From: Puniceicoccales bacterium
GTDB taxonomy: Bacteria; Verrucomicrobiota; Verrucomicrobiia; Opitutales; UBA953
Direction of reading: 5' to 3'
Assembly: GCA_031269335.1 (NCBI GenBank)
Contig: JAISZI010000050.1
Coordinates: 1-39,476, forward strand
DNA: 39,476 nt
Shown: in pieces, positions 1-39,476 of the stretch
How the letters are laid out: each line of letters starts with the position of its first letter
How positions within the stretch are numbered: the stretch's first letter is position 1
Notes under the pieces: model-generated
Seen by the model: only the letters and a program-made list of their open reading frames with translations
Told to the model about the DNA's origin: nothing
Databases searched by the model: none
Translations under genes and position numbers: made by a program

Positions 1-2
1 CC

Positions 3-92
3 CTCCCCTCCCTCACCCTCTCCGGCCCCCACCGCAAATGGATTTCCGCCCTCCTCAAAAAAACTAGCCCCAAAGGGGCGGTCCCAAGTTAG
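3..92 (+). CDS. possible 3' end of a gene entering from the left (partial)
   Basis: One frame is open from the window edge to a TAG at 90-92 and reads about 29 residues, including GPHRKWISALLKK, before running into the first palindromic repeat. The basic, mixed-composition peptide looks more protein-like than the two other frames, which are Pro-rich. If it is real, its stop codon lies inside the first repeat unit. There is too little sequence to name a function; it could also be chance. Confidence 0.2.
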   Translation, partial: LPSLTLSGPHRKWISALLKKTSPKGAVPS

Positions 93-182
93 CCCAAGGC
101 AGCGCCCTGGGTATTCGTCAACAACACAAACCAGAGCCTCCAACCGGGCGGCACCATTCCATCCCAGAGCAACGCCCTGGGC

Positions 183-248
183 TACCGTCAGAATGCGCCG
201 TTGGCGCGGGTAAATTGGGGTACACCGTCGCCTTCGCCTCATCCTTCC
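183..248 (+). repeat. central leader block of array 1
   Basis: This 66-bp block holds a short palindrome, GCGCC-GTT-GGCGC (195-207), then GGGTAAATTGGGG and CCGTCGCCTTCGCC. It is nearly identical to the block at 17489-17554 and clearly related on the other strand to 9070-9130. In each case the first unit downstream carries GGGAAAT after its first hairpin, while most later units carry GGGCTAT. Confidence 0.7.
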
Positions 249-319
249 CCCAGGGCGCTGCCCTGGGAAATGCTTGGTGCCGCCCCTTTGGGGCTTATGG
301 TGTTTTAACAACCTTCAGA

Positions 320-457
320 CCCAGGGCGCTGCCCTGGGCTATATTAGGGCCGCCCCTTTGGGGCTTTGGTTTCCCTTCACCCCCGAACCCCAGGGCGCTG
401 CCCTGGGCTATATTAGGGCCGCCCCTTTGGGGCTTTGGTTTCCCTTCACCCCCGAAC
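320..457 (+). repeat. 69-bp tandem duplication inside array 1
   Basis: The interval 320-388 is repeated at 389-457 with the same unit plus the spacer TTTGGTTTCCCTTCACCCCC. A third, more diverged copy of the palindromic part begins at 458. The period of 69 bp is a multiple of three, so an uninterrupted but spurious reading frame crosses it. Confidence 0.8.
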
Positions 458-576
458 CCCAGGGCGTTGCCCTGGGCTATGTTGGTGCCGCCCCTTTGGG
501 GCTTCTGTTTCGTTGTTGCCCAATACCCAGGGCGTTGTGCCCTGGGCTACTATTGGTGCCGCCCCTTTGGGGCTTT

Positions 577-680
577 CCCTTCCTCCTCCTCCTCTATCTC
601 CTCTCACTCCTCACTCCTTACTCCTCTCCCCTCTTTCCTTCTCCCTCCCTCTCACTTCTCTTTCCTCTTTTCTCCCTCAT
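577..680 (+). repeat. polypyrimidine tract
   Basis: About 100 bp are almost purely C and T on the plus strand, with simple CCTCCT/CTCACTC-type repetition, lying between array 1 and the stop codon of the RecO-like gene. Similar one-sided pyrimidine/purine tracts flank array 2 (8843-8870, 9190-9230) and lie on the dapL side of array 3 (17160-17195). No gene is seen here. Confidence 0.7.
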
Positions 681-1303
681 CGCTGCGGGATTACGAAATG
701 GCATTCGCGGGAGAGCCATTGTTCGAGTGAGTGTGTGAGGTCGGCGAGATTGTTGGGTGGGGTATCTTGGTTGTCGAGGGGTTGGCGTAAAATTTGCAGG
801 GTGTGTTGGCGGCGGTCGGGTGGCAGGGAGGCGAGCCAGTGTTCGCGGACGGGGTAACCTTCGTTGCGGGCGAGTTCCCAGAGGGTTTTGAAAAAGGTGA
901 CGTGCGGGAGCGGTTTATTGGCGAGGGCATCTGTGGCGCGGTCGAGGAGGGCGGCGATGGTCTTAGTAGATTCTGGGGGAAGCGGATTTTTCAGGATTAT
1001 CAAGGATAGGCGGCTGGCAATGGCGAGGCGCGTGTAGTCGGAGCCAATGGCGGAATGGCGGCGCAGGACGGTGTATTCGGCAATAAATTGCGCGGGCGCA
1101 TCTGCTTTTTTGGAAGCGGCGAGCGTGATATCTGCGACGTCGAAAAAATCTGGGGCATGGGCATTTTTTGAGAGGGCAGAGAGGCGGAGCAGACAGGTCA
1201 TTATTCCGTTTTGAGGCGAGAGCAGGGCGAGTTTGAGGAAGTGTTCGCCGGAGGGTTCGCGGGCGAGGACGAGGCAGCGGATTTTTTCGGCATTTGGCGG
1301 CAT
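677..1303 (-). CDS. RecO-like DNA repair protein (short, tentative)
   Basis: A 208-residue protein that is the last gene of a leftward run behind nadC, 42 bp downstream of the nadC stop. The C-terminal half is helical and contains PLPHVTFFKTLWELARNEG, GYPVREHWLASLP and a terminal amphipathic segment, a pattern resembling the alpha-helical region of RecO, the mediator that helps load RecA at gaps with RecR. The N-terminal part (LVLAREPSGEHFLKLALLS) could be the small beta domain. No zinc-binding Cys cluster is visible, and the protein is shorter than classical RecO (about 240). The chosen start is the ATG at 1303. The assignment rests on motif resemblance only; otherwise it is a conserved hypothetical protein. 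The stop codon abuts the pyrimidine tract of array 1. Confidence 0.5.
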   Translation of the reverse strand: MPPNAEKIRCLVLAREPSGEHFLKLALLSPQNGIMTCLLRLSALSKNAHAPDFFDVADITLAASKKADAPAQFIAEYTVLRRHSAIGSDYTRLAIASRLSLIILKNPLPPESTKTIAALLDRATDALANKPLPHVTFFKTLWELARNEGYPVREHWLASLPPDRRQHTLQILRQPLDNQDTPPNNLADLTHSLEQWLSRECHFVIPQR

Positions 1304-1345
1304 GGTTTTTTGCGCGGTTGGCGAGTGCCGCGGCGGGCAAGCGGT

Positions 1346-2329
1346 TTATGTTGTTTCCCAATCGAGGCTGATGTCCGCCCATGGCGCGTGGTGCGTGAGT
1401 GCGCCCGTGGAGATGAAGTCGGGGTGCAGCAGCGCGATTGCGCGGATATTCTCAAAGGTGACTCCGCCGCTGACTTCTGTCCAGGCGTGTGAGCCGATTT
1501 GGGCGAGGGCGAGGGCGAGTGTGTCCAAGGGGAAGTTGTCGAGCAGGATGACGTCTGCGCCGGCGTCGAGGACTGGCTGAATTTGGGCGATGGAATCTAC
1601 TTCGCATTCGACGACGAGGTCGGGGCAAAGGCGGGAGCGTTCGTCGCGGACGTGGCGGACGAGATCGACGAGGTTTTTGCGTTCGTGGTGTCCGTTGCCG
1701 GAGGCATCGTTGGCGGCGAGGTGGTTGTCTTTGAGCATGATACGGTCGAAGAGACCGAGTCTGTGATTCCAGCCTCCGCCTGTGGCGACGGCGTATTTTT
1801 CCAAGATGCGCCAGCCTGGCGTGGTTTTGCGCGTGTCGAGGAGGCGGGCGGGTGTGTCGGCGAGTTTTGCGGCGTAGGCGGCTGTGGTCGTGGCGATACC
1901 CGTGAGCTTTTGCAAAAAGTTCAGCAGCGTTCGTTCTGCACGGAGAAGCAGCGGGGCGGGGCATTGCAGCGTTGCTATGGTGTCGTTACGGGAAACAGCG
2001 GTGCCGTCGGGGAGCGGGTCTATGATGCGGAAAAATGCCCGATCGGCAGCGGCGAAGCTATCGAGGATGATTTGCAACATATTAACACCGCAGAGGATGC
2101 AATCGTGGCGGGCGACGATCTTGGCGCGGACGCATCTGCCGGAAACGCCCCCGGCGATGGTGGAGTAGGCTGTGGAAGGGTCGCCGCTGCGCAGTGGAGC
2201 GGAGGCGAGGCCGAGGCCGGAAAGGTCTTCATCGCGGGCGGAATCGGCGAGGTGGGCGAGGTAGGCGTGGGAAATTTCTTCCCAACGGAGGCGTCGGAAG
2301 AGGTGATCGTGGAAGGCGTCACTTTTCAT
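1346..2329 (-). CDS. nadC: nicotinate-nucleotide pyrophosphorylase (quinolinate phosphoribosyltransferase)
   Basis: This 327-residue cytoplasmic enzyme converts quinolinate and PRPP to nicotinate mononucleotide, the entry step from quinolinate into NAD. Family signatures are in order: LLRAERTLLNFLQKLTGIAT (helix before the active site), DTRKTTPGWRILEKYAV (Arg/Lys/Thr substrate site), GGGWNHRLGLFDRIMLKDNH, the acidic VVECEVDS, then VILLDNF and VSGGVTFENIRAIA of the barrel. Length is slightly above the usual 280-300, with extra residues at the N-terminus and near KDNHLAANDASGNGHH. It starts 15 bases after the atpA stop, so it is probably co-transcribed with atpHA, a combination with no obvious functional logic. 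The start ATG at 2329 gives the full N-terminal helix. Confidence 0.93.
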   Translation of the reverse strand: MKSDAFHDHLFRRLRWEEISHAYLAHLADSARDEDLSGLGLASAPLRSGDPSTAYSTIAGGVSGRCVRAKIVARHDCILCGVNMLQIILDSFAAADRAFFRIIDPLPDGTAVSRNDTIATLQCPAPLLLRAERTLLNFLQKLTGIATTTAAYAAKLADTPARLLDTRKTTPGWRILEKYAVATGGGWNHRLGLFDRIMLKDNHLAANDASGNGHHERKNLVDLVRHVRDERSRLCPDLVVECEVDSIAQIQPVLDAGADVILLDNFPLDTLALALAQIGSHAWTEVSGGVTFENIRAIALLHPDFISTGALTHHAPWADISLDWETT

Positions 2330-2344
2330 GGAAGCGGCGGGGGC

Positions 2345-3892
2345 TTATTTTTCTGCCGGAGAAGGCGGGGTTTTCCACGTCTGCTGCCAGGTTTCGGCGG
2401 CGGTTTTGAGTTTTGCTTCGAGGTCGGCGTCCATTTTGCCGGCGGAGGCGAGGGAAGCGAGGAGGGGTTCTGCGGAAACGAGGAGGAATTGCTCGAAGCT
2501 GGCGGCGGCGGCGACGATTTGGGCGACGGGGATGGCGGAGAAGATGCCATTTTGCATTGCCCAGATCAGGGTGACTTGCACTTCGACGCGTTTTGGGGAA
2601 TAGGCGGGCTGTTTGAACAGCTCGACGAAGCGGTCGCCCTTGTCGAGGATAGCCTTTGTCTGGGAATCGAGGTCGGAGCCGAATTGGGCAAATGCGGCGA
2701 GTTCGCGGTATTGGGCAAGCTCGCCTTTCACTTTTCCGGCGACCTGTTTCAGCGGTTTCACCTGTGCGGCGGAACCTACGCGTGAGACCGAAATGCCGAC
2801 GGATACGGCGGGGCGCACGCCTTGATTAAAGAGGTCGGTCTGGAGAAAAATTTGCCCGTCGGTGATGGAAATGACGTTTGTGGGAATGTAGGCGGAAACG
2901 TCGCCCGCCTGCGTCTCGATGATGGGGAGGGCGGTGAGGGAGCCTTTTCCTTCGAGGCGGGCGGCGCGTTCGAGGAGGCGGCTGTGGAGGTAAAAGACGT
3001 CGCCCGGGTAGGCTTCGCGTCCGGAGGGGCGTTTTAGGACGAGTGAAATCTGGCGGTAGGCGACGGCGTGCTTGGAGAGGTCGTCGTAGATGATAAGGGC
3101 GTCGAGGTCGTTTTCCATGAACCATTCGCCGATTGCGGCGCCTGAGAAGGGTGCAATGTATTGGTTGCAAACATTATCGGCAGCCGGGGCGGCGACGATG
3201 ATGGTGTGTTCCAACGCGCCGGCTTTCTCAAGTGCGTCGATGGTGCGTGCGATGGAGGACTGTTTTTGCCCGATGGCGACGTAGATGGAATAGACCGGGC
3301 GGAATGCCGTGTCGCCGCCTTTGATGCCGGCGCGGTTGATATTTGCTTGATTGATAATGGTATCGATCGCGATGGCGGTCTTGCCCGTGGCGCGGTCGCC
3401 GATGATAAGTTCGCGTTGCCCGCGTCCGATGGGGATCATGGCGTCGATAGCCATAATGCCCGTTTGCAAGGGCTGGGTTACGGGTTTGCGGGCGACGATG
3501 CCCGGCGCAATGCGTTCGACGGGATAATGTTCTGTGGCGGAGATGGCGCCCTTGCCGTCGAGCGGTTGACCGAGTGCGTCAACGACGCGACCGAGGAGGC
3601 TCTTGCCGACAGGAACGCTGAGGAGGCGCCCGGTGGTGCGCGCCTGCATCCCTTCTTTGAGGCCGGAGATATCGCCCATGACAACGGCGCCGACGCTGTC
3701 TTCGGCGAGGTTGAGCGCGATGCCGTAGAGATCGCCCGGGAACGCGATCATCTCGTTCATCATGGCGTCGGAAAGGCCGTCAATGGAGACAACGCCGTCG
3801 GAGAGAGCCAGTATCGTGCCGACATTGGTTTTGGTCGCTCGTGTATCAAGGCTGGCAATTGCGTCTTGGATTTCTTGGAGGACGGAAGACAT
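2345..3892 (-). CDS. atpA: F1F0 ATP synthase subunit alpha
   Basis: A 515-residue non-catalytic alpha subunit of the F1 hexamer on the inner face of the membrane. The beta-barrel N-terminus ([16 protein letters not shown]) is followed by the nucleotide fold with P-loop GDRATGKT near residue 170, the [11 protein letters not shown] segment near 375, and the C-terminal helical bundle with FAQFGSDLD. The P-loop has Ala where most bacterial alpha subunits have Gln (GDRQTGKT). Length is normal. It lies 26 bp downstream of atpH and 15 bp upstream of nadC; atpG, atpD and atpC do not follow, unlike the usual operon. It can be separated from the beta subunit by its alpha-type signature and by the lack of the catalytic GGAGVGKT loop. 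Confidence 0.97.
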
Positions 3893-3918
3893 TTTTTAAG
3901 CGGTTGAAAAGAAGAAGG

Positions 3919-4353
3919 TTATGCGGCTAAAGCGGCGGCGAGTTTTTCCAATGTCGCGCTGGCGGACGCCTCGTAGAGATCGTCTCCGATGCGGACGCGC
4001 AGCCCCGCGAAAAGTGCCGGATTAGGCGAAACGACTTGGGCGAGGCGGCGGCTGTATTTTTTTTCAAAAAAAGTGGTGAGCTGCTCCATGGTCAAAGCCG
4101 GCAAGGTTCCGGCGTGTTCGATGTGAATTTCGCGCCGGAGAATTTCGCGGCGCAGTGCCGTTTGAAATGCTTTGAGGAGAGGTTTGAGCACGGCAGGGCG
4201 GTGCCGCTGGGCGAGCGTATCGAGAATGGCGCGGAGGCGTTCTGCGGAGACGAAGCCGTTGGCGGGGTCGAGGGAAAGCGCGACGAGGCGGGGGACAAGG
4301 GCAGGCGTCAGGGATTGGGAAACGCGTTTCTTGTTGGTATCGCTGTCGTTCAT
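3919..4353 (-). CDS. atpH: F1F0 ATP synthase subunit delta
   Basis: A 144-residue stator subunit that links the F0 b subunits to the top of the alpha/beta hexamer. The C-terminal delta/OSCP signature is clear: VSPNPALFAGLRVRIGDDLYEASASATLEKL, written here as family-typical NPALxxGLRVRIGDxxY followed by a closing helix. The N-terminal helical domain (residues about 10-75, including LALSLDPANGFVSAERL) is shorter than the 100-residue bundle in E. coli, so total length is about 35 residues below average. It precedes atpA by 26 bp, as in standard operons. Upstream, 73 bp away, is the AddB-like gene instead of atpF. ATG at 4353 was chosen; no strong Shine-Dalgarno is visible. Confidence 0.9.
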   Translation of the reverse strand: MNDSDTNKKRVSQSLTPALVPRLVALSLDPANGFVSAERLRAILDTLAQRHRPAVLKPLLKAFQTALRREILRREIHIEHAGTLPALTMEQLTTFFEKKYSRRLAQVVSPNPALFAGLRVRIGDDLYEASASATLEKLAAALAA

Positions 4354-4426
4354 TGGCGGGCAAAATTAGGAGAAAACGGGGCGGTCAAAAGAAAAAAAAC
4401 ACGCTGCGCCGCTGCGCCGGTTTTGG

Positions 4427-7333
4427 TCAAGGGGACGGACGCCAGTGCTGGGAGAGATTGTCTCGGAAAGCCTCTGAATCCACGACGGTTTCAGGGGAAG
4501 GAAAGAGAAACGTACCGAAATCGTCGTGTTTCACGAAAGGAGCCGGCGGCCAGAAGACTCCGCTGCGGATATCGTTCAGGACTCCCCGCGCGCAGGCGAC
4601 CGCGCTGTCGTCTAATTCTCTCGTGTATTCGCTCCAAGGGGAGACGGTTGTTTTGCTAAGTGCTTTGGGGAGATTAAAATAGGCGGTCGTCACCTCGTTG
4701 AACGATAGATTGCGGGCGAGTCGAAACAGCTGCGAATAGAGCGGGAGCTGCAAGTTACGCCAGCGGGAGCGGCTGTTTCCGACGAGAGTGTATTCGGGTT
4801 TGGGCGTGTCTTTGCGGACGTTTTCCAAGTGAGCTTCGTGGGGCGTCAGGGGCGTTTGGGAAGTTTTGTAGTCCATAATGCGCCAGCCCTGCTCGTCGTG
4901 CAGGTCAATGCGGTCAATTTTGCCTTGGATAGCCAGACCATCTTCATCGAGGCGAAAAGGGCGGCCGAGCAGCGTGGCGAACTTTACTTCGACAAGGGAA
5001 TCAACGATGCGCCAGCCTTGGGCGCGGATTTGCGCCTGGGCACGGGCAAACGCCGACAGGCGGTTTCGCGCTGCTTCGGCAAACACTAACACCGGTAGCG
5101 GTCGGCGCGCCCCGTAGGCGCGGGCAATCCATTCGTCGAGCCGTGCGGCGGTGAACGCGGCAATAAATTCGGCGTCCTCGCTCTTGCTGGCGTGTTCGTC
5201 GCTGGCAAAAGTTGCGAGCACGTCGTGTATGGCGGAACCAAATTCCATGGCGTCAGGCTCCATTTTCCACGGGTCAAACGGGCGCATCTTGGCGACATTT
5301 TTCAAAAAGAATCGAAAGGGGCATTTGAGATAATCGCCCATGCTCGTAACGGAAATGTGCGCACAAGCCGCCTGCGCCATGTCGGGCGTAACCGTTGGAA
5401 CATAACGCCAGCCGGCGCGCCATGCGGATTCGGGATTGGGCGGCGAAGGATCGGCGAAAAGCAGGCGGACGCGGTCAGGCAAAACCGCATTATCGGCAAG
5501 AAATAACAAGCGCGAGGGGCGCAACGACGTATCGCCGACGCCGGTTTGCAAAACAAAGACGTTGACGCGCCCTGAACCGGAAGCGCGTTGGGCAAGGAGC
5601 TTCTGGAAAATGTAGGCGGACTCGGCAAGGCGGGCGTCATTGGACGGCAAACCAAGTTTCTCGCGGAAACTTCCGGGCAAAAAAGGATCAGCGGTGACGC
5701 ATTCCGGCACGTGTTCGTCGTTTAATCCGGCGAGGATTAAGTGAGGGGCGTCATCCCAGAGCAGCTCGAGCCAGCCCAGCAGCGGAACGGCGGTGTCAAC
5801 GGGATCGGGCACCACGCGAGTAAGCGCGAGGCGGTGCAAGACGAGAGCGAGGCAGGTTTCGGGCGGTAAACGGTAACGGGCGGCGGCGGGGGCAAGCACG
5901 CGAATTTCTTCCAAAATGGTCTCGATGGACTCGCGGATGGCGCGGTCGGCTGGATTAGCAGAATCGAGGACGCGTTCAGCAAAGACCGCCGCGAGCATAT
6001 CGCGCAAGGCGTCCGCCCAGTCGCCCGAAGCGATGCGCCGCCGCCAGCGATCAAGTGCGCCAAGTGCATTGGCGAGGAAGGAGTTAGCCGGGGCAAATTC
6101 GAGCATATCCGGCAATGAGTCCGGCAGGCGTTTTTCCCACAGCGCGTCCCACTCGCGCAGAAGCGGCACCTGTTTTGCCTCAGGCGCAAGCATTCGGACG
6201 AAATCCGGCAAACGTAAAAAACCCGAGACGGCGCGGGTCTCTTCTCCCGAAAGCAACACGCCCCACAAGTGGAGCAACACCCCCGGAACGAGCTGCCGCA
6301 TCGTCTCCCCTTCCGGTGAACGCGCCGGAATGCCAACGCGCTCCGCAGCAATCTTGATACCGGCGACAAGAGCGCGGGCGGGGACGCCCACGGACGTCCA
6401 CCGACCGGCGTCGTTTTGGCGAGGAAGCATCGCGGCAACGGCGTCAGCCAACGCGTTTGGCGTGGCCGCGAGCTGCGTCTGCGCGGCAAAGTCTTCCCAA
6501 TCGATGGGACGATTCTTCCAAAACGCAGGCTCGACGCGCCCCCACGCGTCAAAGCCGCTTCGCATCGCTTCTGGGGCGGCGATAAGGACGCTGATGGAAA
6601 AAGTGCCGTCGGGCGGTGGCGTATTAATTTTGCCAAGGGCAACGGGCAAGAGCGGCGTCAACGCGGGCGTGGCAGCGAGCCAGAGACGCCGCCAGTGCGC
6701 GGGCTTCTGCGGGGCAAAGGCGCCGGCATGGCGGGCATCGGCGGCATCGGTTAAACCAAGCGCACTCAGCCGCGCCCGGTAGGCGGTTTCGACACGCGCC
6801 ATATCCGTCCAGCGCTCGGTCTCGACGGTGTCGGGATTGGCGCACACGGTGGCGAAGTCGGGAAAAGCCGGCGAATTGGCGAGCGTGGCGCGCACGTCCA
6901 AGAGCACATTCGCCATGGCGACTGCCCATGCCCAATCGCGTATCGGCGCAGACGGCGCAACACCGTCTCCCTCCGGCGCGGCTGCGGGAAAAAGTGCCGG
7001 AAAACCCTCCGGAGCAGCGTGCAACACCGCCGCCATTTCAACACAGGCGACAAGCGGAGATGCTACACGGACATTGCGCGGCACGAGCGTGCGCAGACAA
7101 ACGTCGGGCGTGAACACTTCGGGCGCGAGCACGCCCAAACCGGCTTCGGAAGCCTGCGCGGCAAGCGCCACGAGCAAACGACGCCCGGACTCGCGTGTGG
7201 GCACGACGACGACATGACCAGTGAAGTCGAAGGCGGCGGCAGTTTGCCCAACCTCGCGCAACAAGACAGCGGCGACGGCGGAAGCCACAGGCATTGTCCA
7301 GCCAATAAAGTGCACGTTTTCGGGCGTAGGCAT
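4427..7333 (-). CDS. AddB-like PD-(D/E)XK nuclease
   Basis: A 968-residue protein resembling AddB/RexB and other Cas4-like exonucleases that process double-strand breaks. The last 300 residues carry a PD-(D/E)XK domain: LKCPFRFFLKNV near 673, the IQGKIDRIDL and WRIMDYKTS strands near 800-815 with the catalytic Asp and Lys, and the downstream motif LQLPLYSQL near 863. The central part (WLELLWDDAPHLILAGLNDEHVP, then ESAYIFQKLL) matches the inactivated helicase-like core of AddB. The N-terminus VVVPTRESGRRL is degenerate compared with a real P-loop, as expected for AddB-type proteins. The frame is also open upstream to a TTG at 7402, but the ATG at 7333 leaves a normal 123-bp divergent gap to murA and was preferred. 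No addA partner is in the window. Confidence 0.8.
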   Translation of the reverse strand: MPTPENVHFIGWTMPVASAVAAVLLREVGQTAAAFDFTGHVVVVPTRESGRRLLVALAAQASEAGLGVLAPEVFTPDVCLRTLVPRNVRVASPLVACVEMAAVLHAAPEGFPALFPAAAPEGDGVAPSAPIRDWAWAVAMANVLLDVRATLANSPAFPDFATVCANPDTVETERWTDMARVETAYRARLSALGLTDAADARHAGAFAPQKPAHWRRLWLAATPALTPLLPVALGKINTPPPDGTFSISVLIAAPEAMRSGFDAWGRVEPAFWKNRPIDWEDFAAQTQLAATPNALADAVAAMLPRQNDAGRWTSVGVPARALVAGIKIAAERVGIPARSPEGETMRQLVPGVLLHLWGVLLSGEETRAVSGFLRLPDFVRMLAPEAKQVPLLREWDALWEKRLPDSLPDMLEFAPANSFLANALGALDRWRRRIASGDWADALRDMLAAVFAERVLDSANPADRAIRESIETILEEIRVLAPAAARYRLPPETCLALVLHRLALTRVVPDPVDTAVPLLGWLELLWDDAPHLILAGLNDEHVPECVTADPFLPGSFREKLGLPSNDARLAESAYIFQKLLAQRASGSGRVNVFVLQTGVGDTSLRPSRLLFLADNAVLPDRVRLLFADPSPPNPESAWRAGWRYVPTVTPDMAQAACAHISVTSMGDYLKCPFRFFLKNVAKMRPFDPWKMEPDAMEFGSAIHDVLATFASDEHASKSEDAEFIAAFTAARLDEWIARAYGARRPLPVLVFAEAARNRLSAFARAQAQIRAQGWRIVDSLVEVKFATLLGRPFRLDEDGLAIQGKIDRIDLHDEQGWRIMDYKTSQTPLTPHEAHLENVRKDTPKPEYTLVGNSRSRWRNLQLPLYSQLFRLARNLSFNEVTTAYFNLPKALSKTTVSPWSEYTRELDDSAVACARGVLNDIRSGVFWPPAPFVKHDDFGTFLFPSPETVVDSEAFRDNLSQHWRPSP

Positions 7334-7456
7334 TGCCAAGGGGTTATCAGAAAAAAAGAGGGCGAGTCGAGCCGTCTTTGCAAAAGCTTCGCGATGCGGC
7401 AAGGACGCCGATTTTACGCTTTCTGTTTTCGCCCTTCGAGATATCCCCCCTCAGCA

Positions 7457-8776
7457 ATGGATGTCGTCCGCATCATCGGAGGTCGCCCCTTGGGCGGCGA
7501 AATCACAGTTTCCGGAGCCAAAAACGCCTGTTTGCCCATGCTTGCCGCTGCGTTACTCACGGAAGAAACCTGCACCCTGCGCAATGTCCCCGACCTGCGC
7601 GACACGCACTTCATGGTGGAAATCCTGCGTCACCAAGGGGCGCACGTCGAAAACATCGAAAAGGGCGTCTGGCGTATCACCGCCCGTGACATCAGCCCGC
7701 GCACTCCCTACGAACTTGTGCGTAAGATGCGTGCTTCCATCTGCTTACTCGGTCCGCTTGCGGGACGATTACGCCGTGCGGAAATCGCCCAACCCGGCGG
7801 TTGTGTCATCGGACAGCGCCCGATTGATCTGCATTTGAAAGGGCTTTCCCGACTCGGCTGCACGGTTTCGCATCAAAACGGATACGTCGTTATCGACGCT
7901 TCGGACGCCCGCGGGGCGAGCGTCTTTATGGGAGGACGCCACGGGAGCACCGTCACCGGAACGGCGAACCTCATCATGGCGGCGGTGCTCTTTCCCGGGG
8001 TCACGCGCATTGATAGTGCCGCCTGCGAGCCGGAAATCGCAGACCTGTGTCGGCTCTTGAAAACGATGGGCGCACAGATTGACGGCGTGGGAAGCCCCGC
8101 ACTCATCATCACCGGAGTCGAACGCCTCGGCGGCTTCGATTACACCGTGCTCCCCGATCGCATTGAGGCAGGCACTTACCTGATCGCCGCCGCGCTCACT
8201 GGCGGCGATGTCACCGTGCGCGGGGCGCAAACGGAATGCCTTGGAGCCTTTCTCGACAAACTCGACGAGGCAGGAATCGCCGTCGAAGACGTCAACGGCG
8301 GCGATGCCATACGGGTGCGCCCCGCGAAACAGCCCTTGCGCCCGGTTGACCTCATCACCCTGCCCCACCCAGGCTTTGCGACAGATTTGCAGGCACAATT
8401 TTCGGCACTACTCGCCCTCATTCCGGGCATCAGCCTCGTCACAGAACGCATTTACCCGAACCGCTTTATGCACGTCCCCGAACTGCAACGCATGGGTGCG
8501 GACATCGCCATCGAAGGCGCCACCGCTATCATTAAAGGCGTAAAAAGCCTCTCCGGTGCGCCAGTGATGTCTTCCGACCTGCGCGCCAGTGCCGCCCTCA
8601 TTCTCGCCGGCCTCGCCGCCCAAGGGGAAACCTGGGTGCAACGCATTTACCACCTCGATCGCGGCTACGAACAATTTGACAAACGCCTCGCCTCCCTCGG
8701 CGCCTGCATCGAACGCATGGACGCCGCCGCAATGCCGAAAGATTTTAGCGACGAACAAACAGACGCCGCCGCGTAA
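7457..8776 (+). CDS. murA: UDP-N-acetylglucosamine 1-carboxyvinyltransferase
   Basis: This 439-residue enzyme transfers enolpyruvate from PEP to UDP-GlcNAc, the first committed step of peptidoglycan synthesis in the cytoplasm. The N-terminal GGEITVSGAKNACLPMLAA holds the conserved Lys-Asn pair. The mobile loop PGGCVIGQRPIDLHLKGL places the PEP-reactive Cys at residue 116, the position targeted by fosfomycin, so the enzyme is of the Cys (not Asp) type. ALIPGISLVTERIYPNRFMHV and SSDLRASAALILAGLAA are also typical. The ORF is open to 7019 but the ATG at 7457 matches the normal N-terminus MDVVRIIGG. It stands alone, divergent from the AddB-like gene, and its 3' end faces repeat array 2. Confidence 0.97.
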   Translation: MDVVRIIGGRPLGGEITVSGAKNACLPMLAAALLTEETCTLRNVPDLRDTHFMVEILRHQGAHVENIEKGVWRITARDISPRTPYELVRKMRASICLLGPLAGRLRRAEIAQPGGCVIGQRPIDLHLKGLSRLGCTVSHQNGYVVIDASDARGASVFMGGRHGSTVTGTANLIMAAVLFPGVTRIDSAACEPEIADLCRLLKTMGAQIDGVGSPALIITGVERLGGFDYTVLPDRIEAGTYLIAAALTGGDVTVRGAQTECLGAFLDKLDEAGIAVEDVNGGDAIRVRPAKQPLRPVDLITLPHPGFATDLQAQFSALLALIPGISLVTERIYPNRFMHVPELQRMGADIAIEGATAIIKGVKSLSGAPVMSSDLRASAALILAGLAAQGETWVQRIYHLDRGYEQFDKRLASLGACIERMDAAAMPKDFSDEQTDAAA

Positions 8777-8857
8777 GTGCGGTGTGAGGTGTGGTGTATC
8801 ACGTCTGCCGGCAAGGAGGCAGTGGCGTCCGGTCTCACACGGAGGAGGAAAGGGGGG

Positions 8858-8895
8858 AGAGAAAAGAGGGCTGATCTTCGCCCCAAAGGGGCAGC
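8858..8895 (+). repeat. left terminal inverted repeat of array 2
   Basis: The 38 bases pair with 9166-9203: reverse-complementing this arm gives the right arm with two substitutions (GAAGATCAG against GAGAATCAG). The arm includes the GCCCC-TTT-GGGGC hairpin and extends into the flanking purine-rich tract, so the match is longer than the repeat unit alone explains. Confidence 0.7.
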
Positions 8896-9069
8896 TCTAA
8901 CATAGCCCAGGGCAACGCCCTGGGGGTTGGAGGGAAAGGAAAGGAAAGGAAAAGAAAGCCCCAAAGGGGCGGCCCTAATATAGCCCAGGGCAACGCCCTG
9001 GGTATCGGGCAACCACAAAAGAAAAGCCCCAAAGGGGCGGCACCAAGTATTTCCCAGGGCAACGCCCTG

Positions 9070-9130
9070 GGGGAAGGATGTGGCGAAGGCGACGGCGCAC
9101 CAACACCCGCGCCAACGGTGCCTTCTAATC
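9070..9130 (-). repeat. central leader block of array 2
   Basis: On the minus strand this reads GGCACCGTTGGCGCGGGTG followed by GCGCCGTCGCCTTCGCC and CATCCTTCCCC, related to the leaders at 183-248 and 17489-17554. The small hairpin (9109-9121) has one mismatch here. The unit that follows on the minus strand again carries the GGGAAAT variant. Confidence 0.6.
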
Positions 9131-9165
9131 CCAAACCCAGGGCGTTACCCTGGGAAATGCGTAGT

Positions 9166-9203
9166 GCTGCCCCTTTGGGGCGAGAATCAGCCCTCTTTTC
9201 TCT
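9166..9203 (-). repeat. right terminal inverted repeat of array 2
   Basis: Partner of 8858-8895 with 36 of 38 positions matching. It continues outward into a pyrimidine tract that ends about 30 bp before the fusA stop codon. Confidence 0.7.
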
Positions 9204-9234
9204 TTCTTCTCCCCTATCCCCTCTTTCCTGTCTC

Positions 9235-11421
9235 CTACGTCCTCGCTGGTGCTCTGCTGGCGGTTTCGACGATTTCTTTGAGGAGGTTAGCCGGGACTTG
9301 TTCAAAGGTGGTTGGTTCCATGGTGTAACTGGCGCGGCCTTTGGAGAGGGAGCGCACGTCGGTTGCGTAGCCGAACATGGTGGCGAGCGGGACGCGGGCG
9401 TCTATGGTGCAAACGCCGTTGAGCGTTTCCATGTTGAGCACTTGACCACGGCGGCGGTTGAGGTCGCCCATGATGTCGCCTTGGTATTCTTCCGGGGTGA
9501 CGACTTCGACCTTCATGATGGGTTCAAGAAGGATGGGGGCGCAGTTTTTCATGGCTTCTTTGAAGGCGAAGATGCCTGCCATTTTGAACGCGAGTTCGTT
9601 GGAATCTACTTCGTGATAGGAACCAAAGACGATGCGCGCCTTGAAGTCTATGACGGGGTAACCAGCGATGGTGCCGTTATTGGCAGCTTCAAAGACGCCT
9701 TCGGTCGTGGGTTTGATGTATTCCTTGGGAATGACACCGCCCACGATTTCGCTGACGACTTCCTGCCCTTTGCCGGGGTTGGGTTCGAGAATGATTTCGG
9801 CGTGCCCGTATTGACCGCGCCCGCCGGATTGGCGGATAAATTTTCCGACGCCGCGGGCGTCTTTTTTGATGGTTTCGCGATAGGAAATCTGGGGCTTTCC
9901 AGACCTTGCCTCGACTTTGAATTCACGTTTGAGACGGTCCACAATGATTTCGAGGTGGAGTTCGCCCATGCCAGAAATGAGGGTCTGGTTAGTCTCTTGA
10001 TTAGTCGAGACGCGGAAGGTCGGGTCTTCGGCGGAGAGGCGTTGGAGTCCGATGGACATTTTTTCCTGATCGGCTTTTGAGGCGGGTTCAATCGCCATCG
10101 AAATGACTGGTTCGGGGAAGGAAGGCGGTTCGAGGATGATGTCTTCGTCGCGGGTGCAAAGGGTGTCGCCAGTGACAATGTCGCGGGGTCCGATGAGGGC
10201 GCAGATGTCGCCGGAATAAACGGCGTCCACTTCTTCGCGGTCCATAGCGCGCAGGAGGATGAGGCGGGAGATGCGCTCGGTCTGGCGTTTGCGGGGGTTG
10301 TAGAGGGCGTCGCCTTTGCGGAGAACGCCGCGGTAGTTGCGGAAGAAGACGAGCTGGCCGCTGAAGGGGTCGGTCCACAGCTTGAAGCAAAGGCCGCAGA
10401 CTTTGGCGTTGTCGTCCGGGGTGATGCCGCCGGCGATGGTCGTTTCGCCGCCGTTGGTGAAGGCTTTCATCGGCTCAACTTCGAGGGGAGAGGGGAGGTA
10501 ATCCACGACGGAATCGAGCACCATTTGGACGCCTTTGTTTTTGAGGGCGGAACCGGGTATGACGCCGATGAAGAGCTTGCGGTTCTCGGTCTGCGCCTTT
10601 GAGCCGATTGAATTGATGGTGGCTTTGCGAAGTGCGTGGCGAAGCTCGTCTTCGGTGATTTCTTCGCCGCCGAGGTATTTTTCTGCGAGGGCGTCGTCGT
10701 AGTCGGCAACGGCTTCAATGAGGGCTTCGCGGTATTTTTGGGTATCGGCTTTGTAGGCTTCGGGGATTTCGACGGTGTTGAACTTCATTCCCCGCGGGTC
10801 GGATTCGTCGTAGATGTGGGCGACTTGCTTAACGAGGTCAACGAGGCCGGCGAATTTGTCTTCGGCGCCGATGGGGATGTAGAGCGGGTGGGCGTTTCCG
10901 CCGAGCTTGGTGCGGATGTCGTTGACGGCTTTGAAGAAATTGGCGCCCGTGCGGTCCATCTTGTTGATGTAGGCGATGCGTGGGACGTGGTATTTGTTCA
11001 TCTGGCGCCAGACGGTTTCGGACTGGGGCTGGACGCCGGCGACTGCGCAGAAAACGGCGACTGCGCCGTCGAGCACGCGCAGGGAACGTTCTACTTCGGC
11101 GGTGAAGTCCACGTGACCCGGGGTGTCGATGATGTTGAGGCGTTGCTCGATATTGGCAAAGGGACCCTCTTTGGTTGTCCAACCGCACGAGACGGCTGCG
11201 GAAGTGATGGTGATACCGCGTTCGCGTTCCTGATCCATCCAGTCTGTAACTGCCGTTCCATCATGGACTTCACCCATTTTATGGACGACACCAGAGTAGA
11301 AAAGAATTCGCTCAGATGTGGTGGTTTTTCCGGCGTCTATGTGCGCGGCTATGCCGAAATTGCGTGTGTATTCCAGCGGAAATTTGCGTTCGGAAGCGTT
11401 GGTCTTCGAGAGAGTTGCCAT
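9235..11421 (-). CDS. fusA: elongation factor G
   Basis: A 728-residue translational GTPase that drives tRNA-mRNA translocation on the ribosome. GTPase motifs: AHIDAGKTTTSERIL (G1), RGITITSAA (G2), DTPGHVDFT (G3) and NKMDRTGANF (G4). Domains II to V follow in order, including the domain II segment DPFSGQLVFFRNYRGVL, the domain III segment EDPTFRVSTNQETNQTLISG, the domain IV loop SGGRGQYGHAEI, and domain V with VEVVTPEEYQGDIMGDLNRRRG. Length is about 25 above the usual 700, mostly at the N-terminus and in domain IV. It is the last gene of rpsL-rpsG-fusA, but tuf does not follow. It is preceded by a 240-bp leader with tandem repeats and a stem-loop. Confidence 0.97.
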   Translation of the reverse strand: MATLSKTNASERKFPLEYTRNFGIAAHIDAGKTTTSERILFYSGVVHKMGEVHDGTAVTDWMDQERERGITITSAAVSCGWTTKEGPFANIEQRLNIIDTPGHVDFTAEVERSLRVLDGAVAVFCAVAGVQPQSETVWRQMNKYHVPRIAYINKMDRTGANFFKAVNDIRTKLGGNAHPLYIPIGAEDKFAGLVDLVKQVAHIYDESDPRGMKFNTVEIPEAYKADTQKYREALIEAVADYDDALAEKYLGGEEITEDELRHALRKATINSIGSKAQTENRKLFIGVIPGSALKNKGVQMVLDSVVDYLPSPLEVEPMKAFTNGGETTIAGGITPDDNAKVCGLCFKLWTDPFSGQLVFFRNYRGVLRKGDALYNPRKRQTERISRLILLRAMDREEVDAVYSGDICALIGPRDIVTGDTLCTRDEDIILEPPSFPEPVISMAIEPASKADQEKMSIGLQRLSAEDPTFRVSTNQETNQTLISGMGELHLEIIVDRLKREFKVEARSGKPQISYRETIKKDARGVGKFIRQSGGRGQYGHAEIILEPNPGKGQEVVSEIVGGVIPKEYIKPTTEGVFEAANNGTIAGYPVIDFKARIVFGSYHEVDSNELAFKMAGIFAFKEAMKNCAPILLEPIMKVEVVTPEEYQGDIMGDLNRRRGQVLNMETLNGVCTIDARVPLATMFGYATDVRSLSKGRASYTMEPTTFEQVPANLLKEIVETASRAPART

Positions 11422-11474
11422 TGGTATTTCTTTTGTTACTTGTTAAAAAGTTGTTTGTTTAATGAAAAAAGAAG

Positions 11475-11504
11475 GTGCGTGTTTTTGAACTAAAAAACGC
11501 GCAC
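11475..11504 (-). promoter_or_regulatory. stem-loop in the fusA leader
   Basis: Two 12-base arms (11475-11486 and 11493-11504) are complementary at 11 of 12 positions with a 6-base loop, 53 bp before the fusA start. On the transcribed minus strand the arms are GTGCGCGTTTTT and AAAAACACGCAC. There is no U-tract downstream, so a classic terminator is unlikely; a translational or processing signal between rpsG and fusA is possible. Confidence 0.4.
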
Positions 11505-11520
11505 AGATTTGTGGATTTAA

Positions 11521-11570
11521 GAGGAGCGAAGAGGAGCGAAGAGGAGCGAAAAGAAGCGGAAAGAAGCGGA
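11521..11570. repeat. 10-bp tandem repeat between rpsG and fusA
   Basis: Five perfect-length decamers in a row: GAGGAGCGAA three times, then AAGAAGCGGA twice. On the fusA mRNA these are pyrimidine-rich. The spacer has no credible gene. Confidence 0.85.
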
Positions 11571-11661
11571 ACGCAGGTGTGAAATGCGTTTGCACATCCG
11601 TGTTTTTGGCGCAGCCGCCTGCTGGCATTTTCCGCTTTTTTCTTTATATTTCAGGGTGATT

Positions 11662-12135
11662 TTACCAGCGCAGATGGGCGAAAGCGCGGTTTGCTTGAGC
11701 CATTTTATGGGTTTCTTCGCGCTTTTTGACGACGGAGCCGGTGTTGTTGTAAGCGTCGATGACTTCGGAGGCTATCGCCTCGGTCATGGGGACGCCTTTG
11801 CGGGCGGAGGCAGCGGCGACGAGCCAGCGGAAAGCCATGCTTGTCTGGCGTTCGTGGGAAATCTCGACAGGGACTTGGTAAGTGGCACCGCCGACGCGGC
11901 GACTTTTCACTTCGAGTTTCGGGCGGCAATTTTCGAGTGCGCCTAACAGGAGTTCGACTGGGTCGCCTTTTTCGAGTTTTTCGCTAACGCGCTCGATGGC
12001 TCCATAGACGATGCCTTGGGCGACGGATTTTTTGCCACGTTTCATGACGACGTTGATGAGCTGGCTGACGAGCGAGCTGCCGTAGCGGGCATCGGGAAGG
12101 TGCTGGCGCTTTATTGCTTTGCGGCGACGGGACAT
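11662..12135 (-). CDS. rpsG: 30S ribosomal protein S7
   Basis: A 157-residue primary assembly protein of the small-subunit head that binds the 3' domain of 16S rRNA. Family motifs: the N-terminus [44 protein letters not shown], the [26 protein letters not shown] block, and the C-terminal EIIDA-like segment reading [34 protein letters not shown] (key residues from 125 to 157). Length is standard. It follows rpsL by 48 bp in the conserved str order. Confidence 0.97.
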
Positions 12136-12183
12136 ACTGTTTGTGTTAAAGGAGTTCTGGTGATGGTGTTGCCAGTGCGTTGC

Positions 12184-12570
12184 TTACTTGGCGGCTGCTT
12201 TTCTGGGGCGTTTGACGCCGTATTTGGAGCGGCTGCGGCGGCGTTTTTCGACGCCTTGGCAATCGAGCGTTCCGCGGACGATGTGGTAGCGCACGCCGGG
12301 CAAGTCTTTAACGCGCCCACCACGCACAAGAACGACGCTGTGTTCTTGGAGTTTGTGCCCTTCGTCGGGGATATAACTAATGACTTCCTGTCCGTTGGTG
12401 AGGCGGACCTTGGCGACTTTGCGTTGCGCGGAATTTGGCTTTTTTGGTGTGCGAATCATGACTTGAACGCAGACTCCGCGCTTAAATGGCGAGCTGTTCA
12501 AGGCCGGCGATTTGGACTTGGTGATGGGCTTTGTCCGTGGTTTGCGGACGAGTTGGTTGATGGTTGGCAT
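12184..12570 (-). CDS. rpsL: 30S ribosomal protein S12
   Basis: A 128-residue decoding-centre protein. [12 protein letters not shown] at the start matches the family exactly, so the ATG at 12570 is preferred over an upstream TTG at 12630. [18 protein letters not shown] keeps the Lys43/Lys44 pair, and [13 protein letters not shown] keeps Lys and Pro in the second loop, the sites where streptomycin-resistance changes occur, so it has the wild-type sensitive form. Asn-Ser-Ala-Gln replaces the more common Asn-Ser-Ala-Leu. First gene of rpsL-rpsG-fusA. Confidence 0.97.
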
Positions 12571-12664
12571 TTTACCTGTGTCGTGGTGAGAAAAGGGGGA
12601 CGTGGGTAGGAATTTGTGAGGGGGAGGCAAGCTGTTTTTTTAAGGAGGCAATATCAATATCGCC

Positions 12665-12704
12665 ACAAAAGCGGGAAAATGCCCGTTTATGTTTCCCGTT
12701 TTTG
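12665..12704 (-). terminator. probable rho-independent terminator of the Gly/Arg-rich gene
   Basis: The arms CGGGAAA (12672-12678) and TTTCCCG (12692-12698) form a 7-bp stem; on the minus strand the stem is followed by CTTTTG. It lies 25-60 bp past the stop of the gene at 12729 and upstream of rpsL. The plus-strand reading also ends in a T-run, so it could work both ways. Confidence 0.5.
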
Positions 12705-12728
12705 GCAGACATAGCGCGATTTGGCGGG

Positions 12729-13499
12729 TCAGCGAGGGGCGGGTGCGATGAGCGCACGAGCGGAGGGGACGATCGCATTGGTGGAAGTGGGTTGAGGAGG
12801 AGGACGCGGAGGCTGACCAAAGCCGCCGCCTAATTGGTTGAGTTGCTGAAAGACTTCGCGGCGTTGATCATCTGTCATCGCAGTGAATTGCTCGCGCCAT
12901 GCTTCGCGTTGTTCCGGTGTAGGAATCGCGCCCGAATCGCGGAAGGCGATCATCTGTGTCGCAACGGCGCGTGCGTTGAAGCCGCCGCCGCCAGCACTAT
13001 CAACGGAAAGCGGCGTGGGTTGGGGGCGGATACTCATCGGTTCGCCGGTGCTGGTGATCATCTCTAATTTCAACGTCATGCCATCGAGGCGGACAACGGC
13101 ACTGCGTCCCTTGTGGTTGATGCTTTCGACATACCACTTGGCGCGTTCGTCGCGCAGGCGCACCCATTGCGACTCGCCGGTCTCATTATTCGTAATGCTT
13201 ATTTGCGCGTCGCGCCCGCGCCCAACCATGCCATGCAATTCCAATGAGGAAGTGGAGGCACGGGCTACGGCACCTTCGCGCCGCCCGCCGCGCATGCCGC
13301 GTCCGCCGCGCATACCGCCGAACCTGCCGCCACCTTCGGTCCCGAATTCGCCGCCCGCGCGCCAGCCGCCGCCGCCCTGTCGGCCTTCGCCACGATCACC
13401 GCGGCGGAAACGCGCCCCGGCGTCAAAATCCTGCGCGTCGAGCGCGGGGAGACTAATCAGTGCGGTTGCGAGAAGGAGGAGAAAGATTTTAGAGCGCAT
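12729..13499 (-). CDS. secreted Gly/Arg-rich protein of unknown function
   Basis: Not a recognised family. The 256-residue product starts with a Sec signal peptide (MRSKIFLLLLATALISLPA, cleavage near ALDAQ), which decides the ATG at 13499. Residues about 25-75 are a low-complexity RGG-type stretch (RGGRGMRGGRREG). A small beta-rich segment follows at about 85-145 (SLELHGMVGRGRDAQISI, WVRLRDERAKWYVESIN, VVRLDGMTLKLEMI); its strand pattern recalls the periplasmic domains of GspC/PilP-type proteins, but this is weak. The C-terminal third holds a helical EQREAWREQFTAM segment and a Pro-rich tail. It reads towards the str operon, separated by a terminator, and away from hisC. Confidence 0.75.
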   Translation of the reverse strand: MRSKIFLLLLATALISLPALDAQDFDAGARFRRGDRGEGRQGGGGWRAGGEFGTEGGGRFGGMRGGRGMRGGRREGAVARASTSSLELHGMVGRGRDAQISITNNETGESQWVRLRDERAKWYVESINHKGRSAVVRLDGMTLKLEMITSTGEPMSIRPQPTPLSVDSAGGGGFNARAVATQMIAFRDSGAIPTPEQREAWREQFTAMTDDQRREVFQQLNQLGGGFGQPPRPPPQPTSTNAIVPSARALIAPAPR

Positions 13500-13643
13500 G
13501 GGAAAAACAGGTTGTGTTGTGGTTACGCGAAGCAAGCGGTTTTACGCGGGAAATCAACCCCGATGAGAGGGGAAGAGTTACATAAAAAATTGCACGATTG
13601 CACGAATGGCGGGGTGCGCGCACGCTGCGCGGTCTTTTTTGCA

Positions 13644-14789
13644 ATGAAAATTTCCCCAAAAAGAAGCTTTGCCGTGTCTGCGCGGATGAGTGCCGCCGTA
13701 GCGGCGCAATCCGCCTACACTCCCGGCGAACAGCCTCAGGGCGGTGGCTGGATAAAGCTCAACACGAACGAAAATCCGTATCCGCCAAGCCCGCTCGTCG
13801 TGGCGGCTATCCAGCGCGAACTTGGCGGAGACGGCGCGTCGCTGCGCCTCTACCCCAGCCCGAAGAGTGCTCCGCTGCGCCTTGCGGCGGCGCGTTTCCA
13901 CGGAACGAATGTGGAAAATGTGATCGTGGGGAACGGCTCCGATGATGTGTTAAATCTGCTTGCGCGAACGTTTTCAGACGCGTCGCGCCCCGTTGGGATG
14001 CTCGACCCCAGCTACTCGCTCTACCCGGTGTTATCGGGATTGTGCGCGGCTTCGGTGCGGCGTGTCCCCGTGAGCATTGAGGGCGACTTTGATGCGGACG
14101 CCGTCGCCGGCTGCGCCGCAAACATCTTCTTCCTCACAAACCCAAACGCTCCCTTGGGCACGGCTTTTTCCCGCGAAAAAATTGAGTCTGTTCTGGCGCG
14201 TTTTGACGGTTTGCTCGTGGTGGACGAGGCATACGCGCCGTTCGCCAACGCGGACACCACGGGGCTGTTGAGCGAGTATCCCAATCTCGTGATCACGCGC
14301 ACCTTTTCCAAAGCGTATGCCTTGGCGGGAATGCGCGTCGGCTACGCGCTTGCTTCGGCGGAGGTGATCGCGGCGTTGGACAGGGTGCGCGATAGCTACA
14401 ATCTCGACCGTCTCGCGCAAGTGGCAGGCGCAGCGGCACTGGAAGACACTGCTTATTACGAGCGCACTATCGCCACAATAAAAGCGACCCGCGAGGCAAC
14501 GGCGGCGGCGTTGCAGGGGCGCGGCTGGCGCGTGCTTCCCAGCCAGGCGAATTTTCTCATGGTGTCGCCGCCGTCGGAACGCAGCATAAGCAGTGCGCCG
14601 GCGGCAGCCGCGCTTTTTCAATTTCTCAAAGAAAACAAGGTGTTAACGCGGCATTTTCCGCAAAATCCGCTGACAGCTCCGTTTCTGCGCGTGAGTATCG
14701 GGAACGACGCCGAAATGGCGGTTTTTCTCGATATAGCGGATAAATGGGTCGCGGCTGGCGGCGCAGCGCAACTCGCATCTGTCTCATAA
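13644..14789 (+). CDS. hisC: histidinol-phosphate aminotransferase
   Basis: A 381-residue PLP enzyme of fold type I that converts imidazole-acetol phosphate to histidinol phosphate in histidine synthesis. Signatures: IKLNTNENPYPPSP near the N-terminus, VGNGSDDVLNLLART, FLTNPNAPLG, VVDEAYAPFA, and the Schiff-base Lys near residue 223 in TRTFSKAYALAGMRVGYA; the Arg of LRVSIGNDAEMAVFL near the C-terminus binds the carboxylate/phosphate. The ORF opens at 13512, but ATG 13644 (MKISPKRSF) gives a normal N-terminus. No other his genes are nearby. The stop is 3 bp before the permease gene, which implies co-transcription. Low-level activity on other aromatic or phosphorylated substrates is possible in this family. 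Confidence 0.9.
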   Translation: MKISPKRSFAVSARMSAAVAAQSAYTPGEQPQGGGWIKLNTNENPYPPSPLVVAAIQRELGGDGASLRLYPSPKSAPLRLAAARFHGTNVENVIVGNGSDDVLNLLARTFSDASRPVGMLDPSYSLYPVLSGLCAASVRRVPVSIEGDFDADAVAGCAANIFFLTNPNAPLGTAFSREKIESVLARFDGLLVVDEAYAPFANADTTGLLSEYPNLVITRTFSKAYALAGMRVGYALASAEVIAALDRVRDSYNLDRLAQVAGAAALEDTAYYERTIATIKATREATAAALQGRGWRVLPSQANFLMVSPPSERSISSAPAAAALFQFLKENKVLTRHFPQNPLTAPFLRVSIGNDAEMAVFLDIADKWVAAGGAAQLASVS

Positions 14790-14792
14790 GCA

Positions 14793-15698
14793 ATGACAAC
14801 GCACACCGGCACCAGCGAGACTGAGGGAATGTCCCCGTCAGCAACAACAGAGTCACTGCCGCCGTGGCGATTAGCCTGGCAGCGTTTGCGGCGAAACCGT
14901 GCGGCAGCGGGAGCGCTCGTGTTTCTGGGCATGATCGCCTTCGCCTGCGTGTTCGCGCCGCTGGTGCTCCCGTGGGATTACGCGACGCAAAACCGCGTTC
15001 TCGGTCCCGTTCCCCCGTGCACGGCGCATTGGTTGGGCACGGACACCCTTGGGCGCGACTTACTTGTGCGTTGCCTCCAAGGCGGGCAAATTTCGCTGCA
15101 AATCGCGCTTATCGCCACCGTGGTCTCAACCTTCATCGGCATCGCTTATGGCCTTACCGCAGGCTGGGTGGGCGGGCGGACGGAAATGTTTATGATACAC
15201 GCTGTGGACGTGTTGTGCGCACTTCCCTTCACGCTTCTCGTCATATTGCTCACGGTAATCTTTGGGCAGGATTTGTTCTGGATTTATATGGCTGTGGGCG
15301 CGGTGTCGTGGCTCTCAATGGCGCGCATTGTGCGTGCCCAGACGTGTTCGTTGAAGACTCGCCCCTTTGTAGAAGCGGCACTCTGCCTCGGGCAAACGCC
15401 CAGACGCATCTTGATGCGCCATTTGCTCCCCAATCTCGCGGGCGTGATAGTCGTCCACGCCACGCTCACGGCACCTGCCGTCATGCTTACCGAGGCGTTT
15501 ATGAGTTTTCTCGGATTAGGCGTAAGGGCACCGATGACCTCGTGGGGACTGCTCATCAAAGAAGGTGCCGACGTGATGGAAGAATTCCCGTGGCTGTTGA
15601 TTTTCCCGAGCCTTGCGTTTTCCGCGACCTTGTTCGCGCTGAACTTCCTTGGCGACGGGTTGCGCGACGCGCTCGACCCACGGGCGGGCAATGCTTGA
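14793..15698 (+). CDS. OppC/DppC-type ABC transporter permease
   Basis: A 301-residue inner-membrane permease of the dipeptide/oligopeptide/nickel importer family. An N-terminal cytoplasmic segment LAWQRLRRNRAAAGA leads into TM1, followed by HWLGTDTLGRDLLVR, the family signature. About five more membrane spans follow. The ATPase-contacting EAA loop is present: VEAALCLGQTPRRILMRHLLPN, with FMSFLGLGVRAPMTSWG after it. The start ATG is 3 bp after hisC. Unusually, no OppB partner, binding protein or ATPases lie next to it; the matching subunits must be encoded elsewhere or this permease is a relic. Substrate cannot be told from sequence. Confidence 0.88.
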   Translation: MTTHTGTSETEGMSPSATTESLPPWRLAWQRLRRNRAAAGALVFLGMIAFACVFAPLVLPWDYATQNRVLGPVPPCTAHWLGTDTLGRDLLVRCLQGGQISLQIALIATVVSTFIGIAYGLTAGWVGGRTEMFMIHAVDVLCALPFTLLVILLTVIFGQDLFWIYMAVGAVSWLSMARIVRAQTCSLKTRPFVEAALCLGQTPRRILMRHLLPNLAGVIVVHATLTAPAVMLTEAFMSFLGLGVRAPMTSWGLLIKEGADVMEEFPWLLIFPSLAFSATLFALNFLGDGLRDALDPRAGNA

Positions 15699-15733
15699 CG
15701 AGGGCATCGCCGCGCCGACACGCACGCTTTTTT

Positions 15734-15848
15734 AACCCGAAAACCGCTTTTGAATGGCGTGAATTGCGAGGAAGATGCGGAAGAGCGCAACTCGCTGATG
15801 CCCGCAGCTTTCCGCAAGTCGCGCCTTTTCAAAGGCGGTTTTCGGGTT
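15734..15848. repeat. long inverted repeat between oppC-type gene and dapL
   Basis: The 21-base arms at 15734-15754 and 15828-15848 are complementary at 20 positions, separated by 73 bp. The right arm touches the dapL stop codon, and near it lies a nested hairpin CGCCTTT/AAAGGCG (about 15822-15837). Placement between two converging genes suggests a bidirectional transcription barrier, although no clean U-tract follows. Confidence 0.6.
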
Positions 15849-17095
15849 TAACGCAGGGCAGACAGCCGCCGCGCTACTTCGATGGCGTTTTCACGGCTGT
15901 TAAAAGCCGATATGCGGAAGTAGCCCTCCCCTGCTGCGCCGAAACCGCTTCCGGGGGTGATGACCACGTTTGCCTCGCGCAACATCTTGTCGAAAAACTC
16001 CCAACTTCCCACGCCGGCGGGCGTCGCCACCCAGATATAGGGCGCATTTTCGCCACCGAACACGCGCAACCCCGCCTCTGCCGCGCCGCGCCGCAAAATG
16101 GCAGCGTTCTCCATGTAAAGCGCGATGAGGGCGGACACCTGCGCCCGCCCTTCCGGCGAGTAGATAGCCTCGGCGGCACGTTGCACGATGTAGCTCACGC
16201 CGTTGAACTTCGTGCTCATGCGCCGCGCCCAAAGACCGTGCAGCGGCACACGCGCACCGCCGTCCCCCGTGCGGGCGGTCAACTCCTTCGGGATAACGAT
16301 AAAAGCACAACGCAGACCGGTAAAACCGCCGTTTTTGGAAAAACTGCGAAACTCAATGGCGCAACGGCGCGCGCCGTGGATTTCATAAATGGAGCGCGGC
16401 AGCGAAGGTTCCCGCACATAAGCTTCGTAGGCTGCGTCGAAGAGTAACAGAGTATCATTGGCCAACGCGTAATCCACCCAGGCACGGAGGCGTTCTCGCG
16501 AGGCGACGGCACCCGTGGGATTGTTCGGGAAACAAAGATAGGCGACGTCAAGCGGTTTAGCCGTCGCCGCAGGCGGTTCTGGGACAAAGCCATTTGCCTC
16601 ATTGCCAGTCAGATAACAAATGCCCTCGTATGCACCGCTGCTGCTCGCCGCTCCCGTGTGTCCCGCCATGACATTAGTGTCCACATAGACGGGATAAACG
16701 GGATCGGGGACGCCGACGTAGTTCTGGTGCCCGAGAATATCGAGAATGTTTCCACAATCGCACTTTGACCCGTCGGAAACGAAAATCTCGTCGTCAGCCA
16801 CATCAATTCCCCGTGCACGGTAGTCAATTTCTGCGATGGCGGCGCGAAGGAACGGGTAACCCTGTTCCGGACCATATCCGCGAAAAAGGGCGCGGTTTGC
16901 CTGCTCGTCCACCGCTCGGTGGAGGGCGGCAATGACCGCCGACGGAAGCGGTTCCGTGACATCGCCAATACCGCAACGGATGAGCCGTTCGGCACGCTTC
17001 GGGTTTGCTTCGCAAAAGGCGTTCACGCGTCGCGCAATCTCTGGGAAAAGATAACCCGCCTTCAACTTGCGGTAATTTTCATTAAAAAATGCCAT
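15848..17095 (-). CDS. dapL: LL-diaminopimelate aminotransferase
   Basis: A 415-residue PLP enzyme converting tetrahydrodipicolinate directly to LL-diaminopimelate, bypassing the succinylase/acetylase steps on the way to peptidoglycan and lysine. The N-terminus [20 protein letters not shown] is diagnostic and fixes the start at 17095; the open frame upstream to 17296 runs through repeats. Other signatures: [57 protein letters not shown], and the PLP Lys in [18 protein letters not shown]. DapL occurs in plants, cyanobacteria, Chlamydiae, Verrucomicrobia and some others, which supports the PVC assignment. It stands alone, read towards the permease gene. Confidence 0.95.
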
Positions 17096-17160
17096 GCGAA
17101 AACGAAACGCGGAAACTGCGGTTCGGAAAAGCGCAAAAGGCAGGGGTGCCACACCGAAGG

Positions 17161-17200
17161 AGATAGGAGATAGGAGATAGGAGGTGGAGATAGAGAAGTG
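17161..17200 (+). repeat. short purine tandem repeat upstream of dapL
   Basis: GATAGGA is repeated about four times (period 7) in a purine-rich stretch between the dapL start and element B copy 1. It matches the habit of purine/pyrimidine tracts flanking the repeat arrays. Confidence 0.6.
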
Positions 17201-17220
17201 CGGGATTGAAATCCCCAAAT

Positions 17221-17288
17221 CCTCCAAAGGGGGATAACGTGAATAACCGCCGGTGGAGCGCGAGCACAGCGAACGCGGAACCGGCGGA
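17221..17288 (+). repeat. element B hairpin, copy 1
   Basis: Begins GGGGGATAACGTGAATAA and continues into arms CCGCCGGT (17247-17254) and ACCGGCGG (17280-17287) around a 25-base loop rich in GCG. It shares its left part with copies at about 17878-17935 (same strand) and 18135-18215 (opposite strand). Confidence 0.7.
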
Positions 17289-17307
17289 TGCGCCACCTAC
17301 CCACCCG

Positions 17308-17820
17308 CGCCCCAACGGGGCGGCGCCAAGCATTTCCCAGGGCATCGCCCTGGGAAAGAGTGGAGGAGTGGAAAGCCCCAAAGGGGCGGTCCTAATATAG
17401 CCCAGGGCAACGCCCTGGGTATGGGCAACCCCACAAACCATAGCCCCAACGGGGCGGCACCATTCCTTCCCAGGGCGTTGCCCTGGGCTACCGTCAGAAT
17501 GCGCCGTTGGCGCGGGTAAATTGGGGTGTACCGTCGTCGGCGCCCCACCCTTCCCCCAGGGCGTTGCCCTGGGAAATGATTGGTGCCGCCCCTTTGGGGC
17601 TTTATTTTTGTGGTTGTCCAATACCCAGGGCGTTGCCCTGGGCTATATTAGGGCCGCCCCTTTGGGGCTTTCCACTCCTCCACTCTTTCCTCCCTCTTTC
17701 CCAGGGCACTGCCCTGGGCTATATTGGAGCCGCCCCGTTGGGGCTATGGGTGTGTGGGGTTGCCCGATACCCAGGGCGTTGCCCTGGGCTATATTGGGGC
17801 CGCCCCTTTGGGGTGAAAGC
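17308..17820. repeat. palindromic repeat array 3
   Basis: Seven A-units: about 17308-17355, 17372-17421 and 17441-17486 point left; 17553-17602, 17622-17672, 17699-17748 and 17769-17816 point right. The leader at 17489-17554 separates them. The arms 17370-17485 and 17557-17675 are largely reverse complements of each other, so the core is one imperfect palindrome of about 300 bp. No credible gene is seen in 17096-18450. Confidence 0.85.
17489..17554 (+). repeat. central leader block of array 3
   Basis: Contains the palindrome GCGCC-GTT-GGCGC (17501-17513) and the same flanking sequence as array 1, from CTACCGTCAGAATGC through GGGTAAATTGGGGT and ACCGTCG, then drifts (GTCGGCGCCCCAC) before CCTTCCCCCAGG resumes the match. 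Confidence 0.75.
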
Positions 17821-17877
17821 CGGCAACGCTTCCCCCGAATGGGAATGACGTAATCCGCACTCGTTTCACTCGCGCTC

Positions 17878-17935
17878 CCTCGAAGGGGGATAACGTGAAT
17901 AACCGGCAGTGAAGCGTAGCGGAACTGCCGGACAG
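17878..17935 (+). repeat. element B hairpin, copy 2
   Basis: Same left part as copy 1 (GGGGGATAACGTGAATAACCG), then arms CCGGCAGT (17903-17910) and ACTGCCGG (17924-17931) with a 13-base loop. Both arms differ from copy 1 yet stay complementary. Confidence 0.7.
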
Positions 17936-17939
17936 TGCC

Positions 17940-18130
17940 CCTCTCTGCCCGCGCCCCGAAGGGGCGCGACCAACAACCGTTGCCGTGCTCCCCCGCAGGG
18001 GCGCGACATAAGCGCAGCAGGGGCGCAACCGAGGGCGTGCGGAGACGGATACTCGGCGATGGCGAATCCGAGGCAGCGGCGCGTAACCGAGGTCTGGAGT
18101 TGTGCCCCTTCGGGGCACTGGTAGGGGTGG
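17940..18130. repeat. GC-palindrome cluster between element B copies
   Basis: Contains several short hairpins of the A-unit second-hairpin type with different flanks: GCGCCCCGAAGGGGCGC (about 17950), and GTGCCCCTTCGGGGCAC (about 18103-18119). The rest has no recognisable gene or repeat and looks like decayed repeat material. Confidence 0.45.
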
Positions 18131-18134
18131 GGCT

Positions 18135-18215
18135 GATCCGCTGGTTCCGCGCTCGCTGTGCTCGCGCTCCACCGGCGGTTATTTACGTTAATCCCCCTTT
18201 GGGGGATGCGTTGTC
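18135..18215 (-). repeat. element B hairpin, copy 3 (inverted)
   Basis: Read on the minus strand it matches copy 1 through GTGGAGCGCGAGCACAGCGA. The arms are CCGCTGGT (18138-18145) and ACCGGCGG (18171-18178) on the plus strand; the one change in the arms leaves a G-T pair. Confidence 0.65.
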
Positions 18216-18218
18216 TCC

Positions 18219-18425
18219 CAAGCCCCAAAGGGGCGGCTCTAATATAGCCCAGGGCAATGCCCTGGGTATTTGGGAACCAAAAAAAAGAGTCCCAAAGGGG
18301 CGGGGTGCACCATCTCTATGCCGCAATTGGAGCCGCCCATTTGGAGGCACTATGGTGTTTCAATGACCTCCGAACCTCAGGGCGTTGCCCTGGGCTATCA
18401 TTGGGGCCGCCCCTTTGGGGCTTTT
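18219..18425. repeat. A-units downstream of serS
   Basis: A left-pointing unit at about 18219-18268, a badly decayed unit around 18288-18352, and a right-pointing unit at about 18376-18423. The last ends 25 bp before the serS stop codon. Confidence 0.75.
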
Positions 18426-18450
18426 GGTGTTAGCCACCGTGTCCGGCGAG

Positions 18451-19740
18451 TTATCGGGGGAGGGAACAGGGGGAACCGATGGAGTCGTCGCCGAACCATC
18501 GGCGGAGGGCTGGGGGGATGCGGACGGTGCCGTTGGGCTGGATATTGTTTTCGAGGATGGCGGCGAGGACGCGTGGGAGACCGAGGGCGGAGCCGTTGAG
18601 GGTATGGACGGGGTTGGGTTTGCCTCCGTCTTTGGGGCGGTAACGGATGCCAGCTCGGCGTGCTTGAAAGTCGGTAAAGTTGGAACAGGAGGAGACTTCG
18701 AGCCAACGTTTTTGTCCGCCTGCCCAGACTTCAATGTCGTATTGTTTGGAGTGGGGGAATCCGATGTCGCCGGCGCAAATGAGGATGACGCGGTAGGGGA
18801 GTTCAAGTTTTTGCAGGAGGCGAGCCGCGTCGTCGCGGAGGGATTCGAGTTCGTCGAAGGAGGTGGCGGGGTGGACCCATTTGACGAGTTCGACTTTGTC
18901 AAACTGGTGAAGGCGATTGAGGCCGCGCACGTGGGAACCCCAACTTCCTGCTTCGCGGCGGAAGCAAGGGGTGTGGGCGCAACGTTTGAGGGGGAGGCTT
19001 TCTTCGGGGATAATTTCGTCGCGGAAAAAGTTGGTGACGGGGACTTCTGCGGTAGGAATCAGGTAAAAATTTTCGGCGGTGACGTTATACATTTGTCCTT
19101 CTTTATCAGGGAGTTGACCGGTGGCGGTTGCACTGGCTGGGTTGACAAGGAAGGGGGGGAGGATTTCTTCGTAGCCGTTGGAGCGGGCTTCTTCGAGGAA
19201 GAATTGTATGAGGGAACGGACGAGGCGTGCCATGTCGCCTACGTAAAATGGGAAACCTGCGCCGGTGGTTCTGGCTCCGCGCTCGAAGTCCACGAGATTA
19301 GGAAACCACGGGATATCCCAATGGGGGCGTGCGTCTGGGGTGACGAGTTGGACAGGGTCGCCCCAGGCGAAAACTTGCGGGCTGTCGGCTTCTGTGCGAC
19401 CGTCGGGGACGGTTTCGTGGGGAGTATTGGGGATGGTCAGGTAAAGGAGGTGCCATTGTTCGTCGGCTTCGGCGGCAGCTTTTTCGAGTTCTTTGACGCG
19501 GGCGGATGCGACTTTCAATTCGGCGACTTTGGCGAGAAATTCCGGGGTGCCTTTGGGTGCGGATGCCATTGCCTTATTGGCGGCGTTTTGGGATGCACGT
19601 GCATTTTCGGCATCGGAGATGAGGGCGCGTCGTTTGGTGTCGAGGGCGAGGATAGCGTCCCATTCGATTTGAAATTTTTTTCGGGCGAGGGCTGTCTTAA
19701 CAGTCTCGAAGTTTTCACGAAAGAACTTGATGTCCAACAT
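18451..19740 (-). CDS. serS: seryl-tRNA synthetase
   Basis: A 429-residue class II synthetase that charges tRNA-Ser (and tRNA-Sec where present). The N-terminal coiled-coil arm (residues about 30-105, LDTKRRALISDAENARASQN through KELEKAAAEAD) contacts the long variable arm of the tRNA. Catalytic motifs: the TAEVPVTNFF serine-binding loop, motif 2 CFRREAGSWGSHVRGLNRLHQF, and motif 3 LNGSALGLPRVLAAILENN. The start MLDIKFFRENFE is the family N-terminus, so ATG 19740 is chosen over an upstream in-frame codon at 19851 that would overlap radC. Divergent from radC across a 92-bp gap. Confidence 0.96.
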   Translation of the reverse strand: MLDIKFFRENFETVKTALARKKFQIEWDAILALDTKRRALISDAENARASQNAANKAMASAPKGTPEFLAKVAELKVASARVKELEKAAAEADEQWHLLYLTIPNTPHETVPDGRTEADSPQVFAWGDPVQLVTPDARPHWDIPWFPNLVDFERGARTTGAGFPFYVGDMARLVRSLIQFFLEEARSNGYEEILPPFLVNPASATATGQLPDKEGQMYNVTAENFYLIPTAEVPVTNFFRDEIIPEESLPLKRCAHTPCFRREAGSWGSHVRGLNRLHQFDKVELVKWVHPATSFDELESLRDDAARLLQKLELPYRVILICAGDIGFPHSKQYDIEVWAGGQKRWLEVSSCSNFTDFQARRAGIRYRPKDGGKPNPVHTLNGSALGLPRVLAAILENNIQPNGTVRIPPALRRWFGDDSIGSPCSLPR

Positions 19741-19803
19741 GGGACTGGAGCAAAAGGAAAAGGGGAGAAGAGGAAAGCGGAAAACGGGCTGGCGCAGCTT
19801 GCC

Positions 19804-19832
19804 TATAATAGATTCAAAGGGGGCGAGTAAAA
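19804..19832 (+). promoter_or_regulatory. promoter -10 box and ribosome binding site of radC
   Basis: A perfect TATAAT sits at 19804-19809, 23 bp before the start codon, followed by a purine-rich AAAGGGGGCGAG about 5 bases before ATG 19833. No good -35 box is seen 16-18 bp upstream of the -10. The inverted reading (TATTAT) could also serve serS on the other strand. Confidence 0.5.
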
Positions 19833-20612
19833 ATGAGTCATTTGCCAACAAACGCAGATAACACGTCCGATGCCATTGGCAAAGGAGCCGCTGGCAGTAT
19901 TCCGGTTGTGAAGACGGTGCCGCTTCGCGAAACGCCCGTGCATGAGCGTCCGCAAGAGCGTCTCGAGAAATCGGGAGCGCGGGTTTTGAAGGATGAGGAT
20001 TTGTTGGCGATGTTGCTGCGCACTGGAACGCAGGGGGAGAATGTCATGTCGGTGGCTAAACGCCTCGTGCACGACGCTGGTTCGTTGTTGGAATTAGTGA
20101 ATTGGACGCGGGACGATTTTGCGGAACGCAGGGGAATTGGGCGCATCAAGGCACTTCAGCTTGAGACGGTGTTTGAGATAGCACGGCGTGTGCGCGAGCA
20201 ACGCAAGGAAGCGGCACCGTTGTTGGAAACGCCCCAGGAAGTGTTTAATTTTTTTCAGGACATTATCCAGGGGCTTATCGTGGAGAAATGCTGGGTGCTG
20301 TGTTTGGACAAGAAGTTGAGGCTAATTCGTTGTGTAGAAGTGAGTTCTGGGACGGCTGACAGTGCATTAATCCATCCGCGCGAAGTTTTTCAACCCGCGT
20401 TGCGCCACGGTGCGACGAGAGTGATTCTTACCCACAACCACCCCAGCGGCGACCCCGAACCGAGTCGCGCAGATATCGCTTCGACGCGGCAAATGCGCGA
20501 TGCGGCGAAGGTGCTGGGGATGGAGCTGGTGGATCACATTGTCCTCGGTTTGCCCCAACACGACCGCTGCGGGCAGGGTTGGTTCAGTTTCCGAACCGCC
20601 GGCATATTGTGA
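19833..20612 (+). CDS. radC: RadC-family JAB/MPN protein
   Basis: A 259-residue protein of the UPF0758/RadC family. After a variable N-terminus, a helix-hairpin-helix-like region (LLAMLLRTGTQGENVMSVAKRLV, then FAERRGIGRIKALQLETVFEIARR) precedes the JAB/MPN metalloprotease-like domain, with the metal motif THNHPSGDPEPSRADI and the Glu/Ser partner in SSGTADSALIHPREVF. Despite its name, a role in repair is not established; the metal centre suggests hydrolase activity, and relatives are common on mobile elements. This copy is chromosomal, next to serS, with a clear ribosome site (GGGGGCGAG) 5 bases before its ATG. Confidence 0.92.
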   Translation: MSHLPTNADNTSDAIGKGAAGSIPVVKTVPLRETPVHERPQERLEKSGARVLKDEDLLAMLLRTGTQGENVMSVAKRLVHDAGSLLELVNWTRDDFAERRGIGRIKALQLETVFEIARRVREQRKEAAPLLETPQEVFNFFQDIIQGLIVEKCWVLCLDKKLRLIRCVEVSSGTADSALIHPREVFQPALRHGATRVILTHNHPSGDPEPSRADIASTRQMRDAAKVLGMELVDHIVLGLPQHDRCGQGWFSFRTAGIL

Positions 20613-20673
20613 CCAGAATTGTCTTTTATCGAGCGAGGGAACAATTTCGGCGGTGGAATTGTCTTAACCGCGC

Positions 20674-23109
20674 ATGTTCCGCTTCTCACGCCCTTTGTGT
20701 ATCGCCTTCGCTTTTTTGACCGCCACCGCCGTGCCCGGTTTTTTTAGCGGGGTTAACGCTGCCCCTTCTGACACGAAGGCGGATTTATACGTCTCGCCAG
20801 ACGGGAAAGATGACGCGGCGGGGACGCGGGACAACCCGTGTTCTATCTCTGCCGCGCAACGCCGCATCGGCGAAAAGACCGCAGTTCAGCGAGTAGTGCT
20901 GCTTGGCGGGAACTACTATTTTTATCGAACGCTGGAGTTTTCCGGCGACAATGCCCACGCGGTAAAATGGGAGGCTGATGCCGCTGGTGCGCCCGTAGTT
21001 TTCAGTGGAGGTCGCCCGTTGCGTCTTCGGTGGGAGGCGTCGCCTGATCGTCCGGGGGTTTTTCAAGCCACCGTGCCTGCGAACGTAAGCCCGTTTGACC
21101 AACTTTTCGTGAATGACCGCCTGCAAGTGCTTGCCCGTTTCCCAAATTACGATCCCAAAGCACGTTACCTCAACGGCACATCCGCCGATGCCACTTCGCG
21201 CAAACGCGTCGCGCAGTGGAAAAATCCGAAAGGCGGCTTCGTGCACGCCCTCCACCGTGGGCACTGGGGCGACATGCACTATGAAATCACGGGCAAATCC
21301 GCCGACGGAGACCTCCAACTTCAGGGTGGCTGGGGCAATAACCGCCCCGAATACGGTCCGCACAAAGACATCCGCTTTGTTGAAGGCGTTTTTGAGGAAC
21401 TCGACGCCCCCGGCGAATGGTTTTTTGATGCGGCCGCGAAAACGCTTTATTTCTTTCCCCCAAAAGACGTTGACCTCGCGACCGCCTCCGTCGTCGTCCC
21501 CCAATTAGAAACAATCGTGCGCCTCGAAGGAACGAAAGAACGCCGTGTGCGCGGAATTTCCTTAATAGGAATAGTGTTCAAGCACAGCCTGCGAACATTC
21601 ATAAAAAAACGCGAACCGCTCCAACGAAGCGATTGGTGTGTATATCGCGGGGGCGCAGTTTTTTTCAAGAACACCGAAGATTGCGCCATCATTAATGCGA
21701 CCTTCGACACGCTTGGCGGCAATGCCGTTTTCGTGAACAACCGGAACAGCCGCGTCTCTATCTACGGCAGCTACTTCCACGACATAGGCGCAAACGGCGT
21801 CGCGTTTGTCGGTGACCCTGCCGCCGCCCGCTCGCCGCTCTTTCATTACAGCAAGACGCAGCGTTTTGAAGAAATGGACAAGGCTCTCGGTCCCAAGGGC
21901 GATAACTTTCCCGCCGATTGCCATGTCGAAGAATGCCTTTTCACCCGCATCGGGCGCATCGAAAAACAATCTGCCGCCATCGACATAGACCTCTCGCAAC
22001 GCATCCGCGTCACGCATTGCACCGTCGCAAACGTCCCCCGCGCCGGCATCAACATCGGCAGCGGCACTTGGGGCGGGCACCGCATAGAGCACTCCGACGT
22101 TTTCGACACCGTGCGCGAGACAGGCGACCACGGCTCCTTTAATTCATGGGGACGCGACCGTTTCTGGTATCCCGACGGCAACAAAACCACCAACCGCCTC
22201 GTCGCCAAAGACCCCACCCTGCCCTTCTGGGACGCGATTGAGCCGACAAGCCTCCACCACAATCGCTGGCGTTGCGACCACGGCTGGGACATCGATTTGG
22301 ACGATGGCTCCAGCAACTACATCATCACCAACAACCTCTGCCTCGGCGGCGGCATTAAACTCCGCGAAGGCTACCGCCGAACGGTGGAAAATAATGTCAC
22401 CATTAACAACGGTTTCCATCCCCACGCATGGTTCGTGAACAGCGACGATATTGTGCGGAAAAACATCTTTTTCCTCTCCTACATGCCCAGAGGCGGAATG
22501 CAAATTCCAAAGTGGGGAAAAGAATTGGATTACAACTTCCTGCATGTCCCCAAAGCACGCGAAGTAACGCCCGCGAAGGAACTCCAAAAGCACAGCAAGC
22601 AGGACAAACATTCCATCGCCGCCGACGCTCTGTTTCGTGCTCCGAAAAAAGGAGATTTTCGCGTGACAGACGATTCGCCTGCCTTGAAAATTGGATTCAA
22701 CAATTTCTCGATGAACGACTTCGGCGTCACCTTGCCGCATCTCCGCGCTCTCGCGCCCCGTGTGAAATTTCCCACTGTCAAAGGCGTTGTTTCCCCTGCT
22801 GTATCCGTCACAAACGAAGATTTCCACGGCGCAAAAGTAAGATCCATCACAAACCTGACCGACCGCTCTGCCGCTGGTCTCATGGAAGATAAGGGCGTGT
22901 TGGTCGTCGCCAATGCGACCCAAAGTACCCTGCTTTCCAACTATGGCGTGCAAGACAACGACGTCATTCTTGCATGGGGAACGACCGCCATCACCGACCT
23001 CGCTTCCCTGCGGGCGGCAGCGAAAAAAACACCCGCCCCTGCTTCCATCGACATTTGGCGCACCCAACACCCGCAGAAACTTCGCGCTAAAACACCTCCC
23101 CGCCCGTAG
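20674..23109 (+). CDS. secreted right-handed beta-helix protein with C-terminal PDZ-like domain
   Basis: An 811-residue exported protein. The signal peptide is at residues 1-30 (ending FFSGVNAAP), followed by a mature start DLYVSPDGKDDAAGTRDNPC, typical of parallel beta-helix enzymes acting on glycans. Residues about 110-270 hold the insert with VNDRLQVLARFPNYD, HWGDMHYEITGK and GGWGNNRPEYG. Residues about 320-640 show beta-helix coils with Asn ladders (CAIINATFDTLGGNAVFVNN, NYIITNNLCLGGGIKL). Residues about 725-800 resemble a PDZ fold (DNDVILAWGTTAITDLASL). The layout recalls GH141-like glycosidases of Planctomycetes and Verrucomicrobia; that family call is tentative and substrate unknown. 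It stands alone downstream of radC. Confidence 0.8.
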   Translation: MFRFSRPLCIAFAFLTATAVPGFFSGVNAAPSDTKADLYVSPDGKDDAAGTRDNPCSISAAQRRIGEKTAVQRVVLLGGNYYFYRTLEFSGDNAHAVKWEADAAGAPVVFSGGRPLRLRWEASPDRPGVFQATVPANVSPFDQLFVNDRLQVLARFPNYDPKARYLNGTSADATSRKRVAQWKNPKGGFVHALHRGHWGDMHYEITGKSADGDLQLQGGWGNNRPEYGPHKDIRFVEGVFEELDAPGEWFFDAAAKTLYFFPPKDVDLATASVVVPQLETIVRLEGTKERRVRGISLIGIVFKHSLRTFIKKREPLQRSDWCVYRGGAVFFKNTEDCAIINATFDTLGGNAVFVNNRNSRVSIYGSYFHDIGANGVAFVGDPAAARSPLFHYSKTQRFEEMDKALGPKGDNFPADCHVEECLFTRIGRIEKQSAAIDIDLSQRIRVTHCTVANVPRAGINIGSGTWGGHRIEHSDVFDTVRETGDHGSFNSWGRDRFWYPDGNKTTNRLVAKDPTLPFWDAIEPTSLHHNRWRCDHGWDIDLDDGSSNYIITNNLCLGGGIKLREGYRRTVENNVTINNGFHPHAWFVNSDDIVRKNIFFLSYMPRGGMQIPKWGKELDYNFLHVPKAREVTPAKELQKHSKQDKHSIAADALFRAPKKGDFRVTDDSPALKIGFNNFSMNDFGVTLPHLRALAPRVKFPTVKGVVSPAVSVTNEDFHGAKVRSITNLTDRSAAGLMEDKGVLVVANATQSTLLSNYGVQDNDVILAWGTTAITDLASLRAAAKKTPAPASIDIWRTQHPQKLRAKTPPRP

Positions 23110-23128
23110 GCGGGAAACCGGCGTTTTT
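23099..23128 (+). terminator. weak terminator at the beta-helix gene end
   Basis: CCCGCC (23099-23104) and GGCGGG (23109-23114) pair around the stop codon, with a GTTTTTA run at 23122-23128. It lies in the 41-bp gap before the converging cobO end. Confidence 0.35.
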
Positions 23129-23150
23129 ACGAGACAACCGCGGATTGCGA

Positions 23151-23789
23151 TTAAAATTCCACGCCGCACTGGGCGCGGACACCGACGGCGAAGGGATGTT
23201 TTATCTCGCGCATCTCAGTCACAAGATCGGCAAAATCAATAAGTTCCGGCGGCGCACCACGTCCCGTAATGACCACGTGCTTGCCCGGCGCACGCGTCTG
23301 CAATCCGGCAATCACTTCCGCCGCAGTCAAATAACCGCATTGCAGAACAATGTTTAACTCGTCCAGAACGACGAACTGCGTCGCTGGGTCGCGCAACGCG
23401 CGCAGGGCAGTCGCCCAGCCTTCGCGGGCGATAGCGATATCGCCGGACTTGTCCTGCGTGTCCCAAGTGAACCCCCCTCCGGCGCAATGCCATTCGAGGA
23501 AATCGCCAGCGAGAGCATTGCGGACAGCCGTATCGCCCGCCTTGACGAATTGAACGACGACACTCCGGCGGCGATGCCCAATGTTACGGGCAAGCATACC
23601 AAACGCTGCGGTACTTTTACCCTTTCCGTTGCCCGTGTGGACAATCACAAGATCGCGTTTCTCGGTGGCGGACTGGATTTTTTCCTGCATTTCCGCCTGG
23701 AGCTTTTGCATCTTACGGCGGTGTTCCCCATTGTCGGCATCAGGAATGTCCGCACCGGCATCGTTTTCGGAAAGAGACTTGTATGGCAT
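23151..23789 (-). CDS. cobO: cob(I)yrinic acid a,c-diamide adenosyltransferase
   Basis: A 212-residue ATP:corrinoid adenosyltransferase (CobO/BtuR/CobA family) that attaches the adenosyl group to reduced cobalamin. An N-terminal helix KMQKLQAEMQEKIQSATEKR precedes the P-loop VHTGNGKGKSTAAFG; the family segments VVVQFVKAGDT, WATALRALRD, VVLDELNIVLQCGYL (Walker B) and VVITGRGAPPELIDFADLVTEM follow. Two in-frame ATGs exist, 23870 and 23789; the latter is preferred because it leaves 99 bp to the divergent aminotransferase gene. No other cobalamin genes are near, so it probably serves salvage. Confidence 0.92.
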   Translation of the reverse strand: MPYKSLSENDAGADIPDADNGEHRRKMQKLQAEMQEKIQSATEKRDLVIVHTGNGKGKSTAAFGMLARNIGHRRRSVVVQFVKAGDTAVRNALAGDFLEWHCAGGGFTWDTQDKSGDIAIAREGWATALRALRDPATQFVVLDELNIVLQCGYLTAAEVIAGLQTRAPGKHVVITGRGAPPELIDFADLVTEMREIKHPFAVGVRAQCGVEF

Positions 23790-23888
23790 AACGCAGCGAG
23801 GTTGTCCGACCGGCGGATATTGGGAATAAAAATCCGGCACGCATTTGAGACTCGCCCGAACAAACGCCATGCCCTATCAGACGCATCC

Positions 23889-25049
23889 ATGATCAGAGTC
23901 CCGCTTCTTGATTTGTCCGTGCAAAATGGCGAAATCGAAACCGAACTAACCGAAGCATTCCGGCGCGTGATCCGTTCCTGTTGCTACATCATGGGACCGG
24001 AGCTGGAAAAACTCGAAAAAGACACCGCCGCCCTCTGCGCCGTAAAACACGCAATAGGTGTCTCCAGCGGCACCGACGCTATTTTGCTCGCCTTGATGGC
24101 TCTCGACTTAAAGGAAGGCGACGAAGTGCTCGTCCCGGCATTCACCTTTTTCGCCACCGCCGGCTGCGTCGTCCGCGCCGGACTCACGCCTGTATTCGTA
24201 GATATCGACCCGCATACCTTTAACATCTCCCTCGAAGATGCCGCCGCCAAGGTCTCGCCGCGCACCCGCGCCATTATCCCCGTGCACCTTTTCGGACAAG
24301 CGGCGGACATGGACGCATTAGGACGTTTCGCCAACCAGCACAACCTGAGCATTGTCGAAGACTGCGCTCAAGCAATCGGCGCGAAATGGCGCGGAAACCC
24401 CGTCGGAAGTTTCGGCAACTTCGGCGCATTCAGTTTTTTCCCAAGTAAAAACCTCGGCGGTTTCGGAGACTCCGGTCTCCTCGTCACAAACGACACCGCG
24501 CTCGCGGAACGTGCCCGCATCCTGCGCGTTCACGGCATGTCGCCCAAATACTACCACCCCTTTATCGGCGGCAATTTTCGCATGGACCCCCTCCAATCCG
24601 CCCTGATCAGCGTAAAACTGCCCCATCTCGAATCCTACAACCGCCGCCGCACAGCCAACGCCTCCTTTTACCGCAAAACCCTCGGAGGACTCCCGCACGT
24701 AGCCGACAACACCGCCGACGCCCCCGACGACGCCGTGCTCCTCCTGCCAGTGGATTTCTCCGGCGAAGGCATCTGGAATCAATTCACCTTGCGAGTAATA
24801 GGCACCGGACAGCGCGATTCCCTGCGGGCGCACCTCAACGCAAACGGTATCGGGAACGACATCTACTACCCGCTCTCACTCGACCAACAGGAATGCTTCA
24901 AAAACACCGTTCGCGGCGGCGATAAAACAATCCGCGCCGCACACAAACTGGGCGGCGAGGTAATCAGCATCCCCGTGTTCCCCGACCTCTCTCAAACACA
25001 ACTCGAAACGGTCACAAGCGTCATCGCGGAATGGTTAGAAAAACTCTAA
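23889..25049 (+). CDS. DegT/DnrJ/EryC1/StrS family sugar aminotransferase
   Basis: A 386-residue PLP enzyme of the nucleotide-sugar aminotransferase family (WecE/WbpE-like). N-terminal MIRVPLLDLSVQNGEIETEL, then the cofactor loop GVSSGTDAILLALMAL, GDEVLVPAFTFFATAG, VHLFGQAADMDAL, EDCAQAIGAKWRG, and the Schiff-base Lys near residue 187 in SFFPSKNLGGFGDSGLL. The C-terminal HGMSPKYYHPFIGGNFRMDPLQSALI and YYPLSLDQQECF are typical of enzymes acting on UDP-linked keto-hexuronates or keto-hexoses for polysaccharide or glycoprotein sugars; the exact substrate cannot be read. slyX follows after 19 bp. Confidence 0.9.
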   Translation: MIRVPLLDLSVQNGEIETELTEAFRRVIRSCCYIMGPELEKLEKDTAALCAVKHAIGVSSGTDAILLALMALDLKEGDEVLVPAFTFFATAGCVVRAGLTPVFVDIDPHTFNISLEDAAAKVSPRTRAIIPVHLFGQAADMDALGRFANQHNLSIVEDCAQAIGAKWRGNPVGSFGNFGAFSFFPSKNLGGFGDSGLLVTNDTALAERARILRVHGMSPKYYHPFIGGNFRMDPLQSALISVKLPHLESYNRRRTANASFYRKTLGGLPHVADNTADAPDDAVLLLPVDFSGEGIWNQFTLRVIGTGQRDSLRAHLNANGIGNDIYYPLSLDQQECFKNTVRGGDKTIRAAHKLGGEVISIPVFPDLSQTQLETVTSVIAEWLEKL

Positions 25050-25068
25050 CTAAAACCTAAAAACAGCC

Positions 25069-25308
25069 ATGCCCGCCTTACCTTCCGACGCTCTTGCCGA
25101 ACGCGTGCTTGAGTTAGAAATTAAAGTAACGTTTTTAGAAAAACACGTCGAAGAACAAGACCGCGCCATGCTCGCCCACTTCCGGCAAATAGACGAATTG
25201 CGCCGCGAAATCCAACGCCTCGCCACCGCACAACAAGACAGCCGCCCCAACGATACCCCGTTCATCGACAACCAATCACGGGAAAACGAAAAACCGCCGC
25301 ATTATTAA
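25069..25308 (+). CDS. slyX: SlyX family protein
   Basis: A 79-residue cytoplasmic protein that is one coiled coil (residues about 9-52: RVLELEIKVTFLEKHVEEQD, then LAHFRQIDELRREIQRLA) with a polar tail ending PPHY, the C-terminal pattern of the SlyX family. Function is unknown in general. It is likely co-transcribed with the aminotransferase upstream. Confidence 0.8.
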   Translation: MPALPSDALAERVLELEIKVTFLEKHVEEQDRAMLAHFRQIDELRREIQRLATAQQDSRPNDTPFIDNQSRENEKPPHY

Positions 25309-25346
25309 CAAAAAACAACCAACTACCCCCGCCCGACAGCAACAAT

Positions 25347-25925
25347 TCAAGTTCCTCCACAATCAGGCGGCGGATCAATAGGCGGAATAGAGGTGTGAAT
25401 TACCCGCCGCATCGCTGAGAGCAAATCAGGATCGGAGATGTGTAATTTCGTGATTAGCTGACGGATGTCCTTTCTGAAAAGCCGATCCCTGACCAAGTCA
25501 TCGGCGTTCAAGTTAAGTTCGGCTATATGGTAGCGTGCCGCCACTGTGGTTCCGACCAACTTGCCGTCCTCCTTCTCAAAAATCTGAACATTGTAATCGC
25601 CTTCTTCGCAAGGATTTAGAAAACGAATACCTTTGTCCCGATCTTCGGAGGAAGGCCATTTATTGCTTTTGGCGTGGTTACAGTGGCGCGTTGCAGGAAA
25701 GAGGTTATTGTAATCGTGCCGTGCATCTCCTTCCAATTTGGGATTGTGGTGGTCAATTTCCATGCAGACTCGCCCCCCGCACGCTTCGACGTGAACAAGA
25801 GAATACGCACAACGCATCCCGAAGTCTTTCATCAAGGCGTCAAATGCACTCCGATAGGTGCTCTCGGTAAGTCGCTTGTCAGGCGTGTGCTTTCTTACGA
25901 TACGCGGGGTCGAAGAACTGCTCAT
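25347..25925 (-). CDS. HNH-type nuclease, gene C of a three-gene cassette
   Basis: A 192-residue protein with an HNH core at residues about 35-90: RCAYSLVHV, CGGRVCMEIDHHNPK (first His pair and Asp), YNNLFPATRHCNHAKSNKW (Asn and final His). The C-terminal 90 residues (LNADDLVRDRLFRKDIRQLI, LLSAMRRVIHTSIPPIDPPP) match no family I know. A stand-alone HNH nuclease of this size is the usual effector in several small bacterial defence systems (for example the PtuB partner in Septu), but no ATPase is present here. It overlaps gene B by 47 bp in another frame, so translation is probably coupled. G+C is clearly below the flanking core genes. The ATG at 25925 is used; later starts would remove conserved-looking N-terminal sequence. 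Confidence 0.8.
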   Translation of the reverse strand: MSSSSTPRIVRKHTPDKRLTESTYRSAFDALMKDFGMRCAYSLVHVEACGGRVCMEIDHHNPKLEGDARHDYNNLFPATRHCNHAKSNKWPSSEDRDKGIRFLNPCEEGDYNVQIFEKEDGKLVGTTVAARYHIAELNLNADDLVRDRLFRKDIRQLITKLHISDPDLLSAMRRVIHTSIPPIDPPPDCGGT

Positions 25926-26274
25926 ATTTTCTTAAATCTTGGAGCAATTGGCGTTGGATACTCGCCCGCTTTATTGAGGAAAGTCTTTCCTCAATGGACA
26001 TGTTGAAGTGTCCGCGTTTCGACTCCAAAAAATCGAACCTTTCCTGCTCGATTTTAGTCAATGTTTGGAGTGCGTTTTTCTTAGCCAAGTCATCAAACTC
26101 GACTTCAAGTTCGTCCGTCCAACGGGTGATGCTGTTAGCATTTTCACCAATGGATTCATCGGAAACGGCTTCCCCTACGCCCCTTACGCGGCGTTCCGAT
26201 GTTTCGCATCCAACGCTTATTGCTGTAAGGGGAGCAACTATTCCGGACTCGATACTTATTGCTGCGTTAGCCAT
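25879..26274 (-). CDS. unknown helical protein, gene B of the HNH cassette
   Basis: A 131-residue protein I do not recognise. The first 45 residues are of mixed composition. Residues about 50-125 are strongly helical and charged (RWTDELEVEFDDLAKKNALQ, LTKIEQERFDFLESKRGHF, IKRASIQRQLLQDLRKYEQF), suggesting a coiled coil or helical adaptor. No signal peptide or membrane span is visible. Its start ATGGCTAA overlaps the gene A stop codon by 8 bp, and its 3' end overlaps gene C by 47 bp, so the three are one translational unit. Local G+C is low (24 of 60 bases at 26041-26100). Confidence 0.7.
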   Translation of the reverse strand: MANAAISIESGIVAPLTAISVGCETSERRVRGVGEAVSDESIGENANSITRWTDELEVEFDDLAKKNALQTLTKIEQERFDFLESKRGHFNMSIEERLSSIKRASIQRQLLQDLRKYEQFFDPAYRKKAHA

Positions 26275-26836
26275 TAGTGGTGCTTTCTTTAGTTTTGTAG
26301 TCCGCCATTAGATCGAGGCAGACCAGATTGTAAAGCGGAATATCTGCGTGGAGTAACGCGACTTGGATAATCGGAAATTTCGTTTCCACATCACGCCTTT
26401 TTGCGAGGTCTTGAATAATGGTGGATTGGAAACCGATCTCTCCGTGATTGCCGCCAAAATGGGCAAAAGTAAGCCTGTTTATCAGGACTGGATTCAATAG
26501 GTGAGCGGTTTTAGGAATAACGAGATTGGAAGCAACCTCCTGATCCTCCAATGACCGGAAGTAATCGGCATGTTCCTCCCTGACCCCCCTGAGAACGTCA
26601 AGGGGGATGCAAACCTGAAAGACATCACCGCAGGTGTTTTGATCAACAAAAGCGAACCTAACCAACTTATTGCCTCCAGACGCATTGGCTCCACAGGGTT
26701 TGATCTCGTAGGCGTTGAAGAACATAAAGAGGGGTGGTCCTTTGGGGAACGCCTGTGAAGGAAAATTTATCGGTGGTGCAGCTTCGTTTTCCATGAAAGG
26801 TGAGCGTGGTTGAAATTTGTCCGGTTCTACCGCCAT
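26267..26836 (-). CDS. unknown globular protein, gene A of the HNH cassette
   Basis: A 189-residue cytoplasmic protein with no family I can name. Residues about 37-85 read as alternating strands (PLFMFFNAYEIKPCGANASG, LVRFAFVDQNTCGDVFQVCI), then helices (VLRGVREEHADYFRSLEDQE) and further strands (LTFAHFGGNHGEIGFQSTII), ending with LVCLDLMADYKTKES. The ATG at 26836 follows the tricorn stop codon by one base; a second ATG at 26794 is also possible. The protein could be a ligand-binding or sensor partner of the HNH protein, but that is only inferred from gene order. G+C is lower than in neighbouring core genes (26 of 60 at 26281-26340). Confidence 0.7.
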   Translation of the reverse strand: MAVEPDKFQPRSPFMENEAAPPINFPSQAFPKGPPLFMFFNAYEIKPCGANASGGNKLVRFAFVDQNTCGDVFQVCIPLDVLRGVREEHADYFRSLEDQEVASNLVIPKTAHLLNPVLINRLTFAHFGGNHGEIGFQSTIIQDLAKRRDVETKFPIIQVALLHADIPLYNLVCLDLMADYKTKESTTNG

Positions 26837-26837
26837 C

Positions 26838-29800
26838 TCATTTCTTTTTCACGGGGTCGGCGGGCTTGGCAGGCCATTTTTTGGGGGCGGCTTTCATGCG
26901 TTTGAGGACTTCTACGATGCCGCGTTCGAGTTGGAGGTCGCGTCCGGCGGCGGTGGATTTGGGATCGTTTTCGATTTCGATGTCGGGATCGACGCCGTGT
27001 CCTTCAATTATCCAACGTCCTTTGACGTCGTTTGTGCCGCGCAAGGGGACGGTTACTCGACCACCGTCAAGGAGGGGACCGACGCCGGAAATGCCGACGA
27101 CGCCGCCCCACGTGCGTTTGCCGATAAGAGGACCGATGCCTGCTGCGCGGAAATACCAGGGGAAGATGTCGCCGTCGCTTCCGGAGTTTTCGTTAATGAG
27201 GCAGACTTGGTGGCCGTGTCGGGCGAGGTTGGGGTAGGCACCGGGTATTTCTCCGGGACCGCCGAAGCGTGTGCCGAGGAGTTTTTGGTTGAGGCGCATG
27301 ATGATCCATTGGGAAATGTTGCCGCCGCCGTTGCTTCGGACGTCTATGATGAGGCCTTCTTTACGGAGTTGGGGATAATACCATTTTATGAATTCGTAGG
27401 CTCCGGCTGCGCCCATATCTGGAATGTGGAGGTAACCGACTCGTCCGCCGGTGGCTTTGGTAACGCGGGCGTGGCGATCCAGAACGAAGTCGAGGTAACG
27501 GAGATTTCGTTCGCTGGTGAGGGGGAGGCAAGTGACTTTGCGTGCGCCTTCCGCCGTTGGTTTGTTATTGAGCGTGAGGGTGATGGGGTCGGTGCGGTGC
27601 CGGAGGAGGCGGTAGGGGTTGTCGTTGCCGGTGAGCGGTTGACCGTCAATGGCGAGGACGTAATCGCCGAGGCGGGCATCAACACCGGGTTCGGTAAGGG
27701 GGGCGCGGTAACGCGGTTCCTGATTCTGACCGGAGTAGATTTGGGCGATGACGTAACGATTATTCTTAGGATCGAGTTCAAACCGGCAGCCGAGCAGACC
27801 GGTAACGGGGCGTTTCGGGTGAACGTATTCGCCGCCCTGGACGTAGGCGTGGCTGACGCTGAGTTCGCCAAGCATTTCGACAAGGACGTAGCTCAGGTCG
27901 GCGCGATGCGTGACGTGCGGGAGGAGGCTGCGATAGCGTTTCCCAATCGCTTCCCAATCATTGCCGTGGAGGTTTCGCACATAAAAGAAATCGCGGAATT
28001 TGCGCCATGCTTCGGTGAACATTTCGTTCCACTCGACGGCGGGGATGCTATCCGCCGCCATGCTTTCGGTTTTGACGGTTGTGACGGGGGCGCCCGGCCG
28101 CGGTTCAACACTTTTGAGACCGCCGTCGCTGGAAAAAACGAGGTGCGAGAAGTCTGGCGCGAGGGAATAACCGCCGACGCCGGAGAGAAGCCTCTGCTCT
28201 TTGCGTTCCTTCACGTTGTAGCACATCAGGTTAGGCGCACGTTCGGATTCGCGGCCATAATAACCGGCGGAATAGTTGACATAGTAAATGTATTTATCAC
28301 CGGCGGAGAGAGAGCCGTAGTTCTCGGAGGAAACGGGGAGGCGGACGACGCGGGATTCGATACCGTCCCAATCTATGGAGGTGCGGGGGCGGCTCGCTGC
28401 GGGAGATGCTTTTTTGGCAACAGGAGCCTTCCCGGCGGCTGGTTTCTTGTCTTTGGCGGCAGCGGAGGCGGGTTCTTTTTTGGCGACGCTTTTCTTATTG
28501 TCGGCGAGAGCGGTGGGACCGTCGTCAAATTCTGGTGCAAAGGGATTCGGCACGCTTTTGTTCAAGAGAATGGCGAAGATACCGGTATTGCGATTTCCGG
28601 CGAAATTCCATTCCACGCTGCTGTGTTGCGGGGCGAACTCGCGGCGGGAGAGAAACCAGAGGTATTTTCCGGAAGGGTCCCACACGGGCGAACTGGAGTC
28701 GAAGAGCGCGGGTGAAACCGGGCGAGTTTTGCGGGTGGTTATCTCGTGGACATAGAGGCGCGAAAAACCCTGCACATCAGATTCACTGTAAGCGAGGTAG
28801 TATCCACAAGGGGAGAAACGTCCGGCTGATGCGTATCCGCTGCGCGCTTTGTAGATGCGGACGGGTTCGCCGCGTTTGAAACGCACGCCGGTGCTTTTGT
28901 CGTTTTTACCTTTGCCGGCGGGCGAGTCGATGAGAGGGACGATCCAGAGATTTGCCCCGACATCAGTCACGGAAATAAATCGTCCGCAGGGGGAAAGCTG
29001 AAGGTCGTTGAGTTGGCGGTTAAATTTTTTGGTGAGCTGGACGGGGGCGTTTTCGCCTTTGGCGTCTTGAATCCAAATTTGCTCTTCGCCCGATTTATCC
29101 GAAATGAAGACGATGTTTTTGCCATCACGCGTCCAAACTGGACGGCGTTCGTGGGCGTCGCTCGAATTCGTGAAATTGCGCACGTAGCCCTTGCTCACGG
29201 GCACGGAAAACAAATCACCGCGGGCGGCGACGGCGACGCGCCCGGAACCCGGACCAGCGGCGAAATCTTCGATGCGCCTCGATACGTTAATGTGAGTCGG
29301 GCGAATCGCGAGGCCGTCATGAGGGACGCGAACGGCGATTTTGGTGAAACGCGTCGCCTCGTTAGTCGCCCGTGTGTCGAAGATGACAAGCTCACCCGCC
29401 AACTCGAAGACGATGCGTCCGGCGCCGTCGCCCGATGCCCAACGGACGTCCCACAGGCGTTCGTGGGTAAGTTGCGCAATTTGTCCGGTCTTGGTGTCGT
29501 AGGAAAAAAGGTTCAGCGTGCCTGTGCGGTCGGAAGCGAAATAGATTTTGTCGCCGATCCACACCGGGTCGCGTTCTGAGCGGCGGTTGTTGTCGAGGCG
29601 CTTGGTGGTCTTCGTTTTCAGGTCAAAAATGGTCAAGTATTGGGTCATGCCGCCTTGGTAACGTTTCCATGCCCGAAAATCGCGGAAATGCGGCGAATAG
29701 ACTAATTTCGTCCCGTCCGGCGAAAATTCGCCCGCGCCGGCGTGATGGGGACCGACTTTTTTCGGGAGTCCGCCCGAAAAAGGCACGGTGTAGAGCGTGC

Positions 29801-30260
29801 CGCGTTCCGTCACAGAATTGGAATCGCGCAGCGAACGGAAAAGGATGTTTTTACCGTCGGGCGTCCAACCATAGACGAGGTTGTCGGAGCCGCCTAATGG
29901 CGACATCGCCGCTCCGGAGGGGTAAAATGTCAGCTGCCGCGGCGTTCCTCCCTCCGCCGGAATCACATAAACTTGCTCGTCGCCGTCGTATTGCCCCGTG
30001 AAAGCTATCCATTTTCCGTCGGGTGAAAATCGCGGGAATATCTCCTGCCCGGGGTGCGCTGTGAGGCGAATGGCACTGCCGCCCTTTGCGGGTGCCTTCC
30101 AGATGTCGCCGCCATGACAAAAAGCAACGAAGTCCCCGTGGATATCGGGGAATCGCAACAGTTTTGTCGCTGACGCAACCGGTGTTTCCGCAACCGGCGC
30201 GGCGGCGGCACTTGCCACCGCTGCGGATAATATCAAAGAAGTGATGAAACTACGAAACAC
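26838..30260 (-). CDS. tricorn-type S41 peptidase with exported N-terminus
   Basis: An 1140-residue protein resembling tricorn protease, which trims oligopeptides. A signal peptide (residues 1-21, SLILSAAVASAAAAPVA) suggests periplasmic location. Beta-propeller repeats follow: FSPDGKWIAFTGQYDGDEQVY and other TolB-like blades to about 340, and a second propeller to about 740, interrupted near 590-630 by a Lys/Ala/Pro-rich linker. The C-terminal third holds the core domain, a PDZ-like domain (GLLGCRFELDPKN), and the S41 catalytic part with His near 803 (ELSVSHAYVQGG) and Ser near 1028 in NENSGSDGDIFPW. The start is GTG 30260; no ATG fits in frame. It runs directly into gene A of the HNH cassette, one base later. 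Confidence 0.93.
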   Translation of the reverse strand: MFRSFITSLILSAAVASAAAAPVAETPVASATKLLRFPDIHGDFVAFCHGGDIWKAPAKGGSAIRLTAHPGQEIFPRFSPDGKWIAFTGQYDGDEQVYVIPAEGGTPRQLTFYPSGAAMSPLGGSDNLVYGWTPDGKNILFRSLRDSNSVTERGTLYTVPFSGGLPKKVGPHHAGAGEFSPDGTKLVYSPHFRDFRAWKRYQGGMTQYLTIFDLKTKTTKRLDNNRRSERDPVWIGDKIYFASDRTGTLNLFSYDTKTGQIAQLTHERLWDVRWASGDGAGRIVFELAGELVIFDTRATNEATRFTKIAVRVPHDGLAIRPTHINVSRRIEDFAAGPGSGRVAVAARGDLFSVPVSKGYVRNFTNSSDAHERRPVWTRDGKNIVFISDKSGEEQIWIQDAKGENAPVQLTKKFNRQLNDLQLSPCGRFISVTDVGANLWIVPLIDSPAGKGKNDKSTGVRFKRGEPVRIYKARSGYASAGRFSPCGYYLAYSESDVQGFSRLYVHEITTRKTRPVSPALFDSSSPVWDPSGKYLWFLSRREFAPQHSSVEWNFAGNRNTGIFAILLNKSVPNPFAPEFDDGPTALADNKKSVAKKEPASAAAKDKKPAAGKAPVAKKASPAASRPRTSIDWDGIESRVVRLPVSSENYGSLSAGDKYIYYVNYSAGYYGRESERAPNLMCYNVKERKEQRLLSGVGGYSLAPDFSHLVFSSDGGLKSVEPRPGAPVTTVKTESMAADSIPAVEWNEMFTEAWRKFRDFFYVRNLHGNDWEAIGKRYRSLLPHVTHRADLSYVLVEMLGELSVSHAYVQGGEYVHPKRPVTGLLGCRFELDPKNNRYVIAQIYSGQNQEPRYRAPLTEPGVDARLGDYVLAIDGQPLTGNDNPYRLLRHRTDPITLTLNNKPTAEGARKVTCLPLTSERNLRYLDFVLDRHARVTKATGGRVGYLHIPDMGAAGAYEFIKWYYPQLRKEGLIIDVRSNGGGNISQWIIMRLNQKLLGTRFGGPGEIPGAYPNLARHGHQVCLINENSGSDGDIFPWYFRAAGIGPLIGKRTWGGVVGISGVGPLLDGGRVTVPLRGTNDVKGRWIIEGHGVDPDIEIENDPKSTAAGRDLQLERGIVEVLKRMKAAPKKWPAKPADPVKKK

Positions 30261-30426
30261 GGCTAAAAAAGATTGGTTTGCTGTAAGATTGAGTGAAGAG
30301 CATCAAGACAGGCGTTTGGGCAATTGGTTCAATTCTCGTTTGCAAGAGCGGCGACACCCTCCTCCGCTTGAAACAAGCGCGATGGAGAAAACAACGAGCA
30401 CGGAAACAATTTCGCTGCCGAGGCGA

Positions 30427-31212
30427 CTATTTTGGGTCAGGCAGATGTTTTTTAATGTCTGGGATTATGGCGTCCGCCCATATTTTATAGCCGCTTTGGC
30501 GCAAGTAAAGTCCGTCTTCGTAGAAAATGTCGTCTCGTTGAGAGCCGTTTTTATTAAGGAGCGATTCGTTAATGTTTTTGAAGAAGACGGTTTTATTATC
30601 GGCGAATACAGTGATAAGGGCGTTGATTTCGTCGTTTTTCTTACGCCGCAGGTCTGTTGCGGTTTTTCCTCGGGGAAAAATTGCCATCAAGATTATTTTC
30701 ACCGCTGGTTTACGGGATTTGATTTCTTGAATGATGGCTTTGATACCGGCGGCTACGGTGGCTGGCGGAACACCGCCGTAGGGGTTATTGTTTTCCATGG
30801 CGCCTATGGCGAGGACGATGACTTTGGGGTCGCCCTTCCCGTCAAGGTGCCCGTTTTGGATGCGGTAGAGGACGTTTTCAATGCGGTCGCTGGAAATGCC
30901 AAAGTTAACTGCTTTGAGAGGAGCAAGTTGCGCTTCCCAGATGGGCGCGCCGCCCGCTGGGAATGTCCACGCGTGCGTGAGGGTGTCGCCGAGGAAGAGG
31001 ACGTCGTAGCCGCCTTCTTTGGCGAGGTTGTTGTTTTGCCGGAAAGCGAATTGCCAGCCCGGATTGTCTTTCGGGACCGGTTCGGGGACATTGGCGGCGT
31101 GCGCGGCAACGGCGGCGAAAAGGAAGAGCACGCCGGCGGAGAGGGCGGAGACGACTGAAAATCGTGTCCGGCACGGATGTTTTGTAAGTAGTTGTCGTGG
31201 TTTTAGTTGCAT
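30427..31212 (-). CDS. SGNH/GDSL-like protein with degenerate active site
   Basis: A 261-residue exported protein closely similar in layout to the SGNH hydrolase at 33401-34159. The signal peptide spans about residues 1-40 (ending AAVAAHAAN) after a long basic n-region. Block I reads DVLFLGDTLTHAW where the paralogue has GDSL, so the nucleophile Ser is Thr. Block III reads AIGAMENNN in place of IGTNDN, losing the catalytic Asn. Block V reads YEDGLYLRQSGY instead of KDEIHLRAPGY, so the catalytic His is Tyr. The fold-defining segments are intact (NFGISSDRIENVLYRIQNG). It is probably a non-catalytic binding or scaffold protein. The start ATG 31212 is 13 bases after the namZ stop, implying one transcript. 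Confidence 0.85.
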   Translation of the reverse strand: MQLKPRQLLTKHPCRTRFSVVSALSAGVLFLFAAVAAHAANVPEPVPKDNPGWQFAFRQNNNLAKEGGYDVLFLGDTLTHAWTFPAGGAPIWEAQLAPLKAVNFGISSDRIENVLYRIQNGHLDGKGDPKVIVLAIGAMENNNPYGGVPPATVAAGIKAIIQEIKSRKPAVKIILMAIFPRGKTATDLRRKKNDEINALITVFADNKTVFFKNINESLLNKNGSQRDDIFYEDGLYLRQSGYKIWADAIIPDIKKHLPDPK

Positions 31213-31225
31213 TGCGAAAAAGAAG

Positions 31226-32554
31226 TTAGGTGTAGAGCCAATGGCGGCGCGACCAATTTTGGAATTGGAGTGCTTCGCGTGCCCAGCGGGAAGTCCAGGT
31301 TGAAATGTCGGCTTTTGCGCCGCGTTTGCATAGGTCTTGAAAAAAAGATTCACAGCCGGTGTGCTTGTTAAAGAGATCGCGCCTCGCGGGAGTTAATGCG
31401 GAAAATGGATTTTTTTTATTCCAGAGGCAAGAAAGTTGCATCATATAAAAATTCAATTCAGTGAGGCGGATAGTGTTCCAGTTTGTGATGGAGAGATAGA
31501 CGCCGCGGGTGCCGTCGCGCAGGGTGACGATACCGAGACCGAGGCCGCGGATCTTTTTGGCGCGCAGGGCGCGTTCGACTTCTTCGGGTTTTTTACCTGC
31601 AAAGCGGATTAGGCGAAAAGGATACCAAGTGTTTGAGCCGTGGGAGAAATCGTCGAGTTGGCAGCCGAGACCGGTCATGGGGTAACCTTCGGCGGAGTCT
31701 ATGTGCGGGATGCGGGGCGAGGTGGGTATCCAACGCAACCCGGTGTCAATCCAACGCATTTCGCGGTGCCAGCCGCGCATTTTGATTACTTCGAGTATTC
31801 CGTTTTTATGCGCGGTGTTGCTTAATTTGAGCCAGCCCGGTGTGCGTGTTGCGGCGAGGGCGAGTTCGCCGATTGTCAATCCGTGGACGTAAGGGACTTG
31901 GAATGGACCGACGTAACTTATCCATTTTTTGTCGAGACCCGGACCGTCCACTTTCAGCCCCCCGAGCGGGTTCGGGCGGTCGAGCACCATCACTTTCACA
32001 CCGGCGTCGAAACAGCTTTCGAGGGCGTATTTCATGCAGCTAACATAAGTGTAGGAACGTGAGCCGATGTCTTGGAGATCGATGAGCATGACATCGAGAC
32101 CGGCGAGCATTTCTGCCGTGGGGCGTCGGGTTTTTCCGTAGAGTGAAAAAACGGGCAATCCGGTGCGGAGGTCTGTTGTGTTTTGCAAGGGGACGTCGGC
32201 GGCGGCCTTGCCGTCGATTCCGTGTTCGGGACCAAAAAGTTTTGCGAGGCGCACGCCCGGGGCGCGGCGTAAAACATCAATTGTTTTCTCGCCGAACCTG
32301 TTGACGCCGGCGGGGTGAGTCAACAGTCCGACACGTTTGCCCCGAATTTTTGCAAAGCCTTCTTCTGCAAGCGTATCAATACCCAACAACACCCGTGCTT
32401 CCTGCGGCGGCACGGGCGAAGTTTTCTCGGATGTGAGGCGGCGTCTTTTTGCGTTTAAGATTCGGGGAGGTGGCGTTATCTGCGCGGTCAACGACGGCAC
32501 CATCGCAGCGGAGAGCGCGAGCGGGAGGCTCTGGATAAAAACGCGGCGTTGCAT
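31226..32554 (-). CDS. namZ: exo-beta-N-acetylmuramidase NamZ-like (DUF1343)
   Basis: A 442-residue exported protein of the DUF1343 family, whose characterised members remove terminal MurNAc from peptidoglycan fragments during cell-wall recycling. The N-terminus MQRRVFIQSLPLALSAAMVP has a twin-Arg-like pattern and decides the ATG at 32554. Family motifs: GLLTHPAGVNRFGEKTIDVL, KLFGPEHGIDGKA, VFSLYGKTRRPTAEMLAGLD, MLIDLQDIGSRSYTYVSCM, VLDRPNPLGG, GPFQVPYVHGLTIGELA, and GLGCQLDDFSHGSN. The C-terminal LRLTELNFYMMQL-like part is present as NTIRLTELNFYMMQ. The degenerate SGNH gene follows by 13 bp in the same operon. Confidence 0.9.
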   Translation of the reverse strand: MQRRVFIQSLPLALSAAMVPSLTAQITPPPRILNAKRRRLTSEKTSPVPPQEARVLLGIDTLAEEGFAKIRGKRVGLLTHPAGVNRFGEKTIDVLRRAPGVRLAKLFGPEHGIDGKAAADVPLQNTTDLRTGLPVFSLYGKTRRPTAEMLAGLDVMLIDLQDIGSRSYTYVSCMKYALESCFDAGVKVMVLDRPNPLGGLKVDGPGLDKKWISYVGPFQVPYVHGLTIGELALAATRTPGWLKLSNTAHKNGILEVIKMRGWHREMRWIDTGLRWIPTSPRIPHIDSAEGYPMTGLGCQLDDFSHGSNTWYPFRLIRFAGKKPEEVERALRAKKIRGLGLGIVTLRDGTRGVYLSITNWNTIRLTELNFYMMQLSCLWNKKNPFSALTPARRDLFNKHTGCESFFQDLCKRGAKADISTWTSRWAREALQFQNWSRRHWLYT

Positions 32555-32647
32555 GGTCGGACAAGTGGGAGCGTTCGCCCCGTAGGGCAAGCGGAAAAGT
32601 TGGCGATCTATGTTGGGAAGTGCTTCTTTTGGAAAAGCGGAAAAAGC

Positions 32648-32688
32648 AAAAAAACGCCGCTCCGTTTTTTAGGGGAGCAGCGTTTTTT
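32648..32688 (-). terminator. bidirectional rho-independent terminator
   Basis: A stem of 9 bp with one mismatch (CGCCGCTCC at 32655-32663 with GGAGCAGCG at 32674-32682) is flanked by A-runs and T-runs on both sides. On the minus strand it lies about 40 bp past the end of the gene at 32730 and ends in a seven-T run; it also insulates namZ. Confidence 0.8.
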
Positions 32689-32729
32689 CAATACGGGATG
32701 GTTTAACGATTCCATCCAGATACTATTTG

Positions 32730-33281
32730 TTACTCGGCACTTTTGGCACGTTCTTGGGCTTTTTCCCAAACGCTATCTTCGCCGAGACGGTCTGCGGCGG
32801 CTTTGAACGCGCCGAGATACTGTTTTGTTTTCTTCGCAGAGACGGCATTCAACTCTTTTTCGGTGGCGTGTTTAGCCACGAAACGGTTGAAGTCATACTT
32901 TTCGAGGATTTTGCTGACATCGGCACCTTTGACTGGTTCTTCGCCTTTATCAAGGAGTTCGTCATAGACCCACGCGGCGTGCATGGCGGCACCGAGGTCT
33001 TCTTTACCGACGACGTCGATCTGGGCAATGATGGGCGGAATGGCGGTTTTCGCTTCGGCGATGTATTGGAACCAACGTTTGTTGAGGTTGCCATAACCTT
33101 TTTTGCGGGCGCGATACGCCTCGTAGCTCGCTTTAGTCTCGCGGGCTTTTATGGTGATTGCCGAGATTTTTTTCTCGGCTGCCGGTGCTCCCTGTGCGGT
33201 GGTGACGACTGAAGTGTCGGTAGCGATGCCCCCAAGGACGACTGCGGCGGCGAGGAACGCTGTGATAGTTAGTTTTTTCAT
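32730..33281 (-). CDS. small secreted helical protein of unknown function
   Basis: A 183-residue product not recognised as any family. A Sec signal peptide covers about residues 1-31 (KKLTITAFLAAAVVLGG, Ala-rich site near QGAPA). The mature part is Lys/Ala-rich and mainly helical (ITIKARETKASYEAYRARKK, LGAAMHAAWVYDELLDKGE, KKTKQYLGAFKAAADRLGED). No Cys is present. It is monocistronic, with its own terminator at 32648-32688 and the intact SGNH hydrolase gene upstream on the same strand. A periplasmic or extracellular helical protein is as far as the sequence goes. Confidence 0.75.
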   Translation of the reverse strand: MKKLTITAFLAAAVVLGGIATDTSVVTTAQGAPAAEKKISAITIKARETKASYEAYRARKKGYGNLNKRWFQYIAEAKTAIPPIIAQIDVVGKEDLGAAMHAAWVYDELLDKGEEPVKGADVSKILEKYDFNRFVAKHATEKELNAVSAKKTKQYLGAFKAAADRLGEDSVWEKAQERAKSAE

Positions 33282-33400
33282 GTTACTTACTGCGATGAGT
33301 GTGTGTTGTTGTTGTGTTGTATTTACTGGTTTGCTGTTAGCTGTGTTTTTCGGTTTTCCGGTGACTCGGAAATTGGTCAGACAAAGTGCGTGGTGGCACG

Positions 33401-34159
33401 TTATTTTTTGAGGGCGAGGATGCGTTTGATTTCAGGAGCGACGGCTTTGGCGTAGGCTTCGTAGCCGGGGGCGCGCAAATGAATTTCGTCTTTGTGGTAA
33501 AAATCGTCTCCCTGCCCTGAGTGCCCGCGCAACTTGCCGTCGCTGGTCGTTAATTTTTTGGAGAAATCAAAAAAGAAGATGTCCTTATTATTGGCGTAGC
33601 CCTTGATAATTTCGTTGGTTTTGATATTGTTTTTGCGCCAAGGTGCTCCGGGGTCCTTGTATGCGGGGAGGAGACCGAGCAGGAGGATTTTGGCGTTAGG
33701 TTTGCGCTTTTGAATGGCACCGACGAGGGCGCGGATATTCGAGGCGGTGCGGACAGCGTTTGGTTTGTTGCGGCGGGTTGGCCAATTGTCGTTTGTGCCG
33801 ATGAGGATGACGATGAGTTTAGGGTCGGCGGTTCCGCCGAGGTTACCGTTCTGGACGCGCCAGAGGAGGTGTGTAGATTTTTCGCCACCGATGCCGAATC
33901 GTGCGGCTTTGAAAGGGGCGATATATTTTTCCCAAACCTCTTTGCCGCCGTGGGGGGAGCCGAGATCCCAGCCTTCGGTGAGCGAATCGCCGAGGAAGAG
34001 CACATCATAGCCCCCTTTTTGGGCTTCTGCGTTGAATTGTTCGTGTCGGCCTGAATTTTTCGTAGGCTCTGGTGCGGCGTTGACATAGCCGCTTGGCAGA
34101 AACGCGGTGGCGATCGCCACCGGCAGCAGTGATAGGAATGAGCGTCGTTTGATTTGCAT
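33401..34159 (-). CDS. SGNH/GDSL-family esterase, exported
   Basis: A 252-residue hydrolase of the SGNH superfamily (PAF-acetylhydrolase-like clade). The N-terminus MQIKRRSFLSLLPVAIAT has a twin-Arg-like signal (KRRSFL), cleavage near YVNAAP; this fixes the ATG at 34159 instead of codons up to 34411. The catalytic set is complete: GDSLTEGW (Ser), FGIGGEKSTHLLWR (Gly), IGTNDNW (Asn) and HKDEIHLRAPGY (Asp/His). Likely it removes acetyl or acyl groups from glycans, but the substrate is not known. It is paralogous to the inactive protein at 30427-31212 and divergent from the phosphatase-family gene at 34297. Confidence 0.9.
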   Translation of the reverse strand: MQIKRRSFLSLLPVAIATAFLPSGYVNAAPEPTKNSGRHEQFNAEAQKGGYDVLFLGDSLTEGWDLGSPHGGKEVWEKYIAPFKAARFGIGGEKSTHLLWRVQNGNLGGTADPKLIVILIGTNDNWPTRRNKPNAVRTASNIRALVGAIQKRKPNAKILLLGLLPAYKDPGAPWRKNNIKTNEIIKGYANNKDIFFFDFSKKLTTSDGKLRGHSGQGDDFYHKDEIHLRAPGYEAYAKAVAPEIKRILALKK

Positions 34160-34296
34160 GGAAGAAAGACGATGTTGGAGAGCAGGGGAGGACAAGCGTT
34201 CGCGTAGCGGGTTCCGCAAAAACCAAAATTTATTTATCGCCCGTGTCAGGCGGTGTTTAGGCTTGAAAAGGAAGGGGTAAGGCGTGTTCTGGGGTA

Positions 34297-35178
34297 ATGA
34301 AATCTTGTTTTCAGCTTTTTGTGTTCTGTATTTTTTGTGCGGGAATGGTGCTTCGCGGGGAAGCTGCCAAAGAGAAAGTTCCGCCGGTGATCCAGTTAAG
34401 GGCGGTGTCATTTAACCTGCGCGTGCCAATGGATTCTGGGGTGAATGCGTGGAAAAATCGCAGGGGGGCGGTGCGGGAAGTTTTGAAAAAGATTGATGCG
34501 GATGTGATTGGGACGCAGGAGGGCGTGCTGCGTCAATTGAACGATATTTCGGCGGATTTTCCTGATTACACGCGAGTTGGGATTGGGCGTGATCGTGGCG
34601 GAAGGGGCGAACAAATGGCGGTGTTCTTCAAGACGAAGCGGTTTGCGCAGCTCTCGCAGGAGCATTTCTGGCTCTCGGATACGCCCGAGATCGCAGGATC
34701 GACCTCATGGGGTAATCGGAATCGGCGCATGGTGACGGGCGTGCGGCTGAAGGACAAAGAAACGGGGCGGGAGTTTTATTTTTGGAATACGCATTTTGAT
34801 CACCTCGTAGCGGCGGCGCGGGAAAAGTCAGCGAAGCTGGTGGTCGCCCGTGCGGGACGATTGGACGCGGCGATTCCGGTGGTGTTGACCGGCGACTTCA
34901 ACGCGGTGGCAGGCGCGGGATGCAAGCCTTACGAGACTTTGTTGGAAGGCGGATTTGTGGACACTTGGGTGCAAGCGCGGGTTCGGAAAAATGCTGATTT
35001 CAACACGTTTAACTCATTTCTTGAACCGGTTAAGAAGGGGCGGCGCATCGATTGGATTTTGGTGAGACCTGCTCGCGGCACCAAGGCTCGCGTGGGCAAG
35101 GCGGCGATAGTGGTGGAACGCCCCAACGGAATTTTCCCGAGTGATCATTTTCCGGTTGTGGTGAATTTAGAGTTATGA
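34297..35178 (+). CDS. endonuclease/exonuclease/phosphatase family protein, exported
   Basis: A 293-residue protein with signal peptide MKSCFQLFVFCIFCAGMVLRGEA and the four-layer metal-dependent phosphodiesterase fold. Motifs in order: AVSFNLRV (Asn), DADVIGTQEGVL (metal Glu), FYFWNTHFDHL (His), VVLTGDFNAVAG (Asp/Asn), RRIDWILVR, and the terminal SDHFPVVVNLEL (Asp-His). All catalytic positions are present. Exported members act on phospholipid or sugar-phosphate substrates, or on DNA; no preference can be read. A GGGGT ribosome site lies 3-7 bases before the ATG. The HAD phosphatase gene follows after 44 bp. Confidence 0.88.
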   Translation: MKSCFQLFVFCIFCAGMVLRGEAAKEKVPPVIQLRAVSFNLRVPMDSGVNAWKNRRGAVREVLKKIDADVIGTQEGVLRQLNDISADFPDYTRVGIGRDRGGRGEQMAVFFKTKRFAQLSQEHFWLSDTPEIAGSTSWGNRNRRMVTGVRLKDKETGREFYFWNTHFDHLVAAAREKSAKLVVARAGRLDAAIPVVLTGDFNAVAGAGCKPYETLLEGGFVDTWVQARVRKNADFNTFNSFLEPVKKGRRIDWILVRPARGTKARVGKAAIVVERPNGIFPSDHFPVVVNLEL

Positions 35179-35222
35179 GCGTGGTAAATGTGACCGGGAG
35201 CTTTCTATCAACTTTTTAACAG

Positions 35223-35909
35223 ATGAGTAAATCCTTTGCTGCAATTTTTGACTGGGACGGGGTCGTTGTCGATTCGTCCGCCGCACACGAGCGCAGTTGG
35301 CAACTGCTTGCTTCCGAAGAAAATCTGCCGTTGGCAGAAGGGAGTTTCAAGCGCGGGTTCGGGCGCAAAAATGAGTATATTATTCCGCATATCCTTGGTT
35401 GGACGTCTGGGGAAAATTACCCTGAAATCGTTCGCCTTGGGGCGCGCAAAGAACAGCTTTACCGCGAAATAGTGAGCGAATTTGGGCTGGAGCCGTTGCC
35501 CGGCGTGCGCGAATTATTGGAAGGTCTGCGGCAAGAGAACATTCCCAGTGCCGTCGGCTCTTCGACTCATCGCGCAAATATCGATTTGGGCATCAAGCTG
35601 TTACGCCTTGACGGTCTTTTTTCAGGCATCGTGACAAGCGAGGATGTTCGCGAGGGGAAGCCCGCGCCGGAGGTGTTTTTGAAGGCGGCTGCCAGCGTCG
35701 GTTGTGAGCCGGGGTGCGGGGTTGTGTTTGAAGACGCCGTTGTGGGAGTGAAGGCGGCGCTTGCGGGAGGGTTCAAGGTGGTGGCAGTTGCCACGACCAA
35801 TCCCGAACCAGTGTTAGTCGCCGCAGGCGCGCACCGCGTCGTGCACCGGTTGACGCGGGTGTCTGCCTTCGATGTGCGCACACTTTTTGCCGGAGAAGAA
35901 GTGAAATAG
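35223..35909 (+). CDS. HAD-superfamily phosphatase, beta-phosphoglucomutase-like
   Basis: A 228-residue cytoplasmic protein with HAD motifs: FDWDGVVVDSSAAHERSW (nucleophile Asp and acid/base Asp), motif II AVGSSTHRAN (Ser/Thr), motif III Lys in REGKPAPEVFLKAAA, and motif IV VVFEDAVVGVKAALAGGFKVV. An alpha-helical cap lies between residues 15 and 85 (YIIPHILGW). It fits the group of small phosphatases and phosphomutases acting on sugar phosphates; the substrate is unknown. It sits 73 bp before fabD and 44 bp after the exported phosphatase gene, on the same strand. Confidence 0.88.
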   Translation: MSKSFAAIFDWDGVVVDSSAAHERSWQLLASEENLPLAEGSFKRGFGRKNEYIIPHILGWTSGENYPEIVRLGARKEQLYREIVSEFGLEPLPGVRELLEGLRQENIPSAVGSSTHRANIDLGIKLLRLDGLFSGIVTSEDVREGKPAPEVFLKAAASVGCEPGCGVVFEDAVVGVKAALAGGFKVVAVATTNPEPVLVAAGAHRVVHRLTRVSAFDVRTLFAGEEVK

Positions 35910-35982
35910 GCGTTCAGGCGACGAAGAGAATTTCGGTGTTGCCAACGGTGTTGTTTTTTGGCGTGAATTGCGTCGAAAACGC

Positions 35983-36888
35983 ATGAAAGCATTACTTTTT
36001 TCTGGGCAAGGAGTTCAAAAAGTCGGCATGGGAAAGTCGCTTTACGACAATTCCCGCGCGGCGCGCCGTGTTTACAATGAAGCGGAAGGTTACTTGGGGA
36101 TTGAACTTAGAAAAATTTGTTTTGAGGGACCAGAGGAACTCCTCACGCAGACAAGCATCTGCCAGCCAGCGCTTTATGTGCATGGTTACGCCGTGGTGGA
36201 GGCGCTTCGTGCGGCCGACAAGTTGGATGGGGTGGAGGCGGTGCTCGGTTTGAGCATAGGCGAGCTAACGGCGTATGCTGTCGCCGGCGTGTGGAGTTTT
36301 GAATTGGGGCTTAGAGTTGTCGCCGCGCGCGGGCGTTTCATGCAAAAAGCGTGCGAGGAAACCAAGGGCGGAATGGCGGCAGTCGTCGGAGGGACGCTCG
36401 AAGAAGTGGAAAAACTTTGCGCTGCGTATGACATTGATGTGGCGAACCGGAATTGTCCCGGGCAAATCGTTATTTCGGGCGATTTTGATCGCGTGAATGC
36501 GGCGGCGGCGAATGCCAAGAACTACGGGTCGTTCAAACTCGTAAAGCCGCTCGTCGTAGCAGGGGCGTATCACAGCCGGTTGATGGAGTCGGCGAGAGAG
36601 TCGTTTGAACGGTTTCTGAAGTTGGTTGATTTCAATCCGCCCCGTTATCGCGTTTTCACAAACACGACCGGGCTGGAAGTTCGCACTCCCGCCGAAATGA
36701 AGGCGGCGTTAGCGCGTCAGGTGTCTTCGACGGTGTTATGGGAAGATTGTTTGCGTGGGGCGCTTGCACTCGGATGCCGCGAGTTTTACGAATGTGGTCC
36801 CGGAGCCGTGTTTAAGGGCATGGTGAAGCGCGTTGACCCGTCGGCGCAGGTCGAGTCCATTAGCGAATTTTCGGAACTTCCGGCGTGA
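35983..36888 (+). CDS. fabD: malonyl-CoA:ACP transacylase
   Basis: A 301-residue enzyme that moves malonyl groups from CoA to acyl carrier protein for fatty-acid synthesis. N-terminal MKALLFSGQGVQKVGMGKSL is typical and decides the ATG at 35983 over a TTG at 35968. TSICQPALYVHGYAV precedes the active-site elbow LGLSIGELTAYAVAG, where the Ser is present but the usual preceding His (GHSLGE) is Leu. The catalytic His is in VAGAYHSRLMESA, and the substrate Arg region in VVAARGRFMQKA. VANRNCPGQIVISGD and FYECGPGAVFKGMVKRV complete the fold. No other fab genes are adjacent. Confidence 0.92.
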   Translation: MKALLFSGQGVQKVGMGKSLYDNSRAARRVYNEAEGYLGIELRKICFEGPEELLTQTSICQPALYVHGYAVVEALRAADKLDGVEAVLGLSIGELTAYAVAGVWSFELGLRVVAARGRFMQKACEETKGGMAAVVGGTLEEVEKLCAAYDIDVANRNCPGQIVISGDFDRVNAAAANAKNYGSFKLVKPLVVAGAYHSRLMESARESFERFLKLVDFNPPRYRVFTNTTGLEVRTPAEMKAALARQVSSTVLWEDCLRGALALGCREFYECGPGAVFKGMVKRVDPSAQVESISEFSELPA

Positions 36889-36939
36889 TAAGCAGTAAGC
36901 CAAGGGTATCTGTGTGGCGGCAAGTGTGCGGGCGGGTGC

Positions 36940-39024
36940 TCACTCGAAGAGGTTTTTCAGATCGGCGATAGAAATTTTCGCAATGGCAGCGTCGCTTTCG
37001 GAGAAGAGGTCGCGCAAGAGAGCGGCTTTCTTGTGTTGCAATTCGAGGACGCGTTCTTCGACGGTGGAGGCGGCGATGAGTTTCAAAATTGTCACCACGC
37101 GTTTTTGTCCAATGCGGTGGGCGCGGTCGGACGCTTGTGCCTCGACGGCCGGGTTCCACCACGGGTCGAAGTGGACGACGGTGTCGGCGCCGGTGAGGTT
37201 TAAGCCGGTGCCGCCGGTTTTGAGCGAGATGAGGAAGACGGGGACGGAAGAGGAGTTGAAGCGGTCGCATTCTGCCTGGCGGTCTCGGGTAGAACCGTCC
37301 ATGTAGCAAGACGGGACACCGGCGGCGTCGAGGTCATCGCGGAGGTGGCGGAGGACTTCGACGAATTGGGAAAAGACGAGAGTGCGGTGAGCACCGTCGG
37401 CAGCTTCATCGAGGATTTCGCGCAGGGCACGCAATTTCGCGGAGTCTGCCGGTGTTAATTCCGGGGCGAGGATACGGGGTTCGGCACAAATTTGCCTTAG
37501 GCGCAAGAGGTGGGTGAAAGCTGCGGTGCGCAGACGTCCGTCCGAGGAACCGCTCATTTCCATTTCAAAAATCTCGCTGCGTGCGCGGTCACGCCAGCCG
37601 TCGTAAAGTGTTTTTTGGGCATCTTCGAGTTCCACGAACACGGTTTGCTCAATTTTTTCGGGTAATTCTGGTGCGACAGCTCGTTTGGCGCGGCGCAAGA
37701 TGTAAGGGGCGACCTTTTCGCAATCTCGTTGATCGCGCCAACGGCGTTGTTCGGTGCCGACCCGGTCGTTGCTTGGAGCGTTAGGGAGGTAGCCTGGCAT
37801 GAGGAAGGCGAAGAGAGAGCGCAGGTCGTCGAGGTCATTTTCCACGGGAGTTCCGGTGAGGGCGAAACGTCCTTTGGCGTGGAGCGTGCGGAGGCTTCGG
37901 GCGTTTTGGGAACGGCGATTTTTGACGTGTTGCGCTTCGTCGGCGACGATGACGGTCCAGTTTTGTTCACGAAATAGCGCGAGGTCTCGTGTGAGTGTGC
38001 CGTAACTGGTTATGATTATTCCGTTTGCGTGAAATGCCTCCGGCGAACGGGCGCGTGCCGTGCCGTGATGAACACGGGTAGCGATGTCCGGGATAAAGTT
38101 CGCAGCCTCACGCCGCCAGTTTTCCAATAACACCGAGGGGCAGACGACGAGTGCGCGGAGGAACCCGTCGGCCTCGCCGTTGCCGTTGGAAAAGAGTGCT
38201 CTGAGAAACGCCAGTGCCTGCACTGTCTTGCCCAGACCCATCTCGTCGGCGAGCACGCCACCGAGTCCGTTTGTGTGCAGGTGCCAAAGCCACGCGACGC
38301 CGATTTGCTGATAAAGGCGCAGGCGATTTTCGAGCATTGGCGGAATGGGTGCCGGTCGCAGGGCACTGATGCTGCGCAGTGCCGCACTGCGTTCACGCCA
38401 GGTTTGCGGCGGCGTGAAAGGAACGGCGAGCGAATCCAAGGTGTTTTCGATGTCGGCAAGCTCGGCAATACGGGCGACGCGCCGCGTTTCCGCCTGCGGT
38501 GTGCCGCTGTTGTCCGGGTTGAGTGCGCGGGCAAGGGCGGACGCCGCACGAAGCACGTCGGGCGGCAGAAGGACGATTTTGCCGTTGGGAGTCTCAGTGT
38601 AAACATGGTTGCGGGCGAGGGCGAGGTGCAAGGTCGCGGCATCCACTCCGGCGGCATCAATGCGAACGTGGAAATCGAAAGCACCGTCAGTTCGGGGCGA
38701 CGCTTCGGTGGCGAGGGTCGCGGTCGAGATGTTGGCAGTGCGCTGGAAAAACTCCGGCGTGAAACGTGCGCGGAAGCGTTCGCGCAGTGTTTGCCCGTGT
38801 TCAGCGAGGAAAGAGAGGACGCGGTGCCTATCGCGCAACCGCCAAACACTACTGCGGACGTCGAGTTGGAAGCCGTTTTGCTTGAGCAATTGCACAAGCT
38901 CGGCACGGAGCGGATGCGCAGAGTCAAGCACTTTGACGCCAAGGTATTGCGTAGAGCCGTCTATGCTTGGGAAAAAAGTAGGGTCGTCCGCCATGTCGTC
39001 GGCAAAAGAAGAGGCGTCGCGCAC
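36940..39024 (-). CDS. SNF2-family DEAD/DEAH-like helicase
   Basis: A 694-residue Swi2/Snf2 ATPase that translocates on DNA and remodels protein-DNA complexes (RapA/HepA-like group). The N-terminal 220 residues are of unknown fold. The RecA-like lobes have RLYQQIGVAWLWHL (Q-like motif), ADEMGLGKTVQALAF near 260 (Walker A), TSYGTLTRD, VADEAQHVKNRRSQ near 360 (DEAQ Walker B), ALTGTPVENDLDDLRS, then VFSQFVEVLRHLRDDL, ISLKTGGTGLNLTGADTVVH and DRAHRIGQKR. Start GTG 39024 lies 3 bases after the lipoprotein stop; an ATG at 38994 is an alternative ten residues later. No zinc finger or nuclease is attached. Confidence 0.92.
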   Translation of the reverse strand: MRDASSFADDMADDPTFFPSIDGSTQYLGVKVLDSAHPLRAELVQLLKQNGFQLDVRSSVWRLRDRHRVLSFLAEHGQTLRERFRARFTPEFFQRTANISTATLATEASPRTDGAFDFHVRIDAAGVDAATLHLALARNHVYTETPNGKIVLLPPDVLRAASALARALNPDNSGTPQAETRRVARIAELADIENTLDSLAVPFTPPQTWRERSAALRSISALRPAPIPPMLENRLRLYQQIGVAWLWHLHTNGLGGVLADEMGLGKTVQALAFLRALFSNGNGEADGFLRALVVCPSVLLENWRREAANFIPDIATRVHHGTARARSPEAFHANGIIITSYGTLTRDLALFREQNWTVIVADEAQHVKNRRSQNARSLRTLHAKGRFALTGTPVENDLDDLRSLFAFLMPGYLPNAPSNDRVGTEQRRWRDQRDCEKVAPYILRRAKRAVAPELPEKIEQTVFVELEDAQKTLYDGWRDRARSEIFEMEMSGSSDGRLRTAAFTHLLRLRQICAEPRILAPELTPADSAKLRALREILDEAADGAHRTLVFSQFVEVLRHLRDDLDAAGVPSCYMDGSTRDRQAECDRFNSSSVPVFLISLKTGGTGLNLTGADTVVHFDPWWNPAVEAQASDRAHRIGQKRVVTILKLIAASTVEERVLELQHKKAALLRDLFSESDAAIAKISIADLKNLFE

Positions 39025-39027
39025 CGG

Positions 39028-39315
39028 TTACTTCTTGGCATCCTCCGGCACGGGGATTCCCAACACGCGCTGCTCCTCAATCGTCAACGCCTTCTGGGTG
39101 ACTATCTTAGTGAAGACGGATGTGCCAGGCACAGGCTTCCAATAAACATACTCCGTCTGCACGGAGAGCGGCAACGAGTCGGCAACGACACGCGCCGGCG
39201 CGGTAACGGGATAAGTGGCGACGCGTGCAGTGTTGCCCGCCGCAGTATCCAATTCGCCGGTGGCACACCCGCCCAACAACAACCCGCCAACTGCGAGAAG
39301 AAAAAACGTTTTCAT
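39028..39315 (-). CDS. small lipoprotein
   Basis: A 95-residue product with a lipoprotein signal: MKTFFLLAVGGLLLGGC, the lipobox LLGGC with Cys at residue 17, then ATGELDTAAG. The mature part has PVTAPARVVADSLPLSV and a polar end EEQRVLGIPVPEDAKK. No enzymatic motif is seen; it is probably anchored in a membrane. The frame is open upstream through the tRNA gene, but that part is not coding. It is followed by the SNF2 gene after 3 bases. Confidence 0.8.
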   Translation of the reverse strand: MKTFFLLAVGGLLLGGCATGELDTAAGNTARVATYPVTAPARVVADSLPLSVQTEYVYWKPVPGTSVFTKIVTQKALTIEEQRVLGIPVPEDAKK

Positions 39316-39385
39316 AACCCCGAGAAAATAAACATCGCCCGCCCAAGAAAAAGCACAATCTCCCGCAATTTTCGCCAAAAAAAAA

Positions 39386-39463
39386 TGGGGTGGAAGACCG
39401 GATTCGAACCGGCGACCCTCGGTACCACAAACCGATGCTCTAACCAACTGAGCTACATCCACC
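39386..39463 (-). tRNA. tRNA-His (GUG)
   Basis: On the minus strand a complete cloverleaf is seen: D arm GCTC/GAGC, anticodon arm TCGGT-TTGTGGT-ACCGA with anticodon GTG, and T arm GCCGG-TTCGAAT-CCGGT. The extra G at -1 opposite C73 is the hallmark of histidine tRNA. The 3' CCA is encoded (39386-39388), followed by a nine-T run that would end transcription. One acceptor pair (positions 6 and 67) is T-T. An overlapping frame starting MDVAQLVRAS is a well-known false ORF of tRNA genes. Confidence 0.95.
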
Positions 39464-39476
39464 GTAAAACAAGGCG

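Follow-up and report, generated by a model that had tools for sequence, protein, structure and literature searches.

The gene P0001 raises the question of what is gained by exporting an SGNH domain whose catalytic residues have been replaced, and whether its position directly behind namZ says anything about the answer. It lies on the reverse strand at 30427..31212 of the window, the whole stretch of 39,476 nucleotides of Puniceicoccales DNA that was analysed, and encodes a protein of 261 aa, assigned to the SGNH/GDSL pseudoenzymes by a PF13472 match, alignment and predicted fold. The frame is open from the ATG at 31212 to the stop at 30427. By eye, the N-terminus is a Sec-type signal peptide of about residues 1–39, with a helix at 19–39 in the predicted model, so that the protein would be exported to the periplasm or the outside of the cell. 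The remainder is one SGNH domain (Lipase_GDSL_2, PF13472; 59.2 bits against a cut-off of 32.9). The AlphaFold2 model, built from 32 aligned rows of window and locus proteins, has a mean pLDDT of 91.1, and the ten-residue blocks from 41 to 260 have values of 93–99, except for 81 at residues 141–150, just after block III. A search with Foldseek and VIA-align gives PAF-acetylhydrolase Ib as the top match (3dt8, Z 29.8, rmsd 1.5 Å over 206 residues), followed by sialate esterases from Bacteroides and Phocaeicola (Z 23.1–23.9); the OSK domain of Drosophila Oskar (5cd9, 5a4a) is also among the matches, with Z 16.4–16.5. The profile match over its cut-off and the SGNH fold of the model place P0001 in the SGNH fold superfamily, although a shared fold shows no function. 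An earlier sequence-only reading of this DNA had held that the fold, the export signal and the open frame are retained, and this agrees with the intact predicted fold, the signal peptide recognised by eye and a frame whose codon usage resembles that of the neighbours (mean log P −0.98 versus −0.90 to −0.98, with a reference built from three of the neighbours compared).

In MAFFT alignments with relatives, the S/G/N/D/H positions of P0001 are occupied by T77/G105/M139/D233/Y236. Thr77 (codon ACC, 30982..30984) takes the place of the block I nucleophile, Met139 (ATG, 30796..30798) that of the oxyanion Asn in block III and Tyr236 (TAC, 30505..30507) that of the general-base His in block V, all three codons being on the reverse strand, while Gly105 of block II, which belongs to the oxyanion hole, and Asp233 of block V are retained. 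Of the features expected of an active SGNH/GDSL hydrolase, then, the block II Gly is present, while the Ser, the Asn and the DxxH motif are missing. The same three replacements had been proposed by comparison with the paralogue P0002, and they are confirmed both against that protein and against the aligned intact relatives. Block III departs over three residues, reading G-A-M-E in place of G-T-N-D/N, with Ala138 and Glu140 flanking Met139, and a change from Asn (AAC or AAT) to Met (ATG) requires at least two base changes. Just ahead of the block V Asp there is a one-residue insertion (FYED versus FYD in P0007, the closest full-length relative). Between the block III Gly and the helix that follows, P0001 and P0007 align without a gap and over equal lengths, so that the Asn to Met change is not an obvious alignment slip. 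An alignment shift in block III was considered and rejected on these matching lengths; the loss of His is, moreover, independent of block III. In the SGNH lipase of Streptomyces rimosus, the variants Ser10Ala, Asn82Ala and His216Ala are each described as inactive, while replacement of Gly54 by Ala is reported not to abolish activity (PMC10779480). Since the equivalents of Ser10, Asn82 and His216 are all changed in P0001, hydrolysis has very likely been lost, as far as sequence and this analogy can tell. P0001 is thus, by its sequence and predicted model, an SGNH pseudoenzyme with the fold kept and the catalytic residues lost.

The triple change is unique among 115 distinct SGNH domains from 61 genomes (its own, 6 of the genus, 49 more of the family and 5 of the order). 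S-G-N-D-H is the reading of 107 of these domains and S-A-N-D-H that of one; four are truncated, and the three without Ser are P0001 (T-G-M-D-Y) and two from a second genus, g2 (E-G-N-D-R in G019 and D-G-N-D-H in G032). The domains were taken from open stretches of at least 70 aa in the fetched loci, with 4 of 119 rows dropped as contained in others; the stretches were picked by hand from hit lists and are no census of all SGNH genes, genes broken by stop codons are cut or lost, and the profile seed rows include P0001 and both Ser-less g2 genes. The set spans 56 of the 79 family genomes, the others contributing hit scores without residues. Five places in the genome of P0001 itself (2.5 Mb in 113 contigs) match PF13472, four of them over the cut-off. 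With its own genome counted in both sets, 43 of the 57 relatives' genomes have a match to P0001 at E ≤ 0.001, as do 71 of the 79 in the family at E ≤ 1e-15, and the best full-length homologues, one in G001 and one in its own genome, are 47% identical and intact. Among the 78 other family genomes there is no full-length homologue above that identity; G005 has a fragment, cut short by the end of its contig, with 51% identity over 89 residues, in which Ser and Gly are kept and the rest is missing. No related locus was confirmed by searching genome contigs, and a draw of 387 genomes from the phylum held nothing closer to P0001; ten of these genomes, its own included, match it at E ≤ 1e-45, and the seven loci that this draw added contain 10 SGNH domains besides those of the window, all reading S-G-N-D-H. 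The same substitutions, which the sequence-only reading had proposed to look for in orthologues next to namZ, were not found, there being no close orthologue in the 78 other family genomes. Orthologues with intact Ser, Asn and His, which it had named as evidence against itself, are found in part: the full-length homologue nearest to P0001 (G001, 47%) has all three residues, but stands in another neighbourhood, and the tree does not place it as the orthologue.

Some other SGNH genes of these genomes have features of their own. Five proteins of 454–654 aa contain two SGNH matches in one open frame (L168 in G019, L169 in G009, L170 in G060, L182 in G012 and L289 in G197), and among their domains covered by the analysis there is no report of one in which Ser, Asn or His is missing. 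In L174 and L175 (G011 C1 and C3) the SGNH matches contain internal stop codons and may be real pseudogenes, and G011 C1 has several SGNH matches close together.

In a tree of 57 rows, P0001 falls within a nine-row group of SGNH proteins of its genus with support of 97/94, in which the branching order is not settled and the tree program warns of long branches meeting. Its end branch measures 1.15, versus 0.56 for the closest homologue. The SGNH gene 2.2 kb upstream on the same strand, SGNH2 (P0002, 33401..34159), retains all of the S/G/N/D/H residues, but groups with proteins of G004 and G003 at 100/100, apart from P0001, to which it is 36% identical over the alignment and 41% over the matched part. 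Its earlier description as the intact paralogue is right in that it is intact and, by alignment and tree, a distant paralogue, but it is not the sister of P0001; a recent tandem duplication of P0002 as the source of P0001 is ruled out by the tree and the 36% identity. P0002 has, instead, a recurrent neighbour of its own. Encoded at 32730..33281 on the reverse strand is a protein of 183 aa that has no Pfam match at E ≤ 0.01 and, by eye, starts with a signal peptide, and a relative of its gene directly follows the SGNH2 relative in both G004 and G003, so that the pairing is found in three genomes of the genus. These relatives lie at L040:4572-5513 and L041:5097-6340, with two in a row in G003. 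On sequence grounds, P0002 is neither the sister nor the recent source of P0001.

Between the two SGNH genes lies namZ (P0003, 31226..32554, reverse strand), an exo-N-acetylmuramidase by family (PF07075 and PF20732), whose stop codon is 13 bp before the ATG of P0001. Tight spacing is confined to this pair, the other gaps upstream of namZ being 119 and 175 bp. Because a scan for promoters and terminators does no better than shuffled sequences (2 promoter-like and 6 terminator-like sites versus shuffled means of 2.3 and 8.1), it is the spacing that argues for a namZ–P0001 operon. On the other side, 166 bp downstream of P0001 and on the same strand, a Tricorn-like protease is encoded at 26838-30260 of the window (PD40, Tricorn_C1, PDZ_Tricorn and Peptidase_S41), with an export signal by eye. 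While namZ is found in 56 of the 57 genomes of relatives, P0001 is recognised in its own genome only. The 20 namZ loci fetched from relatives, eight of them from the same genus and all extending about 0.5 kb or more past namZ on its downstream side, contain no SGNH gene in the fetched flanks and none of the other genes of the window's neighbourhood. Among named genomes, the best 80 of 591 confirmed namZ loci were taken with flanks of up to 6 kb, as far as the contigs extend, two of them being the same contigs as G001 and G003 (JAITXH010000154.1 and JAITPT010000005.1); in four of the 80 (one of Hoylesella, one of Prevotella and two of Marinifilum) an SGNH gene lies in these flanks, at a distance of 1.2 to 4.5 kb. 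Directly beside namZ there is no SGNH gene in either the 20 or these best 80. The functional link to NamZ that had been read from the shared operon thus has a real 13-bp spacing, but in these loci no conserved namZ–SGNH neighbourhood, behind it, and the tight arrangement looks local and not like a conserved module.

The two other Ser-less SGNH genes belong to genus g2 of the same bacterial family, at L061:7233-8171 (G019) and L075:675-1517 (G032). In G032 the Ser-less gene is directly upstream of an intact SGNH gene whose end is cut by the contig, while in G019 the two are separated by an opposite-strand gene; the gene orders around this same opposite-strand gene differ between L061:5659-8171 and L075:1-1517. 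The pair forms a two-row clade (100/99) inside a g2 group, separate from P0001. Comparing G019 with G032, dN is 0.026 and dS 0.42 for the intact copies, while for the Ser-less copies dN is 0.45 and dS 2.2, which is near saturation, giving a dN/dS of about 0.2; the Ser-less copies therefore show an older divergence than the intact ones, with dN well below dS. At E ≤ 1e-40 the G032 protein matches 31 places, spread over 27 of the 79 genomes of the family and all within the loci of the 115-domain set, and among them no Ser-less g2 gene beyond those of G019 and G032. Like P0001, these genes have lost Ser near an intact paralogue; unlike it, they keep Asn, have Glu or Asp in place of Ser and have Arg or His at the His position. 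It is conceivable, though on balance doubtful, that secreted SGNH esterases of this family have repeatedly become non-catalytic proteins with a binding or partner role, in at least two lineages (g1 and g2) and each time near an intact copy. If true, the dead genes of g1 and g2 would be a set of esterase-derived ligand-binding proteins.

Whether P0001 is kept or decaying can be judged from where it departs from its relatives. Among 26 columns conserved in at least 90% of the intact relatives it departs at six, three of which are catalytic, two beside catalytic residues and one elsewhere; it has three non-catalytic departures, where the median intact relative has 0 and the one with the most has 8. 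In the 11 columns conserved in at least 98%, it departs at exactly three, all catalytic (hypergeometric p 0.06). This enrichment is weak, with p from 0.04 to 0.10 over four thresholds and few columns. The differences from the closest relative by codon position (0.45, 0.31 and 0.66, the third positions being near saturation) follow a pattern similar to that of the intact pair L036–L037 (0.35, 0.29 and 0.59), and dS to the nearest relative, L036, is saturated (NG86). A neutral simulation was started from the present P0001 sequence, with half of the substitutions transitions and with indels assumed at 1/15 of substitutions, two thirds of them frameshifting. At the divergences tried, the joint chance of an open frame and of at least three of the five catalytic residues changed, given at least one, reaches its peak of about 0.008 at 0.08 substitutions per site (0.180 × 0.042, versus 0.047 × 0.147 at 0.15), and the indel rate lowers it further; few runs stay open at 0.3 and 0.5, and the conditional values there come from a handful of them. 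Plain decay is less likely than selection acting on the scaffold while, or after, activity was lost, and the gene may be maintained by selection. A recently inactivated gene that is now drifting, its open frame and scaffold dating from the time when it was an enzyme, is rather unlikely. That no close orthologue shares the changes and that the branch is long would fit such a relic, as would the third of the simulations in which no stop codon arises during a neutral phase of 0.05 substitutions per site. However, in so short a phase the probability of three of five catalytic residues being changed, given one, is about 0.015, and the two base changes of Met139, the altered residues around it and the in-frame insertion near block V also tell against a relic. 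The long branch and the three non-catalytic departures fit relaxed constraint as well.

The reading preferred here, held with about even confidence, is that of an SGNH pseudoenzyme which is exported and binds a ligand in its former catalytic cleft. A duplicated and exported esterase similar to PAF-acetylhydrolase would have been its ancestor, and hydrolysis would have been lost by replacement of the nucleophile, the oxyanion Asn and the general base while the scaffold remained under constraint. The product would most likely be a non-catalytic binding protein of the periplasm or the extracellular space, in which the former active site may hold an acylated sugar or a lipid-like ligand. Other roles would tie the protein to a particular partner. 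The heterodimer that PAF-acetylhydrolase Ib, the closest solved fold, is known to form from its alpha1 and alpha2 subunits (1fxw) suggests that P0001 could be the dead half of a pair with an intact SGNH paralogue, acting as its non-catalytic partner or regulator, and an intact gene on the same strand 2.2 kb upstream, together with the two g2 genomes in which a Ser-less gene adjoins an intact one or is one gene away from it, points the same way. This is nevertheless improbable, for P0001 and P0002 are only 36% identical and the recurrent neighbour of the intact gene is the 183-aa gene, not P0001. The proposal that P0001 regulates NamZ, or binds its products or other acylated muropeptides, draws on the 13-bp spacing on a common strand and on the N-terminal export signals seen by eye on both proteins; its support ends at this local adjacency, P0001 is recognised in one genome when namZ is in nearly all, and in the flanks fetched the namZ loci of relatives have no SGNH gene and those of named genomes a few distant ones, so that this role too has a poor chance. 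Least probable is an enzyme of changed chemistry, with Thr77 as nucleophile, an unusual base and Asn141 or Asn142, which sit two and three residues past Met139, as the oxyanion Asn. Thr does carry a hydroxyl, Asp233 and Gly105 remain, and other oxyanion arrangements are described in SGNH families (Gln in SASA, Arg in PatB1; PMC9487903), but block V has no His, all three positions are altered and a single Ala replacement is reported to be enough to inactivate the S. rimosus lipase (PMC10779480).

Known relatives of P0001 bear on the preferred reading, that of a ligand-binding pseudoenzyme. The catalytic subunits of mammalian PAF-acetylhydrolase Ib (1wab, 1fxw) resemble it in sequence (E 7e-21 to 5e-20) and in fold (Z 29.2–29.8) and share the context of blocks II and V, but they have Ser, Asn and His where P0001 has Thr, Met and Tyr, and P0001 has a signal peptide besides. 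That dead SGNH domains acquire new roles is documented in insects and plants. The insect homologues of PAF-acetylhydrolase are described as SGNH proteins with hydrolytic activity entirely lost (PMC3905857), and the SGNH region of Drosophila Oskar is termed an RNA-binding domain (PMC6191285); these proteins are eukaryotic, and their likeness to P0001 lies in being non-catalytic SGNH proteins, with no close sequence relation established. In Arabidopsis, At1g54030 is reported to have Gly in place of Ser and to have taken on a new role in the cell, and of 116 GDSL sequences of A. thaliana 3 are called dead (PMC4757993); three more plant GELP proteins are labelled pseudoenzymes (PMC8490726). Like P0001, At1g54030 and the other plant GDSL pseudoenzymes are described as members of a large GDSL family that have lost catalytic residues, but At1g54030 is a plant protein with one catalytic change, while P0001 has three. 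GDSL sequences without catalytic residues are said to be common in general, and in the passages of the open-licence literature that were searched no bacterial exported SGNH pseudoenzyme is named, which says little about whether others exist. With several intact copies in the same lineage, a bacterial protein of this kind offers a tractable case of how esterase clefts become binding sites. A precedent for a cleft used in binding is CtCE2 of Clostridium thermocellum (CtCel5C-CE2), a CE2 esterase whose active site is reported also to bind cellulose non-catalytically (PMC2661963); it is described as keeping its esterase activity and being fused to a cellulase, unlike P0001, but an esterase cleft that binds polysaccharide favours, by analogy, a ligand-binding role for the cleft of P0001.
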